Assembly (NCBI RefSeq): GCF_006210265.1
Contig: NZ_VCNC01000002.1
Location: 186,001-250,000 of the forward strand
DNA: 64,000 nt
Direction of reading: 5' to 3'
Source: Desulfovibrio sp. UCD-KL4C
GTDB lineage: Bacteria; Desulfobacterota; Desulfovibrionia; Desulfovibrionales; Desulfovibrionaceae
The position numbers and the translations under genes are program-made. Below the pieces are notes generated by a model. The model worked only from the letters and a program-made list of their open reading frames with translations, was not told the origin of the DNA and searched no databases. This document shows, one piece after another, positions 1-64,000 of the stretch (the stretch's first letter is position 1; each line of letters begins with the position of its first letter).

Positions 1-234
1 TAATCGCTCATCGCTTAGAACATCCTCCGAGAGTATTTTAAAATATTGGATAATTTATTTATTTGTTGAAAATATCAAAATAAAGAACACCCGCTGTCAT
101 TAAAAAAAATGTCAGTTTAACATTTAATCATTAGATGAAGCAGGCAAAATTTAAAAATGGCTTAACAGTCAACGCTAAGGTAAACATTTATTACCTATAT
201 TTATAATGAAACCGCGTCATTTTTAAACAAGGAC

Positions 235-253
235 TGAAGGAAGTCAACCTTCA
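235..253 (-). terminator. weak terminator-like hairpin after the DUF493 gene
   Basis: A 6-bp inverted repeat (TGAAGG / CCTTCA, 7-nt loop) lies about 30 nt beyond the stop of the minus-strand DUF493 gene. There is no clear run of T immediately after it on the minus strand, so its role as a terminator is uncertain. Confidence 0.3.
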
Positions 254-283
254 TTCTACATAATAAAATATTCGCGAAAAGAG

Positions 284-544
284 TTATAAGGAAATAAGAC
301 CTTCAATGGTTGCAGCTTTTTGATATAAATTAAGAACGAAGTCTGAACAGTCTGCGGTTACAGTTGCGGTTACACTGGTATATTTACCTGTTTTCGAGTC
401 TTTTTCAGAATGAGCAATTCCTTCAAGAAGACTTTTAAGTTCGTCAAGTGATTTTGAAGGAACTATAAATTTAAAGGTATATTCACAAGGCCATTCGTGA
501 TGTTCTTCAAGAACTCTTTTAAAATTTTTAATTGATTCTTCCAT
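284..544 (-). CDS. DUF493 (YbeD-like) small protein
   Basis: This 86-residue protein has the size and alternating beta/alpha pattern of the DUF493/YbeD family. A strand region around WPCEYTFKFIVPS (about residues 18-30) is followed by a helix, a strand pair around YTSVTATVTAD (about 55-65), a helix and a short final strand. Family members resemble small ACT-like regulatory folds, and their molecular role is poorly known. An in-frame ATG lies six codons upstream at 562, but AGGAG sits 5 nt before the ATG at 544, so I prefer 544. The gene stands alone, divergent from the gene at 756. Family call fairly sure, function unknown. Confidence 0.7.
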   Translation of the reverse strand: MEESIKNFKRVLEEHHEWPCEYTFKFIVPSKSLDELKSLLEGIAHSEKDSKTGKYTSVTATVTADCSDFVLNLYQKAATIEGLISL

Positions 545-755
545 CTCTACTCCTGATCTCATTCTTATTTAATTGAAAGCAATATTTGTCAGTAAATCTA
601 AATCTAATCATTGTAAAATCAATGCTGATATATGAACCATGCAACAGCCTGTCAATGGTAGCAAAAAAGATAGTTATAAGTCTAAAGCATATTTTAGTTT
701 TACCGATATGATCTTTAAGTAGCTTCATATTTGTAAGCAAAAGAGGTCAAATATT

Positions 756-1181
756 ATGAAAAAAAAATCAATTCATGCCACCAATTTTAGAAAAGTTCTC
801 GAACTCTTCCGAGATGACCGCAGTGAAGAAGCAATAAATCTTTTGAAAATTATTCAAGAAGATTATCTTGAATTATACAGCGAAAACAAAGATTTACGAT
901 CTCAGATAAAGGAAGTTGCGAATATTCTTGATCTTGCGGAATGCATGGAATTTGATGGTCAAAAATATTGGATTAAAGAGGATTCTGATACAACAGGTCC
1001 ATATTGTCAGGTTTGTTATGATAAAGAAGGAATTTTAATCAGACTACAGGAAAGAGATAAACATTGGGAATGTTATTGCTGTAAAAATTTGTTCGCAAAA
1101 ATTCCAAAGGGAGTTACTGATGTTAAAGAAGCTCCTGCAACAAAACTTAAGCCTCCTTTAAAGTTATTCAGTTCGAAATAG
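756..1181 (+). CDS. coiled-coil plus zinc-ribbon protein of unknown function
   Basis: I cannot name this 141-residue protein. The N-terminal half (about residues 8-60) is charged and helical and probably forms a coiled coil. The C-terminal half carries two CxxC knuckles, C84/C87 (CQVC) and C106/C109 (CYCC), about 18 residues apart, as in a zinc ribbon. The tail is Lys/Pro rich. The start has AGAGG about 8 nt upstream, and a strong hairpin terminator follows 22 nt after the stop, so it looks monocistronic. A coiled coil with a zinc ribbon would fit a nucleic-acid or protein adaptor, but that is inference only. Confidence 0.65.
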   Translation: MKKKSIHATNFRKVLELFRDDRSEEAINLLKIIQEDYLELYSENKDLRSQIKEVANILDLAECMEFDGQKYWIKEDSDTTGPYCQVCYDKEGILIRLQERDKHWECYCCKNLFAKIPKGVTDVKEAPATKLKPPLKLFSSK

Positions 1182-1203
1182 TTATCATTAAGTTTAATAT
1201 CTG

Positions 1204-1237
1204 AGAGCCCTTGTGTATCACAAGAGGCTCTTTTTTT
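1204..1237 (+). terminator. rho-independent terminator
   Basis: Inverted repeat AGAGCC-CTTGTG / CACAAG-(A)-GGCTCT with one bulged A and a 3-nt loop, followed by a run of T. It directly follows the zinc-ribbon gene. Confidence 0.85.
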
Positions 1238-1531
1238 ATATTATTTTTTTAGGTTCTAAATAAAATGAATCACAAATAAACATATTAAAGTAACACAATT
1301 GTAACAAAGTCAGTTTGTCTGTGATGTAAAGCATAAAATAATAATGATTACTTATTGTTATGGCAATCAATTTTTGAATAAATCCTATAAGAGTGCGTTG
1401 ACAAAAAAAATATCTCTTGCAATGAGACTGAAGTTTGTCAGTCAATTATCTATTTAGTGTTTGCTACTTGCAAAATTCAACAAAATTATGATTAGGACGA
1501 CTTAATTACCCTAATTAGGGAGGTTGTTTAT
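1238..1531. other. AT-rich intergenic region before the 1532 gene
   Basis: I see no convincing gene here. A TTGACA hexamer is at 1398-1403, with no good -10 at 16-18 nt. Short inverted repeats occur at the right end: GACTGA (1426-1431) with TCAGTC (1438-1443), and TGACAAA (1399-1405) with TTTGTCA (1434-1440). They may belong to the promoter or operator of the downstream gene, but this is weak. Confidence 0.3.
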
Positions 1532-2077
1532 ATGGTCTTAAATGAACGTCATTTGCAGTTGTTAAAACATATCAAAAGTTATTCTTGCATAAAGCGTTAT
1601 CATGGTTTGCTTCCTCAAAGAGAAGCAGCTTTTTATGATGATACTCTTATAAGCGAACTGCAGAAACTTGGCTTGGTTGAAGAAGGGCGGATTTGTAGTT
1701 CCTGCGGAAATAGTCTTGTTGGATATAAGGTGTCTAAAAAAGCTGAAGAAGAGCTTGAAAACGTTTATCTAGATATAAAAGATAACGACTGGGACAGTTT
1801 TTGTGTCTTAGATGTTGATGTACATGACTGTCTGGACAAAGAGCATATTAGGGCCTTAATGGATATTTATCATTTGTCCAAGGTTACTCAGTTTTGCGGA
1901 ATTGCACCTAAAAGGCTTTTGTCTAACAGCTACGAATCCGATGTGATTAATGTTCTTTTGGATGTAGGATTTATAAATAAAATTTCGTTAAAAGGGTCCT
2001 CAGTTAAATACAGAAGCGGTTTTGTTTTATCCACTAAGGCATCACGATTGTTGCAGCAACTGGGTTATATGCGTTGA
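1532..2077 (+). CDS. protein with two tandem winged-helix-like units, unknown function
   Basis: I do not recognise this 181-residue protein by name. Its two halves resemble each other. Residues about 9-75 and 106-178 each run helix, short loop, a helix ending LISELQKLGLVE or VINVLLDVGFIN, a variable hairpin, then GYKVSKKAEEEL or GFVLSTKASRLL. That pattern suits a duplicated winged-helix unit ending in a dimer-type helix. One CSSC pair lies in the first wing (about residue 55). GGAGG is placed well before the ATG, and a strong terminator follows, so it is a single-gene unit. DNA binding is plausible but not shown. Confidence 0.6.
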   Translation: MVLNERHLQLLKHIKSYSCIKRYHGLLPQREAAFYDDTLISELQKLGLVEEGRICSSCGNSLVGYKVSKKAEEELENVYLDIKDNDWDSFCVLDVDVHDCLDKEHIRALMDIYHLSKVTQFCGIAPKRLLSNSYESDVINVLLDVGFINKISLKGSSVKYRSGFVLSTKASRLLQQLGYMR

Positions 2078-2110
2078 GTTATTAATAGTATATATGAATG
2101 TTTTTTTATT

Positions 2111-2146
2111 AGCACCTGTCATTAATGGATGGCAGGTGCTTTTTTA
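2111..2146 (+). terminator. rho-independent terminator
   Basis: A 10-bp stem (AGCACCTGTC with GGCAGGTGCT, one G-U pair) and a 10-nt loop are followed by a T run, 33 nt after the preceding stop codon. Confidence 0.85.
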
Positions 2147-2308
2147 TTAAAAAATAGAAAACAAATTGAAACGATTTTCAGTGTTAAATTTATTGCCTTA
2201 AAAATTGAATATGCTAAGATCTAAGCTTAAGGCTAATAAGCACATATTAATTTAATTATAGTGCTATTTAAATTAGATAAAAATTAAATAATAAAAGTGA
2301 GGTTCGAA

Positions 2309-4546
2309 ATGTCTGGAAAATTTTTGTGCATTCATGGGCATTTTTATCAGCCGCCTCGTGAAGATCCTTGGCTTGATATGATCTTTCCTGAAGGTAGTGC
2401 GGCTCCTTTCAGGCATTGGAATGAGAGAATATGTCACGAAAGTTATGGCCCTCTAGCATGGTCCAGGCGAATGGGGGATCAAGGTATTTTTAACATAACT
2501 AATTGCTATGAATGGATGAGTTTTAATGTGGGGCCGACCCTTTTCAGCTGGATCGAACGTGCGGAACCAGAGCTTTATGAAAAAATCATAGAAGCTGATG
2601 CAAAAAGTCTTAAACGCTGGGGACATGGAAATGCTATTGCTCAAATTTATCATCATGTGATCATGCCTCTTGCTTCAGAACTAGATAAAGAAGCAGAAGT
2701 TGCATGGGCTATAGCTGACTTTGAGTCTAGGTTTAAGCGTAAACCTGAAGGTATGTGGCTTTCAGAAACGGCCTGTAATACAGCCTCTCTTGAGGCTCTA
2801 GCAAAACAGGGGATAGTCTACACTTTACTTGCTCCGCGTCAGGCAGAAGCTGTTTCAGAGTTGAATTCTGATAATTGGGTTCAGGTTGATGAAGGGTCAT
2901 TAAACATTAAGGAACCATATTTGGTAGAACTCCCATCGGGCAAAACTATATCTGTATTTTTCTATGATGGCGGACTGTCGCAAGCTGTCGCATTTGAAGG
3001 GCTTCTCAAAAATGGTGACGGGTTTTGGAATAAGCTTTCCGGTGCGGCCGATGAAGGCTTACTTTCAATTGGCACAGACGGGGAAACTTACGGTCACCAT
3101 TTTGAATTCGGAGAAATGGCTCTCGCTTATGTTTTATCTCAAGGAGTTACAGGTAAAGACGATATCAACTTAACTAACTACGGGGCCTATCTTGAAAAGA
3201 ATCCACCCACGCGAAAAGTGAAAGTCCGTGAAGATTCATCATGGAGCTGCTATCACGGAATCGAAAGATGGCGTTCAGACTGCGGCTGTTGCACAGGCGG
3301 GCATAACGGATGGAATCAGCAGTGGAGAAAGCCTCTTAGAGATGGATTGGACGAAATAAAAACTCTGATGGATAAGCATTTTTTTGCTGCTGGTGAAAAA
3401 GTTTTTAATGCCCCGCGCACAGCATTAGTTGAGTATGGGAAAGTGCTTAGTGGAACTTTGAGCCAAGAAGAGTTCTTCAAGCTTTACTTTAAGTGTAACA
3501 AAGATTCTTCTCAAGCCAATTTAGGGTGGAAGCTTTTATCTATGCAAAAATGGGCTTTATCCTCATTTGCCAGCTGTGGATGGTTCTTTGATGACCTCGC
3601 CAGACTTGAACCTTTAAATGATATGTCGTTTGCGCTTAGGGCTATTGAGATCGCCGAAAGTACGGGGTTGATCGGTCTTGAAGAAAAATTTCTACAAATA
3701 ATTGAAAGAGCAAAATCTAATGAAGAAAGATACGGCTCCGGTGCAGATCTTTGGAAGAGTAAAATTAAATTACAAAGCGAGACTCCGGGGAGTTTGATCG
3801 CTCAAGGACTTGTAAGGCTCTCTGCAGAAGGTGCTTTCCCTATTCTTGGTGAAGAAGGGCGCGTAGATTGGCCGGGGTCTTCTGTAACAATAAGGCTCGA
3901 AAGTAATGAAGAGTCATACTTGCAAGGGCGGGCTGAAATACAATGGAACCTTGAATCTGCTGTAACTGCTTATAAATGGGAATGGACCAAGCAGTCCAGC
4001 TTAATGTCCGGTGATGTTAAAATTGAAGGAATAAAGACCGAATATACAGAAACATTTAAGTTTGATCAATTATCATGGAAAAAAAGGCAATCTCTTTCAA
4101 TGGCTTGGGTAAAAAGAGTTTCTGATAACAGTTGGGATCGAAAGTTGTTACCTGTTGTTGAGTACGGACCGGACATTTTTGTTGAATTTGAAGATTATCA
4201 AACGACTCAAATATGGTCTCAAAAATGGAAAGAACTTTGGGCACCGCTTGTATGGACATATTTATTTACGGATGTTTCAGCATGTGATGATTTTGTAGCT
4301 TTTATTAAAGAAACAGGCCGTGATCATCCTGATATTGATGCTCTGATTGATCGAATATCAACTACTCTTTGTGATATGCTAAATGAGAATGTGCTTCTGA
4401 GTGCAAAAATTGCCAAGGTGTTAGTTAAGTCTAAACATATTGAACTTTCGCTTAATACATGGAAATTACAAAATTGCTATTGGGATAAAGTGCAAAATGG
4501 TTTTTCTTCTAAAGAGTTAAGCGATTTGTTAGGGTTTGATCTGTAA
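2309..4546 (+). CDS. GH57/DUF3536-type glycoside hydrolase-like protein
   Basis: This 745-residue protein opens with IHGHFYQPPREDPW, the hallmark of the GH57-like proteins that carry a DUF3536 region. The GH57 catalytic barrel spans about residues 1-330. The likely nucleophile is E153 in WLSETA. A TDGETYGHH block (D257, E259, H263-264) matches the second catalytic region. The rest is mostly helical, with a later beta-rich part. GH57 enzymes act on alpha-glucans, so a role in glycogen-type polymer turnover is possible, but this subgroup is not well characterised. GTG at 2297 is in frame, but GAGG at 2299-2302 sits correctly for the ATG at 2309. Monocistronic, with a convergent terminator. Confidence 0.8.
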   Translation: MSGKFLCIHGHFYQPPREDPWLDMIFPEGSAAPFRHWNERICHESYGPLAWSRRMGDQGIFNITNCYEWMSFNVGPTLFSWIERAEPELYEKIIEADAKSLKRWGHGNAIAQIYHHVIMPLASELDKEAEVAWAIADFESRFKRKPEGMWLSETACNTASLEALAKQGIVYTLLAPRQAEAVSELNSDNWVQVDEGSLNIKEPYLVELPSGKTISVFFYDGGLSQAVAFEGLLKNGDGFWNKLSGAADEGLLSIGTDGETYGHHFEFGEMALAYVLSQGVTGKDDINLTNYGAYLEKNPPTRKVKVREDSSWSCYHGIERWRSDCGCCTGGHNGWNQQWRKPLRDGLDEIKTLMDKHFFAAGEKVFNAPRTALVEYGKVLSGTLSQEEFFKLYFKCNKDSSQANLGWKLLSMQKWALSSFASCGWFFDDLARLEPLNDMSFALRAIEIAESTGLIGLEEKFLQIIERAKSNEERYGSGADLWKSKIKLQSETPGSLIAQGLVRLSAEGAFPILGEEGRVDWPGSSVTIRLESNEESYLQGRAEIQWNLESAVTAYKWEWTKQSSLMSGDVKIEGIKTEYTETFKFDQLSWKKRQSLSMAWVKRVSDNSWDRKLLPVVEYGPDIFVEFEDYQTTQIWSQKWKELWAPLVWTYLFTDVSACDDFVAFIKETGRDHPDIDALIDRISTTLCDMLNENVLLSAKIAKVLVKSKHIELSLNTWKLQNCYWDKVQNGFSSKELSDLLGFDL

Positions 4547-4576
4547 GTTTTAATATTCAGTTCTTTAATTGAAAAA

Positions 4577-4610
4577 AGCTCCTTGGAAATTATTTTTCCA
4601 AGGAGCTTTT
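4577..4610. terminator. bidirectional terminator between convergent genes
   Basis: A 13-bp perfect stem (AGCTCCTTGGAAA / TTTCCAAGGAGCT, 5-nt loop) is flanked by A-rich sequence on the left and T-rich sequence on the right. It can therefore serve both the GH57-like gene and the minus-strand operon ending at 4649. Confidence 0.85.
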
Positions 4611-4648
4611 TTAGTAAAAACAAATAATATAGCGATCAGAATGAATTA

Positions 4649-5494
4649 TTAAAACTCAAAGACAGCTCCTGATCCCATTGGCAAAACATCGCATGAAAGT
4701 CTATCTTTCAAGAATTCATACCCCTTATCACCGGTGCAATGACCAGCAGCAATCATCTTAGGATTAAACTCTTCAATTACTTTGGCTGTGCTTTCAAATT
4801 CATTAACATCAGCTTCAAAAAGATGAAGCCCACCGATAATAGCATGCAGAGATTTAAGACCAGTCAGATCGCGCAGGTGATATAAACTATTTGCAAGCCC
4901 GCTGTGACAGCATCCTAAAACAACAACCGGTCCGGATTTAGTCATCATAAGTAAAAAAGAATCATCCGGAACATGATCTGTAATGGTCATTTCTGGATCA
5001 ATAAAAAGACCACCAGTTGCTTCAAAGAGTCCTTCAATGCGCGGTATTTCAGTGATCATGAACAACCCAGTATCCAGTTCTGTATGATCACGTACGATTA
5101 TTGTGCCGGGATATTCACACGGGAATGAAGCCTCTTTAACCTTATCGTTTTCCCAGAGAGCGTAACGTTTGGCCGAAAAATTAGGATGAGCATAAACAGG
5201 CCCGGTAAAACCTGACTCCATAAGAGCGTCCATGCCTGCGGTATGGTCCCAATGTCCATGGCTGATAGCAATCCCTTTAGCCTTATTTGTGTCAATTTTC
5301 ATTTCTTTTGCATTTTGCAGAAAAAGTGAGCTTGCACCGCAGTCCCATAACCAAAGATCTCCCTGAGGCATGTCTAGAGCCATAGAAAGACCCCATTCTT
5401 TTCCTAAAGAATCCTTTATAGCATGGTTATCGCATAAGATTGATATCTTTGCTGTCCCCTCAGTAATCGCGTCGTCTACATTGAGCTTGGCCAT
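4649..5494 (-). CDS. metallo-beta-lactamase fold hydrolase, dihydropterin-synthase-like
   Basis: The 281-residue protein contains the metal motif SHGHWDH (H79, H81, D83, H84) and later a GCCHSG block typical of the COG1237 branch. That branch includes the archaeal ribofuranosylaminobenzene 5'-phosphate / dihydropterin enzyme, but bacterial members are mostly uncharacterised, so no substrate can be assigned. There is no signal peptide, so it is probably cytoplasmic. It is the last gene of the pdxJ-to-cimA operon, and its start overlaps the end of cimA by 19 nt, which suggests translational coupling. Confidence 0.82.
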   Translation of the reverse strand: MAKLNVDDAITEGTAKISILCDNHAIKDSLGKEWGLSMALDMPQGDLWLWDCGASSLFLQNAKEMKIDTNKAKGIAISHGHWDHTAGMDALMESGFTGPVYAHPNFSAKRYALWENDKVKEASFPCEYPGTIIVRDHTELDTGLFMITEIPRIEGLFEATGGLFIDPEMTITDHVPDDSFLLMMTKSGPVVVLGCCHSGLANSLYHLRDLTGLKSLHAIIGGLHLFEADVNEFESTAKVIEEFNPKMIAAGHCTGDKGYEFLKDRLSCDVLPMGSGAVFEF

Positions 5495-7080
5495 TTTTGT
5501 GGATCATCCTTAAATAATTTATAGTTAATGGAATCAACGAGCGCCTGCCAGCTAGCTTCAATAATGTTGTTGCTGACTCCCATTGTTGTCCACTGGCTTT
5601 TGCCGTCAGTAGATTCGATGAGAAGGCGGACATTTGAGCTTGTTCCGCTTGTATCTCTGATTGCACCATTCAAAACTCTAACTTTAAAATCCATAAGGCG
5701 AACATGTTTGAGGCTTGGGTAAAACGGTTCAAGAGCTTTACGTAAAGCCTTATCAAGTGCATTTACAGGACCATCTCCTGAAGCTGCTGTATGATTTTCT
5801 TGTCCATGAACTTTAACAATAACAGTTGCTTCTGAAAAAGGTTCTGTGTCTTCTTTGCGTTTAGCGTCAACTACAAAGAAGTTAATAAATTCAAAATACC
5901 GTTTGGACCAGCCCATAGCTTTAAAGAACAATAGTTCAAAAGAAGCTTCCGCTGCGGAATATTCAAATCCGATACTTTCGCGTTCTTTGATATCTGCGAG
6001 AATCGTTTTAACCGCAGGGTCATCTTTTTCAAGATTATATCCAAACTGATGAGCTTTATAAAGAATGTTGCTCTTACCTGAAAGGTCTGAAAGTAAAACC
6101 CGTCTATCATTACCAACAAGTATAGGATCAATATGTTCGTAGCTTTTAGAATCTTTCATAACCGCACTGACGTGAATACCGCCTTTGTGAGCAAAAGCAG
6201 CCGCACCAACGTAAGGCTGTCTAAGAAACGGACGAAGATTGGCTATTTCGGTAATGTAATTTGAAATACTTTTCAGCATACTCAAATTTTCTTTACCGAT
6301 AGTATTATAGCCCATTTTAAGTTCAAGGTTAGGTATGATAGAGCAAAGGTTGGCATTTCCGCACCGTTCACCATATCCGTTCATTGTACCTTGAATTTGC
6401 ACTGCACCGTTTTTAACTGCCGCTAGTGAATTGGCTACCGCCAGTTCACAGTCATTATGAGTATGAATTCCGATTTTGCAACCAGGAATTCTTGAAAGAA
6501 CTGTTTTACAGGCTTCTGCAACTTCTTCTGGTAAACTTCCGCCGTTAGTGTCGCATAAAATAAGAACATCAGCTCCGGCATCATGAGCAGCTTTTAAACA
6601 TGCCAATGAAAAATCAGGATTAGCTTTAAACCCATCAAAAAAATGTTCAGCATCAAAGAACAGCTCTTCAACATGCTTACGCATGAAGCTGATGCTGTTG
6701 CTGATCAGTTCAAGATTTCGATCTAAGCTGACACCTAAGGCATCAGTAGCGTGAAAATCCCAAGTCTTTCCGAAAAGAGTTACAACTTTAGCCCCACACT
6801 CAGTAAGAGCAGTTAAATTCGGATCATTTTCCGGTTTAAGCCGTGTATTATGAGTTGATCCAAAAGCTGAAACTTTGGTATTTTCTAAATGATAATTCTT
6901 AATCTCTTCAAAAAAATCTTTATCCGTGGAATTTGATCCAGGCCATCCGCCTTCGACATAATGTACGCCAAGCTCATCAAGCTTTTTCGTAATGCGTATT
7001 TTATCTTGCACGGATAAGTTTATTTCTTCACTTTGAGTTCCATCGCGCAGAGTTGTATCGTATATTTTTATTGTTTTCAT
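5476..7080 (-). CDS. cimA: (R)-citramalate synthase
   Basis: This 534-residue enzyme condenses pyruvate and acetyl-CoA to citramalate, the first step of the threonine-independent isoleucine route. It has the HMGL-like barrel start DTTLRDGTQSEE (from residue 8), the metal-binding HTHND block, a GTMNGYGERCGN stretch, and a C-terminal LeuA-type regulatory domain (about residues 400-530). The length and the GTMNGYGERCGN variant fit the long citramalate synthase group (TIGR00977) rather than 2-isopropylmalate synthase. It lies 2 nt downstream of lysC, so the two are probably co-translated. Confidence 0.93.
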   Translation of the reverse strand: MKTIKIYDTTLRDGTQSEEINLSVQDKIRITKKLDELGVHYVEGGWPGSNSTDKDFFEEIKNYHLENTKVSAFGSTHNTRLKPENDPNLTALTECGAKVVTLFGKTWDFHATDALGVSLDRNLELISNSISFMRKHVEELFFDAEHFFDGFKANPDFSLACLKAAHDAGADVLILCDTNGGSLPEEVAEACKTVLSRIPGCKIGIHTHNDCELAVANSLAAVKNGAVQIQGTMNGYGERCGNANLCSIIPNLELKMGYNTIGKENLSMLKSISNYITEIANLRPFLRQPYVGAAAFAHKGGIHVSAVMKDSKSYEHIDPILVGNDRRVLLSDLSGKSNILYKAHQFGYNLEKDDPAVKTILADIKERESIGFEYSAAEASFELLFFKAMGWSKRYFEFINFFVVDAKRKEDTEPFSEATVIVKVHGQENHTAASGDGPVNALDKALRKALEPFYPSLKHVRLMDFKVRVLNGAIRDTSGTSSNVRLLIESTDGKSQWTTMGVSNNIIEASWQALVDSINYKLFKDDPQKWPSSM

Positions 7081-7082
7081 AA

Positions 7083-8321
7083 TTACAGCATATTTTCTTC
7101 GGACCTGCTTTTATCAAGCCCGAACGTGTTATGGAGCGTTCTGATAGCTAGTTCACTATATTTTTCTTCAATGAGGCAAGTAATTTTAATTTCAGAAGTG
7201 CTGATCATCATAATATTAATATTTTCATCACGAAGCGCTTGAAATGCTTTAGAAGCAACACCGGAGTGATTACGCATTCCAACGCCGATAACTGAAACTT
7301 TGCAAACATTCTGATCATAAAGAATTTCCTGAGCACCCATTTCTTCTTTGATGCGATCTAGAATTTCAAGTGTGATTTCAAGATCGGCTCTCGGTATTGT
7401 GAAAGTCATATCAGTACGTCCGTCACGACTGGGGTTCTGAACAATCATATCAACGAGAACCCCGTTCTCAGCTAGAGGAGTAAACAGAATTGCGGAAATA
7501 CCTGGCTTATCGAGAACTTTTGCGAGAGTAACGCGTGCCTGATCTTTATCATATGCAATGCCGGAAACCATAACCGATTCCATATCTTTATCCTCCTGAG
7601 TAACAAATGTCCCAATTTCATCGCTGAAAGTTGAGCGAACATGGACTTTTACATTATATTTTTTTGCAAATTCAACTGAACGTATCTGTAGAACTTTTGC
7701 TCCCATACTGGCCATTTCCAGCATCTCATCATAGGAAACCGTATCCAGTTTGCGCGCTTGACTACAGATGTTGGGATCGGTTGTAAAAACTCCGGGAACA
7801 TCCGTGTAAATTTCACAAACATCAGCGTTAACAGCTGCAGCCATAGCAACTGCGGATGTATCTGAACCGCCGCGTCCTAAGGTCGTAATACGTTTTTCTT
7901 CAGTACATCCCTGAAATCCGGCGACAACTAAAATATCATACTTATCTAAAAGATTTAAAATCTCATCGCTGCCCATGTCTAAAATTCGAGCGCGTGAGTG
8001 GGCAGTATTAGTTGTAATAGGCATTTGAAAACCTAAAAGAGAGCGAGCCTTAATCCCTTTATCTTTAAGGAGCATTGTAAACAAAGCTGTTGAAACTTGT
8101 TCTCCGGTTGAAACGAGGGAATCCATTTCAGCTAGATCTGGAGTGTTTGACCATTCTTTTGCAAGAGCAATCAATCTATTGGTTTCGCCGGACATTGCGG
8201 ATAATACTACAATGACTTTGTTGCCTTGCTCGTAAGGTACCATTACTTTTTCGAGTACCTGCTTCATACATTCGAGGTTCCTAACTGAGGTTCCTCCGAA
8301 TTTCTGTACTACTATGTTCAT
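7083..8321 (-). CDS. lysC: aspartate kinase
   Basis: This 412-residue monofunctional aspartokinase phosphorylates aspartate, opening the lysine/threonine/methionine pathway. The kinase domain begins with VQKFGGTSV (residues 4-12) and includes GRGGSDTSAVA. Two ACT domains at the C terminus (about 265-405) should provide feedback control by lysine and/or threonine. The nominal length is usual for this class. AAGGAG lies about 11 nt before the ATG. It is upstream of cimA and downstream of tsaE in one operon. The lysine genes dapL and lysA lie elsewhere in the window. Confidence 0.96.
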   Translation of the reverse strand: MNIVVQKFGGTSVRNLECMKQVLEKVMVPYEQGNKVIVVLSAMSGETNRLIALAKEWSNTPDLAEMDSLVSTGEQVSTALFTMLLKDKGIKARSLLGFQMPITTNTAHSRARILDMGSDEILNLLDKYDILVVAGFQGCTEEKRITTLGRGGSDTSAVAMAAAVNADVCEIYTDVPGVFTTDPNICSQARKLDTVSYDEMLEMASMGAKVLQIRSVEFAKKYNVKVHVRSTFSDEIGTFVTQEDKDMESVMVSGIAYDKDQARVTLAKVLDKPGISAILFTPLAENGVLVDMIVQNPSRDGRTDMTFTIPRADLEITLEILDRIKEEMGAQEILYDQNVCKVSVIGVGMRNHSGVASKAFQALRDENINIMMISTSEIKITCLIEEKYSELAIRTLHNTFGLDKSRSEENML

Positions 8322-8362
8322 TTGAACATTATCTCCTTACCACATTTATTTAACGTAAGTTG

Positions 8363-8854
8363 TTAAAAAGACTCTAGAAGTGTGGCAATCTCTTCGAAGA
8401 GGGGGGTCGCAAAGCCATGAAAGGTCAATTCGATTTTTCTACCCGTAGAGGTAGTTTTCCAAGTGAAGAGTAGTGCGTTATCAGGCCAAAATTCAATATT
8501 GAGATACTGAATCCACTCTACAACTGTCAAAGTTTTTTTGTTGTTCAATAAATCAAAAAATTCGTCATCAGGGCATTGGCCTTCAAGTCTATAGAGGTCA
8601 AAATGCTCAATCTGCGGTTTTGTGGGGTAAATATTAAGAATATTGAAGCTTGGGCTACTAACTTCTGCGTTTTCCGCACCGGGAAGCGATTCCACAAACG
8701 CTCGAACAAATGTTGTTTTTCCTGCTCCAAGATCACCATTAAGAAAAATTGGAAGGAATTCTTGCTTTTTTTGGAAGAAATCTGCCAAAGTGGAGCCGAG
8801 TCTTAACGTTGCCTCCACGTCCGGCAGGTTTATTATCAGCTTTTTCTTTGTCAT
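8363..8854 (-). CDS. tsaE: tRNA threonylcarbamoyladenosine biosynthesis ATPase TsaE
   Basis: TsaE is the ATPase partner of TsaB/TsaD in making the t6A37 modification of ANN-decoding tRNAs. The 163-residue protein has the P-loop GDLGAGKTTF (about residues 39-48), the SSPSFNI segment, the HFDLYRL block and the TVVEW Walker-B-like strand, all characteristic of the family. The start codon overlaps the stop of the CBS gene by 1 nt. Confidence 0.94.
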   Translation of the reverse strand: MTKKKLIINLPDVEATLRLGSTLADFFQKKQEFLPIFLNGDLGAGKTTFVRAFVESLPGAENAEVSSPSFNILNIYPTKPQIEHFDLYRLEGQCPDDEFFDLLNNKKTLTVVEWIQYLNIEFWPDNALLFTWKTTSTGRKIELTFHGFATPLFEEIATLLESF

Positions 8855-9306
8855 TATGATTTAATCAGCACCTTTAGCACATCTTCTTTGCCGATAACAC
8901 CTATGAGCTTTCCGTTTTCTACAACAGGTAAAGTGTAAAGTTTTTTCTCAACCATCAAGTCGGCAATTTTTTCAATGCTTGTTTCAGAGGTTATGGTTAC
9001 AGGGTTAGGAGTCATGGCTTGCTCAACCTTAGTAGCTGAAATTTTAGTTATTTCTTTTTCAAAATCATCACTTGATGACAGAGAAATAAAACCGTCAAGA
9101 ATAGTGAAGAATGAAGGAACTGAAATACTTTTTTGCTGTGCCACCAAATCACTTTGACAGATTACACCCACAAGAGTGCCTTCTGAGTCAACAACAGGAA
9201 CACCATTCAGATGTTTTTCAAGTAACAATTTTGCAGCGACGGAGACCTCGGAATCCGGTGAAAGTGTAAGAGCGCCAGATGTCATAATGTCTTTAGCAGT
9301 TAGCAT
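8854..9306 (-). CDS. tandem CBS-domain protein
   Basis: The 150 residues are almost entirely two CBS domains. The first (about 1-65) starts AKDIMTSGALTL and the second (about 88-150) starts VEQAMTPNPVTI. Such proteins bind adenosyl nucleotides and usually act as regulatory modules. With no partner domain here, the target is unknown. The gene overlaps nnr by 7 nt upstream and tsaE by 1 nt downstream, so it is tightly embedded in the operon. GGAGG lies 4 nt before the ATG. Confidence 0.88.
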   Translation of the reverse strand: MLTAKDIMTSGALTLSPDSEVSVAAKLLLEKHLNGVPVVDSEGTLVGVICQSDLVAQQKSISVPSFFTILDGFISLSSSDDFEKEITKISATKVEQAMTPNPVTITSETSIEKIADLMVEKKLYTLPVVENGKLIGVIGKEDVLKVLIKS

Positions 9307-10838
9307 AATTCCTCCTTAAGTACTTGGGGAAGTGAGTTGGCAATTTCAGAAGCAATATTTCCTCTGTATGGAAAATTTCTATTTATATAAAGTCCGCATT
9401 TACCGTGCAAGTATACCCCGAGACAGGCACTTTGCATAGCCGGGACGCCCCTGGCAAGTAATGCCCCTGTAAAGCCCGATAGAATGTCTCCTGACCCTGC
9501 GGCGGCAAGATTAGGAGCGGAAATAGGAGAGATTATTGTTTTTCCGTCAGGGCAACCTATAATTGTTCCAGCACCTTTAAGAACAAGTATCACTTTTTTT
9601 GAAACTGCATATTTACGGGCTGTCTCAATTCGTGAGGATTCAATTTCGGCGATACTTTTATTAATCAAACGCCCCATTTCTCCGGGGTGAGGAGTAAAAA
9701 TAGAATTTTCTGCAATTGAAATCAATAGATGAGACCTGCGTGACAGGGCATAAAGTGCATCTGCATCAAAAACGGCAGGAGGGTGCCCAGCAGAGATCAT
9801 TGCTTCAACTATATTCATAGCTCCTTCTGTTCTTCCTAATCCCGGGCCGATGGCTATGGCATCGTAATTTTTGAGTAACGGAATGAGGTCTTTAACAGCC
9901 TGATCATCCCAGTGATCACTGCAACCAAGCCCTATAGTCATAAGTTCCGGCATGTACGCTTTGACTTGAGAAGCAAGGCCGGCAGGACATGCCAGAGTCG
10001 CTAAGCCTACGCCAGCTCTTAATGCAGCTAGCCCAGCAAGTTGCAGGGCTCCAGTAAGTCCGATAGACCCTCCGATTATAAGAACATGCCCCGAAGTTCC
10101 TTTATGCATGGTCGGAGTAAGTGAGGGGAGTTGTTCATAAATACTGTCATTAATTAAATAATGGGATACCGGATGGTCATTTTTTACTTTATTAGGAATA
10201 CCGATTTTTTTAACGATTAATTTCCCTGTGAATTGTTTAGCTTCTGGAAGAATAAGTCCTACTTTTGCGGCTTCGAATGTCACGGTAGTGTGTGCAAGGA
10301 TGGCTATCGGCTGAGCTTTTCCAGTGAGAGCGTTGAGTCCTGAAGGAACATCAATTGCAAAAATAAATGAACGATTTCTTACTTTGTTGACAGCTTTAAC
10401 AATTCCTTTTGTAAAAGGACGTAATTCATTATTAAAACCAGTTCCAAGAAGGCCATCGATAATAATATCTGACTCAGGAAGATCAATTTTATCGACAGCG
10501 CGAAAATACTTGAATTGAACACCTGATTTTATGGCCAGTTTAAGGTGATATGAAGCTTCACCTTTATACTTATTTTTGGGGGCAGTATGCAAAATGAGCA
10601 CGTTTGCTCCGAGGTCCGTCAATTGTCTACCTATAACAAAACCATCCCCGCCATTGTTTCCGGCCCCTGATATAATGAGGATTGTCTTGTTTTTAACCGA
10701 ACCGTATTCGCATAGAAGGGTAGAAACAGCTTCACGAGCGGCATTCTCCATCAGAATTTCACCACGGATACCTGTATCATTAATTGCGGCTTTATCCCAT
10801 CCAGACATTTCCATAGGTGTAGGAAGATGAGAAAACAT
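9300..10838 (-). CDS. nnr: bifunctional NAD(P)H-hydrate epimerase / ADP-dependent dehydratase
   Basis: This fused repair enzyme restores damaged NAD(P)H hydrates. The N-terminal YjeF_N epimerase domain (about residues 1-210) contains GAGNNGGDGFVIGR. The C-terminal ribokinase-like dehydratase domain (about 225-505) contains HKGTSGHVLIIGGS, FTPHPGEM and AAGSGDILSG. An in-frame TTG lies four codons upstream, but a G-rich Shine-Dalgarno region immediately precedes the ATG at 10838, giving 512 residues. It follows acpS by 15 nt and overlaps the CBS gene at its end. Confidence 0.95.
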   Translation of the reverse strand: MFSHLPTPMEMSGWDKAAINDTGIRGEILMENAAREAVSTLLCEYGSVKNKTILIISGAGNNGGDGFVIGRQLTDLGANVLILHTAPKNKYKGEASYHLKLAIKSGVQFKYFRAVDKIDLPESDIIIDGLLGTGFNNELRPFTKGIVKAVNKVRNRSFIFAIDVPSGLNALTGKAQPIAILAHTTVTFEAAKVGLILPEAKQFTGKLIVKKIGIPNKVKNDHPVSHYLINDSIYEQLPSLTPTMHKGTSGHVLIIGGSIGLTGALQLAGLAALRAGVGLATLACPAGLASQVKAYMPELMTIGLGCSDHWDDQAVKDLIPLLKNYDAIAIGPGLGRTEGAMNIVEAMISAGHPPAVFDADALYALSRRSHLLISIAENSIFTPHPGEMGRLINKSIAEIESSRIETARKYAVSKKVILVLKGAGTIIGCPDGKTIISPISAPNLAAAGSGDILSGFTGALLARGVPAMQSACLGVYLHGKCGLYINRNFPYRGNIASEIANSLPQVLKEELC

Positions 10839-10853
10839 AATGCCCCCCAAATG

Positions 10854-11228
10854 TTACTTCTCAAGGATTACAACAGCAGCAGCAGTATCCCGTCCATGAG
10901 TTATTGATATGAGTATACTTTTTACACCTAATTCAAGGGAACGTTCAAGCCCCTTGCCATTAAATTTCAATTCAGGAGCACCTGATTTAAGATTAAATAT
11001 CTCTATGCTTTTGAAGGTAACCCCTTCAGCAAATCCCGTTCCAAGGGCTTTTACGGCGGCTTCCTTTGCTGCAAACCGCGCAGAAAGGTGTTGAACATTG
11101 TTTACTTTTGGAACTAATTTTATTTCTTCTTCCGTAAGAAATGTATTCATAAAACGCTCGCCGAATTTTTCCAGTGAACTTTTTATGCGATCAAGTTCTG
11201 TGATATCAATACCTAAACCTACTATCAT
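10854..11228 (-). CDS. acpS: holo-[acyl-carrier-protein] synthase
   Basis: AcpS transfers 4'-phosphopantetheine from CoA to acyl carrier protein. The 124-residue protein has the two magnesium-binding motifs, GIDITELDRI near the N terminus (D8) and RFAAKEAAVKALGTG (about residues 51-65), and the usual family length. It starts 1 nt after the pdxJ stop, a conserved pdxJ-acpS pairing in proteobacteria. Confidence 0.96.
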   Translation of the reverse strand: MIVGLGIDITELDRIKSSLEKFGERFMNTFLTEEEIKLVPKVNNVQHLSARFAAKEAAVKALGTGFAEGVTFKSIEIFNLKSGAPELKFNGKGLERSLELGVKSILISITHGRDTAAAVVILEK

Positions 11229-11229
11229 A

Positions 11230-11955
11230 TTAATTCACAAATGTTCTGATAATTTCAACCATATCTTTTACTGCCCGATCTATTCCAAGGAAAATTGCAC
11301 GGGCCATAATTGAATGCCCGATTGAGTATTCACAAATCCCGGGAACATCCGCAAAATCCAAAATATTGGTATAATTAAGGCCATGACCGAGGTTAACTTT
11401 CAACCCCAGATCCTGACTTCTTTTAATACCATCTATTATTTTTTTTAGTTCATTTTTTTGTTCAGGCCTTTTCTTAGCATCAGCAAAATGACCGGTGTGA
11501 ATTTCAACATATTCTGCACCGATTTTGTGCGCAGCTTTAATCTGAGCAGGATCTGCATCAATAAATAAGCTCGATCTGATTCCGGATTCATGGATCGGAG
11601 CAAGATATTTTTTAAGTTTCTCTTCATGTCCTACGCAATTAAGACCACCTTCAGTTGTTAGCTCGGCTCTTTTTTCCGGAACAAGGCACACTGTTGCAGG
11701 GGTAATTTTAAGAGCGAAGGCTTGCATTTCTTCCGTTGCCGCCATCTCAAAATTAAATTTTGTCTGAATAGTCTGCGCAATAAGATTAATATCTCTATCC
11801 TGGATGTGTCGTCTATCTTCACGTAAATGCATAATTATTCCAGTAGCTCCGGCTTGCTCACACATTGCCGCAGCAACTATCGGATCTGGCTCTATTCCTA
11901 ATCTGGCTTGTCTAATTGTTGCAACATGATCAACATTGACGCATAAAAGTGGCAT
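11230..11955 (-). CDS. pdxJ: pyridoxine 5'-phosphate synthase
   Basis: PdxJ makes pyridoxine 5'-phosphate from 1-deoxyxylulose 5-phosphate and 3-amino-2-oxopropyl phosphate. Diagnostic motifs are [12 protein letters not shown] near the start, [13 protein letters not shown] (about residues 43-55), and [10 protein letters not shown] in the second half. An ATG at 11961 is only 2 nt from AGGAGG, while the ATG at 11955 is 8 nt away, so 11955 is the better start (241 residues). It is the first gene of the eight-gene minus-strand operon. Confidence 0.95.
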
Positions 11956-12013
11956 GTTCATATCCTCCTAGAAATATACTTTTCGTATTGAATTAATTTA
12001 TCTTTGCATATTT

Positions 12014-12043
12014 TTTATATATATCTTTCTTGTGAAATGACAA
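12014..12043 (-). promoter_or_regulatory. sigma-70-type promoter for the pdxJ operon
   Basis: Reading the minus strand, TTGTCA (12043-12038) and TATAAA (12019-12014) are separated by 18 nt. Transcription would begin near 12007, giving a leader of about 50 nt before pdxJ. Hexamer match and position are good, but this is prediction only. Confidence 0.5.
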
Positions 12044-12067
12044 TATAGCCATTGATGATTGAAGGCA

Positions 12068-12104
12068 ACTGTCATATCTTTGTAACTATCTGATAGTTGA
12101 CAGT
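12068..12104. repeat. nested inverted repeats, candidate operator before ugd
   Basis: An inner perfect palindrome AACTATC-t-GATAGTT (12084-12098) sits inside an outer pair ACTGTCA (12068-12074) and TGACAGT (12098-12104). The right arms overlap a TTGACA -35-like hexamer (12097-12102) on the plus strand. The arrangement resembles an operator over a promoter facing ugd, though no strong -10 lies at the ideal distance. Confidence 0.45.
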
Positions 12105-12227
12105 AAAAATATAATAGCGTTATCCGCTGTATACCTTTTTATAGTAGGCGTGCTTAATTTGACTTTTCTGGGCGGCCTGTTAGTGAAGTTTTTTTTAACG
12201 TAAAGAATAGCATTGAGAGAATAAATA

Positions 12228-13574
12228 ATGAACATATGTATAGTAGGAACTGGATACGTAGGGCTTGTCAGCGCAGCCTGTTTTGCAGAAATGGGAAATC
12301 ATGTCTGGTGTGTTGATGTAAATCCAGACGTTATCGAGACACTTAAAGAAGGCAAAATTCATATTTTTGAACCAGGTCTCGAAGGTCTTGTTAAAAGGAA
12401 TTATGCAGATAAAAGACTTTTTTTCACTACTAGCATGAAAGAAGGGCTTGATAAAGCTCGTTTTGTTTTTATTACTGTCGGAACTCCCTGCGGTTCAGAT
12501 GGAAGTTGCGACTTAAGTTTTGTAGAAAATGTTGCTCGTGAAATAGGGCAATCCATGAATGATTCTAAAATTATTGTCGATAAATCAACTGTTCCAGTGG
12601 GAACTGCTGATAAAGTCCGTTCAATAGTTAAAGCAGAACTTGAAAAAAGAGGTTTAGATCTTGATTTTGATGTTGCTTCAAATCCAGAATTTCTAAAAGA
12701 AGGTGATGCTGTCAGTGACTTTATGAAACCGGATAGAGTTGTTGTTGGTACTGAAAAGAAAGAAACTTGTAAGGAATTCGAAACCTTATATGCTCCATAC
12801 GCCCGTAGTAGAGAAAAACTTATCTTTATGGGAACAAGAAGCGCGGAAATGACTAAGTATGCCGCTAACTGCATGCTTGCCACAAAAATTTCTTTTATTA
12901 ACGAAATGTCCGGTATTTGTGAGCAAGTCGGTGCAGATGTGCGTGAAGTCAGGCTTGGAATAGGTTCTGATCATCGCATTGGATATTACTTTATTTATCC
13001 AGGTGTAGGCTACGGTGGATCCTGCTTTCCTAAAGATGTGAAAGCCCTGATCAACACAGCAAAGGAAGTTGGAGCGAAAGCCGAGCTTATTGAAGCTGTT
13101 GATTCTGTTAACGACAGACAGAAAAAAATGCTTTCGCACAAGATCCTTGACTATTTTGAACCCCAAGGTGGAGTTAAAGGTAAAACTCTTGCTATATGGG
13201 GACTTGCATTTAAAGCTAATACCGATGACATGAGAGAATCATCTGCTTTAGCCATAATTTCTGAGCTGACTGCGGCAGGAATGAAAATTAAAGCTTTTGA
13301 TCCGGTAGCTCACACTAAAGCAAAAGAAATTTTGTGTGATAATGATCTGGTGGAAATCGTAGATAGTCAATACGACGTTCTTGAAGGAGCAAATGCAGTT
13401 GCAGTTGTTACCGACTGGAATCAGTTTAGAAACCCTGATTTTGATAAAGTAAAAAAAGCTTTACTTGCTCCTGTTATTTTTGATGGTAGAAATCTTTATG
13501 ATCCATCTTATCTGGGAAGCAATGGCTTCGCGTACTTCAGCGTCGGCCGTAAGCCTGCGGGTGAATCTGTTTAA
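12228..13574 (+). CDS. ugd: UDP-glucose 6-dehydrogenase
   Basis: This enzyme oxidises UDP-glucose twice with NAD+ to UDP-glucuronate, a precursor of surface polysaccharides. The 448-residue protein begins with the NAD-binding GTGYVGLVSAACFAEMG. The catalytic cysteine C266 is in GYGGSCFPKDVKAL, and the C-terminal UDP-binding domain contains WGLAFKANTDDMRES. GAGAG lies shortly before the ATG. It is flanked by a candidate operator upstream and a convergent terminator downstream, so it is probably monocistronic. Confidence 0.95.
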   Translation: MNICIVGTGYVGLVSAACFAEMGNHVWCVDVNPDVIETLKEGKIHIFEPGLEGLVKRNYADKRLFFTTSMKEGLDKARFVFITVGTPCGSDGSCDLSFVENVAREIGQSMNDSKIIVDKSTVPVGTADKVRSIVKAELEKRGLDLDFDVASNPEFLKEGDAVSDFMKPDRVVVGTEKKETCKEFETLYAPYARSREKLIFMGTRSAEMTKYAANCMLATKISFINEMSGICEQVGADVREVRLGIGSDHRIGYYFIYPGVGYGGSCFPKDVKALINTAKEVGAKAELIEAVDSVNDRQKKMLSHKILDYFEPQGGVKGKTLAIWGLAFKANTDDMRESSALAIISELTAAGMKIKAFDPVAHTKAKEILCDNDLVEIVDSQYDVLEGANAVAVVTDWNQFRNPDFDKVKKALLAPVIFDGRNLYDPSYLGSNGFAYFSVGRKPAGESV

Positions 13575-13580
13575 TTATAA

Positions 13581-13611
13581 TTTAAAGGCCCACATTGAGC
13601 GGGCCTTTAAA
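13581..13611. terminator. bidirectional terminator between convergent genes
   Basis: An 11-bp perfect stem (TTTAAAGGCCC / GGGCCTTTAAA) with a 9-nt loop lies between the stops of ugd (plus) and the small minus-strand gene. The stem itself ends in A/T tracts on both sides. Confidence 0.8.
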
Positions 13612-13616
13612 TTAAT

Positions 13617-13832
13617 CTAAGGTGCAAGAGTTTTCATGCAGGACCTGAGTTGCAGCTCCTGCAAAATTAATCTTTCATATTCTGGGTTGTATGGAATTTC
13701 TTCTTGGTTTTCTTGATTTAACATCTTTGCAAGAAACTGGGTTTCTTCCCAGAAGTCGAGCAGTTCATCATTTGCTAAGGATTTAATCTGATCTTCCAGA
13801 GTAACATTATCCGTTGGGGAAAACTGAGCCAT
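13617..13832 (-). CDS. small acidic protein of unknown function
   Basis: I do not recognise this 71-residue protein. It is acidic and predicted helical, with no membrane segment and a single cysteine near the end. A good AGGAGGG lies 11 nt before the ATG, and a TGA in frame just upstream fixes the start. The gene is isolated between a terminator and a 260-nt AT-rich spacer. Coding is supported by the ribosome site and the terminator rather than by homology. Confidence 0.6.
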   Translation of the reverse strand: MAQFSPTDNVTLEDQIKSLANDELLDFWEETQFLAKMLNQENQEEIPYNPEYERLILQELQLRSCMKTLAP

Positions 13833-14094
13833 GCGAGTTCATACCCTCCTGAGTCTTCGCCTTATTGCTGTTTTTTTGCTAATCCGATTTACAAGTAGTC
13901 ATTTCTTGGACAGTAGTCAATTTTCTATAACTAAAAAAAAGAATAAATTGTTTTATAAATTTATGAATAGCTTGCAAATATTTCAGATGAATAATAATAT
14001 ACAATATAAATATGTGTATTTTGTTTAATTTTAAATTTTACACGGTTAAAATATTTTGACCGTGCACTGCAATAGCAACTAACAGGGGGCATGA

Positions 14095-14571
14095 ATGGAA
14101 GAAGATAAGAAAAGGCAAGATGCCGAACTTATCCAGCTAGTCACCTTCAGCATTGCCGAAGAAGAGTTCGGAGTTGATATCCTTAAGGTTCAGGAAATTA
14201 TCCGGACCATGGAAATTACAAAAGTGCCCCGGGCTCCTGTATTTGTTGAGGGCGTGATAAACCTTCGTGGCAAGGTTATTCCAATTATCGACTTAAGAAG
14301 TAAGTTTGGTCTTGAAATTAGAGAACATGATCAGAATACTCGTATCATTGTCATTGAAATAAGTGATATGATAGTAGGTTTTGTGGTTGATTCAGTTTCC
14401 GAGGTTCTCAGAATCCCGGCCAATACTGTTGAACCACCTCCACCGGTTGTGTCCGGATTAGAATCTGAATATATCAGCGGTGTAGGCAAACTTGAAGACA
14501 GATTGCTTATTCTGCTAGATCTTAACAGATTGCTTTCAGGTGAAGAGCAGGAATTGTTGGCACAGGTTTAA
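14095..14571 (+). CDS. cheW: chemotaxis adaptor protein CheW
   Basis: CheW couples chemoreceptors to the kinase CheA. The 158 residues form one CheW domain: LVTFSIAEEEFGVDILKVQEI (about 15-35), VINLRGKVIPIIDLR (about 59-73) and ISGVGKLEDRLLILLDL near the end. A G-rich ribosome site (AGGGGG) precedes the ATG. No cheA or receptor is adjacent, so it may serve a chemotaxis or other Che-like array encoded elsewhere. Confidence 0.93.
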   Translation: MEEDKKRQDAELIQLVTFSIAEEEFGVDILKVQEIIRTMEITKVPRAPVFVEGVINLRGKVIPIIDLRSKFGLEIREHDQNTRIIVIEISDMIVGFVVDSVSEVLRIPANTVEPPPPVVSGLESEYISGVGKLEDRLLILLDLNRLLSGEEQELLAQV

Positions 14572-14705
14572 TCAAAATATTTAATGCTGCTGTATTCTGT
14601 TTAAGGAATATTGATGACTCTGTAGTTATTGCAGATTGCTTATTATTTGATTTATTTGTTATTAACATCTATTTACTGGACAACAGAGCATTTTCTTTGC
14701 AAAAA

Positions 14706-14748
14706 AAAGCCGTCCCCTGATTTTTCTGGAGGGCGGCTTTTACTTTTC
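14706..14748 (+). terminator. terminator-like hairpin just upstream of mfd
   Basis: AAAGCCG-(T)-CCC pairs with GGG-CGGCTTT around a 14-nt loop, preceded by an A run and followed by a T-rich tract. It probably ends the cheW transcript. It stops only about 20 nt before the mfd ribosome site, leaving little room for a separate mfd promoter. Confidence 0.7.
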
Positions 14749-14768
14749 ATAATAATTTTGGAGCAAAA

Positions 14769-17700
14769 TTGTCTTTACCTTCCCAACTTACCACTTTCGC
14801 TGCCGGAAAAGGAAGCACTGCACGAATATTCAAGAGTGGCCCAGGAACGCAGGCCTTTACAGCCCACAGCTTACACTCCAGGGGCCAATCTGTAGTCATG
14901 ATTGCCCCAGGTGCGCGTGAATATGCTGAATTAAAAGCGTTAATAACTTTGCTAAGCCGTAATAATTTTATTGAAAATAATAAAATAATTCCAGCATGGG
15001 AAAGAGATTGGGTTTTTCTTCCACCTTACCTTTGCAAAACTCCGGTTGCTTCTGAATGGGCTGAACGATGGACAGCATTGCATGCTTTGACTCGCGGTAG
15101 CAAACAGTCTGTACTGATGACGGTTGACAATCTTCTGCCCAAATGGCCCCTGCCTTCTGTTTTGGAAAATAATTATATTAATCTTTCCAAAGGCGAAGAA
15201 ATGGAGCCTGAACTCCTCATTGAGCAATTAATTTCATGGGGATATTCCAGAACAAAGCTGGTGTCGGAGTATGGAGAAATGTCAATGCGCGGGGATATCC
15301 TTGATGTTTACGCTCCGGGGTATGACTTACCTGTCAGGTTAGAATTTTTTGGTGATATTCTTGAAGAAATTCGTGTTTTCGAACCTTCATCCCAACGTTC
15401 TAAAGCCGATTTAGATGATATAACTTTGCTTCCGGTAGCTCCGGCAATGTTGACTGGAAATACCATTGATGATGCCGCAAAACTTTGGGAAAAGTTAAAA
15501 ACAACGGGAGAAATTTCATCACAAGGGTACACAAAACTTATCGAAAAAGTAGGCAATGATGATGGAATGATCTGGCCTGGTCTTTTTTATTCAGAATGTA
15601 CAGATCTTAAATCTTTTTTATCTAAAAAAGCTATTTATATCCTTTCATCTGCCTCCAATTTAAGGTTGCGGCTTCAAGATCATGAGTACAACTGGAAAAC
15701 TTTTCTTCATGACAAAAATGCTCATTCCGGTTGTAAATGGCCTGTTAATACTATTTGTTGGAATGAGGAAAAAGCCAGATCGACATGGAGAGATGAAAGA
15801 CAGATTGTATATGAAGATCTCGTTATAGGCAGAGAAAAAAACGGTATTGATCTTTCAGAAAGATCAATAACCGCATTCACGGATATATTCTGGAAACCAG
15901 AACAGATGAAAAGACCTTGGGCTGCACTTGTTACAGGGCTTAAGGAATGGAGTTCTGAAAGATTCCAAACAGTGCTCAGCTTCAAAACGGATAGATCCAG
16001 GAAAAAATTTCTATCACTCATAGAATCAGAACAACTTACTATTTCAACTGAATATTCGCCACTGAATAGAGGTATTTATGCTCTTATTTCTCCCTTAAAA
16101 ACAGGAATGGAGCTTGAGTGGAATCAAACACTTATTTTAGGTGAAGATGTACTTCAGCCTGAATCCGCCAAGGGAACAAGAGTCAGAGACAAAGCCTTTG
16201 AAGGAATGACTAGTTATGAAGACTTGCTTCCTGAAGATTTACTTGTCCATAGAGATTATGGTTTATCAAGATTCGGTGGATTGCACCATTTTAAAGTTGG
16301 AGATGTTTCTAATGATTATCTTCTACTTTTTTTTGACGGTGATGATAAATTATATGTCCCTGTAGATCGGCTAAACCTTGTTCAAAAGTACAAAGGGCCA
16401 GAAGGAACATGTTCTGCGCTGGACAAGCTGGGGGGAAGCCGTTGGTCCAAAACACGCGAAAAAGCTCGTAAGGCAATTGAAAAAATAGCCGGAGAACTTG
16501 TTGAAATGTACGCGTACAGGAAAGTAGCTAAAGGATATGCCTATGGTCCTTTAAATGATATGTACTGGGAATTTGAAAGTTCTTTCGGATTCGAAGAAAC
16601 ACCGGATCAGGAAAAGGCTATTCAAGATGTCTTCAGAGATATGGAAAGCCCTGAGCCTATGGACAGACTCGTCTGCGGTGATGTCGGTTTCGGTAAAACA
16701 GAAGTTGCATTACGAGCTGCATTCAGGGCAGTACTTGATGGTAAGCAAGTTATTTTGCTTTGTCCTACTACGGTTCTGGCAGAACAGCATTATCAAACCT
16801 TTATGCAACGAATGGAAGGTTTTCCTGTAACAGTCGGAATGCTTAGCAGGTTTGTGACCAAAACAAGTCAGAAAAGAGTTCTGGAACAGGTTTCTTCAGG
16901 ACAACTGGATATTCTTATAGGTACTCATAGAGTTTTATCTAAAGATGTAGAAGCTCCGAATTTAGGTTTGCTCATTCTTGACGAAGAACAACGTTTCGGA
17001 GTGAGACATAAAGAACGCATCAAAGAAATGCGTAAAAATATCGATGCCTTGACTTTGACGGCAACCCCTATTCCAAGAACTTTACAGCTGTCACTATCCG
17101 GTGTGCGAAGTCTGAGCACCATTGAAACACCTCCAGTGGACCGTAAACCTGTTGAAACTGCCTTAATTGAACGAGACGAAGCTATGCTTGCGTCTGTTGT
17201 TAAACGCGAGATGGAACGAGGCGGGCAAATTTTCTGGGTTCACAACAGAGTTCAGGGGCTTGAACGAGTTGCGGAATTTGTCAAAAAGCTTGCTCCTGAT
17301 GCCAAAATTGGCATGGCACACGGTCAAATGTCGGAAAAGAATCTGGAAGAAACTATTCATAAATTTTGGCATAAAGAATTAGATATTCTAATTGCAACTG
17401 CTATCATTGAATCAGGGCTAGATTTTCCCAATGCAAACACCTTAATTGTAGACCAGGCTCAAATGTTCGGGCTTGGACAACTTTATCAGTTGCGAGGAAG
17501 AGTAGGGCGCAGCACCAGACAGGCTTATGCCTATTTCGTCGTTTCATCACTTGATTCTTTGTCTGAAAAAGCTAAGCGACGTATGCAGATAATCCTTCAA
17601 CTTGATTACCTCGGCGCAGGTTTTAAAGTTGCTATGGAAGATTTAAGACTGCGCGGAGCAGGTAATATCCTTGGCGAAGTTCAGTCTGGACAAATGGCAA

Positions 17701-18230
17701 AGGTTGGGCTTGACCTGTTTCTGGAAATGCTTGACGAAGAAGTACGCAGAATTAAAGGTGATGACAGTACTGTAGCCACTGATCCTGAAATGAATTTTGT
17801 TTTCAAAGCGCATCTTCCTGAAGATTTTGTTCCGGATGCTAGAGAGCGGCTTAGATACTACAGAGCGCTTTCTTCAGCGGGCACAGAAGCTAGAATCGAA
17901 GAGCTTGCCGCAGAAATAAAAGATAGATTCGGACAATTCCCGGAAGAAGTTGAAAATTTTATAACAGTGCTTTATTTGAAACGAAATTTAGCACATCTCG
18001 GGGTTACGCGAGCAGATCTATTCCCTGCCAGAGTTGTTTTAACATGGGAAGATAGTCGCAATCCAGTAGATCCTACTAGATTGATGGAGTGGATTGCTAA
18101 TGATAAACACTCGGCACGGCTCAAACCACCAGCAAGCATTGAAATTCGGTTTGAAAAAGATATTAAAATAGCCGCTGGCCTAACCCAAATATGTAAAGGT
18201 TTAGAAATTTTAGTTGAAAAAACAAGTTAA
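14769..18230 (+). CDS. mfd: transcription-repair coupling factor Mfd
   Basis: Mfd displaces RNA polymerase stalled at DNA damage and recruits UvrA. The 1153-residue protein is full length. A UvrB-like N-terminal region is followed by the RNA-polymerase-interacting CarD-like domain around LLVHRDYGLSRFG (about 490-502). The RecG-like translocase has Walker A CGDVGFGKTE (about 636-645) and a DEEQ box (near 738), then the C-terminal UvrA-regulatory domain. Translation starts at TTG, with GGAG 5 nt before it. It heads the mfd-rpsT gene run. Confidence 0.96.
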   Translation: MSLPSQLTTFAAGKGSTARIFKSGPGTQAFTAHSLHSRGQSVVMIAPGAREYAELKALITLLSRNNFIENNKIIPAWERDWVFLPPYLCKTPVASEWAERWTALHALTRGSKQSVLMTVDNLLPKWPLPSVLENNYINLSKGEEMEPELLIEQLISWGYSRTKLVSEYGEMSMRGDILDVYAPGYDLPVRLEFFGDILEEIRVFEPSSQRSKADLDDITLLPVAPAMLTGNTIDDAAKLWEKLKTTGEISSQGYTKLIEKVGNDDGMIWPGLFYSECTDLKSFLSKKAIYILSSASNLRLRLQDHEYNWKTFLHDKNAHSGCKWPVNTICWNEEKARSTWRDERQIVYEDLVIGREKNGIDLSERSITAFTDIFWKPEQMKRPWAALVTGLKEWSSERFQTVLSFKTDRSRKKFLSLIESEQLTISTEYSPLNRGIYALISPLKTGMELEWNQTLILGEDVLQPESAKGTRVRDKAFEGMTSYEDLLPEDLLVHRDYGLSRFGGLHHFKVGDVSNDYLLLFFDGDDKLYVPVDRLNLVQKYKGPEGTCSALDKLGGSRWSKTREKARKAIEKIAGELVEMYAYRKVAKGYAYGPLNDMYWEFESSFGFEETPDQEKAIQDVFRDMESPEPMDRLVCGDVGFGKTEVALRAAFRAVLDGKQVILLCPTTVLAEQHYQTFMQRMEGFPVTVGMLSRFVTKTSQKRVLEQVSSGQLDILIGTHRVLSKDVEAPNLGLLILDEEQRFGVRHKERIKEMRKNIDALTLTATPIPRTLQLSLSGVRSLSTIETPPVDRKPVETALIERDEAMLASVVKREMERGGQIFWVHNRVQGLERVAEFVKKLAPDAKIGMAHGQMSEKNLEETIHKFWHKELDILIATAIIESGLDFPNANTLIVDQAQMFGLGQLYQLRGRVGRSTRQAYAYFVVSSLDSLSEKAKRRMQIILQLDYLGAGFKVAMEDLRLRGAGNILGEVQSGQMAKVGLDLFLEMLDEEVRRIKGDDSTVATDPEMNFVFKAHLPEDFVPDARERLRYYRALSSAGTEARIEELAAEIKDRFGQFPEEVENFITVLYLKRNLAHLGVTRADLFPARVVLTWEDSRNPVDPTRLMEWIANDKHSARLKPPASIEIRFEKDIKIAAGLTQICKGLEILVEKTS

Positions 18231-18254
18231 AATAATAGCATACGGAAATTAAAT

Positions 18255-19217
18255 ATGAAAAAAACAACTATGATTTTAATGCTGACATTTATTTTTATAT
18301 TTGGATGTCAAAATAAAAAAGACGAACCTGGAATTATTGCTAAAGTAAATGGTAAACCTATTCATCTTTCACAATTGAACTATAAATATGATTTAACTCA
18401 TGACGGAAGTGCAGGTTTTGTTCCTTCTGTCGGCCAGGTCAGAAGCGAATACGGCCAAATTTTAGGTGATATTATAGTGCAGGAACTTGTCTCACAAGAA
18501 CTTGTTGTGCGTGATATTCCTGTAACAGATAAGGAATTAAAAGAAGCTGAAGATCAAGTTCGTTCTGATTACCCAGGAAATGCATTTGAGCAGATTTTGA
18601 TAGAAGAATATATTGATCTTAATTCATGGCGTAGACAGCTACGGTATCAGTTGGCAATGGATAAATTTTTCAGTCAAGTGCTACGTCCTGAAATAAAAAT
18701 TGATTACAAAGAAGCAGAAGAATACTATCGCACGCATCTGTCTGATTTTTATATACAGGCAGGTTGCAAGTTTGAGATGATAAAAGGAAGTAGTCGCGAT
18801 TTAGTTACTAAGGCGGTTGAACAATTCGGAAAAGGGCTTACTCCTGCAGAAATATCAAGTAATTTTAAAGAGGTTACTGTCAGAGAAATATGGGTTAGAA
18901 ATGGGCAGTTACCAGCAGCTTGGGAGCCTGTAGTTCAAAAACTGCAAATAGGAAAATCAAGTCCTATAATTACTCAGGAAAAAGAATTTATCTGTTTAAT
19001 TTTAAAAGAAAAAAAAGACGCTACTTTACTAACCCCTCTTCAGGCTTATCCAACAATTGAAAAAGTGCTTCTCGAACAGAAGCTGGATGATAAATTTGAA
19101 TTATGGCTCAAGGATAAAATTGCGAAATCTGATATTAAAATAAGCAAAAAATTATTACCTCAAAAAGAAGCTGAAGAACCAGTTTCTACGGAAGATGCGA
19201 GTCTAAAGATTGAATAG
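18255..19217 (+). CDS. SurA/PpiC-like lipoprotein with a degenerate isomerase domain
   Basis: A lipoprotein signal ends at C18 (FIFGC), followed by a charged linker. The N-terminal part resembles the SurA chaperone core (IIAKVNGKPIHLSQL, about residues 27-41, then long helices). The parvulin region (about 160-260) is hard to recognise and lacks the usual GG-DLG signature, so isomerase activity is doubtful. The protein probably acts as a periplasmic or outer-membrane-anchored chaperone for envelope proteins. It lies between mfd and surA, with 25 nt to mfd and about 155 nt to surA. Confidence 0.78.
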   Translation: MKKTTMILMLTFIFIFGCQNKKDEPGIIAKVNGKPIHLSQLNYKYDLTHDGSAGFVPSVGQVRSEYGQILGDIIVQELVSQELVVRDIPVTDKELKEAEDQVRSDYPGNAFEQILIEEYIDLNSWRRQLRYQLAMDKFFSQVLRPEIKIDYKEAEEYYRTHLSDFYIQAGCKFEMIKGSSRDLVTKAVEQFGKGLTPAEISSNFKEVTVREIWVRNGQLPAAWEPVVQKLQIGKSSPIITQEKEFICLILKEKKDATLLTPLQAYPTIEKVLLEQKLDDKFELWLKDKIAKSDIKISKKLLPQKEAEEPVSTEDASLKIE

Positions 19218-19373
19218 ATATTAGTTTTTTTACTAATCTTGCATACTTCTGTGAAAGAGTTTAGTTAGTCAAAGGAATTACTGATCTTGCGAAGGAATAA
19301 ATCTGATAGCTTGATTAAATTAAAACAGGATAAGAAGCATTCCTGCTCTGTATATTTTATGGGAGATTTTGCG

Positions 19374-20309
19374 TTGAAACGTGTAATTATTGTTTTTTTT
19401 ATTATATTGACCAGTTTGTGTGGCTCCACTTCCAATGCTGCAGAAAAAATTGTTGATGGCATTGTAGCAGTCGTCAACGGTGATATTATTACAATGTATG
19501 AAATGAACGAAAAAATGGCTCCAATTATGAAGCAGTTCGGAAAATCCATTTCCGCTGCAGATGAACAACAGATCAAAAATATAAGAAGCCAAATACTTGA
19601 TCGTATGATTAATGAAATGATTATCGATCAGGAAGCAAAAAAACTTAAAGTCACAGTTTCAGAGCAAGATGTTGATGGTGAAATTAACCGAATTAAAGAA
19701 TCAAGCAAGCTTTCTGACGAAGACTTTCTACGTCAACTTGCATTACAAAAAACAAATTTAGAAGATTTTAAAGAAAATTTGCGCAAGGATATTCGTAAAC
19801 ATAGATTGGTTTCGTACAAAGTTAAAAATAAAGTCGTAGTGACAGAAAATGAAATTGAAAATGTATGGAACAGTACTCAAACCGAGGAAGATAACGTTAA
19901 ACAGAGTGTTCACTTAAAATTAATCTTTTTCCCTCAAGATGTATCAGCTGAGAGCATCAGAGAAGAGATTATCTCTGGGAAAATTACTTTTGAAGAGGCT
20001 GCAGATAAATATACGGCTGGCCCTGGCGCTGGCAGTGGTGGAGATTTAGGAGTTCTGGAGTGGGACGATTTAGCGCAAACATGGCATGACGCATTAGCTG
20101 GTCTTAAGGTTGGAGAGATAAGCCAAATATTTAAAGTTCAACAGTCATCAGCCTTGCTTAAGCTCGACTCTTTTGAAAAAAATAAGACTAAATCATTTGC
20201 TGACAGCAAAGATGAGATTTACGAACGGCTTTATAGAGAAAAACAAGATGCCGTTTTCAATGACTTTATAAATAAGCTGAGAGAAAAAGCTGTTATCGAA
20301 AAAAAATAA
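19374..20309 (+). CDS. surA: periplasmic chaperone/peptidyl-prolyl isomerase SurA
   Basis: SurA escorts outer-membrane proteins through the periplasm. The mature chain starts after a signal peptide of about 22 residues (KRVIIVFFIILTSLCG, then SNAA). A SurA N-terminal core (DGIVAVVNGDIITMYEM) is followed by one parvulin domain containing GAGSGGDLGVLEW. E. coli SurA has two such domains. An in-frame reading extends upstream to 19287, but GGGAG at 19361-19365 is 8 nt before a TTG at 19374, and only that start puts the signal peptide at the N terminus (311 residues). Confidence 0.85.
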   Translation: MKRVIIVFFIILTSLCGSTSNAAEKIVDGIVAVVNGDIITMYEMNEKMAPIMKQFGKSISAADEQQIKNIRSQILDRMINEMIIDQEAKKLKVTVSEQDVDGEINRIKESSKLSDEDFLRQLALQKTNLEDFKENLRKDIRKHRLVSYKVKNKVVVTENEIENVWNSTQTEEDNVKQSVHLKLIFFPQDVSAESIREEIISGKITFEEAADKYTAGPGAGSGGDLGVLEWDDLAQTWHDALAGLKVGEISQIFKVQQSSALLKLDSFEKNKTKSFADSKDEIYERLYREKQDAVFNDFINKLREKAVIEKK

Positions 20310-20396
20310 CATATTGGAAAAGTGTTGTTGAATGGCAAAAGCAATAATCAAAATTTATTTTAATAAAATAGTCTGACTATCATTAATGAGGGGCTT

Positions 20397-21293
20397 ATGG
20401 ATTTAAAAGAACTTGGTTCCCGATTAAAAGCGGAAAGAGAACAGCAAGGACTTACCGTTGAACAAATGATGGAGCTTACCAAATTAAGCCGCGTGAATGT
20501 GCATGCGATTGAAGAGGGCAATAAGGATGATTTTCCACACCCTGTCTATGCTAAGGGTTTTATAAAGAATTACGCAAAAGCACTCGGCCTTGATTCAGAA
20601 GAAATTGGAAATGAATTTTCAAAATTTTACTCTGTTGATAAACCAGGTGACGAGGAAAAAGATATTAATTCTTGTGTTGATGAGCGTTTATCTCAAAATG
20701 ATTACTCTGACGTATCCGCTAGTTCATCTAAATCATCAATTTTTATAATTTTTCTTTTAGTGGTTGTTCTTGCAAGTCTTGTTTACTATCTCAACAACAG
20801 TTCTTTTTTAAATTTTGGAGAATCACAAAAAAAAGAAGTTCTTGTGACTGACGATGCTATAAAACCTGTTAAAACGGATGCTCACAATATAGAATCTCTT
20901 TCAGAAAAAAATGAAGATATTTCAAAAGTAGCTCCGGCAGAAGTTTCAACTGAAACTCCTGTCGCAGATTTTAATAATAAGACTACTGCTGTTGAAGATG
21001 TAAAAATTGCTCCTGAAAGTTCATCGAAAACTAAAGCTCAACCAGTAGTTAAAAATATTGTTGTAATTACTACTAAGCCAGGTGAGGCTTGTTGGTTAGA
21101 AGCTACAAGTGACGGAATATCTCAGGAATATGTTTTGCAGGAAAATGAAACAGTTTCTTTATCGTACAAAAAGGATCTTAAGATTAGATTCGGTAATGCC
21201 GGCGGAGTAAATATTCTTTCTGATGGCAATCCAATATCTCTTAATGCCGCAAAGGGAAAAGTTAAAACTCTTGAGTTTCCAATTTCTGAATAG
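20397..21293 (+). CDS. rodZ: RodZ-like cell-shape protein
   Basis: RodZ links MreB filaments to the inner membrane in rod-shaped cells. The 298-residue protein has a cytoplasmic Cro/CI-type helix-turn-helix (residues about 4-75, LGSRLKAEREQQGLT), one transmembrane helix (about 115-131), a Ser/Lys/Pro-rich periplasmic linker, and a C-terminal DUF4115 beta domain (about 220-298). The size and order match RodZ. TGAGGGG lies just before the ATG. It sits between surA and recO. Confidence 0.85.
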   Translation: MDLKELGSRLKAEREQQGLTVEQMMELTKLSRVNVHAIEEGNKDDFPHPVYAKGFIKNYAKALGLDSEEIGNEFSKFYSVDKPGDEEKDINSCVDERLSQNDYSDVSASSSKSSIFIIFLLVVVLASLVYYLNNSSFLNFGESQKKEVLVTDDAIKPVKTDAHNIESLSEKNEDISKVAPAEVSTETPVADFNNKTTAVEDVKIAPESSSKTKAQPVVKNIVVITTKPGEACWLEATSDGISQEYVLQENETVSLSYKKDLKIRFGNAGGVNILSDGNPISLNAAKGKVKTLEFPISE

Positions 21294-21312
21294 AAAATTC
21301 AGCATTTAGTAT

Positions 21313-22053
21313 ATGGAAACAACAGATAAAGTTTTAATTCTTAAGACAGGAAAATTTAAAGAAAACGATCTTTGGGTTAAATTTTTGTCTGCTTCACATG
21401 GAATTCAAACAGCTTTTGCATTCGGTGGAAGCAGAAGTAGAAAAAGGTTTGGTGGATGCTTAGAGGTTTTTTCACAAGTTTTATTCAAAATCGAAAGCAA
21501 TAAAACTGGAGTATATCAGGTTCTTAAAGAGGGAAGTCTCATGAAGAGTTACCCAGAAATAAGAACCAATCTTCGTAAAACTGGACTTGCTGCAAATTGT
21601 TTGAAATTTATCGAATCAGCCGGAACAGAAAAAGAAAGCAGTCGCAGAGTTTTTAACCTGTTATCTGAAACTTTGGATGTTATTGAAAATTCTGAACCAG
21701 ATGATTTTTTTCCTTTATTTTTTAGAGCGAAGGTTGCATTTGAACAAGGATACAATCCTGACTTTACAATTTGCTCAGGATGCGGCAAACCTCTTTTCAG
21801 CGCGAAGCCTGTTGTTTTTGATATTGAAAGAGGTGTTATCATCTGCTCAGAATGCGACAAAGGGAGAATTGGAGAATCAGTTGGAGCCGGAACCATTCGA
21901 ACTTTAGCATGGATTCAGGATACAGGACCTTCTAGCTGGATAACTCTCAGCTTGCCGCATGGAGTAAGACAAGAATGTTTTTCTGTAATGGATAAATTTA
22001 TGGCTTATCATATGGGGCTGGTTTGGGAAGAGAGTGGCTACCGGAAAATTTAG
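21313..22053 (+). CDS. recO: DNA repair protein RecO
   Basis: RecO helps RecR load RecA onto SSB-coated single strands. The 246-residue protein has an N-terminal OB fold (about 1-80) and a helical C-terminal half. Four cysteines, C154, C157, C178 and C181 (CSGC ... CSEC), form the zinc site seen in many but not all RecO proteins. It begins 19 nt after rodZ. Confidence 0.92.
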   Translation: METTDKVLILKTGKFKENDLWVKFLSASHGIQTAFAFGGSRSRKRFGGCLEVFSQVLFKIESNKTGVYQVLKEGSLMKSYPEIRTNLRKTGLAANCLKFIESAGTEKESSRRVFNLLSETLDVIENSEPDDFFPLFFRAKVAFEQGYNPDFTICSGCGKPLFSAKPVVFDIERGVIICSECDKGRIGESVGAGTIRTLAWIQDTGPSSWITLSLPHGVRQECFSVMDKFMAYHMGLVWEESGYRKI

Positions 22054-22263
22054 TGAAACTTAATGTTTATTAAGGTTATACGCAACTTTAACCATTAAGT
22101 TTAATTTTGAGACTTATTTTCAAGTAAAAACTCTTGAAATTGTCTAAAATATCTCTGTTATAAATCGTTTAGAAGTCGGACATTTTTTATATTATTTTTA
22201 TAGTCTGTATATAAAAAATGACTCTATACAAAGTTTGGTTTTTTTCTAGATGTGAGGAATTTA

Positions 22264-23136
22264 ATGAATTTTCAGAATGTTATACTTACGTTGCAAAATT
22301 TTTGGTCTGATTACGGCTGTTGCTTGCTCCAACCACTTGATATTGAAGTAGGAGCAGGCACATTCAACCCTTCAACTTTTTTCAGAGTTATCGGACCTGA
22401 ACCTTGGAATACTGCATATGTTGAACCTTCACGCCGACCAACAGATGGCCGGTATGGGGAAAATCCAAACAGGCTTCAGCATTACTTTCAATTTCAGGTT
22501 ATCTTAAAACCTTCTCCTGACAATGTGCAGGATCTTTACCTAAAGAGTCTCGAAGCTCTCGGTTTAGATGCTGCTGCACATGACATCAGGTTTGTAGAGG
22601 ATGACTGGGAATCTCCTACTCTTGGAGCTTGGGGACTCGGCTGGGAAGTTTGGCTTAACGGCATGGAAGTAACTCAGTTTACCTATTTTCAGCAGGTTGG
22701 AGGACTAGATTTGAGTCCTGTTTCTGTTGAACTTACCTACGGTCTAGAAAGACTGTGTATGTATTTGCAGGGTAAAGAATCTGTGTATGACCTGATGTGG
22801 AATGACAAAGTCACCTATGGTCAGATCTTCCACCAAAACGAAGTAGAGAATTCAAAATATAATTTTGAACTCAGCGACGCCGATATGCTTCTTGACCTAT
22901 TTAATAAATATGAAGCAGAAAGTTTGAGACTATGCGAAGAAAAACTTCCTCGTCCTGCATACGACTACTGCCTGAAGTGCTCTCATACTTTTAATTTACT
23001 TGATGCTCGCGGGGCAATTTCTATTACCGAACGGGCAACCTATATAGGCAGAGTGCGTAATCTCGCTTCAGCAGCAGCTAGACTTTATTCGGAACAGCGT
23101 GCTGAGTTGAATTACCCCATGCTTGAAAACGATTAA
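22264..23136 (+). CDS. glyQ: glycyl-tRNA synthetase alpha subunit
   Basis: GlyQ carries the class II catalytic core of the tetrameric glycyl-tRNA synthetase. The start [35 protein letters not shown] and the GLERL motif-3 region are diagnostic. GTG at 22252 is in frame, but GAGGA lies 5 nt before the ATG at 22264 (290 residues). The roughly 200-nt spacer after recO contains a possible promoter (TTGAAA 22134-22139, TTATAA 22158-22163). glyS follows by 17 nt. Confidence 0.96.
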
Positions 23137-23153
23137 AAAAAACGGAATTAGAT

Positions 23154-25247
23154 ATGGCCGATTTTATTCTCGAAATAGGTATTGAAGAAATGCCCGCCCG
23201 TTTTGTTCCACGTCTGGGCGAGGATATCAAAACTATATTCAATAATTTGCTAAATCAGCATCTTATTGATTTTTCAAAAATTTCTGCTTTTGCCACTCCA
23301 CGCAGACTCAGTGTTTTTGTAGCGGATATAGCACTTGATCAACGAAAAGTTGAAGAGGAAGTTTCAGGTCCTCCAGCCAGAATCGCATACGATGCAGATG
23401 GAAAACCAACTAAAGCCTGTCAAGGTTTTGCTAAATCTCAGGGCATCACTCTAGAAGATATTTATATTATCAAAACGGACAAAGGTGATTATCTCGGAGC
23501 TAAAAAATCAATAGGTGGATCTGCAACTGTTGCAATTCTTCCTGAGATATGTGTCACAGCAATTAAAAAACTTTCATTTCCCAAAAAGATGAAGTGGGGC
23601 AGCCTTGACTTTGCTTTTGCAAGACCGCTTCGCTGGCTTTTATGTCTTTGCGGTGAACAGGTTATTGATTTTGAACTGGCAGGACTGACTGCAGGTCGTC
23701 AAACCTACGGGCATCGTGTTATGGGCGCAGGTCCATGGAATATTTCCTCTGCTTCTGACTACTTTAATGTTATTGAGCAGAATTGTTCCGTAAATATTTC
23801 CCCTGAAGAACGTGGAAAACTTGTTCGTTCAGAAGGTAATAAACTTGCGGCTGAATTAAGCGGTGCTGTTGTTTGGAAAGAAAGTCTGCTTGAAGAAGTA
23901 AGCAATCTCGTTGAATTACCGATGCCAATTATAGGAAATTTTGATAAATCTTTCCTAGAACTTCCTAAAGAAGTTTTACTGACCAGCATGGAAAGTCATC
24001 AAAAATGTTTTGGTATTGAAAAGTCTGACGGAAACTTACTCCCTCACTTTCTATGCACTTTAAATTTGATTCCCAAGGATATGGATTTAGTGCGTAAAGG
24101 ATGGGAAAAAGTTCTTAAAGCAAGACTTGAAGACGCTCGTTTCTTCTGGGCTAAAGATCTAGGGACCGAACTTAATTTCTGGCTGGAAAAACTTGAACAT
24201 GTTGTATTTCTTGGACCTTTAGGGACTATGGGAGATAAATCTCGTAGACTTGAAAGTCTAGCGGCATTAATTGCCGGTAAAGTTGACCCTGATTTACAGA
24301 CAGAAATGGCTCGTGCCGGAAGACTTGCCAAGGCTGATTTAGTTTCTGAAATGGTTAACGAATTTGATAAATTGCAAGGTTTGATGGGCGGAATTTATGC
24401 TTTGAAAAAAGGTGAAGAGGACGTTGTCTGCAAAGCTATCAGCGAGCAATATTTACCTGCAGGTCCAGAAAGTCCTGTACCTTCTACTATTGGTGGATCT
24501 ATTCTATCCATTACCGATAAAGCCGATACTCTAGTCGGGTGCTTCGGATTAAATAAAATACCTACCGGTGCTAACGATGCCTACGCTCTCAGGCGCGCAG
24601 CCCTTGGTATTATTCGGATGATCCTTGAATTCAAATTAAGTGTCGACATCCTCGAAATCTTCGACATGGCTTATGACGGTTATTCAAAGGATATTAAATG
24701 GAAACTTGATAAAGCAGAAATTCTTGAGAAACTCGGAGAATTTGTTTCAAACAGACTCCGTGCCTACTTTACTGGAGTTGGTTACGAAACAAGAGTTGTA
24801 GACGCTGCTTTAGGTGCAGGTATCAGAGATGTGAATGCTCTAAAAGCTAGAGTTGAAGCTTTATCTGAATTTGCTAAAAAAGAAGAATTTGAGCAGTCGG
24901 TGCTTACTTTTAAACGAGCATCAAACATTATTAGAAAGCAAGGCAGTGAAGCAGGAATAACTTTAACAGGAGGTTATGAAGTTGAAAAACTGATCGAACC
25001 TCAGGAAAAAGCTCTTGCCACAAAGCTTGATGATACTGCTGCCAGATTCGAAGAACTGTGGGAAAATGATGATTTCACAAAGCTCATTGGAATTATTGAC
25101 GAATTGCGACCTTTTGTGGATGACTTTTTTGATAATGTAATGGTCATTAGTGATGATGAATCATTAAAAATTAATCGCCTGAATTTACTTAAAGCGCTGG
25201 TAGACAGACTAAGTAGACTGGCTGATTTTAGTGCTCTTCAAGTTTAA
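23154..25247 (+). CDS. glyS: glycyl-tRNA synthetase beta subunit
   Basis: The 697-residue beta subunit recognises tRNA-Gly and is required for charging. It begins FILEIGIEEMPARFVPR, the family signature, and contains the long HD-like and anticodon-binding C-terminal regions (GANDAYALRRAALG at about residue 474). Length is typical. It is co-transcribed with glyQ. Confidence 0.97.
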   Translation: MADFILEIGIEEMPARFVPRLGEDIKTIFNNLLNQHLIDFSKISAFATPRRLSVFVADIALDQRKVEEEVSGPPARIAYDADGKPTKACQGFAKSQGITLEDIYIIKTDKGDYLGAKKSIGGSATVAILPEICVTAIKKLSFPKKMKWGSLDFAFARPLRWLLCLCGEQVIDFELAGLTAGRQTYGHRVMGAGPWNISSASDYFNVIEQNCSVNISPEERGKLVRSEGNKLAAELSGAVVWKESLLEEVSNLVELPMPIIGNFDKSFLELPKEVLLTSMESHQKCFGIEKSDGNLLPHFLCTLNLIPKDMDLVRKGWEKVLKARLEDARFFWAKDLGTELNFWLEKLEHVVFLGPLGTMGDKSRRLESLAALIAGKVDPDLQTEMARAGRLAKADLVSEMVNEFDKLQGLMGGIYALKKGEEDVVCKAISEQYLPAGPESPVPSTIGGSILSITDKADTLVGCFGLNKIPTGANDAYALRRAALGIIRMILEFKLSVDILEIFDMAYDGYSKDIKWKLDKAEILEKLGEFVSNRLRAYFTGVGYETRVVDAALGAGIRDVNALKARVEALSEFAKKEEFEQSVLTFKRASNIIRKQGSEAGITLTGGYEVEKLIEPQEKALATKLDDTAARFEELWENDDFTKLIGIIDELRPFVDDFFDNVMVISDDESLKINRLNLLKALVDRLSRLADFSALQV

Positions 25248-25316
25248 GATGAGTCTAAATAAAATTGTTATTTGAGATAGTTTTATTATATTTTTGATCC
25301 AAAAACATATTAATGC

Positions 25317-25346
25317 TTGACAATAACGGTCTATTTTAGTTAGACA
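25317..25346 (+). promoter_or_regulatory. promoter upstream of rpsT
   Basis: A perfect TTGACA (25317-25322) and TAGACA (25341-25346) are spaced by 18 nt, about 70 nt upstream of the rpsT start codon. The -35 is consensus and the -10 is weak. Confidence 0.5.
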
Positions 25347-25366
25347 CCCATTTTGTTTGAATGTAA

Positions 25367-25382
25367 CTCCGGCTGTCCGGAG
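25367..25382 (+). promoter_or_regulatory. small leader hairpin before rpsT
   Basis: CTCCGG-ctgt-CCGGAG forms a 6-bp GC-rich stem with a 4-nt loop in otherwise AT-rich sequence, between the predicted promoter and the ribosome site. S20 synthesis is autoregulated in E. coli, so a leader structure is plausible, but the function here is unknown. Confidence 0.4.
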
Positions 25383-25417
25383 AAAGAAATACAAATTTAA
25401 GATACAGGAGAAATACC

Positions 25418-25681
25418 TTGGCTAATCATAAGTCCGCACTCAAAAGACACCGTCAGAGCCTCGTTCGTAACTCACGCAACAACATGGTACGTACTCGTAT
25501 CAAAAACGTTGTAAAAGAAGTGCGATCAGCCGTTGACGCAAATGATACAGAACTTGCAGCAACAGCTCTTCGTAAAGCTACATCCGTTCTTGATGCTGCT
25601 GCCACTAAAAAAGTTATTCATGCACGCGCAGCATCACGTAGAATTTCTCGCCTTCATGCTGCTGTGAATAAAATGGCATAA
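25418..25681 (+). CDS. rpsT: 30S ribosomal protein S20
   Basis: The 87-residue, strongly basic, helical protein begins [13 protein letters not shown] after the initiator, the S20 signature, and binds the 5' domain of 16S rRNA. The start codon is TTG with AGGAG 7-8 nt upstream. A weak start is a known control point for S20 in enterobacteria. It has its own promoter and a strong terminator. Confidence 0.97.
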
Positions 25682-25715
25682 GTTTTACAAAAAAACTGTT
25701 TTGTATTGAAATATT

Positions 25716-25749
25716 AAGTCCGTCGCAATATGCGACGGACTTTTTTTTT
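25716..25749 (+). terminator. rho-independent terminator after rpsT
   Basis: A 12-bp perfect stem (AAGTCCGTCGCA / TGCGACGGACTT) with a 3-nt loop and a run of nine T. This is one of the strongest terminators in the window. Confidence 0.93.
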
Positions 25750-25894
25750 AACTCAAATCTGTTTACTTTTTATGTAAAAAGTCGATAGTAATATTAGTAT
25801 TTTTACGTTATCAAAACAAAAACAAATATAAATTACAGTTATTAGCAGTATTTTTTTATTTTAAGCTGTTTTGATTTATCATAAGGAGTTACTT

Positions 25895-27259
25895 TTGAGG
25901 GTTATAATCGTTGGAGCCGGAGAAGTTGGATTCAATGTAGCAAGACGCCTTTCTGGCGAAAGTAAGGAAGTTGTTGTTATTGATAAAGACTCTAATGCCT
26001 TAAGCAAAGTTTCTGACACCTTAGATGTTCAAACAATACTTGGATCAGGTTCAAACCCTGAAATATTAGAAAGGGCTGGAGTCCTTGATGCTGATATTTT
26101 TCTAGCTGTGACAGATAAAGATGAGATTAATTTAATTTCAACTTTTATGGCTAATCGAATATCACCTAAAATTATCAAACTCGCACGTATCAGGAATGAA
26201 GATTATACAAAATATCCTGAAATGTTCACTGAAGGCGACCTACGAATAGACACTCTGATTAATCCAGACGAAGAAGTTGTTGAATCTATACTTAAAATTA
26301 TGAGTGTCCCCGGGGCTGTGGAAATTAACGATTTTGTTGGCGGAAAAGTTCGGCTGATCGGAGTAAAGCTTCCAAACGCAAGTCCTCTTATCGGAGTGAC
26401 CCTTATGAATATTAAAGAGCATCTTATAGGCCTTGATGTTGTTATTGCTGCATTAGTCCGTAAAGACAGACTCATAATTCCAGGGGGATTGGACACTATC
26501 CAGGAAGGGGATATTGTTTACTTTGTTTCCATTCGTGATCAACAAGAAGCGCTACTCAGGCAGGCTGGAATTCTTTCAGACCCGATTAGAAAAGTTCTTA
26601 TTGTAGGAGGAGGAAATGTTGGCTTTCTGTTAGCCCAAGCTCTTGATAATAAAAAACATCATACTCGCCTTCTAGACAAAGACACTGATCGCTGCGCAGA
26701 ACTATCTGAAAAGCTTGACCGAGTTATAGTCTTGCATGGTGATGGAACTGATCAGGAATTACTTAAAGAAGAAAATGTCGGAGAACTGGATATGGTTATT
26801 TCAGTTACTGGCGATGAAGAAATGAATATCCTGTCCTGTTTACTTGCTAAAAATTTAGGAGCGCATAAGACAATTACTCGCATTAATAATTTTGCATATA
26901 TTCCTTTAATTCAGCCTATCGGGATTGATCACCTTGTCTGCCCCAGACTTTCTGCAATTAATTCTATTTTGCATTTTGTTAGACAAGGAAAAGTTATTTC
27001 TGCGGCTTCAATCAAAGGTGAAGAGGCTGAAGCTCTCGAAGCGATCGCGCAAGAGAATTCTAGAATAGTCGGTAAACCGATTAAGGATCTGGACTTACCT
27101 AAAGGGGCACTGATTTTATGTTTCCAACGCGGGGAGGATGTAATAATTCCCACAGGTCTGACCGTAATAGAGCCGAATGACCGACTCCTAATTATTTCAA
27201 CACGCAAAAACATACCTGAAATAGAAAATACGCTGACTACTAAGCTGGAGTTTTATTAA
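25895..27259 (+). CDS. trkA: Trk potassium uptake regulatory subunit TrkA
   Basis: TrkA is the peripheral NAD/ATP-binding subunit that gates TrkH. It contains two RCK units: Rossmann folds beginning RVIIVGAGEVGFN at the N terminus and KVLIVGGGNVGF near residue 220, each followed by a TrkA_C domain. An in-frame TTG exists at 25871, but AAGGAG at 25883-25888 is 6 nt before the TTG at 25895, which also starts exactly at the first Rossmann strand (454 residues). It overlaps trkH by 1 nt. Confidence 0.92.
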   Translation: MRVIIVGAGEVGFNVARRLSGESKEVVVIDKDSNALSKVSDTLDVQTILGSGSNPEILERAGVLDADIFLAVTDKDEINLISTFMANRISPKIIKLARIRNEDYTKYPEMFTEGDLRIDTLINPDEEVVESILKIMSVPGAVEINDFVGGKVRLIGVKLPNASPLIGVTLMNIKEHLIGLDVVIAALVRKDRLIIPGGLDTIQEGDIVYFVSIRDQQEALLRQAGILSDPIRKVLIVGGGNVGFLLAQALDNKKHHTRLLDKDTDRCAELSEKLDRVIVLHGDGTDQELLKEENVGELDMVISVTGDEEMNILSCLLAKNLGAHKTITRINNFAYIPLIQPIGIDHLVCPRLSAINSILHFVRQGKVISAASIKGEEAEALEAIAQENSRIVGKPIKDLDLPKGALILCFQRGEDVIIPTGLTVIEPNDRLLIISTRKNIPEIENTLTTKLEFY

Positions 27260-28713
27260 TGCGCTGGAAAGTAGTTTTGCATATTATTGGTGCATTAATT
27301 TTATGTGTTGGTATCACAATGCTGATGCCACTCGCTTTTTCATTGTATTATCAGGATTCAGCTATAGTGCCACTGATTCAATCTATGGCTATTTCTTGTC
27401 TTTGCGGTTTAGGTTTATTTTTTGCTTTTCGAAGCCGCAATGAAAATCAGGGATTAAGCCATAGAGAAGGAATGGCAATTGTTGCTTTGGGGTGGATTGC
27501 TGCTGGATTCTTTGGAAGCCTTCCTTTTTATTTGGGAGATGTCTTTCCAAATCATGTTGATTGTTTTTTTGAATCCCTGTCCGGTTTTACCACAACTGGA
27601 TCTTCGGTAATGACTGATATTGAAAGTGTTGCAAAAGGAATTCTGTTTTGGCGAAGTCTTACCCATTGGCTTGGCGGGATGGGGATAATTGTTCTTTCGC
27701 TTGCAATTTTACCATTTCTCGGAGTCGGAGGAATGCAACTTTATAAGGCAGAAGTTCCCGGGCCTGTTCCAGATAAGCTTAAGCCACGGATTAAAGATAC
27801 TGCAATGGTTCTTTGGAAGGTTTATCTACTTTTTTCCGCCATTGAAGCGATCCTTTTAATGTTCGGAGGGATGGATTTTTTTGATTCTCTCTGTCATACA
27901 TTCGGCACACTTGCCACTGGAGGGTTTTCAACTAAAAACAGTTCCGTTGCATATTTCAATAGTGCTTACATAGACTACGTTATTACTTTTTTCATGATTG
28001 TCGCTGGAATAAATTTTAGCCTTCATTATCAAATGCTGAAAGGGCGACCGTTGCTTTTATGGCGCGATCCTGAATTTAAATTTTTTGCAATAGTAACGTT
28101 GCTAATAACAATTTTAGTTACGATTTCAGTATATTCTTCTCACACTTATGAAACTTTCACTGATACAATCAGGTATACGTCATTCCAGGTTGCATCTATT
28201 ATGAGCACCACAGGGTTTGCTACAGCAGATTATGAATTATGGCCCGCACTTGCTCAAGGATTACTTCTGTTTTGTATGTTCTTAGGAGGGTGCGCAGGTT
28301 CTACCAGTGGCGGTATGAAACACTTACGCATAATGCTTCTTTTGAAACAGTCCTACCAGGAAGTTTTCAGAATTATTCATCCCCGTTCAGTAAACAGAGT
28401 AAAACTTGGAAAAACTGTTGTTAAGCCGGAAACGATGAATGATATTCTCGGATTTGCCGTTCTTTGGATAGGGCTTTTTGTGATTTGTGGACTTGTTGTC
28501 GCAGCTACTGGAGTGGACGTTGTTTCATCATTCGCAGCATCGCTTGCATGTCTGGGAAATATCGGTCCAGGAATTGGAACTGTCGGTCCTGCTAATAATT
28601 TTGCACATATACCAGATGTTGGTAAGTGGGCTTTGATCTTTAATATGTTGCTTGGAAGGTTAGAAATTTATACGGTTATTGTTCTTTGTGTTCCTGAATT
28701 TTGGAGAAAGTAA
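27259..28713 (+). CDS. trkH: Trk-type potassium transporter TrkH
   Basis: TrkH is the integral membrane pore that takes up K+ with TrkA. The 484-residue protein has about ten to twelve hydrophobic segments and four selectivity-filter loops, recognisable at SGFTTTGSS, TLATGGFST, STTGFATADY and CLGNIGPGIG. The start overlaps the trkA stop (TAATG), so the two subunits are translationally coupled. Confidence 0.94.
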   Translation: MRWKVVLHIIGALILCVGITMLMPLAFSLYYQDSAIVPLIQSMAISCLCGLGLFFAFRSRNENQGLSHREGMAIVALGWIAAGFFGSLPFYLGDVFPNHVDCFFESLSGFTTTGSSVMTDIESVAKGILFWRSLTHWLGGMGIIVLSLAILPFLGVGGMQLYKAEVPGPVPDKLKPRIKDTAMVLWKVYLLFSAIEAILLMFGGMDFFDSLCHTFGTLATGGFSTKNSSVAYFNSAYIDYVITFFMIVAGINFSLHYQMLKGRPLLLWRDPEFKFFAIVTLLITILVTISVYSSHTYETFTDTIRYTSFQVASIMSTTGFATADYELWPALAQGLLLFCMFLGGCAGSTSGGMKHLRIMLLLKQSYQEVFRIIHPRSVNRVKLGKTVVKPETMNDILGFAVLWIGLFVICGLVVAATGVDVVSSFAASLACLGNIGPGIGTVGPANNFAHIPDVGKWALIFNMLLGRLEIYTVIVLCVPEFWRK

Positions 28714-28837
28714 ATAACAGAAAGTACTATGTCATTGAATAATTTTCGAACAAGTCTCTAGATGATACTTTCGAAATGCTGCATATAAAACTTGAACGGA
28801 TTAAACTGAAATTTTAATTATCACTAGATCAAAGAAT

Positions 28838-28871
28838 AACCCCGCTAAAAGCATTATATTTTAACGGGGTT
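28838..28871. terminator. bidirectional terminator between trkH and the TPR gene
   Basis: AACCCCG-C-TAAAA pairs with TTTTA-A-CGGGGTT (one mismatch, 8-nt loop). A/T-rich flanks on both sides suit termination in both directions between the convergent genes. Confidence 0.75.
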
Positions 28872-28912
28872 TATTTATAAATTTAACATTAAAATTTAAA
28901 AATGCTTTGAAA

Positions 28913-31006
28913 CTAAAAAGGAAACGAAACTTCTTTTCCTACTCCAGTCTTAGCTAGTTTTGTTTCAATTGCACTTAGCCTTGCTTTTGCAGCTTCCTTT
29001 TGAGCCGGTCGATCAGCTTTTTTAATCACACTGTTTAAGAATTTTTTAGCTGTCTCAAACTGGCCTTTATGTTCATAAATCATTGAAATTCTATACATGG
29101 CCGTCACTGCCCATATATTTTGTTTTGGAAACTTAAAAGCCAGTTCTAAATAACTTTTTAAAGCCTTCTTTTTATCTCCCATTGCCTGATCTCCTTCAGC
29201 AATCCAAAAAAGGAGTTCAGCTTTAAGTTCGTCATTTAAATTGTCGCTTCGGCTCCAGATTCTTTCAAGTATAGCTTGAGCTTTTTTTAAATCACCTTTT
29301 TGTTGTATTAAAAGAGCAAGTTTTAATTCTTTCTCAGAAGGAAGTCCCCCTCCAGATTCTAATATTTTATTATAAGCGTTAAGAGCTTTACCTTCATTCC
29401 CAACAGCTAGATCATACTCAACAGCTGCTATAAGCCATTTGAGATGCATATCAGATCCGAATTTTTCGGGATCAACCCTTTTTAAATAAAAGGCGGAAAG
29501 TTTGAAATCTCTATTGGATGCAGCTTTATCAGCTAAGTAAATATAACTTTTAGCACCTAATTCTGAACTTGGAAAAAGAAATGCGCATCTACGAGCAATA
29601 TTGCCATCCATCTTCTTAACACTGTTGCCTAATAGTTCTGAAAATAAAAGTAATCTATCTAATGGCTTAGAGTTAACCTGTGAATTGAATTTCTTCCCTG
29701 AAAGCGGCTGCCAAAAAGGAGCATTAAGATCATTAAAATATTCAACTTCGGCAGCATCACAAAGCCCTGAAATTATGAATAAGTTTGAATTTTGACCTGC
29801 ATCTGAACTACTGACTATTTTTGATAAATCAGGTTTAAATGCAATACCTGCAGCAATACGGAGACTTAGTGGTAGCGCATTGTGATCGAGTTGCCCCCAA
29901 ATTTTCTTTGTTAATTTCATATCTCCGGTTAAGAATGCAAAAGCTAATCTATAATTTTGTAAGGCGCTGACCAAATCCTCTGAAAGAAGCAGCGATCCTG
30001 TTTCGCGATCAATGGTATCAAGAGCTTCCTGAGGAGACATAGACATAAGTTTGCTTCTAAATGTATTCCACGCAGGGGAGGCTGGTGCTGCCATTTTCCA
30101 AAGGGTAGGGGAGTCATATGCCGGCTCCAGTACCCCAGCTTTGAAAAAAGACCATGCACTAACAAAGTTTTGCTCTTTAAAGATTTTAGCCTCTTCAGTT
30201 GGGTTTTTACCCGTTTCTAAATAACTATTTACAGAGCTCCAAAAAGTCTTAACCGTTGAGTTGCTGATATTTTCAAGAATAGAACTAGACTTATTCCAGT
30301 CACCAAGACTTGATGCCGCAATGGACATTGATATCAATTCACGATCCTTATCATTAATGATAGTAGAATTAAGTACAGTCGGTTTAAACTCAAAACCTTT
30401 TGCAAAAGTCTTCTTAAAAATAGGTTCGGTATTAATTATGAAGTAAGTAGTCGGCCAAACTTTCTTAGCTTGGTCAAAAGACTGGCTCAAAATCATATCC
30501 TGCGCTTCGCGAGCTGAACCGGAAGTAACAAGAATAGACCAATATAACGATCTCCAAACATCAAACCAAACTGTTTTCAAATTTGGTTCAGCTTTAAATT
30601 GTTCAATCATTGAATTTTGATCCATGAAACGGGCAGCCTGACTAAACCAAATAACTGACTTAATAGGATTACCTAAAGCACGCTGAGCTTGTCCACCAAG
30701 CCAAAGTCTTGATATTTCGACCGACTTATCATCAAAAGCAGGGGTTCCTTGTAAAATATTCATACAAGCTGAATATCTACCTAGATTATAAGCTGTTTGA
30801 GCTCTTTTAATAATTAATTCAGGGGTATCGCCACTACCGGAATAATTTTCTTCTAAAATGTCCCATGCTCCATATTTTTCAAGCCACAAATTGAAAGGAT
30901 CAGCTTTTTGTGACTCAACAGCTTTAGAAGCAGTTGCGGTTAACAGAATAATAAACAGGGCGATTAGTAACGGCCGATATTTATAAATACATAAGCTTGA
31001 AATCAT
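28913..31006 (-). CDS. exported tetratricopeptide-repeat protein
   Basis: The 697-residue protein starts with a signal peptide (basic start, hydrophobic core at about residues 12-26, cleavage near TASKA). It is helical throughout, with TPR-type repeats clearest in the C-terminal third (for example KAQAILERIWSRSDNLNDE and KKALKSYLELAFKFPK). No lytic transglycosylase or other catalytic domain is visible. It probably works in the periplasm as a protein-interaction scaffold. The gene stands alone, with a 587-nt spacer upstream and a convergent terminator downstream. Confidence 0.75.
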   Translation of the reverse strand: MISSLCIYKYRPLLIALFIILLTATASKAVESQKADPFNLWLEKYGAWDILEENYSGSGDTPELIIKRAQTAYNLGRYSACMNILQGTPAFDDKSVEISRLWLGGQAQRALGNPIKSVIWFSQAARFMDQNSMIEQFKAEPNLKTVWFDVWRSLYWSILVTSGSAREAQDMILSQSFDQAKKVWPTTYFIINTEPIFKKTFAKGFEFKPTVLNSTIINDKDRELISMSIAASSLGDWNKSSSILENISNSTVKTFWSSVNSYLETGKNPTEEAKIFKEQNFVSAWSFFKAGVLEPAYDSPTLWKMAAPASPAWNTFRSKLMSMSPQEALDTIDRETGSLLLSEDLVSALQNYRLAFAFLTGDMKLTKKIWGQLDHNALPLSLRIAAGIAFKPDLSKIVSSSDAGQNSNLFIISGLCDAAEVEYFNDLNAPFWQPLSGKKFNSQVNSKPLDRLLLFSELLGNSVKKMDGNIARRCAFLFPSSELGAKSYIYLADKAASNRDFKLSAFYLKRVDPEKFGSDMHLKWLIAAVEYDLAVGNEGKALNAYNKILESGGGLPSEKELKLALLIQQKGDLKKAQAILERIWSRSDNLNDELKAELLFWIAEGDQAMGDKKKALKSYLELAFKFPKQNIWAVTAMYRISMIYEHKGQFETAKKFLNSVIKKADRPAQKEAAKARLSAIETKLAKTGVGKEVSFPF

Positions 31007-31593
31007 GAAGTCCTCATTAATTCAAAATTGATTTGTTAAAATAACTGTCTCAGAAACAAATAATGAAAAGCTTTAGAAGAGGCAAACTCTTGAAGCTATT
31101 TAAATGAAAGTTTAAAACTTATATATATTTTTTTAAACAAAATAGCTGTAAATCCATTTTAAAACTATCAAGGTTGAATGAATCAGATGTTATACAAGAT
31201 AGATAATTTATAAGTATCTATTTTTTAATATTAAAATTAGTTATAAGTTATCGATCATAAACAAGGTGTTTGTAAATTTCAGCGGGAACTATTCAACTTC
31301 ACTCTGAAAGTTTACATAATTTACATTATGAGACACATATAAAAACATCATTATTACAACTATTTATAACTAAGCATCGGAAATTAATTCCGTAAAAGTG
31401 AATTAGACGTCGTTCTAAATACAACTCGGCAAATTCATTCTATTTAAATTCAATTCTAAGATTTTTTAAGAAATAGCTTGGACCTTTTTATCATTAAACT
31501 AATTAAACGGCTTCACAGCGTAAATTTATTATTTTTGTAAAAATTACTATAAGTTTTATGGAATACTGAATGTGTTACTTATATAGTTTAATT
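31007..31593. other. 587-nt AT-rich gap without a recognisable gene
   Basis: This is the longest non-coding stretch in the window. I see no open frame with a ribosome site, no tRNA, no terminator and no clear repeat. It must contain the promoter of the exported TPR gene near its left end, but no hexamer pair stands out against the AT-rich background. A small RNA or a decayed gene cannot be excluded. Confidence 0.4.
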
Positions 31594-32082
31594 TTAAACG
31601 AGGTTAATGAGAACTTCATATGAAACTGAAATTATACCTATACCGGCCTTAATCGCTTCGTTAACTTGGCTTAGCTTGGTAAATCCAGATATCATCAATG
31701 TCGATTCAAAATTATACTTTTTATAAATTGAAACAAGCTCTCCGACACCTTCTTCTTGGCTGTCACCCGATAATTCCAAGTTAACAAATTCTCCTCCTAC
31801 TCGTCCCGACATAATAACTTTTGTTGTTGGTATCTTTATAACCGCGTTAAGGCCAAGTCCTACAACCTGCTTAGCTTCGCCGAGAATGCCCTGTGAATTC
31901 TTTTCGGATGTATTTACCATACACGGACCGTGAATCATTTTAAAAGTCTCTGACAGATGTTTTTTGTGATCCATCTCTTTAAAAACAGGTAAATCAAGGT
32001 TAAAGTCAACGCCGTCAATCAGTTTAAAATCTAGTGCATTCTTAATTTCTTCGAGAGAGCTAGACTCAAGAAAAATTTTCAT
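31594..32082 (-). CDS. short transaldolase-like protein
   Basis: The 162-residue protein matches the ends of the small transaldolase/fructose-6-phosphate aldolase family. The start MKIFLESSSLEEIK and IDGVDFN correspond to strands 1 and 2, and NAVIKIPTT places K83 where the Schiff-base lysine lies (K85 in E. coli FsaA). The last 35 residues match the final strand and helix. About 50 residues between are missing compared with the usual 210-220, and the family's Asp near the start is Glu. Activity is therefore doubtful. A TTG two codons upstream is possible, but the ATG at 32082 is better spaced from AAGGG. Confidence 0.65.
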   Translation of the reverse strand: MKIFLESSSLEEIKNALDFKLIDGVDFNLDLPVFKEMDHKKHLSETFKMIHGPCMVNTSEKNSQGILGEAKQVVGLGLNAVIKIPTTKVIMSGRVGGEFVNLELSGDSQEEGVGELVSIYKKYNFESTLMISGFTKLSQVNEAIKAGIGIISVSYEVLINLV

Positions 32083-32115
32083 AAACAACTACCCTTTTTA
32101 ATTATATAAAAACAA

Positions 32116-32147
32116 ACACCCTTTCAACGTTGTAGCTAAAAGGGTGT
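32116..32147 (-). terminator. terminator after the YHS/TRASH-type gene
   Basis: A 9-bp perfect stem ACACCCTTT / AAAGGGTGT with a 14-nt loop. On the minus strand it is followed by a T-rich tract, between the small metal-site gene and the transaldolase-like gene. Confidence 0.8.
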
Positions 32148-32178
32148 AAAAAATAAAAAATGATGTTTTTAAATAATG

Positions 32179-32445
32179 TTAATCATTATTGCCTGATTCA
32201 ATACGTTTAATGTATTTGTCCCGGCATTCATATGAGCAAAAGCATTCAATTTTTTCACCATTTTTAACTCGTATCTCACTATTTTTTTTAACATAAGTTC
32301 CGCAAATAGGATCTTTAACCATCTCTCCGGCTTTAATCTTTTTTTCTGTCTGCTTGTTATCTTGATTTTGCTTATGTTGTTTTTCTCCAGTGAATAATTT
32401 CCACATAACAAAAGCAGCCACAGCAATCACAACAAACTTAAGCAT
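32179..32445 (-). CDS. membrane-anchored YHS/TRASH-type (PP0621-like) small protein
   Basis: The 88-residue protein has one N-terminal membrane helix (residues about 2-17), a charged linker, and a Cys cluster, C48 (DPICGTYV), C68, C70 and C74 (CFCSYEC), as in TRASH/YHS metal-binding modules and the PP0621 family. That pattern suggests a metal-binding protein at the inner membrane. No partner gene is evident. It ends at a clear terminator, so it is probably its own unit. Confidence 0.75.
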   Translation of the reverse strand: MLKFVVIAVAAFVMWKLFTGEKQHKQNQDNKQTEKKIKAGEMVKDPICGTYVKKNSEIRVKNGEKIECFCSYECRDKYIKRIESGNND

Positions 32446-32533
32446 ATAAGATTCCGCCTTAATTTTAACCGTGATAATAATTTAACACGTAGTTCCCCAC
32501 TAAGCTGTAATACTTATTGGGATAGAAATTTAA

Positions 32534-32564
32534 AGGTCATGCTCGAAAAAAACGAGCATGACCT
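32534..32564 (-). terminator. terminator after folK
   Basis: A 12-bp perfect stem (AGGTCATGCTCG / CGAGCATGACCT) with a homopolymer 7-nt loop lies 5 nt beyond the folK stop on the minus strand, followed by a T/A-rich tract. Confidence 0.8.
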
Positions 32565-32569
32565 AGTAT

Positions 32570-33067
32570 TTAATTTTGATAAATCTTTTTATCTTCAATT
32601 CGATAATCTATTTTAGACAATAAATCAGCAATGTTGCTGCCATCAGGGAAAACAAGTTTAGGGTCAATTTCGGCGAGTGGGCAAAGAACAAATGCGCGGT
32701 CTTTTGCTCGTGAATGAGGAACAGTAAGATAGTCACCACCGTCTACAACTTCATCACCAAATAAGATTAAATCAAGATCTATAATTCGAGGGCCGTTAAT
32801 CTCTTTTTTAACTCTCTGCATCTGCCCTTCTACCGCTTGAAGCGTTGAAAGGAATCCCTGTGGAGACCATAGTTCTGGATCAACAGCAAATCGAACAATC
32901 TGGTTAGTAAACCAAGCTTGATCTTTTAGTCCCTGTGGTTCGGTAAGATATGTTTCTGACCAAAGTTCAGGGTCAATGCCTTCATATTTTTCCAGTCGTG
33001 CGACAGCTTCGTTTAAATTCTCATCGGTATCACCGATGTTAGAACCAAGACTGACGTAGACCTTTAT
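32570..33067 (-). CDS. folK: 6-hydroxymethyl-7,8-dihydropterin pyrophosphokinase with a non-canonical start
   Basis: FolK pyrophosphorylates hydroxymethyldihydropterin in folate synthesis. The full domain is present: KVYVSLGSNIGD at the start, a TEPQGLKDQAWFTN segment, and GPRIIDLDLILFG with the magnesium Asp pair. It reads openly from the dapL stop, but no ATG, GTG or TTG precedes the conserved start in this frame. Candidates are ATA at 33067 (overlapping the dapL TAA), or ATC at 33085 or ACG at 33082, just after AAGGAGG at 33090-33096. The given start is the ATA. An internal ATG at 32821 would lose half the domain. Confidence 0.85.
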   Translation of the reverse strand: MKVYVSLGSNIGDTDENLNEAVARLEKYEGIDPELWSETYLTEPQGLKDQAWFTNQIVRFAVDPELWSPQGFLSTLQAVEGQMQRVKKEINGPRIIDLDLILFGDEVVDGGDYLTVPHSRAKDRAFVLCPLAEIDPKLVFPDGSNIADLLSKIDYRIEDKKIYQN

Positions 33068-34230
33068 AGTTGGGAAATCCGTGATACTGCCTCCTTGAGT
33101 CTTTCTGTGTCTACTGTCAAAGATATACGGAAGTATCCTTCACCAGCAGGCCCAAATCCATTTCCGGGTGTAACAACGACGCCTGTTTCCTTGAGTAATT
33201 TAGATACGAATTCAGCTGAAGTATATCCTTCAGGAGTTTTTGCCCATACAAAGATGGATGCATCAGGAATTCTACAAGAAATATTAATTTTCCTGAGAGC
33301 TTCAACAACTACATCACGACGTTCTTTATAAATTGCACGAAACTCTTTGACATATGGTTCGCCATGCTTGAGAGCAGCTATTCCTGCCTCTTGAACAGCC
33401 TGAAACATACCTGAATCTACGTTTTCTTTAACCTTACCAAGTCCTGCAACCAAAGTTGCATTTCCGACAGCCATTCCGCAACGCCAGCCGGTCATATTAT
33501 ATGTCTTGGACAGGGAATGAAATTCGATAGCGACTTCTTTCGCGCCAGGAGTTTCAAGAATAGATTTAGGTTTTTTATTTTCATCGTAATAAACTTCAGA
33601 ATACGCTGCATCTTGCACAATTATTACATTATGTTTACGTGCTATTTCAACAATTTTTTCAAAAAAATCAGATGTAGCAGTAGCGGCAGTAGGATTGTTA
33701 GGATAGTTAAGGAAAATAATTTTTGCTTTATCCCATGTTGCAGCATCAATAGCATCAAGGTCAGGCAAAAAATCATTTTCATCTAAAAGAGGGATCAGTT
33801 TAACTTCGCCGCCTGCAAAATTACTTGCAACAGGGTAAACAGGGTAATTAGGAGATGCAACAAGAACAAGATCTCCAGGATTAACAAAAGCTAACGGGAA
33901 ATGTGCAATTCCTTCTTTTGATCCGATAAGACTGATAACTTCTTTTTCAGGATCAAGATCAACATTGAATCTTTCTTTGTACCATGTTGCAACAGCTGAA
34001 CGAAAGGTCAGAAGGCCAACATATGAAGGATATTGATGATTTTCCGGACGTTTCGCAGCTTCATAGAGAGCATCTATGATGAACTGTGGCGTTGGAAGGT
34101 CAGGATCTCCAATGCCGAGACTGATTATATCCACGCCTTGTGCGGCTACTTCAGATTTTAATCTGTCAATCTCCGCAAAAAGATAAGGCGGAAGCGTTGC
34201 AATCCGGTCGGCAAATTTAAATTCTGGCAT
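33064..34230 (-). CDS. dapL: LL-diaminopimelate aminotransferase
   Basis: DapL converts tetrahydrodipicolinate directly to LL-diaminopimelate with glutamate as donor, bypassing the succinylase steps of lysine and peptidoglycan synthesis. The 388-residue PLP enzyme contains SLGIGDPDLPTP, NYPNNPTAA and the PLP lysine K242 in HSLSKTYNMTGWRCG. These fit DapL-type class I aminotransferases, though general aspartate aminotransferases are close relatives. lysC and lysA in the same window support the lysine role. folK follows directly. Confidence 0.9.
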   Translation of the reverse strand: MPEFKFADRIATLPPYLFAEIDRLKSEVAAQGVDIISLGIGDPDLPTPQFIIDALYEAAKRPENHQYPSYVGLLTFRSAVATWYKERFNVDLDPEKEVISLIGSKEGIAHFPLAFVNPGDLVLVASPNYPVYPVASNFAGGEVKLIPLLDENDFLPDLDAIDAATWDKAKIIFLNYPNNPTAATATSDFFEKIVEIARKHNVIIVQDAAYSEVYYDENKKPKSILETPGAKEVAIEFHSLSKTYNMTGWRCGMAVGNATLVAGLGKVKENVDSGMFQAVQEAGIAALKHGEPYVKEFRAIYKERRDVVVEALRKINISCRIPDASIFVWAKTPEGYTSAEFVSKLLKETGVVVTPGNGFGPAGEGYFRISLTVDTERLKEAVSRISQL

Positions 34231-34346
34231 TAGTAATATACTCCTTCAATTTTTTGTAACATTATTACTGAAACTGTTTAATTGGGCTTGTTTGCTCTGT
34301 CAATCAACTTGAGCAGATGGTTGCATAAGTGTAGTGATTATTTTGT

Positions 34347-35261
34347 ATGACTGAGAATAAAAACAACATTTCCTGTAAACACCAATGGGTTGACCGTTAT
34401 CTGGAGCATCTTTTAATTGAAAGAGGCCTTGCAGAGAATAGTCTGGATGGATATTTGCGAGATCTGGAATCATTTCAAGTATTTCTAGACAGCAAATCTT
34501 CAACTATCGAAAAAACAACAAGTCAAACTTTACTACTTTACCTTACATATTTAAGGTCAAAATCTCTTAAAAGCAGATCACTTGCAAGACATCTTTCATC
34601 GCTGAGAGGTTTTTTTGCATTTTGTGCCTCACGTGGTTTTTTAAAAGAAAATCCTGCAATTTTACTTGAAAACCCCAAATTACCTAAAAAAATTCCTGAA
34701 TTCCTTTCAATAGATGAAATACACCTTGTTTTAGAGCGCCCTGCCCTGAATACAAAACTTGGATTCAGAGATAAGGTGATGCTAGAACTTTTATACGCTG
34801 CGGGAATGCGAGTTTCTGAATTAATCGAATTAAAGATCGAAGATTTTGATCCACAAACAGGATTACTCATCATTCTCGGCAAAGGTTCAAAAGAAAGAAT
34901 TGTGCCTATTCATTACACCGCTCAACATTTCTTAAACCAATACATTAAAGATTGGCGCCCTGCTTTTAAACCTAATGTCAAAAATATTTTCCTCAATCGA
35001 AGTGGCAACGGTTTGACGAGACAAGGCGTCTGGAAATTAATAAAAAAATATACGTTTGAAGCAGGTATAAGAAGGTCAATATCTCCACACACTTTTAGGC
35101 ATTCTTTTGCGACCCATCTATTGGATGGAGGGGCAGATTTGCGAACTGTTCAGTTGCTTTTAGGACATGCTGACATCAGTGCTACCGAGATCTACACCCA
35201 TATTCAAGCTGGACGACTGGTCCAACTTCACAAACGCTTTCACCCTCGTTCATTAATGTGA
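34347..35261 (+). CDS. xerD: site-specific tyrosine recombinase XerD
   Basis: XerD, with XerC, resolves chromosome dimers at dif. The 304-residue protein has the N-terminal core-binding SAM-like domain and the catalytic set R155 (AAGMRVSEL), K179 (LGKGSKER), H248/R251 (HTFRHSFATHLL), H274 (LGHADIS) and Y283 (IYTHI). Its length and lack of neighbouring att or mobile genes mark it as the housekeeping recombinase. XerD versus XerC is judged by overall pattern. It starts the run to the tRNA nucleotidyltransferase 10 nt downstream. Confidence 0.88.
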   Translation: MTENKNNISCKHQWVDRYLEHLLIERGLAENSLDGYLRDLESFQVFLDSKSSTIEKTTSQTLLLYLTYLRSKSLKSRSLARHLSSLRGFFAFCASRGFLKENPAILLENPKLPKKIPEFLSIDEIHLVLERPALNTKLGFRDKVMLELLYAAGMRVSELIELKIEDFDPQTGLLIILGKGSKERIVPIHYTAQHFLNQYIKDWRPAFKPNVKNIFLNRSGNGLTRQGVWKLIKKYTFEAGIRRSISPHTFRHSFATHLLDGGADLRTVQLLLGHADISATEIYTHIQAGRLVQLHKRFHPRSLM

Positions 35262-35271
35262 GATTGTAAAT

Positions 35272-37938
35272 ATGTCAAAAACTGAAGAACTGATAAAAGC
35301 AGAAACAATTATAACAGGGCATGTAAATGCCGATTTTGATTGCCTTGCAGCTATTGTTGCAGCTGGTAAAATCTACCCTGGAGCAACGCTTATTTTTCCC
35401 GGAAGTCAGGAAAAGAATCTCCGTAATTTTTATATGGAGAGTGCAACTTATTTCTTTAATTTCAAACAATTAAGAGAAATCGACAACAATTCAGTCAAAT
35501 TACTTGTAGTCGTTGATACTTCACGTAAAGTAAGAATTTCGCACATTAAGCCCATTCTTGAAAATCCGGATCTTAAAATTCATGTTTACGACCATCATAT
35601 GCAATCAGAATGTGATTTAGATCCCGAATTTATTATAAAAAAACCTTGGGGTTCAAGTGTTGCTATCTTGACTCATGAAATCCGCAAAAAAAATATTACC
35701 TTGCACCAAGAAGAAGCGACAATTCTTGGACTAGGACTTTATGAAGACACAGGCTCTTTTATGTTTAACTCCACTACAGAATATGATTTTGAAGCTGGAA
35801 AATGGTTGCTTACATGTGGTATGGAGCTTGATGTCATAACAGATCTGCTTAATCGAGAAATGACTTCACAGCAAATATCACTTCTTAGCAACCTTCTTAA
35901 AGGGGCTGCAACCTATACAATAAATGACCTAGATATTGTCATTTCAGAAATAAGCACACCTGAATATGTTGGGGATTTTTCAGTACTTGTTCATAAATTT
36001 ATGGATATGGAAAACGTTCAAATTTTATTCGCTTTAGGAAGAATGAATGACAGAATACACCTAGTAGCAAGGTCGCGTACCAAAGATGTAAATGTTGGAG
36101 ATATTTGCACTGCTTTTGGAGGTGGCGGACATGCTTACGCAGCTTCTGCCACAATTAAAGACCGTACACTTGCCGAAGTCAGGGATGAACTATTCTCGCT
36201 ACTTTATTCCAAAGTCGCACCTAAATTAAATATTGAACACCTAATGTCAAAACCGGCTGTAGCAATCCCACGCAATATGACTATCTCTCAAGCTGTTGAA
36301 CGTATGATTCAGTTCAGCTTAAAAGGAGTTCCTGTCGTTGATAATATGGAAAATATGAGATGTGTAGGTATTCTTGAGCACAAAATTGCTGACAAAGCCC
36401 TTGCCCATCAGCTTGGCAATGTCGATGTCGAAATATATATGCAACATCCTTTTTCTACAATTAAAACTGATTGCGGACTGCATAGCGTAATGGAGATTAT
36501 TTTAAATCAAAAGCAACGGCTTGTACCGGTTGTTGAAAATGATAAAGTTATCGCAGTTATTACACGTACAGATCTTATTAATCTTCTTGTTCAAGACCCT
36601 GCGCGAATTCCTGAATCTCTTTTTCCTGAAAATAAACAAGAACGCAATATACGCAATATTATGCGTAACCGTCTTCCTAATAAAATTCTTAATATCCTTG
36701 AAGTTGCAGGACAAATGGCAGAGGAATTCGGGACAGAGGCCTATGTTGTAGGTGGATTTGTCAGAGACCTTTTACTTACAAGAAATAATTTAGACATAGA
36801 TTTGGTTGTTGAATCTGACGGAATAACCTTTGCTAAAAAACTGGCAAAAAAAATGTCCGGCCGCGTTAGATATCATCGTAAATTTAAAACTGCGGTTGTC
36901 ATTCTCCCGGATGGTCAAAGGATTGATGTGGCAACTGCTCGTCTTGAATATTATGAATACCCTGCCGCTTTGCCTACAGTGGAACTTTCATCTATAAAAA
37001 TGGACTTATATCGCCGCGATTTTACAGTGAATGCGTTAGCTGTTCACATTAATCCATCCAGTTTTGGAACATTGGTAGATTTTTTCGGTTCCCAGCGAGA
37101 TTTGAAAGACAAAACAATTCGTGTTCTGCATGCTCTAAGCTTTGTCGAAGACCCGACTCGTATAATGCGTGCAATAAGGTTTGAGCAAAGATTTAATTTT
37201 AAAATAGGCGGACAAACTTTAAGTCTAGTAAAAAATGCTCTCAAGCTAAATCTTTTCAGCAAGTTATCAGGATACAGAATTGTCCATGAATTAAAACTTA
37301 TTTTCACCGAAGCAGAAGTGTTAGGGAGCATTAAGCGAATGAATGAACTTGGAGCGCTTGAAGCAATTCATCCGCTTTTAGTACTTAATACATCCCGTGA
37401 ACAAGTAATTGCAGAACTTGAACGAGTTATTAGTTGGTACAACTTACTATACCTTGAACCTGAAATTTCGATTTGGAAGATATATTTACTAGGTATTTGT
37501 ATGGGAATTTCAAAACCTAAAATGGAGCAGATTTATAATCGGTTCAGTTTTTCCCAGACAGAGAGAAGAGAATTCGTGCATTTACGTGAAACTATTTTTT
37601 TGGCAGCCGGAAATATTTTGAACATAAGAGGTGAACTAAAACCCAGTGAAATATACAAAATTTTAAGTCCTGTACCTCTCGAAGGAGTTCTTTTCATAAT
37701 GGCCAGAACTAGCCGGGATATTGTTAAAAAATATATTTCGCAATATCTGACAAGTCTAAGACTGCAAACTTTAGATATTACTGGTGATGATTTAAAAGCA
37801 TTAGGATTAATCCCCGGACCTCAATACACCAAATTACTTTACGAAACTAAATTGGCCTGCCTTGATTCAATTATTAAAGGAAAGGATGAACAATTGGAAT
37901 TTATTAAAAAAAAGATCAAAATTTTATCCAATTTTTAA
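35272..37938 (+). CDS. tRNA nucleotidyltransferase with DHH and CBS domains
   Basis: The 888-residue protein joins a DHH phosphoesterase domain (GHVNADFDCLAA near residue 16; YDHH near 108; GGGGHAYAAS near 283), two CBS domains (about 315-435) and a class II nucleotidyltransferase/poly(A)-polymerase core. The core shows VGGFVRDLL (about 493), the catalytic DID pair, RRDFTVNAL (about 580) and EDPTRIMRAIRFEQRF. It finishes tRNA 3' ends. In bacteria with split CC- and A-adding enzymes, the long DHH-CBS form is usually the A-adding one, so that is my inference. Confidence 0.88.
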   Translation: MSKTEELIKAETIITGHVNADFDCLAAIVAAGKIYPGATLIFPGSQEKNLRNFYMESATYFFNFKQLREIDNNSVKLLVVVDTSRKVRISHIKPILENPDLKIHVYDHHMQSECDLDPEFIIKKPWGSSVAILTHEIRKKNITLHQEEATILGLGLYEDTGSFMFNSTTEYDFEAGKWLLTCGMELDVITDLLNREMTSQQISLLSNLLKGAATYTINDLDIVISEISTPEYVGDFSVLVHKFMDMENVQILFALGRMNDRIHLVARSRTKDVNVGDICTAFGGGGHAYAASATIKDRTLAEVRDELFSLLYSKVAPKLNIEHLMSKPAVAIPRNMTISQAVERMIQFSLKGVPVVDNMENMRCVGILEHKIADKALAHQLGNVDVEIYMQHPFSTIKTDCGLHSVMEIILNQKQRLVPVVENDKVIAVITRTDLINLLVQDPARIPESLFPENKQERNIRNIMRNRLPNKILNILEVAGQMAEEFGTEAYVVGGFVRDLLLTRNNLDIDLVVESDGITFAKKLAKKMSGRVRYHRKFKTAVVILPDGQRIDVATARLEYYEYPAALPTVELSSIKMDLYRRDFTVNALAVHINPSSFGTLVDFFGSQRDLKDKTIRVLHALSFVEDPTRIMRAIRFEQRFNFKIGGQTLSLVKNALKLNLFSKLSGYRIVHELKLIFTEAEVLGSIKRMNELGALEAIHPLLVLNTSREQVIAELERVISWYNLLYLEPEISIWKIYLLGICMGISKPKMEQIYNRFSFSQTERREFVHLRETIFLAAGNILNIRGELKPSEIYKILSPVPLEGVLFIMARTSRDIVKKYISQYLTSLRLQTLDITGDDLKALGLIPGPQYTKLLYETKLACLDSIIKGKDEQLEFIKKKIKILSNF

Positions 37939-38232
37939 AGACTGCATCGTCCTGATAAGAAACGGAGTTTTTCTTGCCCTTGAACTATAACCCGTGTAGA
38001 ACATGCACACTTTTGATTCATTATATTTTCTTATTTGTTAGTGATAATGACGGTATCACTTAAAAAATGTAAAAAGATTATTAGATTAGTATAAGTTGTT
38101 GATAGTTAAAGTGAGATTATATAATTAATAAGTAATAATACTTTAAGATTATAAAATATGACATGCTACTACGATTAATGATCGATAGTCACTCTCTTGA
38201 CTTTTAATCCTGAAAATAAGGGATTGCTTTGT
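37939..38232. other. intergenic region before the HIT gene
   Basis: No gene is visible. A 7-bp inverted repeat AGTGATA (38040-38046) / TATCACT (38054-38060) is followed by a run of A, not T, so it may be an operator or a minus-strand terminator element rather than a terminator for the upstream gene. Confidence 0.35.
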
Positions 38233-38724
38233 ATGGATGTTTTATGGGCCCCTTGGCGAATGGATTACATATTAGGGCCTAAGCCCGATGAATGTGTGTT
38301 CTGTATTCCTGAAAATACAGATGAAGACAAAGAAAGATTTATACTTTTCAGAGCTAAACATTGCTTTGTTCTGCTTAATAAGTTTCCTTACAATAATGGT
38401 CACATTATGGTCACACCATATAAACATGTAAGTAAACTTACTGATCTTACTGAAGAAGAAAATTCAGAGATCATGAAGTACATAACAAGAAGCTGTGCTG
38501 TTTTGGAGAAGGCATTTAAACCACATGGAATAAATGTAGGACTTAATATCGGGGAAGCAGCTGGAGCTGGTATTGCAGCCCATCTCCATTTTCAATTAGT
38601 TCCACGGTGGAACGGAGATGCTTCATTTATGGCGGTGTTCGGAGAAACTACGGTAATCCCGCAACACTTGTCTTCAACTTATAGTAGACTCAAGCCGTTA
38701 TTCGACAGTTATGTCGAGTCGTAA
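38233..38724 (+). CDS. HIT-family nucleotide hydrolase/phosphorylase
   Basis: The 163-residue protein begins MDVLWAPWRMDYI, a common start for HIT proteins of the Ap4A-phosphorylase-like group, followed by a CVFC pair that can bind zinc. The active-site block is AHLHFQLVPRW, so the third histidine of the usual HxHxH triad is glutamine, as in the GalT/Ap4A-phosphorylase type motif. The reading frame extends 12 codons upstream, but the conserved start and AGGG spacing favour 38233. Likely a nucleotidyl-transferring or -hydrolysing enzyme with an unknown nucleotide substrate. Confidence 0.85.
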   Translation: MDVLWAPWRMDYILGPKPDECVFCIPENTDEDKERFILFRAKHCFVLLNKFPYNNGHIMVTPYKHVSKLTDLTEEENSEIMKYITRSCAVLEKAFKPHGINVGLNIGEAAGAGIAAHLHFQLVPRWNGDASFMAVFGETTVIPQHLSSTYSRLKPLFDSYVES

Positions 38725-38740
38725 CACTAAGGAGGGTTTC

Positions 38741-39091
38741 ATGCGTTACTTGAAGGTATTGGCTCTGGTTATCTTATTTTTCGTTTCTATGGTGTTCTTT
38801 ATTCAGAATACCGCTGAACTTTCCAAAGAAATCACTCTTTCAATGGAACTGTTTAATTTTACATTTACAAGTCAGCCTATTCATTATTATCTTTTGATTT
38901 TAATTTCATTTTGTATTGGTGCATTTCTTTGTTTGGTATATTTTATGGCTGACAAGCTTCGCCTTTCCGGACAGTTACGCACCTGCCGTACTAGAATGTC
39001 TAATCTCGAGCAGGAAGTTAATTCACTTCGCAATTTGCCACTTGAAGAACAGAATTATCCCTCCGCAGATGAAAATTCTGACAATAACTAA
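38741..39091 (+). CDS. lapA: LapA-like membrane protein
   Basis: The 116-residue protein has two membrane helices (about 4-24 and 47-67) separated by a short loop, the FFIQNT signature of LapA/YciS after helix 1, and a coiled-coil cytoplasmic tail. LapA works with LapB to control LpxC turnover and LPS assembly. AAGGAGGG lies 4 nt before the ATG at 38741, so the longer reading from 38711 is rejected. It lies directly upstream of lapB, the arrangement seen in E. coli. Confidence 0.85.
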   Translation: MRYLKVLALVILFFVSMVFFIQNTAELSKEITLSMELFNFTFTSQPIHYYLLILISFCIGAFLCLVYFMADKLRLSGQLRTCRTRMSNLEQEVNSLRNLPLEEQNYPSADENSDNN

Positions 39092-39114
39092 CAACTTGTT
39101 ATTACAAGGTTAAA

Positions 39115-40254
39115 GTGTCTTTACTTAGCTTATTCAAAAAGAAAAAAACGACGGCGTCCGAAAATCGGGCGCCGTCTCATTCGTCTGTTTTAACTAAAAC
39201 GAAAACAGGCCTTGCTGATACTCGTGCAGCTATTGATGAACTAAGTAAAGCTGTAAAGGATACTCCAGAAGCCGTTGAAATTTATCTTGCACTCGGCAAC
39301 CTTTACAGATCTCAAGGCGAGATTGAAAGAGCTGCGCAAATCCGAAACAGTCTGATAGTACGCCCGGGACTCGCCCCTTCAACCAAAGCACGTGCTCTTT
39401 ATGAACTTGGAAGAGATTTCAGTCGTGGCGGTTTTTTAGACCGTGCGGTTAGCGCCTTTGAGAAGGCTCAGGAAATCGAAGGAGAATCTCCTGAAATTTT
39501 AACAGAACTGGCAATCATTGCTGCTGGAAGCAGAGAATTTGAAAAAGCTGCTTTTTACTATTCTAAACTCAACCAACCACTTCAGGAAGCTCATTATTTA
39601 GCTAGGTGCGCAGAGGCTGAGTTTAGCTACAACGATGAAAATATTGCACTTAACACTCTTAACAAAGCACTGCGAATTTATCCAAGCTCAACGGAGTCAT
39701 GGTTATTAATCCTAGCAAGACTAAAAAAAAAAGGTTCACTTGATAAATTCAGAAAAAAATTTCGTGAAGCACTTCAAAGCATTCCCAGACACCTACGCTT
39801 TGTTCTTGTTGAAGGACTTCTGAGTGAATCAACAATTTTCGGAGATACTCCAACTAGTATTTCAATCTCAGACTCTGTTAAAAATTATTCTTTTTATGAA
39901 TTGATGGGGCAAGAAATCGAAGCGTCCGACCCTGATGTCAGCATGCATTATTATGGAGCTAAACTTCTCCAGCTTTGCAAAAAAAGCGAAGAAGCCAGTC
40001 TTTGGCTTGAAAAAACGCTAATTCTTAATCAAAATTTCTGGTTAGCCAGACTTGAACTTTTTAATCTTGCTCAAGATCAACAAAAGTTAACTCCATCGTT
40101 TAAAAATCAGCTGGATTTTTTTGTTAACATTGCCCACAACATTAAGCGATTCGCCTGTTCAAGTTGCGGTTTCAAGCGTGATCAAATTTTCTTTGTCTGT
40201 CCCAGGTGCCGCAGTTGGCATTCAATAACGTTTCGCAAAGAATTGAACCAATAA
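39115..40254 (+). CDS. lapB: LapB-like TPR protein with a C-terminal metal ribbon
   Basis: The 379-residue protein has TPR repeats across about residues 38-335 and ends in a rubredoxin-like four-cysteine site (CSSCG ... CPRCRSW, about 350-370), the domain order of LapB/YciM. E. coli LapB has an N-terminal membrane anchor. This one begins SLLSLFKKKK with no membrane helix, so attachment would have to come from LapA or another partner. It starts at GTG, 23 nt after lapA. The function in LPS quality control is by family and context. Confidence 0.82.
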   Translation: MSLLSLFKKKKTTASENRAPSHSSVLTKTKTGLADTRAAIDELSKAVKDTPEAVEIYLALGNLYRSQGEIERAAQIRNSLIVRPGLAPSTKARALYELGRDFSRGGFLDRAVSAFEKAQEIEGESPEILTELAIIAAGSREFEKAAFYYSKLNQPLQEAHYLARCAEAEFSYNDENIALNTLNKALRIYPSSTESWLLILARLKKKGSLDKFRKKFREALQSIPRHLRFVLVEGLLSESTIFGDTPTSISISDSVKNYSFYELMGQEIEASDPDVSMHYYGAKLLQLCKKSEEASLWLEKTLILNQNFWLARLELFNLAQDQQKLTPSFKNQLDFFVNIAHNIKRFACSSCGFKRDQIFFVCPRCRSWHSITFRKELNQ

Positions 40255-40271
40255 CCCCTAGTGATAATATT

Positions 40272-42938
40272 GTGAGCACACCTAAACTCACCCCGATGTT
40301 CGAGCAGTACCTCCAGATTAAGGAGGATCATCCCGACTCACTCCTTTTTTATAGGATGGGCGACTTTTACGAACTTTTTTTTGAAGATGCTGAAATAGCT
40401 GCGCGTGAGCTACAAATTTCGCTTACATGTAGAAATCCTAATTCAGAAATAAAAACTCCAATGTGTGGTGTCCCACATCACGCTGTCGAAACGTATCTCT
40501 CACGTCTTCTTGAAAAAGGGTATAAAATTGCGCTTTGCGATCAAATTGAAGATCCTAAACAGGCAAAAGGATTGGTTAAAAGAGCTGTAACAAGAATTTT
40601 CACTCCAGGAACAGTTGTTGAAGACTCAACGCTTAGTGCTAAAGCAAACAATTTTCTTGCAGCACTTATATGGGACGAAGCCAAGTCTGCCGGAGGTCTT
40701 GGCTGGATAGATTTTTCGACAGGACAATGGAGTGGTGTTCTAAGTAAAAATGAAGCAAATTTATGGCAGTGGGCTATAAAAGTTGACCCGAAAGAACTTA
40801 TTCTTCAGCAAGGCAAAGTCGTTCCTACCCAGTATGGAGAGATAAGTGCACGCATAACCCCTGCTCCGTCTGCCGGATTTTTTAATCTGAAAACAGCTCG
40901 TGATAATATTTTAGAAGTTCAAAATGTTGCTGATCTGGGAGCACTTGACCTTGAAGATAAGCCGCAACTGACTCAGGCTTGCGGAGCACTGATAGCCTAC
41001 CTTCGCCAGACACAAATGCAAGAGCTTAGTCACTTAGGAGAATTTAGGCCTCTAAGCCTATCTAAGTATATGATACTAGATGAGGTCACTGAGAGAAATC
41101 TTGAACTGTTCAGACGTCTTGACGGAAAAACAGGAAAAGGTACACTTTTAAATGTTTTAGATAAAACAATGACTCCGATGGGAGGAAGACTTCTTTCAAC
41201 CCGCTTAAAACAGCCTTGGCGAGATTTAGCACCGATTGAACATAATCAAAAAGCGGTAACTTTTTTTTATGAGAATGACTCTATACGCACTACGATTCGT
41301 AGACTTTTAGACACTATTTATGACCTGGAACGTCTTTCTACACGTGTTGTTCTCGGTAGAGCCACCCCTAAAGATTTTATAAATCTCAGAGAAAGTCTTA
41401 AGAATTTGCCACCGATGCAGTATGAACTTCAAACAGCAATTACAGCTGTTGAAGAAGCTAATACTATCGCAGTTGCACAAGTTATTAGAACTATTGTCGC
41501 CAAATGGGATCCGATGGCTGACGTTACGGATCTTTTAGAAAAAGCAATGGTAGACTCTCCTCCTCCTGTAATTACAGAGGGAGGTCTTTTTAAACTCGGT
41601 TACAATGCTGAGCTTGACGAATTTATTGAGCTGACTGAGCATGGCGAAGCAAAACTTGCGGAACTTCTTGAGCATGAAAAAGTAAGTTGTGATCTGCCGA
41701 AGTTAAAAATCGGGTATAATAAAGTTTTCGGATATTATTTTGAAATTTCCAAAGCATTCAAAGGTCAGGTTCCTGATTATTTTGAACGTCGTCAGACTCT
41801 TGTAAATTGTGAAAGATATATTTCTCCTCAGCTAAAAGAACTGGAAGAGAAACTTATTTCAGCATCTGAACAGCGTAAAAAACTGGAATATAATCTTTTC
41901 CAAGCCATACGAGATGAAGTTGCTAAAAATCGCAGTCGTTTTATGTTCATGGCTGATGCCATAGCTGCAATAGATTTTTGGCAAGGACTTGCTGAAGCTG
42001 CCCGCATAAATCGATGGGTGTGCCCGGAAGTACATGCCGGAATGGAAGTTATCATCACAGAAGGACGTCATCCCGTTGTTGAAGCGGTGCAAGGCTCAGC
42101 TAACTATATTCCTAATAGCCTGACAATTGATGAAAAACGACGAATTCTACTCATTACCGGTCCGAACATGGCTGGTAAATCAACTGTACTGCGGCAGATT
42201 GCGTTAATGGGAATAATGGCTCAAATGGGCTCCTATATTCCTGCTTCAACTGGACGAATAGGACTTATGGATCGTGTTTTTTCCAGGGTTGGCGCATCGG
42301 ATAATCTCGCTCAAGGGCAGTCCACATTCATGGTTGAAATGATGGAAACAGCACGCATTTTAAGACAGGCCTCAAAACGCAGTCTTGTTATCCTTGATGA
42401 AATTGGACGCGGGACAAGTACTTTTGACGGCCTTGCTTTAGCATGGGCTGTTGTGGAAGAACTTTCAAAGAGAGCTCGCGGTGGTATTCGCACACTTTTT
42501 GCGACGCATTATCATGAGCTGACTTCTCTTGAAGGAGTTATTGACGGACTTAGGAATTTTAATATTGCTGTCAGGGAATGGAAAGGTGATATTCTTTTTT
42601 TAAGACGCCTTGTTCCGGGACCTGCTGACAAAAGTTATGGTATTGAAGTCGCTAAACTAGCTGGAGTTCCAAAACCTGTTGTTTCACGAGCTAGAGAGAT
42701 TCTTGCGAATCTCGAAGAAAAATCACATGATAACAACTTGCACTCTGGCACTCAGGCTACTATTGTACAAAGTATACTTCCGGGACTGCTTGCTTCCGGC
42801 ACAAATGACAAAAATGATACTCCACCTGAAGATCACGAAGTAATTAAAGAACTTCGCCATCTTGATATAAATGGATTATCACCGATTGAAGCTATTACTC
42901 TGCTGAATCAGTGGAAAAAATCACTGGGAGACAATTGA
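40272..42938 (+). CDS. mutS: DNA mismatch repair protein MutS
   Basis: MutS recognises mismatches. The sequence has the mismatch-binding start (LTPMFEQYLQIK ... LLFYRMGDFYELF with the Phe-X-Glu region), core and clamp helices, and the ATPase with ITGPNMAGKSTVLRQ (Walker A) and VILDEIGRGTSTFDG (Walker B/signature). A GTG at 40206 would overlap lapB by 49 nt. The GTG at 40272 fits the family start better, giving 888 residues, although its ribosome site is weak. No mutL is nearby. Confidence 0.94.
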   Translation: MSTPKLTPMFEQYLQIKEDHPDSLLFYRMGDFYELFFEDAEIAARELQISLTCRNPNSEIKTPMCGVPHHAVETYLSRLLEKGYKIALCDQIEDPKQAKGLVKRAVTRIFTPGTVVEDSTLSAKANNFLAALIWDEAKSAGGLGWIDFSTGQWSGVLSKNEANLWQWAIKVDPKELILQQGKVVPTQYGEISARITPAPSAGFFNLKTARDNILEVQNVADLGALDLEDKPQLTQACGALIAYLRQTQMQELSHLGEFRPLSLSKYMILDEVTERNLELFRRLDGKTGKGTLLNVLDKTMTPMGGRLLSTRLKQPWRDLAPIEHNQKAVTFFYENDSIRTTIRRLLDTIYDLERLSTRVVLGRATPKDFINLRESLKNLPPMQYELQTAITAVEEANTIAVAQVIRTIVAKWDPMADVTDLLEKAMVDSPPPVITEGGLFKLGYNAELDEFIELTEHGEAKLAELLEHEKVSCDLPKLKIGYNKVFGYYFEISKAFKGQVPDYFERRQTLVNCERYISPQLKELEEKLISASEQRKKLEYNLFQAIRDEVAKNRSRFMFMADAIAAIDFWQGLAEAARINRWVCPEVHAGMEVIITEGRHPVVEAVQGSANYIPNSLTIDEKRRILLITGPNMAGKSTVLRQIALMGIMAQMGSYIPASTGRIGLMDRVFSRVGASDNLAQGQSTFMVEMMETARILRQASKRSLVILDEIGRGTSTFDGLALAWAVVEELSKRARGGIRTLFATHYHELTSLEGVIDGLRNFNIAVREWKGDILFLRRLVPGPADKSYGIEVAKLAGVPKPVVSRAREILANLEEKSHDNNLHSGTQATIVQSILPGLLASGTNDKNDTPPEDHEVIKELRHLDINGLSPIEAITLLNQWKKSLGDN

Positions 42939-43390
42939 TGGAAAGTTTTTCTTTTAAAAAAGGTTTTTTGCTGACTCTTTTAATGGTTACGTTACTTTCT
43001 GTAACTGGTTGCGGAGTAAAAATGTGGCCTTCTCCTCAAAAGAATGAGGATATCTTCAGTTTTGCTTCGATTACAGGTCGCAGAACAGGTGAATGCCTTA
43101 AAGTTGCCGTAAAGATTAACGGTGCTATTAAAAATGTTGACAATTTAAGTCTCCAGTTTCAGGCTGATGGAAACGGACCAGGAGAAGGTTGTCCTACCTG
43201 TCCTTTCTTCCCTGCTATTCGTAAACAATTCACACCTGGGTCAGAAGGTATCCAATCAGACGGTTCTACTTTCGTATTCAGTCAATGCGGACTTGATCCA
43301 GAGAAAAGCTATCGCTACAGAATTGTTGGGCGAAATATCTATGAAGCTCTTGGAGTCGTCATTTCTGACGTATATATAGTCACCCCCTAA
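42938..43390 (+). CDS. small lipoprotein upstream of lysA
   Basis: The 150-residue protein has a lipoprotein signal with the modified cysteine at C25 (LLSVTGC). The rest is beta-rich with a CPTC pair around residue 85. A small lipoprotein gene before lysA is common in proteobacteria (for example LptM/YifL), but this one is much longer and I do not recognise a family. Its ATG overlaps the mutS stop (TGATG), with GGAG 8 nt upstream, so it is coupled to mutS. Confidence 0.72.
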   Translation: MESFSFKKGFLLTLLMVTLLSVTGCGVKMWPSPQKNEDIFSFASITGRRTGECLKVAVKINGAIKNVDNLSLQFQADGNGPGEGCPTCPFFPAIRKQFTPGSEGIQSDGSTFVFSQCGLDPEKSYRYRIVGRNIYEALGVVISDVYIVTP

Positions 43391-43414
43391 TTTAGAGAAT
43401 GGAGTTCTTAGATC

Positions 43415-44653
43415 ATGAATCATTTTGAATTTAAAAAGAATGAACTTTTCGCTGAAAATGTTAATATCGCAGAATTAGCCAAAGAGTACGGCACCCCACT
43501 CTATGTCTATTCTGCTGCAACCTTCCGTAGACATTTTAAAGCCTTTGATTCAGCTTTTAATGGTTTGGACCACCTTACATGTTTCTCTGTAAAAGCTAAT
43601 TCCAACTTAAGCCTCCTTAAGCTTCTTGCTGAACAAGGTGCAGGGATGGATATTGTTTCTGGAGGAGAGTTATTCAGAGCGTTAAAAGCCGGTGTTCCAG
43701 CTAACCGTATAGTCTACTCCGGCGTAGGCAAAAAAGCGTATGAAATTGCTGAAGCTCTCAAATCCGACATCTTGATGTTCAACGTCGAGTCTGTTGCAGA
43801 GCTTCATAATATCAATGATGTTGCAATATCCATGAATAAAACTGCCAGAATCAGTTTTCGTATCAACCCTGACGTTGATCCAAAGACTCATCCGTACATT
43901 TCAACCGGAATGAAAAAGAATAAATTCGGTCTCGATATGGAGACAGCTCTTACCGCTTATACAACAGCTAAAGAATTATCTAATATCGAACCAATCGGAA
44001 TGGATTGTCATATAGGTTCACAGCTGACAACCATTGAGCCTTTCCTCGAAGCTCTTGATAAGCTTCTGGCATTTAAAGATAAACTTTCTGACATAGGCAT
44101 TGAAATTACTCACCTTGACCTTGGCGGAGGACTCGGAATCACTTATGATGATGAACAGCCTCCTCACCCTAAAGAGTTTGGTGAAGCATTAACAAAAGCA
44201 CTTGAAGATCAAAACCTTAAAGTTATACTTGAACCTGGTAGAGTTATTTCCGGAAATGCAGGGATTTTAGTTACTGAGATAATTTATACTAAGAATACCC
44301 CTACTAAGAACTTCCTTATCGTTGATGCAGGAATGAATGATCTCATCCGCCCTTCTCTTTATCAGTCGTACCACAATATCTCTGAAGTTGTGAAACACGA
44401 ACGTCCAAATGTAGAAGTTGATATAGTAGGCCCTATTTGTGAATCAGGTGATTTTCTTGCTCATGATCGCGAACTTCCTGAAATGAAACAAGGTGAACTT
44501 CTTGCAGTATATTCCGCTGGAGCTTACGGTTTTACCATGTCCTCCAACTATAATTCTCGCCTCAGAGCTGCTGAAATTATTGTTGATGAAGATGATATTA
44601 TCGTTGCACGTAGAAGAGAGACATACGAGGATCTTCTTAATCTGGAATCTTAA
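43415..44653 (+). CDS. lysA: diaminopimelate decarboxylase
   Basis: LysA decarboxylates meso-diaminopimelate to lysine, the last step of the pathway that lysC starts and dapL continues. The 412-residue fold type III PLP enzyme contains the PLP lysine in CFSVKANSN, HIGSQLTTIEPF, DLGGGLGI, GPICESGDFLA with the catalytic Cys, and the closing GAYGFTMSSNYNSR. It is followed by a strong terminator. Confidence 0.96.
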   Translation: MNHFEFKKNELFAENVNIAELAKEYGTPLYVYSAATFRRHFKAFDSAFNGLDHLTCFSVKANSNLSLLKLLAEQGAGMDIVSGGELFRALKAGVPANRIVYSGVGKKAYEIAEALKSDILMFNVESVAELHNINDVAISMNKTARISFRINPDVDPKTHPYISTGMKKNKFGLDMETALTAYTTAKELSNIEPIGMDCHIGSQLTTIEPFLEALDKLLAFKDKLSDIGIEITHLDLGGGLGITYDDEQPPHPKEFGEALTKALEDQNLKVILEPGRVISGNAGILVTEIIYTKNTPTKNFLIVDAGMNDLIRPSLYQSYHNISEVVKHERPNVEVDIVGPICESGDFLAHDRELPEMKQGELLAVYSAGAYGFTMSSNYNSRLRAAEIIVDEDDIIVARRRETYEDLLNLES

Positions 44654-44657
44654 TTTT

Positions 44658-44690
44658 ATGACGGGACGGAATTTTCCGGCCCGTCATTTT
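44658..44690 (+). terminator. rho-independent terminator after lysA
   Basis: ATGACGGG / CCCGTCAT forms an 8-bp outer stem with an inner CGG/CCG pair, then a T run. It lies 5 nt after the lysA stop. Confidence 0.88.
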
Positions 44691-44710
44691 TTACAGGTTA
44701 ACTAAAAACA

Positions 44711-45439
44711 ATGGCCCGCCTAAATTCATTTTATATCTCACCGGAAAATTGGATTTCACCTTTTATACTTGAAGGTAGTGAAGCCCGACATATGTGCAAA
44801 GTTCTTCGCACCCGCGAAGGTGATTCTGTACGACTTTTTGACGGAATTGGCAGAGAAGGAATCTTTAACATTGAAAGCATTTCTAAAAGCCGTGTAATAT
44901 TAAAGCTTGTAAATGAAAATATTCAAACGGATTCACGCGGACTTACTCTGGCTATCGGCTGGAATAAATCTAACAGAAGAAATTGGTTGCTAGAAAAAAG
45001 TGTAGAACTTCAAGCACGCGGACTTATATTTTTCCAAAGTGAATTTAGTCAGGGTAAAGTTCCCGAAATTCCTAAGGCGACATGGCATGAAAAGAATATT
45101 GCTGCGGCTAAACAATGTGGAAATGTTTGGCTTCCGGAAATTGAAACTTTACCTGGAAATATTGAAGCTCTGATTAAAAAATCTAAAGAGTTCTCTAATA
45201 AAATTATTTTATGGGAAAAAGCTGAAAAAGAAGCTGTACCAGACTATGGAGTTTTTGCACAAAAATCGACTTTGGCTGTAATTGGTCCAGAGGGTGGATT
45301 CAGTGCTTATGAAGCGGAGTTATTGCTAAATAACGAATTTAAAAAATGCAGTCTCGGGGACAGTATTTTACGGTGGGAAACTGCAGCTCTCTTATGTCTT
45401 GGATCAGCCTATCTTGAAAAACAAAAACAATCTTTATAA
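44711..45439 (+). CDS. rsmE: 16S rRNA (uracil1498-N3)-methyltransferase RsmE
   Basis: RsmE methylates U1498 of 16S rRNA with S-adenosylmethionine. The 242-residue SPOUT protein has an N-terminal PUA-like part (SEARHMCKVLR, about residues 23-33) and the C-terminal knot with IGPEGGFS and LGDSILRWETAALLCL, both diagnostic. It sits between the lysA terminator and rarA. Confidence 0.94.
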   Translation: MARLNSFYISPENWISPFILEGSEARHMCKVLRTREGDSVRLFDGIGREGIFNIESISKSRVILKLVNENIQTDSRGLTLAIGWNKSNRRNWLLEKSVELQARGLIFFQSEFSQGKVPEIPKATWHEKNIAAAKQCGNVWLPEIETLPGNIEALIKKSKEFSNKIILWEKAEKEAVPDYGVFAQKSTLAVIGPEGGFSAYEAELLLNNEFKKCSLGDSILRWETAALLCLGSAYLEKQKQSL

Positions 45440-45466
45440 AATTAAATCCCTTACGGAGATTTTCCA

Positions 45467-46729
45467 GTGAAGCTTGAGCTAACTGACAACCAGCCCCTTG
45501 CCGATCGTATACGCCCTACGACTTTATCTCAATTTGTAGGGCAGGTGCACCTTCGTGAACGCATTGAAGCCTTTGAAAGATCTAAAAGATTACCAAGCTT
45601 GTTACTTTTCGGTCCTCCAGGATGTGGAAAATCAACACTGGCAATGCTTCTAGCTCAATCAACTGGGCGGCACTACATGCGAGTTAGTGCACCGGAAGCT
45701 GGGATTGCTTCACTTAGAAAGCAACTGGCAGGAATGGATATTCTCATTCTTGATGAACTTCATCGTTTTTCTAAAGCTCAACAGGATTTTTTCCTTCCGA
45801 TTTTAGAATCCGGAGAAATCACTTTACTGGCTACAACGACTGAAAATCCTTCTTTCAGCGTCACAAAGCAACTTTTATCAAGACTTCATGTTTTAAGACT
45901 TCGTCCTCTGACTAAGCTGGACTTAGTAAATATTGCTAAAAGAGCAACGGATGAACTCGGCTTTGAATTAAATGATGAAAGTTTAAATCTTATTTCTTCC
46001 ATGTCAGGAGGAGACGGTCGTACTCTTCTTAATCTGCTTGAATATACTTCGCAGCTTCCTGAAGAAAAAAGAGAACCTGAAAAACTTCGAACTGTTCTTC
46101 CTGAAACAATTATTCGAGGAGATCGTGATGGCGATTCTCACTATGAATTAGCTTCTGCCATGATTAAGTCTATTCGGGGAAGTGACCCGGATGCGGCTCT
46201 TTATTATTTGGGATGTTTGCTTGAAAGCGGTGAAGATCCAAAATTTATAACCCGCAGACTGATAATTTCAGCAGGTGAAGATGTTGGCCTTGCTGATCCT
46301 TCTGCGCTTACTCTAGCTGTTTCATGTCAGCAAGCTGTAGAATTTATTGGTATGCCGGAAGGATTTATACCTCTTTCAGAAACAGTAGTTTACCTTGCGC
46401 TTGCTCCTAAAAGCAATACAACTTATGCGGCTTATCACACAGTGAAGCAGGAAATAAGGCAAAATGGAATGCTTCCAGTCCCACTTCATCTCAGGAATGC
46501 GACATCTGCTATTCAAAAAGAATGGGGATATGGTCGCAATTATAAATATCCACATTCGTTTCCCAAGGCTTGGGTTGAGCAAAGTTATCTTCCTCCTGAA
46601 CTTTCTGAACGATCTTTCTATCAGTCCAAAGATCAAGGAGAAGAACCTCGTCTTAACGCATGGATAAAAGGTCAGAAACGATCATACCCAAGAAGGGAAC
46701 CTCAATCCCATCGAAATTCTAAAAAATAA
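45467..46729 (+). CDS. rarA: replication-associated recombination ATPase RarA (MgsA)
   Basis: RarA acts at stalled replication forks. The 420-residue AAA+ protein has ADRIRPTTLSQFVGQ (about 12-26), Walker A FGPPGCGKST (about 48-57), Walker B LILDELHRF (about 93-101) and the C-terminal tetramerisation region with ISAGEDVGLADP. It starts at GTG with GGAG about 9 nt upstream. The last 20 residues are basic. Confidence 0.94.
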   Translation: MKLELTDNQPLADRIRPTTLSQFVGQVHLRERIEAFERSKRLPSLLLFGPPGCGKSTLAMLLAQSTGRHYMRVSAPEAGIASLRKQLAGMDILILDELHRFSKAQQDFFLPILESGEITLLATTTENPSFSVTKQLLSRLHVLRLRPLTKLDLVNIAKRATDELGFELNDESLNLISSMSGGDGRTLLNLLEYTSQLPEEKREPEKLRTVLPETIIRGDRDGDSHYELASAMIKSIRGSDPDAALYYLGCLLESGEDPKFITRRLIISAGEDVGLADPSALTLAVSCQQAVEFIGMPEGFIPLSETVVYLALAPKSNTTYAAYHTVKQEIRQNGMLPVPLHLRNATSAIQKEWGYGRNYKYPHSFPKAWVEQSYLPPELSERSFYQSKDQGEEPRLNAWIKGQKRSYPRREPQSHRNSKK

Positions 46730-46813
46730 CTTACCTGTTTCTTTTATGTTATATATTGCTAGTCTTCGATATGGAGTGTATTATTACTAATAAAATCTAT
46801 ATTAGGAACGACT

Positions 46814-47929
46814 ATGGCATCGTTAAAAAAAATAATTATTGAAAATATTCTTACCAGTCTAAACGCTGGATTAATGGTTATTTCAAATAAAGGAAAAATT
46901 ATTTTTTTGAACAGATCCGCTTGTGAAATACTCGGACTTACACTTGAAGAGCATATTGGAAGCGGATGGGGTGAGCTGTTTATTACTGATGATGTTCATA
47001 ATATAGAATTTAATCAAGTTATTATAGACGCTATTACTGAGCAGGAAGTTGGACGTAAGCATAATGTTTTTTTCAGTCTTGATAATAAAAAGCGTACTAA
47101 AAGATTATCAATAACCTCTTCTTTTCTTACAGAAGATGAAAATACATTAGGAATGGTTTTTCTTTTTGAAGACGTTACGGATATTTATCTTTCTGAAGAA
47201 CGTGAAAAAAAGATGCTATCTAGAAATATTGAGTTGCAAAAAGAACGTGCCGCAGGGCTTGATAGTCTTGCACAAGCTATCGCTCATCAAGTTTTAAACC
47301 CCACAACAGTCATTGGAGGAATAGCAAATTTAATTTCCAGAAAACTTCCTGCAGATGATCCTTTAAATCGAGATGTTAGAGTTATTGCTGAAGAAGCAAA
47401 AAAATTAGAAGAATTGGTAAAGGCTGTAAGAAACTACTCCACTATTCCAAAAGTAAAAACTACAGAAGTAGAAAGTGATATTATTTTCAAAAACGCAGTT
47501 AAAGTTACAAATAAAATACTGTCAGAAACAGGTAAAGATATTACCATTAAACTAGAAGGTAATATTCCATTCTTAAAAGTAGATAAGGATTTGTTTACTT
47601 CCGCTATTATTGAACTCTTACTAAATTGCAGTAATTTTACATCGGAACGATCAACTGAGGTCAGGATTAAAATTTTCCAAATAAAAGACATTGTATCAAT
47701 TAAAATAATTGATCACGGTATGGGAATTGAATCTCAATACCTACCTTATGTACTCGACCCCTTCTTCTCAACAAAAGCAAAAGGAATAGGTATGGGACTT
47801 TCGCTAGTTAAAAAAATTATTTTTGAACACCATGGGAAAATAAACATTGAAAGTGCCGGAGATGGTAAAGGTACGACCGTAATAATTTATCTACCATGCT
47901 CAAATGGTAATGGGAATTGTTGCTCATAG
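46814..47929 (+). CDS. soluble PAS-domain sensor histidine kinase
   Basis: The 371-residue protein has a PAS domain (about 10-125), a HisKA region with the phosphorylated His H158 in AIAHQVLNPTT, and a HATPase domain with N box (LLLNCSNF), G1 (DHGMGI), F box (DPFFSTKAKG) and G2 (GIGMGLSLVKKI). No membrane helix is predicted, so it probably senses a cytoplasmic signal or redox state. No response regulator is adjacent. The C-terminal tail ends in a Cys pair. The stop is only 11 nt from the stop of the convergent HDOD gene. Confidence 0.88.
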   Translation: MASLKKIIIENILTSLNAGLMVISNKGKIIFLNRSACEILGLTLEEHIGSGWGELFITDDVHNIEFNQVIIDAITEQEVGRKHNVFFSLDNKKRTKRLSITSSFLTEDENTLGMVFLFEDVTDIYLSEEREKKMLSRNIELQKERAAGLDSLAQAIAHQVLNPTTVIGGIANLISRKLPADDPLNRDVRVIAEEAKKLEELVKAVRNYSTIPKVKTTEVESDIIFKNAVKVTNKILSETGKDITIKLEGNIPFLKVDKDLFTSAIIELLLNCSNFTSERSTEVRIKIFQIKDIVSIKIIDHGMGIESQYLPYVLDPFFSTKAKGIGMGLSLVKKIIFEHHGKINIESAGDGKGTTVIIYLPCSNGNGNCCS

Positions 47930-47940
47930 TTTTGTTATTT

Positions 47941-49161
47941 TCAGTTAAAAAAAGCTTGGAAAAGTTCTTCTATTTGAAGATCGTAATCTTCAACAATTTC
48001 AGACAAGCTTTCTGCATCAATTCCAAGTAATTCCCATGCTCCATCTTCAATCCCTGGGAGCACATACATTCCTCCATCAGAAATACCTATAGCATTTGCT
48101 AGATTGTCAGCAACTTGAAGAATTGTTGCTTGAATTTTATATTCCGATGTATGCGGTGAATGATGATTAGCAATAATTTCAGTTAGTTCAATAGGAAAAT
48201 TCCATTTTCCTAGCATGTATTTTGCGACTTCAGTATGATTAAATCCTAAAGTCATATCCTCTGCTTCAACCAGTGGAATGAAATTCTCACGAGCAGAAAG
48301 CATTGCCTGAATGGAGCTGCATGGCATTTTTTTGAAAATAATAAGTTTACCAACATCATGAAGTAATCCAGCGGTAAACATGACTTCAGGAACAACTCCT
48401 TTCACCTTTTCAGCAATAATTTTAGCAAAAACTCCACAAGTTAAAGAATGCATCCAAAATGTGCGCATATCAATAAGTTCAGGCGGAATATCTTTAAAAT
48501 AACTTATAGTTGAAAGTCCAAGAGCGAGTGTACAGAGCTCTCTGCTCCCTACAAGAGCAACTGCGCGGACAAGTGAGTTAACCTCGGAGGGGAATCCATA
48601 AAGAGGACTATTCACAAGTTTCAGCAACTGGGTGGAAATGCCTACATCAAGACCCACAACAGCTGCAATTTCTTGAGCAGAAGCGGTCGGATCATCAACG
48701 ACTTTTTTTACTTTGAAAAAAATATCAGGAAAAGAAGCAATTTTAATCTCAGCATCAACAACATCTTCAACTTTACCTTCATCTCTAAAAAAAAGATCTC
48801 GCATATCATCAAGTTCTGAAACAGTTTGCTCTTCATATGTAGGAAGAGACCACCCTTCCATCAATTTTATTGCAGTTCTATAAACAGCAATATCAAACAT
48901 TTTAATCATCGCAGGATGATCGTGATTTACAAACATAAAATAATCACGAACATAACCAAAAGATTTCTTTAGAATTTCTTCATCAGGTTCAGATATAGGG
49001 GAACTATAGACAGTTATCTTTTCGATACCCTGCCTTTGAAAAAAAGTTATATTACTACTTGTCACTACTGAACCGGACGGAAGCAACAATCTTCCTGACT
49101 GAAATAAGTCTCTAGCTAAAATCATGCCTGGTTCAAGATCATCAATGCCAACAGTATGCAT
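47941..49161 (-). CDS. HDOD-domain signalling protein
   Basis: The 406-residue protein starts with a domain like the N terminus of some HD-GYP proteins (DDLEPGMILARDL, about residues 7-19). A HDOD/HD-like domain follows (about 150-340) with LVNSPLYG and LLHDVGKLIIF. HDOD proteins are regulatory and generally not active phosphodiesterases, and no GYP motif is present. GAGGTG lies 6 nt before the ATG. It follows cheR by 33 nt, so the two are probably co-transcribed. Confidence 0.85.
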   Translation of the reverse strand: MHTVGIDDLEPGMILARDLFQSGRLLLPSGSVVTSSNITFFQRQGIEKITVYSSPISEPDEEILKKSFGYVRDYFMFVNHDHPAMIKMFDIAVYRTAIKLMEGWSLPTYEEQTVSELDDMRDLFFRDEGKVEDVVDAEIKIASFPDIFFKVKKVVDDPTASAQEIAAVVGLDVGISTQLLKLVNSPLYGFPSEVNSLVRAVALVGSRELCTLALGLSTISYFKDIPPELIDMRTFWMHSLTCGVFAKIIAEKVKGVVPEVMFTAGLLHDVGKLIIFKKMPCSSIQAMLSARENFIPLVEAEDMTLGFNHTEVAKYMLGKWNFPIELTEIIANHHSPHTSEYKIQATILQVADNLANAIGISDGGMYVLPGIEDGAWELLGIDAESLSEIVEDYDLQIEELFQAFFN

Positions 49162-49194
49162 CGCAACACCTCATAAATTAAGTTAAAGCCAGAT

Positions 49195-50067
49195 TTATAC
49201 CTTTCTGTAAGAAATAGCTCCCGCGTGATGTTTGGCTTTAAAGGTATTTGTTATCGTATGTAGAGACTCAGAGTGACCAACAAATAAATGTCCATTGTCT
49301 ACTAAGTTATCATAAAAAGCTCTAAGTACTCTTTTTTTCATTTCTTTATCAAAATATATTATCACATTTCTGCAAAAAATAATATCAGATTTAGGCACTT
49401 TTTTTAGGGCGGTAAGATCATTTAGATTGATTTTATCGAATCGTACCAACCGTTTTATTTCTGGACAAATCTGATAAATTCCTGCTTCTTTTTCTGTAAA
49501 ATATTTTTTTGCAATAGCAGCATCAGTCGTTTTCAAAGCATACTTCGCGTATTCACCTTTTTTAGCTTTCTCGATTACAGGAGAGGAAATATCACTGGCT
49601 GTAATTTGAATACGCCACTTAGGAAGTTCTGTTTTCAGCACTTCATGGAGGATTATGGATAATGTATAAGGTTCTTCACCTGATGAGCATCCCGCAGACC
49701 AAATCTTGAGTTCCAAACGACCTGCTTTACGTTTTTCGTCAAGAATTTCCATCAATGAATCATTTGTAAAAACTTTAAGCTGCGGGTTATCTCTAAAAAA
49801 ACTTGTTTCATTTGTTGTTATGAGATCAGCAAGTTTATTTAACTCAACATTTCGATTTCTATCATATTTTATATACTCAATGTATTCTTTAAAACTTTTT
49901 AACCGTAGCTCAGTTATACGGGAGGAAAATCTATTTTCCATTAGATACTTTCTGTTATCGTTCAAAAAAATCCCAAATAATTCATAAATAATATCTCTCA
50001 ACTGGGTAAACTCCAGCATAGAAATTTTAATTCCTCCGCTAAAGCCTTTATTTGAAAAAAGTGCCAT
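49195..50067 (-). CDS. cheR: CheR-type chemotaxis glutamate methyltransferase
   Basis: CheR methylates receptor glutamates using S-adenosylmethionine. The protein has the helical N-terminal domain (EFTQLRDIIYELFGI, NRFSSRITEL) and the SAM domain with KIWSAGCSSGEEPYTLS and the FCRNVIIYFD block. The start at 50067 has only a weak ribosome site. An ATG at 50019 is an alternative, but its GGAGGA is rather far (about 12 nt). No cheA or cheB is adjacent; cheW lies 35 kb away. Confidence 0.9.
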   Translation of the reverse strand: MALFSNKGFSGGIKISMLEFTQLRDIIYELFGIFLNDNRKYLMENRFSSRITELRLKSFKEYIEYIKYDRNRNVELNKLADLITTNETSFFRDNPQLKVFTNDSLMEILDEKRKAGRLELKIWSAGCSSGEEPYTLSIILHEVLKTELPKWRIQITASDISSPVIEKAKKGEYAKYALKTTDAAIAKKYFTEKEAGIYQICPEIKRLVRFDKINLNDLTALKKVPKSDIIFCRNVIIYFDKEMKKRVLRAFYDNLVDNGHLFVGHSESLHTITNTFKAKHHAGAISYRKV

Positions 50068-50151
50068 AAATTTATCTCGCTAAAATTTAATTACAAACTA
50101 AGAGCATAAATTGAATAATTAGTATATATTTTATGAAAAGTAATATAATAC

Positions 50152-51441
50152 TTATCTGTTGTATATTTTTTTCCACTCATCCATAAACAAAATTGCTGTA
50201 TCAAGAGAATCTAATTCGCCCTGCTGCATCCGAACAGCACTGACAAGATCTTCAAAATTGACATTTAAAGGTAATCCTAACTTTTCTATTAATTGTATCA
50301 CATTATTTTTTATATCTTCAGGAAAATCCTGACCGAAAAAAGTATCGGATTCTCTTTTTTTGGGCCATCTTAAATTTTTTTCACGAGCAAAATCAATCAA
50401 TGTTTGCATTCTGATTACATACGTATGATCGGCAAGAACCCTTTTGCGCCCTTTTTCAGCATATGAACATCTTTCCTCTGGGTGATTCATGAAATAACTT
50501 ATTTTATCATCAAGATCCTTAAGATTCTCAAAATAGGCAAGTTCTCCATCATCAAAAGCCTCAGACATAAGCTTTCGATGATCAACCAATTGAAAGGCTC
50601 CACAAGCGGCTAGCTCAAAAGTTCGTGGGTTAATAAAATCTCCCTTACTAACAATACTATCCACATTGATAGAGGAATGAAGATTTAAATTAATCTTTGT
50701 CGCATTAAATATTTTTACACATTCTTCTGATGAAACTCTGCGACCGCCAAGTTGAATATATTTATCAAGAACATGATCTCCATCCCATTCAGACCCCCAA
50801 ATTTTAAGGCCATAATGAATAAGAGATCTGAATGCCATGCGTCTATTAGGATACCCAGCTCCCATAAACGAGACATCAGCTCCGTATTTACGGCTATCAA
50901 TTGAATTAACATCAAGCGGCCTGTGAAATTCAGGGTGCGCAGCTAAAGGAAGATAAAGAGTCTTTTCTACTCCTATTTCCTTAAGTTTTTCAAAAAAAGG
51001 TTCTTTCTGAATCACTGCAAAAATATCATAGAGTGGCGCAAAACTTTGCCAATAAGTAAACAGTTCAAAATCTTCAACAAACCACATAGCAGTTAAGACG
51101 TTATCACGTCGAAGCCTTTTTAGAGCCTGATGTGTAAGCGGAGCCTGAGCCATAGAAAGCACCATATCCGGCTCAAATGTTTCAGTCTTGGCTAAAACTG
51201 CTTGCGACAATACTTGCAGAAAGCTGTTCTGCAGATATTGATGTCTGTCAGATGTGACTTTTAGGTTATCAAGAGCATTATAGGCATCGTAAAATTCAGG
51301 GGCTTCAAAAGTTTCAACGAGATGACCCATTTCTTTGAGCGCAGCAACACAAAACCTACCAACGGGCAAAGACCCACCGTAAAGCGGCAGCACAACCAAT
51401 ATTCTCAATATTTTTTGTGGATTCGTAATATTTTCTTTCAA
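50152..51441 (-). CDS. CgeB-type glycosyltransferase
   Basis: The 429-residue protein resembles CgeB/DUF3880 glycosyltransferases with a GT-B fold. The N-terminal Rossmann part (RILVVLPLYGGSLPVGR), the WFVEDFELF segment near residue 120 and a C-terminal donor-binding region with FINPRTFELAACGAFQL are visible. A helical tail follows. It starts at TTG with GAGG 8 nt upstream and lies 4 nt after the GT9 gene, so the two form one unit. Likely a surface-sugar or flagellin glycosyltransferase, with unknown substrate. Confidence 0.8.
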   Translation of the reverse strand: MKENITNPQKILRILVVLPLYGGSLPVGRFCVAALKEMGHLVETFEAPEFYDAYNALDNLKVTSDRHQYLQNSFLQVLSQAVLAKTETFEPDMVLSMAQAPLTHQALKRLRRDNVLTAMWFVEDFELFTYWQSFAPLYDIFAVIQKEPFFEKLKEIGVEKTLYLPLAAHPEFHRPLDVNSIDSRKYGADVSFMGAGYPNRRMAFRSLIHYGLKIWGSEWDGDHVLDKYIQLGGRRVSSEECVKIFNATKINLNLHSSINVDSIVSKGDFINPRTFELAACGAFQLVDHRKLMSEAFDDGELAYFENLKDLDDKISYFMNHPEERCSYAEKGRKRVLADHTYVIRMQTLIDFAREKNLRWPKKRESDTFFGQDFPEDIKNNVIQLIEKLGLPLNVNFEDLVSAVRMQQGELDSLDTAILFMDEWKKIYNR

Positions 51442-51445
51442 CTTA

Positions 51446-52666
51446 CTAACCTCGCCCTGTTATCCAGTCTTTTTCTTTATAAAACTTTTTTGCCAGCTCA
51501 GGAAAAGGTCCATGCTCACCGAGATCAAGTATACCGAGGTGACAACCAATAAACTTACGTATTCTAGCACGACGTGCAGAATCACTGTCTTGCCCTGCTT
51601 TTAAAGCATAATTCGTTCCTAAAAAATCACAATTAGATTCAAAAACAGACAAACCGTGTGGTAAATGTTTTGCTTTACGTGTAGCAATAAATCTAGCCAA
51701 GTTTGGTTCATTAAATGGTTCAAGACATTTTAAATCATTATAGCATGGCTGAGATTCAACACATGGAGAGCAATCACAATCAGTTTGAATTATGGTATGC
51801 CCTTTTCCATACGGTCCAGTCTCACTGCACCATGCAGAGGAAAGAAAAAAACCAAGAACGGGGGTTCCTAAATGTGCGGCCAAATGCATGGTTCCGGTAT
51901 CCGGTGTCATCAAAAAATCAAGATTCGAAACTAATTCAATAAGTTCTTTCCAATCTGTTTTGCCAACAAGATTAACTGTATCTTTAACTATAGATGTTGG
52001 AAATTTACTAAGAAGATTTTCGCTGATTTTTTTTTCAGAACTGCTTCCTAATAAAAATATCTTTCTGTTTTTGCTAACCGATTTTGCAGCTAAAATCAGC
52101 GGAGCAAAAACATTAAACGGAAGTGAGCGACGTGACTCCCGCCCAGCCATCACGACCCCTATACCACCGCCTTTTGATACAGCAACAGGATTAACGTCTG
52201 AAGCCGGAATCATTTCAGGACTTAATGCCGCCCAGTAATCTACAATATTTATATTATTGCGCCTTTCCTCTGCAAGACGAAAGGCCAGATCAAACCAAGG
52301 ATCTTTGAGAGTTTGACCATTAACCATTTTATGCCCCACTACTTTTTGAGAATCAAAAAGAGAAGATAGTGCATAGTTCATCGATGAAAAATTTAAATTA
52401 TAGATCTGATCAAAGTTAATATTTTTGAGATCCTGAAAAATTTTATAGTTAACAGTAAAAACTAAAGATATATCTTTAATACCAGTACCGTGCGCAATCA
52501 AAGAATGAACAATACAATCAGGATAAATAATTTCAGCCAAACTTTTAAGCGAACGGTCAACACAGAGGTGTACTTCAAATCCTCGTCCTGCCAGTGTCAG
52601 AATAAGCCGCTTAGTCTGGACAAGATCACCAAACCTTGTAAGTTGTACAACGAGTGCTCGTTTCAT
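51446..52666 (-). CDS. glycosyltransferase family 9 protein
   Basis: The protein begins KRALVVQLTRFGDLVQTKR, the heptosyltransferase/GT9 signature, and contains the donor-site block TPDTGTMHLAAHLGTPVLG. The C-terminal region adds a cluster of cysteines (CDCSPC, CYNDLKC) seen in GT9-related glycosyltransferases. It probably transfers a sugar to LPS or another surface glycan. An ATG at 52678 is in frame, but family starts and spacing favour the ATG at 52666 (406 residues). It is the first gene of the glycosyltransferase pair. Confidence 0.82.
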   Translation of the reverse strand: MKRALVVQLTRFGDLVQTKRLILTLAGRGFEVHLCVDRSLKSLAEIIYPDCIVHSLIAHGTGIKDISLVFTVNYKIFQDLKNINFDQIYNLNFSSMNYALSSLFDSQKVVGHKMVNGQTLKDPWFDLAFRLAEERRNNINIVDYWAALSPEMIPASDVNPVAVSKGGGIGVVMAGRESRRSLPFNVFAPLILAAKSVSKNRKIFLLGSSSEKKISENLLSKFPTSIVKDTVNLVGKTDWKELIELVSNLDFLMTPDTGTMHLAAHLGTPVLGFFLSSAWCSETGPYGKGHTIIQTDCDCSPCVESQPCYNDLKCLEPFNEPNLARFIATRKAKHLPHGLSVFESNCDFLGTNYALKAGQDSDSARRARIRKFIGCHLGILDLGEHGPFPELAKKFYKEKDWITGRG

Positions 52667-52732
52667 AAAAATTTCCATTTGTTTTCCGAAATATTCTGTC
52701 GAAAATATATATGTTTACCTGTACTTTGTCAT

Positions 52733-52762
52733 TTTACAATGAGGGCTCCATTTTGCTATACT
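52733..52762 (+). promoter_or_regulatory. promoter immediately upstream of the siroheme gene
   Basis: TTTACA (52733-52738) and a near-consensus TATACT (52757-52762) are spaced by 18 nt. Initiation would fall at about 52769-52771, on the ATG of the next gene, so the transcript could be leaderless. Confidence 0.5.
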
Positions 52763-52770
52763 CAAACTCT

Positions 52771-53448
52771 ATGACGTACTATCCTATTTTCCTTAAAGTG
52801 GAAAACCAAAAATGTCTGCTTATCGGTGCAGGAGAAGTCGGGCTTCGTAAGCTGAAATCTCTTTTACAGTGTAACCCAGATGAAATAAGAGTTGTTGACA
52901 ATTGTGAGCTTTCTTCTGAAGTGCTCCGCATTGGAGAAGATCCTCGTGTTTTTATTGAAAAACGTGCATTTAATCCTTCTGATTTAAATAATAAGTTTAT
53001 GGTATTTGCTTGCACCAACAATGCGGGTGTAAACAAGATGATTGCTGATCTTTGTCTGCAAAAAAAAATTCTCTGCAATATTGCAGACTACCCGGAAGGC
53101 AGTAATTTTATTGTTCCATCTGTAATAAGACAGGGAGATCTTACTCTTACTGTATCTACAGGAGGCAACAGCCCTGCATTCACAAAAAAAATACGCAATG
53201 ATCTACAAGGTATTTTTGGTGATCACTACGCAAAATTTCTTACTTTAATGGGAAGATTACGACCTATGGTCCTTGACCTTGGCAAGGAAACAAGCCAAAA
53301 CACGGCTTTGTTCAGACATCTTGTTGCGTCTCCGATTTTAGATGAACTGGAAGCAGGAAATTTAAACAGTGTTAATGAATTATTGGCTGAAATCCTGCCG
53401 AATGAACTTGTTTCACACATTCCGGAGTTAACTGATGACTTTATTTGA
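52771..53448 (+). CDS. precorrin-2 dehydrogenase / sirohydrochlorin ferrochelatase-like protein
   Basis: This CysG N-terminal-type protein oxidises precorrin-2 to sirohydrochlorin on the path to siroheme and alternative heme. It starts YYPIFLKVENQKCLLIGAGEVGLRK, with the NAD fold and FACTNNAGVNK, SNFIVPSVIRQGDL and STGGNSPAF. The uroporphyrinogen methylase half of CysG is absent. The ATG at 52771 has no ribosome site. An in-frame TTG at 52753 has GAGGG 7 nt before it and is the alternative. hemX/ccsA overlaps its end. Confidence 0.85.
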   Translation: MTYYPIFLKVENQKCLLIGAGEVGLRKLKSLLQCNPDEIRVVDNCELSSEVLRIGEDPRVFIEKRAFNPSDLNNKFMVFACTNNAGVNKMIADLCLQKKILCNIADYPEGSNFIVPSVIRQGDLTLTVSTGGNSPAFTKKIRNDLQGIFGDHYAKFLTLMGRLRPMVLDLGKETSQNTALFRHLVASPILDELEAGNLNSVNELLAEILPNELVSHIPELTDDFI

Positions 53449-54265
53449 GTTTTTTCAATATTTAATAATCGCCTTATATTTGATGGGAATGATCTTCTTT
53501 ATAGGTGGCACTCTTAAAAATAATAAAATCATGGGAAAGTTGGGTAACCTCTGCGCTATCGGAGGTTTTGCACTACATTCTGTTGACCTATTACTTGCAG
53601 TGACACTTTATAAATTTACTATTTTTACAGACGGTTTCTTTTATTTGAGTTTGCTTGGGTGGAGTTTTATTCTTGTTTATTTTGCCTTATGGTGGAAAGT
53701 CAGAAATACTTTTTTTGCCTTAACAGCTTCACCGCTAGCTCTTTTACTTTTTATCTCGTCCCTTGCGACGCAAAGTTTAAAAGTTCAACAGCTACCAGCT
53801 CATCTTGTAGGTCTTTTTATAGGTCTCCACATCGGAACCATCTTTTTGAGTATTGCTTTGATGGCAATGGCTGCCGGAGCAGGAGTTGCCTTCCTTTACT
53901 TAAATAATAAAATTAAAACGAAAGCTAATCTTTCCAGTTTAGGTAAAGAAATGCCTTCCCTTAATACCTTTGACAAAGTAAATCACTGGACCATCATGGT
54001 AGGATTCCCTCTGTATACATTGGGACTTGCCGCAGGATTTCTATGGGCCAGCAAAACCTTTAATAAAGCTTTTTCGTGGGACCCAAAGGAAGTTGTAACG
54101 ATAGTGGTCTGGTTTTTATTTGCAATTCTCTTTCATCAGCGATTAGTTGCTGGGTGGAGAGGTAGAAAACCAGCAATTCTGGTGATCATAGTTTTCCTTA
54201 TCACCATGATATCATTGTGGGGCATCAATTTTTTTGTTCCTACTCACCATAGCTTTAAAGTCTAA
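53435..54265 (+). CDS. HemX/CcsA-like cytochrome c assembly membrane protein
   Basis: The 276-residue protein has about eight membrane helices and the WDPKEVVTIVVWF region near residue 213, a variant of the tryptophan-rich heme-handling motif of CcsA/HemX proteins. Next to hemA, this family is usually called HemX and thought to influence HemA level or heme delivery, while ResC/CcsA work in cytochrome c assembly. The exact role is inferred. It overlaps the precorrin-2 dehydrogenase gene by 14 nt, with GGAG 8 nt before the ATG. Confidence 0.85.
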   Translation: MTLFEFFQYLIIALYLMGMIFFIGGTLKNNKIMGKLGNLCAIGGFALHSVDLLLAVTLYKFTIFTDGFFYLSLLGWSFILVYFALWWKVRNTFFALTASPLALLLFISSLATQSLKVQQLPAHLVGLFIGLHIGTIFLSIALMAMAAGAGVAFLYLNNKIKTKANLSSLGKEMPSLNTFDKVNHWTIMVGFPLYTLGLAAGFLWASKTFNKAFSWDPKEVVTIVVWFLFAILFHQRLVAGWRGRKPAILVIIVFLITMISLWGINFFVPTHHSFKV

Positions 54266-54270
54266 TTTTT

Positions 54271-55581
54271 ATGGACCAAAATATTTACCTTATAGGGCTT
54301 AACCACAAATCTGCGGGTGTTAATATCCGAGAACGCTATGCGCTAACAAATATCGATGAGTTTGAGAATGGACTCCTTGATATGGGAATTCGCGAGGTCA
54401 TGGCGCTTTCCACCTGTAATAGGGTTGAAATTGTTGTCGTATGTTCAGATGAATTCACTGAAAATGAAATTCTCACATACTGGGCTGACAAATGTTGCGG
54501 TTCAAAAACAGACCTTGAACCAAACACATATTGTTATAAAAATTTAAAAGCAGTTAATCACCTCTTTAGAGTTGCCAGTAGTCTTGATTCAATGATCGTC
54601 GGTGAACCTCAAATTCTTGGACAGCTTAAGAAGTCATATCGAAAAGCTGTTGAAGCTGGAGCTGCAAGAGTTATCATCAATAGACTTCTGCATAAATCTT
54701 TTTTTGTTGCTAAAAGAGTACGTACAGAGACTTCAATAGCTTCAAGCGCAGTATCAATAAGCTACGCAGCAGTTGAACTTGCCAAGAAGATTTTCGGTGA
54801 ACTCAAAGGACAAAAAGCCATGCTCATCGGAGCCGGTGAAATGGCAGAATTAGCGGCAATTCATCTGCTGAAAAGCGGTGTCGAAAAGATTCGCATCACG
54901 AATAGAACCTTTGCTAGAGCTGAAGAGCTAGCAGAAACTATGAACGGTGAAGCTGTGCCTTTTGAGAATCTTTACGACTGTCTAAGTGATACTGACATTA
55001 TCATAAGCTCCACAGGAGCACCGCATGCTGTCATTAAAGCCAAGGACATGAAAGCGGTCATTAAAAAACGTAAGTCTAAGCCTATGTTCTTTATTGATAT
55101 TGCCGTTCCACGTGACATAGACCCTGATGTTAACAGTCTCGACAACGTTTATCTTTATGACATTGATGATCTTAAAGATGTAGTTGAAGAAAATATGTCT
55201 CAACGTGAAGATGAAGCAGTCAAAGCAAGCTCTATTGTTGAGTCGGAAACTCTATCTTTCGGAAATTGGCTAAATTCTCTTGATCTACAACCCACTATCG
55301 TAGATTTGTTTAACCGTAGTGAAAGTGTCGCTAGAAAAGAATTAGCCAAAACGTTAAAAAGACTCGGAAATATAGATGACGAAACACGGAATGCTATTGA
55401 AACCATGGCGCTTTCAATAGGCAAAAAACTTGTTCATGAGCCTGTCATATTTTTAAAACGCAGAACAGAAGAAGAAGGCGCAGCTGAAAAATTTATTGAT
55501 TTAGCAAGGCGCATGTTTAATCTTGATAATGACACAATTCCATCTGATGCGCATTGCAAGCGCAAAAAATCTAAAGATTAA
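54271..55581 (+). CDS. hemA: glutamyl-tRNA reductase
   Basis: HemA reduces glutamyl-tRNA to glutamate-1-semialdehyde, the first committed step of C5 tetrapyrrole synthesis. Motifs: GLNHKSAGVNIRERY (about 9-22), the catalytic C49 in LSTCNRVEI, the GEPQILGQLKKSY block, and the NADPH fold beginning MLIGAGEMAE. The C-terminal dimer helix is present (436 residues). It lies 5 nt after the HemX-like gene with no clear ribosome site, so it probably depends on coupled translation. Confidence 0.96.
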   Translation: MDQNIYLIGLNHKSAGVNIRERYALTNIDEFENGLLDMGIREVMALSTCNRVEIVVVCSDEFTENEILTYWADKCCGSKTDLEPNTYCYKNLKAVNHLFRVASSLDSMIVGEPQILGQLKKSYRKAVEAGAARVIINRLLHKSFFVAKRVRTETSIASSAVSISYAAVELAKKIFGELKGQKAMLIGAGEMAELAAIHLLKSGVEKIRITNRTFARAEELAETMNGEAVPFENLYDCLSDTDIIISSTGAPHAVIKAKDMKAVIKKRKSKPMFFIDIAVPRDIDPDVNSLDNVYLYDIDDLKDVVEENMSQREDEAVKASSIVESETLSFGNWLNSLDLQPTIVDLFNRSESVARKELAKTLKRLGNIDDETRNAIETMALSIGKKLVHEPVIFLKRRTEEEGAAEKFIDLARRMFNLDNDTIPSDAHCKRKKSKD

Positions 55582-55599
55582 ATTTTAGGAAGATTACAA

Positions 55600-55935
55600 A
55601 TGAGAAATTACCTGCTTGAAGATATATATGAAGAAGATCTTAAAAAAATAACTGAAGCTCTTAAAGAACTTGAATTTACAGGTGGACTGGATGGTATTTT
55701 CTATATTCCGGTACCTGACTGCCTTTTGCAAAATGAACAAAAAGAACATCTTGGAGAATGTGGCCCCTACTTCATGGCCTTAGAAGTACTCGAGAATGAA
55801 CTTAAACTTGAACTTCTTGTCCGCGCACGCAATAAACTGCGGTGTTCCTGTGTCTGTTATGCAACCCCCGAGCAGCGTAACCATATGCTCGACTATCTTG
55901 ACAACTTCATTAATGATCTCGAGATTTCTTTATAA
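55600..55935 (+). CDS. small conserved-looking Cys-rich protein, unknown function
   Basis: I do not recognise this 111-residue protein. It is acidic with an alpha/beta pattern and five cysteines (C41, C54 and the cluster C82, C84, C86 in CSCVC). AGGAAG lies 7 nt before the ATG. Its position between hemA and tilS, with a 19-nt gap to hemA, suggests co-transcription with the tetrapyrrole genes. The CxCxC cluster could bind a metal or cluster, but this is only inference. Confidence 0.65.
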   Translation: MRNYLLEDIYEEDLKKITEALKELEFTGGLDGIFYIPVPDCLLQNEQKEHLGECGPYFMALEVLENELKLELLVRARNKLRCSCVCYATPEQRNHMLDYLDNFINDLEISL

Positions 55936-55986
55936 TTATGATCGCTTATCCGATCAAGGCAGACAATTTTTTATGAGTTCTTAATA

Positions 55987-57021
55987 ATGACAAAACTACC
56001 TGTATCAATTCAAGAACTTGATTCAGTACATGCAAGATTATGCCTTGATATTGAAAAGTTTGGTAACCTTAAATCAAACACAAACTTTGCATCAAAAAAA
56101 CTGCTTGTAGCTGTTTCAGGCGGAATAGACTCTACTGCTCTTCTTATTATTTCAACCCTGTTAGCCCAAAAATGTGGTGGCAGGGTTTTTTGCGCGCATG
56201 TTGATCATAATCTTCGTGATGAATCTCATGAAGATAAAGAGTTTGTCGAAACTTTATGCTCAGATATTGGCGTTTCATGTGTATGTAAATCTGAGAATGT
56301 AAGTGGCTACGCTACCCAAAATTCAATAGGTCTCGAAGAGGCCGGCAGAATTCTGCGATACGATTTCTTCAACCAATGCATGAAGAAATTTGACACATCA
56401 TTATTACTTCTAGCGCATCATCTCGGGGATCTTGGAGAAGACGTTATAATGCGCCTTATCCGAGGTGCAGGCTGGCCTGCTCTCGGCGGAATGGATGCCT
56501 ATGACCCAGATCGAAAACTCCTTAGGCCTCTGCTTACGACCGAGAAACAGCAACTCAAAGATCTGCTGGAAAGCATTAACTGCACGTGGCGGGAAGATAA
56601 GAGCAATTCTTCAAACGAATGGACCAGAAACCGCGTCCGTAACCGAATTATTCCATTACTGAGGGAAGAAAATCCTAATTTCGGAACCACTGTTTCACGG
56701 CTGAAGAATCAAGCTGATCAGGATCAGGATTACTGGAAACTTGAAATAGAAAAATGCTTAAATAAACTGGAAAAATTTGAATCAGGTGAAATATTAGCTC
56801 CCAGCTCGTTACTTAATAAAAGCCACTCCGCCTTAAGGTGTAGACTTTTTAAAAAAATTATAGAAATGCTCGGCAAAGGACATGCCCTTGCCGACACCAT
56901 AAATCTTCTTGAGAATGCATACTCCGCTCGAAAAACAGGAACAGTATTCCAATTCCCCGCTGAAAAAACTGCAACGGTTACAAAAGAAGGCATACTGTTC
57001 AAAATTTCTCAGAGATATTGA
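55987..57021 (+). CDS. tilS: tRNA(Ile)-lysidine synthetase
   Basis: TilS converts C34 of tRNA-Ile(CAU) to lysidine so that it reads AUA. The 344-residue protein has the PP-loop AVSGGIDSTALL (about 42-53), the HVDHNLRDESHEDKEF block, the AHHLGDLGEDVIMRLIRGAG segment and the WREDKSN region typical of the catalytic domain, then a short C-terminal domain. It begins 51 nt after the small Cys-rich gene. Confidence 0.95.
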   Translation: MTKLPVSIQELDSVHARLCLDIEKFGNLKSNTNFASKKLLVAVSGGIDSTALLIISTLLAQKCGGRVFCAHVDHNLRDESHEDKEFVETLCSDIGVSCVCKSENVSGYATQNSIGLEEAGRILRYDFFNQCMKKFDTSLLLLAHHLGDLGEDVIMRLIRGAGWPALGGMDAYDPDRKLLRPLLTTEKQQLKDLLESINCTWREDKSNSSNEWTRNRVRNRIIPLLREENPNFGTTVSRLKNQADQDQDYWKLEIEKCLNKLEKFESGEILAPSSLLNKSHSALRCRLFKKIIEMLGKGHALADTINLLENAYSARKTGTVFQFPAEKTATVTKEGILFKISQRY

Positions 57022-57083
57022 CAGTGTAAGCGGCAGGGTTTAAACCTTGTGAAATTTGTTACTAATTCATTAGGAGGACTACA

Positions 57084-57755
57084 ATGAATATTCTTATTTT
57101 TGGACCTAACGGTAGTGGTAAAGGAACTCAGGGTGCGCTTGCTAAGAAAAAATTTAACCTTGACCATATCGAATCCGGAGCTATCTTCCGTAAACATATC
57201 GGTGGCGGAACAGAACTTGGAATGAAAGCTAAGGCATTCATTGAAAAGGGTGAGCTCGTACCTGATGATATCACTATTCCTATGGTTCTTGACGTTCTTC
57301 AGTCTTCTGATGAAAACGGCTGGCTGCTTGACGGCTTCCCCCGTTCTATCGTGCAGGCTCAAAAACTTTGGGAAGCTCTGGAAAAAGACGGCGTAAAACT
57401 TGATTACGTTATCGAAATTCTTCTTCCCCGCGAAGTTGCTAAAAACCGCATCATGGGTCGCCGCCTTTGTGCAAATGATCCAAACCATCCTAACAACAAA
57501 TTCATCGACGCTATCAAGCCTGATGGAGACAAATGTCGCGTATGTGGCGGTGCTCTTACCGAGCGCGCTGATGATCAGGATGCTGAAGCAATCAATAAAC
57601 GTCATGACATCTACTACGATGAAAAGACCGGTACTATTGCAGCTGCATACTTCTACAAAGACCTCGCACCTAAAGCTGGATTCAAATACATTGAACTCAA
57701 CGGCGAAGGTTCTATTGATTCTATTAAAGAAACACTTATGGCTCAGCTCGTATAA
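57084..57755 (+). CDS. adk: adenylate kinase with a metal site in the lid
   Basis: Adenylate kinase interconverts ATP + AMP and 2 ADP. The 223-residue protein has the P-loop GPNGSGKGTQ (7-16), DGFPR at 83-87, and a lid with C129, H135, C151 and C154. This Cys-His-Cys-Cys arrangement matches the metal-binding adenylate kinase reported for Desulfovibrio gigas (C129, H135, C147, C150), with a 4-residue longer spacing here. It is followed by a strong terminator. Confidence 0.96.
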   Translation: MNILIFGPNGSGKGTQGALAKKKFNLDHIESGAIFRKHIGGGTELGMKAKAFIEKGELVPDDITIPMVLDVLQSSDENGWLLDGFPRSIVQAQKLWEALEKDGVKLDYVIEILLPREVAKNRIMGRRLCANDPNHPNNKFIDAIKPDGDKCRVCGGALTERADDQDAEAINKRHDIYYDEKTGTIAAAYFYKDLAPKAGFKYIELNGEGSIDSIKETLMAQLV

Positions 57756-57780
57756 TCCCGTTTATACCGGATTAAATTTT

Positions 57781-57815
57781 AAAGCCCCTCTTCCATCAGG
57801 TAGAGGGGCTTTCTA
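57781..57815. terminator. bidirectional terminator between adk and mgtE
   Basis: A 10-bp stem AAGCCCCTCT / AGAGGGGCTT with a 10-nt loop (and a possible inner CC/GG pair) lies between the convergent adk and mgtE stops. The plus-side T tract is short; the minus side is AT rich. Confidence 0.78.
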
Positions 57816-57844
57816 TTTAGCATAGTAATAAAATCTGAATGTTT

Positions 57845-59197
57845 TTAGAGTAAAAAGATACCGGCTAGACCTAGTAATGAAAAAAAACCTAAACTGTCTG
57901 TAATCGTTGTAAGAAATATCGAAGATGCCTGCGCAGGGTCTCGGCCGAATTCTTTAAGAATAATAGGAATCGCCCCGCCTACTACCGCCCCTATTATCAT
58001 ATCAAGAAACAATGCCCCAGACATGACCAATGCAAGCGGTAAATTTTTAGTAAACATATAAACGGCAAAAAGAACCAGTAAAGCAACACATAAACCATTA
58101 GCAAGGCCAATTTTAAGTTCACGAAAAACTGCGGTCCATGATTTTACACGATCAAATTTTTCAGTTGCAAACTGTCTGATCATAACAGCAAGAGCCTGCT
58201 GCCCTGTATTACCTGCCTGATTTGCTACAATAGGCATTAGAACAGCCAAAATAGCCATTTGGGTTATATTCGCTTCGAAAAGATGAACGACCCAAGCAGA
58301 AATCGCTGAGTTTGCAACGTTTAAAACAAGCCAAGGAAGTCGTTTCTTAACCGAATAAGTCCATGGTGAATCAATAGTTTCATCGGTACCAGCACCAACC
58401 ATTGACTGCATATCCTCACTTGCTTCTTCATTGAGAATATCAATAACATCATCAACGGTAACAACACCCAGTAATCTATGGTCAAAATCTGTAACAGGCA
58501 TTGCAAGAAAATTATAATGACCTATAAGTCTGGCAACTTCTTCTTTATCGACTTCGTAAGTAACAGAAATCAAATGCTGATTATGAATTAATTCTTTAAT
58601 TATTTTGCCAGGACGGGCAACAAGGAGATCTCGTAAAGAAACAGCTCCAGTAAGGTGATTTCTGCGGTCAACAAGATATGCGTAATAAGGAATACTTTTA
58701 TCTTCAACTTCTGCCCTGATTGATGTAATCGCCTGATCAACAGTTAAATCTTCACGGAGAATTGCCACTTCAGTGTTCATAACACCACCAGCGGTCTCAG
58801 GGTCAAAAGTGAGCAAAGTGGAAATTTCTTCTCTGTCTTCTGCTTTTATTTGACGCAGCAAACTTTCACGTAAATCATCGTCAAGTTCTTCAAGAATATC
58901 CGCTGCATCATCTGGAGACATATACTCCAAAATACGCGCAGACATACCTAAGTTAAGCCTTTCGATTAATTCACGCTGATCATATCTTTCCATCTCAGCA
59001 ATTGAGTCAGCTGCATCGCGAATTGGAAGCTGTTTTATGAACTTAACCTGTTCTTCCAGCCCTAATTCTTCGATATGGTCAGCGGCATCAGCAGGATGCA
59101 TTGCATCGATAACCCGTTGGTCTACTTGACCTTCGAATCCTTTGCCATGCTCTTGCCATCTTCTGAGTGGTTCAGGTATTCCTTTTTCCTTTCGCAT
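57845..59197 (-). CDS. mgtE: magnesium transporter MgtE
   Basis: MgtE is an inner-membrane Mg2+ channel gated by cytoplasmic Mg2+. The 450-residue protein has the acidic N domain (about 20-130, repeated DAADILEELD-type segments), two CBS domains (about 135-255), the connecting helix, and five transmembrane helices with ANQAGNTGQQALAV and TTITDSLGFFSLLG in the pore region. It is complete and apparently alone. Confidence 0.95.
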   Translation of the reverse strand: MRKEKGIPEPLRRWQEHGKGFEGQVDQRVIDAMHPADAADHIEELGLEEQVKFIKQLPIRDAADSIAEMERYDQRELIERLNLGMSARILEYMSPDDAADILEELDDDLRESLLRQIKAEDREEISTLLTFDPETAGGVMNTEVAILREDLTVDQAITSIRAEVEDKSIPYYAYLVDRRNHLTGAVSLRDLLVARPGKIIKELIHNQHLISVTYEVDKEEVARLIGHYNFLAMPVTDFDHRLLGVVTVDDVIDILNEEASEDMQSMVGAGTDETIDSPWTYSVKKRLPWLVLNVANSAISAWVVHLFEANITQMAILAVLMPIVANQAGNTGQQALAVMIRQFATEKFDRVKSWTAVFRELKIGLANGLCVALLVLFAVYMFTKNLPLALVMSGALFLDMIIGAVVGGAIPIILKEFGRDPAQASSIFLTTITDSLGFFSLLGLAGIFLL

Positions 59198-59367
59198 TGC
59201 GCTCCAACTATCTTAAATATACCCAAAGGTCAAAATATCTAAGTATGTACTTTTAAAATAATAGATTGTGAAAAACTTCTCATCTCTTGTGCCTATTAAC
59301 AAAAAGAGATACCAAAAAATTGCTAATAGTTCTTAAACTTTATGCTATAAATCTTAACAGGTAAAAT

Positions 59368-60243
59368 ATGACTGATAATAATACATTTGAAACTTTTTTT
59401 CAGGCTGAAGCAAAACTCTTTCTTTTAGCAACAATTAGAATAGCACTCAGTGAAGATGGGCCAGACCTAACTTCACAGGGATTATTTGAACCGGAAGATC
59501 TCGCTAATGCTCAGATCATTGCTAAAGAAGAAACAATTATTGCCGGATTGCCTCTCATTCCGCTCATTCTTGAATTCACAGACAAAGAAAAAGTCTGCAA
59601 AGTTCATTTGAATGTAGATGAAGGTGATAGAGTCTCTGCCGGAACAATGATTGCTGCTATTCAGGGTCCTGCCGCTCTACTCCTCAAAGCCGAAAGAGTC
59701 ATTCTTAATTTTATCTCCCACCTATCCGGGATTGCGACTCTTACCAATAAATATGTTCAGGCGCTTGACCATTGTGAAACAATTTTGCTGGACACAAGAA
59801 AAACTATTCCTGGGCTTCGCTATCCTGAAAAGTATGCAGTTATGGTTGGCGGCGCAAAAAATCACCGTTTAAACCTTGTTGAAATGCTAATGTTGAAGGA
59901 CAATCATATAGATAGAGCAGGTTCTATCGCACTTGCAGTTGAGAAACTACGGAGTAAATATGAACCATGCCCTCCTATTGAAGTTGAATGCCGTACACAA
60001 CAGGAAGTTGATGAAGCTGTATCTTGCAATGTTGAGCGTATCATGCTCGATAATATGAAGTTTGAAGAAGCAAAAGTGGCCATAGAAACTATTCCTGATT
60101 CTATTGAGACTGAAATAAGCGGAAATGTAACTCTGGAAACAATTGCGCATTTGGCGGAAGCTGGACCGAATTATATTTCTGTTGGAAGAATCACTCACTC
60201 TACAAAATGTTCAGACATGAGCATGCAAATATATTCAATCTAA
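59368..60243 (+). CDS. nadC: nicotinate-nucleotide pyrophosphorylase (carboxylating)
   Basis: NadC converts quinolinate and PRPP to nicotinate mononucleotide. Motifs include LNFISHLSGIATLTNKYV, the DTRKTIPGLRYPEKYAV block (about 142-157), HRLNLVEMLMLKDNHI, and EVECRTQQEVDEA. The 291-residue length is standard. It leads the nadC-nadA-nadB unit, with 10 nt to nadA. Confidence 0.96.
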   Translation: MTDNNTFETFFQAEAKLFLLATIRIALSEDGPDLTSQGLFEPEDLANAQIIAKEETIIAGLPLIPLILEFTDKEKVCKVHLNVDEGDRVSAGTMIAAIQGPAALLLKAERVILNFISHLSGIATLTNKYVQALDHCETILLDTRKTIPGLRYPEKYAVMVGGAKNHRLNLVEMLMLKDNHIDRAGSIALAVEKLRSKYEPCPPIEVECRTQQEVDEAVSCNVERIMLDNMKFEEAKVAIETIPDSIETEISGNVTLETIAHLAEAGPNYISVGRITHSTKCSDMSMQIYSI

Positions 60244-60253
60244 GGTTTAACTA

Positions 60254-61276
60254 ATGTACTCCAAAATTATTAGTGATTTAAAGGCAAAGTTAGGGAAAAA
60301 CCTTGCAATTCTAGGGCACCATTATCAGGCTGACGAAATAATCAGGCACACTGATTTAAAAGGTGATTCGCTTGAACTGGCTAGACAGATTGAAAGACTT
60401 GATGCCGAATATATTGTTTTTTGCGGCGTTCATTTTATGGCTGAATCTGCAGCCATCGTCCGTAAAGATAATCAAAAGATTTATATACCAGACTCTTCTG
60501 CGGGATGTGTCATGGCGAATATGGCCCCTGCTGAGTTGGTTGATACAATCGTATCTAAAATACTTAACGAAACTGGCCGAAAGATTATTCCACTTGCTTA
60601 CGTTAACACCCCCGCAGCAGTAAAAGCCGTTTGCGGAAAACATGACGGATCAGTCTGCACCTCAGCAAATGCTGAAAAGATGTTAAAATGGGCGCTTGGA
60701 AGAGGTGATGGTGTTCTTTTTCTCCCTGATAAAAATCTTGCGCTGAACACAGCTGATAAGCTTGGTATTCCAGAAGAAAAAAGATTAATTTTAGACATTC
60801 GGAACAAAGGCGCAAATTTAGATACTAAAGCAACTACGGATAAACAGCTTCTAATCTGGCCCGGCCTTTGTGCAATTCACCAAAGATTTAAACTTTCTCA
60901 AATTGAAAAACTACGTAAGGAACATCCTGACGCAAAAGTTATTGTGCATCCTGAATGTCCTCCTGAACTGGTTAAAGCGGCCGACGGTAACGGTTCGACC
61001 TCCTATCTCATAAAGTTTGTAGCCGAAGCTCCACTCGGTTCGACTATAATTATCGGGACTGAAACCAATTTGGTAAACAGATTGGCTAAACAGTTTCCTG
61101 ACAAACACATCGTTCCTTTAAGTGTTAGTTTTTGCAGTAACATGGCCAAAGTTACTGAACAAAAACTTGCCGAACTTCTCAAGAATATTGAGACTGCAAA
61201 ATTTGAAGACGTTTCAGATGATATCAGAGTTCCTGCCAAAGTTGCCCTTGAAAGGATGCTTGAGGTTTGTGCGTGA
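60254..61276 (+). CDS. nadA: quinolinate synthase
   Basis: NadA condenses iminoaspartate with dihydroxyacetone phosphate to quinolinate and needs a 4Fe-4S cluster. The 340-residue protein has C85 in AGCVMANM, the cysteine of HPECPPEL, and a cysteine in SFCSNMAKVTEQK as likely cluster ligands, along with GHHYQADEI near the start. It lies between nadC and nadB. Anaerobic growth would suit this oxygen-sensitive enzyme. Confidence 0.96.
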   Translation: MYSKIISDLKAKLGKNLAILGHHYQADEIIRHTDLKGDSLELARQIERLDAEYIVFCGVHFMAESAAIVRKDNQKIYIPDSSAGCVMANMAPAELVDTIVSKILNETGRKIIPLAYVNTPAAVKAVCGKHDGSVCTSANAEKMLKWALGRGDGVLFLPDKNLALNTADKLGIPEEKRLILDIRNKGANLDTKATTDKQLLIWPGLCAIHQRFKLSQIEKLRKEHPDAKVIVHPECPPELVKAADGNGSTSYLIKFVAEAPLGSTIIIGTETNLVNRLAKQFPDKHIVPLSVSFCSNMAKVTEQKLAELLKNIETAKFEDVSDDIRVPAKVALERMLEVCA

Positions 61277-61337
61277 TTCAAATTAATTAACCTTTAGCCG
61301 GAAACCATCATGGCAACCGTCAATCGAGATAAATCGA

Positions 61338-62930
61338 ATGCAAGATAAACGTATGAAAACTGATGTTTTAATTATCGGAGCAGGAATATCCGGTTGCATA
61401 TCAGCTTTAACTTTAGCGGAAAAAGGTATCGAAGTTACCCTGCTAACTCAAGGTGAGGATCTTTTCACCGGTAACACCAGGTTAGCTCAAGGCGGTATTG
61501 TTTATACCGGCCCAGGCGATTCTCCTAAAATTCTTGAAAAAGATATCCTAACAGCAGGATGGAACTATAATAATATCAAAGCAATCCGAACTTTGACAAA
61601 AAATGCTCCGGAAGCTTTGAAGCATCTGCTTATGGATAAATACCCTGTGCCATTTGCCCACAGTGAGGGAGAATATTGCCTGACCCGCGAAGGCGGTCAC
61701 GCTGTTCCGCGCATACTCTACTGTGCTGATCATACTGGATATTCTATAATGGAAGTCCTTGCAAAAGCGGTAGAAAACACTCCTAATATTACTATTTGTA
61801 CTCAACGAACCGCTGTTGACCTTTTGACCAACCATCATCATGCCAGACAAACAGATTTTAAATATTGCCTGAGCAATAAATGCCTTGGGGCGTATGTTTA
61901 TAATGAATCTATAGATGCAGTAGAAACAATACTGGCCGATTATACTATATTAGCAACAGGCGGACTTGGTCAGATCTTTTTGCATACTACAAACTCTACA
62001 GGATCAATCGGATCCGGTGTAGCAATGGCTAGCCGTGCAAAAGTTAGAATTATAAACTCAGAAATGATTCAATTCCACCCTACAGCCTTTTATCAAGGCA
62101 CACGCTCAAGAGCTAGCCGTAGATTTTTAATCTCCGAAGCAGTTCGCGGCGAAGGGGCTAAGCTGGTAAACTGTTATGGTGAAGCATTTATGCCACGCTA
62201 TGATCCAAGAGCAGACCTTGCTCCTCGCGACATCGTAACACGCTCTATTCAAGAAGAACTCCTTAGAACTGGAGAAGAATGCGTTTATCTTGATGCTGCG
62301 AACTTTGTTAAACATAACTTAAAAGAAAGATTTCCAACTATTTATGGAACTTGTACTGAAGCTGGTACTGATATCACTAAGTCACCAATTCCAGTTGTTC
62401 CTGCTGCCCACTACTTCTGCGGAGGTGTTCTTGTAGATGAAAAAGGAAGAACAACTTTAGACAAGTTATACGCAGTCGGTGAATGTTCATGCACAGGACT
62501 GCATGGTGGAAACAGGCTGGCATCCACCTCACTACTTGAAGGAATGTTCTGGGGATTTGAGGCTGGTAAAGATATCGGAAGAAAAATTTCAAGTAAGACA
62601 TCAATCAGTAAAAAGTTAATGAATGCAATCCCTGACTGGGAAAATTCCGGTACAAATGAAAATGAAGATCCGGCTTTAATTGCCCAGGACTGGATGCTAA
62701 TCCGCAGTATTATGTGGAATTATGTAGGGATAACAAGATCAACAGCGCGTCTAAGCCGCGCAATGTACGATTTGCAAAATCTCAACAGAGATTTAAAATC
62801 TTTTTACAAAAGAACTCCTGTCAGTCGTCCAATTGTTGATTTATTCCACGGATGTCAGGCAGCAATTGCAGTTACAGCTGCGGCAATAAAAAATAAAGAA
62901 AGTCTAGGCTGTCACTATAGAATAGATTAA
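61338..62930 (+). CDS. nadB: L-aspartate oxidase
   Basis: NadB oxidises aspartate to iminoaspartate. The 530-residue flavoprotein has the FAD fold LIIGAGISGCISALTLAE (about 11-28), NTRLAQGGIVY, EMIQFHPTAFYQG, and ECSCTGLHGGNRLAST-SLLEG in the C-terminal half of the FAD domain, then the helical C-terminal domain. In anaerobes fumarate can replace oxygen as acceptor. An ATG five codons inside is also possible. A strong terminator follows. Confidence 0.94.
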   Translation: MQDKRMKTDVLIIGAGISGCISALTLAEKGIEVTLLTQGEDLFTGNTRLAQGGIVYTGPGDSPKILEKDILTAGWNYNNIKAIRTLTKNAPEALKHLLMDKYPVPFAHSEGEYCLTREGGHAVPRILYCADHTGYSIMEVLAKAVENTPNITICTQRTAVDLLTNHHHARQTDFKYCLSNKCLGAYVYNESIDAVETILADYTILATGGLGQIFLHTTNSTGSIGSGVAMASRAKVRIINSEMIQFHPTAFYQGTRSRASRRFLISEAVRGEGAKLVNCYGEAFMPRYDPRADLAPRDIVTRSIQEELLRTGEECVYLDAANFVKHNLKERFPTIYGTCTEAGTDITKSPIPVVPAAHYFCGGVLVDEKGRTTLDKLYAVGECSCTGLHGGNRLASTSLLEGMFWGFEAGKDIGRKISSKTSISKKLMNAIPDWENSGTNENEDPALIAQDWMLIRSIMWNYVGITRSTARLSRAMYDLQNLNRDLKSFYKRTPVSRPIVDLFHGCQAAIAVTAAAIKNKESLGCHYRID

Positions 62931-62953
62931 TATAAAAAAGTGTTGATAAAATT

Positions 62954-62990
62954 AAAAGGCTGTGATGTTACCATTACAGCCTTTTTTATA
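62954..62990 (+). terminator. terminator after nadB
   Basis: AAAAGGCTGT / ACAGCCTTTT (10 bp) with an inner ATG/CAT pair and a T run directly after the stem. It ends the nadCAB transcript and may also serve the minus-strand amidohydrolase. Confidence 0.9.
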
Positions 62991-63045
62991 AACAAAAATA
63001 TACTTTTAATATAATATTTATTTCAATACCTTAGTAAGATATTAA

Positions 63046-64000
63046 TTACTTATGTGAATCTAATAATTTTAAAGCTGTCGCGGTCATTGTTGTAACAGCA
63101 GCAGTAATACTTTCTTCCGGTGGCGGAAGAAATTTATTGTTATGAAGATTAGGTGGATCAATTGATTCAGTTTCGAACAATTCCATATCTGAATGACTGG
63201 TTGCGCCAGTAAAAAATAGACAACTAGGAATTTCAATCCCATCTGAATTTCTGTAAAGCGCGAAATCTTCACTGCCCATAACCATACATGACTCAACGAA
63301 ATGATTTTCACCTAAATTCTCTACAACCGCATCCTTTACCACTGTGTATAAATTAAGATCATTATCAGTTGCAGGGAGTTCATCACCCTCTTCCAAAATA
63401 ATAATAGGCAAAAGATTTTCTGGAACATCCATAGCTAAAGCTTCATTACGACAGATACGCTTAATTGCATGCAGAATGTGATCGCGGCTTTCAGAATCAA
63501 AAAACCTTGAGGTCAACTCCATAACAACTTCTTCGGGAATAATGTTGGCACGAGTCCCTCCATGGATAGAACCAACTGTAACTACAGCCGGACTAAGAGG
63601 ACTCAATTCTCTGCTAACTATTGTTTGGAGAGAGGAAATAATACGTGCAGCAAGCATTACAGGATCACGAGTTTCGTGGGGAAATGCTCCATGCCCACCA
63701 ATACCGCGAACTATTATTTTAAGCTGAAAAACTCCGGCCATAATAGGTCCTGGTTTAACCGCAATAGAGCCGGCATGAACTTTAGGACAAACGTGTGTTG
63801 CAAGACAATAATCCGGACGACAAAATTTTTTAAATAAGCCATCTGCAATCATAGCTCTAGCTCCGAACATTGGTTCTTCAGCAGGCTGACCAACAAATAG
63901 AATCTTACCACTCCAAGTATCTTTCAAGCTAGATAAGATTTTTGCAACTCCTACAAGAGAAGTCATATGCAAATCATGCCCGCACGCATGCATAACTCCT
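63046..64000 (-). CDS. M20-family amidohydrolase, N terminus outside the window
   Basis: The visible 317 or so residues begin at GVMHACGHD, an internal metal-site motif of M20/amidohydrolase (hippurate or N-acyl amino acid hydrolase) peptidases, so roughly 90-110 residues lie beyond the right edge. Further motifs are GQPAEEPMFGARAM with the catalytic Glu, THVCP, GGHGAFPHE, and GSEDFALY near the C terminus. It cleaves an N-acyl amino acid or similar amide; the substrate is not identifiable. Confidence 0.88.
   Translation of the reverse strand, partial: GVMHACGHDLHMTSLVGVAKILSSLKDTWSGKILFVGQPAEEPMFGARAMIADGLFKKFCRPDYCLATHVCPKVHAGSIAVKPGPIMAGVFQLKIIVRGIGGHGAFPHETRDPVMLAARIISSLQTIVSRELSPLSPAVVTVGSIHGGTRANIIPEEVVMELTSRFFDSESRDHILHAIKRICRNEALAMDVPENLLPIIILEEGDELPATDNDLNLYTVVKDAVVENLGENHFVESCMVMGSEDFALYRNSDGIEIPSCLFFTGATSHSDMELFETESIDPPNLHNNKFLPPPEESITAAVTTMTATALKLLDSHK

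Follow-up and report, generated by a model that had tools for sequence, protein, structure and literature searches.

A probable near-cognate AUC or ACG translation start of folK inside the end of dapL, conserved across genera of the Desulfovibrionaceae

Described near-cognate starts and the folK locus

To our knowledge, only a handful of bacterial genes have been shown to start outside AUG, GUG and UUG. The infC gene of Escherichia coli starts at AUU, with initiation limited by IF3 and with IF3 autoregulating its own synthesis. For Staphylococcus aureus, the available sections of PMC13009471 describe near-cognate starts with extended Shine-Dalgarno (SD) sequences in cvfC1 (AUU) and ccpN (AUA), both located by ribosome profiling and examined with reporters, the near-cognate start of cvfC1 being conserved among staphylococci and that of ccpN in S. 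aureus and Bacillus subtilis. The same sections give AUA as the start of S. aureus infC. A further gene of this kind is pcnB of E. coli, which starts at AUU. Concerning translational coupling and re-initiation in E. coli, the available part of PMC2268962 describes how ribosomes from an upstream gene feed the downstream cistron with the aid of an SD sequence; the reporters presented there relied on AUG or on anticodon-mutant initiator tRNAs, and no natural AUC or ACG start is named in that part.

The locus considered here lies on the minus strand of a 64,000-nucleotide stretch of DNA, hereafter the window, from Desulfovibrio sp. UCD-KL4C (contig NZ_VCNC01000002.1, positions 186,001 to 250,000). 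We assign a probability of roughly 0.85 to the reading that its folK gene is functional and that translation begins within the final dapL codons, at AUC (33085) and/or ACG (33082). By every feature tested (no canonical start, a conserved codon one base away from AUG, and a strong SD sequence at workable spacing), this candidate start is of the same kind as those of infC, pcnB, ccpN and cvfC1. Like cvfC1 and ccpN, as far as the available text describes them, folK combines a candidate near-cognate start kept across species with a strong extended SD sequence; unlike theirs, its start is predicted by sequence comparison, overlaps the upstream gene and alternates between AUC and ACG across genera. 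The likeness to infC and pcnB lies in the candidate AUN start, and infC in four loci of the window's own genus likewise reads ATA after GGAGG, whereas ACG, with its second-position mismatch, falls outside the AUN pattern. Furthermore, infC is autoregulated by IF3, whereas folK has no known link to this factor. With the E. coli re-initiation system, within the limits of the part available, the proposed folK arrangement would share the supply of ribosomes from upstream and the aid of the SD sequence.

No earlier report of a non-AUG folK start was found in the open-licence literature searched, and we know of no earlier case of AUC and ACG standing in for each other. Three aspects look new: the gene involved, the conservation of the site throughout the clade, and the exchange between AUC and ACG.

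The folK frame and its overlap with dapL

The folK (HPPK) frame runs on the minus strand from an in-frame TGA at 33142-33140 to the stop codon at 32572-32570; counted from the ATC and with the stop included, the coding sequence occupies 33085-32570 and encodes 171 amino acids. Reading of every codon back to the TGA revealed no ATG, GTG or TTG ahead of the conserved N terminus KVYVSLGSN (K codon 33064-33062), exactly as the initial annotation had claimed. The first canonical start in the frame is an ATG at 32821, located 106 codons in and yielding a product of only 83 amino acids, so that a start there would delete about half of the FolK enzyme. These 106 codons are the longest stretch ahead of a canonical start among 398 open frames of at least 100 codons; the survey took in 464 kb of the genome, made up of the 64-kb window and 400 kb of a single contig.

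The frame translated from ATC matches NCBIfam TIGR01498 with 110.3 bits (cut-off 54.1), profile positions 1-128 of 128 being covered by residues 9-142, and Pfam PF01288 with 106.3 bits (cut-off 25.7), over profile positions 1-116 of 116. In addition, residues 7-160 match the HPPK of the solved structure 2qx0_A with an E value of 1.2e-25. Judged by these full-length profile matches the frame is a complete predicted FolK, in agreement with the earlier view that the protein was otherwise intact.

Within the same 464 kb, at least 20 codons precede the first canonical start in 36 of the 398 frames. Nine of the 36 were scanned for protein families, which left 26 others besides folK outside the scan; four of the nine match a family and five match nothing. 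In the lysine aminomutase, catalase and aspartoacylase frames, the family match begins no earlier than about the first canonical start. A tyrosine recombinase/integrase frame on the minus strand (L198:392-1138, in the window's own genome), devoid of its N-terminal part and with the first canonical start 91 codons in, looks truncated.

The dapL gene, whose product of 388 amino acids matches LL-diaminopimelate aminotransferase in NCBIfam, occupies 34230-33064 on the same strand and ends with a TAA at 33066-33064. Both ATC (33085-33083) and ACG (33082-33080) precede this stop, and the folK start would therefore sit within dapL, in its -1 frame. ATC takes its A from the third position of a dapL Val (or Leu or Ala) codon, and the A of ACG is the last letter of a Ser (or Leu) codon. 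The putative SD sequence AAGGAGG (33096-33090), spelled by the dapL codons AAG GAG G.., is separated from ATC by 4 nt and from ACG by 7 nt, and an ATA (33067-33065) lies over the dapL stop; the initial annotation had placed all four motifs correctly. SD spacings in the window's genome, measured from uncurated starts, peak at 5-7 nt, spacings of 4 and of 7 nt both being represented, and the 4 nt between GGAGG and ATC are slightly under this commonest range; a survey of the 64-kb window alone gave only six cases, too few for such a comparison. SD spacing does not choose between ATC and ACG.

The two genes form a probable dapL-folK operon, ended by a predicted terminator-like hairpin of 12 pairs directly 3' of folK (32564-32534, minus strand, identified by pattern match). 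Also on the minus strand, positions 32088-31594 of the window harbour a shortened relative of fructose-6-phosphate aldolase, which matches TIGR00875 with 60.5 bits (cut-off 246) over profile positions 1-88 of 213.

Conservation of the start site and competing explanations

Of the 288 family genomes, 257 possess folK, and 133 of these, picked to cover genera, were fetched; exceptions may occur among the remaining ones. The main comparison set comprised 100 relatives from 22 genera with a dapL-folK overlap and took only loci with a same-strand dapL match in the fetched stretch. Five duplicates (L105, L106, L110, L118 and L119, which are the same places as L125, L126, L129, L132 and L124, respectively) were dropped, and L054, with GTT ACG at the site, was excluded because its dapL match ended early.

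Within the window's own genus (g1), the arrangement GGAGG-NNNN-ATC-ACG is kept in 17 of 17 genomes, that of the window counted, and five of the 17 have an in-frame TAG six codons before ATC, so that only ATC, ACG and later codons remain. The 100 overlapping loci comprise 28 with both ATC and ACG, 39 with ATC only (the next codon being CAG, CCG, GCG, TCG or CAA), 29, from eight genera, with ACG only (the preceding codon being GTC or GTT) and four with neither, which brings ATC to 67 and ACG to 57 loci. A canonical start is absent from 86 of the 100 loci (20 genera) in the interval that opens 20 codons ahead of the site, or at the in-frame stop, and closes at the conserved Y. Each of these 86 carries ATC, ACG or both at the fixed place, with GGAGG located 4 nt ahead of the first site position in 82 of them. 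No canonical start exists anywhere in the open frame of 63 of the 86 loci, the other 23 having one more than 20 codons upstream, and 26 of the 86 have an in-frame stop within six codons upstream of the site, which leaves little other room for a start. In the four overlapping loci that lack both codons, a canonical start stands nearby: ATG in L126 and GTG in L090, L129 and L133. Neither ATC alone nor ACG alone, taken as a universal start, fits all loci; 'ATC or ACG' does. On the dapL tree, five changes are needed to account for the presence of ATC and 12 for that of ACG, and since the genera are related, the 20 genera do not represent independent events.

The comparison strongly supports the non-AUG start put forward in the initial annotation. 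Its expectation that the candidate codons would recur in relatives held for ATC and/or ACG (all 17 genomes of the genus) and failed for ATA, which is variable. A clear ATG or GTG at this very position, which it had named as the contrary case, is found in none of the 100 relatives with the overlap. Fourteen of these relatives, the four with neither codon and ten of genus g5, carry a GTG or ATG somewhat later, at a distance of 6-8 codons.

In four loci of genus g51 (L125, L128, L130 and L132), dapL is missing from the fetched stretch, which reaches about 1.5 kb upstream. They read ATT, ATC, GTT-ACG and ATC-ACG behind GGAGG or AAAGGAG, and their leaders resemble the end of dapL, like a remnant. 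ATG and GTG are absent from the approximately 25 codons before the conserved folK N terminus in all four; L125 has no canonical start in its whole open frame, and in L132 a TTG precedes ATC by 15 codons, with GTG and ATG further up. Retention of a near-cognate codon outside the dapL constraint, though it is one base from ATG or GTG, speaks for possible selection on a weak start, in a small set in which the loss of dapL may be recent.

A TTGACA-like element was noticed by eye, unscored, upstream of folK in the same four loci. In L145 (G188), 39 nt separate the end of dapL from the conserved N terminus of folK, whose frame contains no ATG, GTG or TTG there, only ATA, ACG and CTG, possibly another non-AUG start. 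Non-overlapping folK genes with no ATG near the conserved N terminus are present in L122 (G021), L141 (G185) and L142 (G024). L149 (G288) and L150 (G294) are additional folK-like copies, each with an ATG next to the conserved N terminus, in genomes where the usual folK is present as well.

The position of folK in the -1 frame of dapL, together with an SD-like sequence inside dapL near its end, could also point to -1 frameshifting from dapL, stimulated by AAGGAGG and yielding a DapL-FolK fusion. We consider this very unlikely: an X XXY YYZ heptamer occurs in the last 12 codons, read in the dapL frame, of none of the 86 loci, the conserved element is a folK-frame triplet, ATC or ACG, that obeys the logic of a start codon and not that of a slip site, and the four g51 loci lack dapL in the fetched stretch.

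Stop-start overlaps are common in operons, and in ten loci of genus g5 a GTG or ATG that could act as the start follows ATC at a distance of 6-7 codons. A classical overlap of this type, with folK starting at the codon over the dapL stop (ATA in the window), is nevertheless even less probable than frameshifting. This codon is ATA, GTA, CTA, TTA, CTG or GTG among relatives, on account of which ATA, one of the candidates of the initial annotation, is rejected as the start; the ATA of the window is 22 nt after the SD sequence, the conserved positions are located elsewhere, and all ten g5 loci retain ATC.

The ATC/ACG pattern might instead be a by-product of DapL conservation and codon bias, and the DapL residues E-A-V/L-S-R are kept in several uncoupled relatives too. 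The codon counts make this extremely unlikely. Synonymous third bases are conserved, and the site is built from codons otherwise rare in dapL (GTA, TCA and TTA): with one locus taken per genus, the codon usage of dapL bodies predicts ATC or ACG by chance in 1.6 of 20 genera, against 20 of 20 observed. In genus g44, TTA accounts for 0 of 343 Leu codons in dapL bodies versus 12 of 12 at the site, and in g51, TCA accounts for 0 of 122 Ser codons in dapL versus eight of nine overlapping loci at the site, the ninth being L126 with its ATG. Across the 32 genomes of g5, a single codon is used throughout in only four of 235 unchanged-residue columns, two of the four being the GAG of the SD sequence and the GTA that makes ATC; in g1, one codon is kept in 14 of 266 such columns, six of which fall in the last ten codons. 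The corresponding values for g44 (38 of 126) and g51 (143 of 304) come from genomes that are closer to each other, so that the argument there is codon rarity and not conservation. Where dapL does not overlap folK, ATC occupies the same place in 0 of 15 loci and ACG in one of 15 (0 of eight and one of eight, respectively, among those retaining Ser there), leaving 14 of the 15 and seven of the eight without the pattern. As far as codon choice can tell, ATC/ACG is conserved beyond the constraint of the DapL protein.

Editing of ACG to AUG in the mRNA by C-to-U conversion, as in plant organelles, would suit the 29 of 100 loci that have ACG without ATC, but its chances are equally slender, as 39 of the 100 have ATC without ACG, where such a conversion cannot yield AUG. 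Decay of folK with loss of its start, or a sequencing error such as the base error envisaged in the initial annotation, has a negligible probability in spite of the missing ATG, since all 17 genus members agree, the frame is the sole folK match in its genome, folK is present in 204 of 205 good family genomes, and the FolK protein remains full length and conserved.

Possible initiation mechanism and significance

An AUC and/or ACG start of folK could operate as follows. The seven-base AAGGAGG within the dapL codons would position the 30S subunit at the folK start, where the ordinary initiator tRNA(CAU) would read AUC or ACG with one mismatch, and ribosomes finishing dapL about 20 nt downstream would probably supply much of folK initiation. 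Translational coupling of dapL and folK is plausible from their overlap; it may be dispensable, since four relatives keep a near-cognate codon with no dapL in the fetched stretch. The overlap can also explain why AUG is unused, because it would need a dapL codon starting with TG (Cys or Trp), and the DapL residues at the two site positions are Ser (Leu in g44) and Arg.

The infC gene of g1 (L164, L166, L170 and L171) reads GGAGGCA-TGA-GCT-ATA, with no ATG, GTG or TTG from the in-frame TGA to the conserved part, and by this sequence it is a predicted near-cognate AUA start of the type known for other infC genes; the translation system of this genus thus seems to use near-cognate starts. The initiator tRNA was checked by a search with the stem-motif pattern GGGCTNNNAACCC combined with ARAGORN, which is narrower than a full tRNA scan. 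The pattern gave three matches with CAT (L153-L155) and five with another triplet; ARAGORN called tRNA-Met (CAT) at L153 and L154 and no tRNA at L155 or at the five other-triplet matches. A changed initiator tRNA was rejected, a tRNA being called only at CAT copies of the initiator-stem motif.

According to the available part of PMC10158994, IF3 in vitro accepts nothing but Watson-Crick pairing at the first two codon positions and rejects weak pairs at the third. Such selectivity would make ACG, and by extension AUC, poor starts, and a low output of folK would be likely. Actual initiation at the site, the dominant codon, the coupling and a low or IF3-sensitive output are what we infer from these comparisons. 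We give even odds to the further proposal that ACG is a true natural bacterial start, conserved for folK in eight genera (29 loci) devoid of ATC, with AUC as its equivalent elsewhere; the two would interchange over evolution and be retained as weak starts even where the dapL overlap has been lost, so that weakness itself would be selected.

Gene finders that accept only ATG, GTG and TTG would report an 83-amino-acid folK fragment here, and automatic annotation may halve the gene. Rare codons kept in an overlapping gene offer a comparative signature by which near-cognate starts may be found without proteomics. The folK start would also offer a test of whether a strong SD sequence together with termination-reinitiation enables the use of codons that IF3 rejects in vitro. 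If the reading is true, a housekeeping gene of folate synthesis, conserved over many genera of one family, would join the bacterial genes with non-AUG starts.
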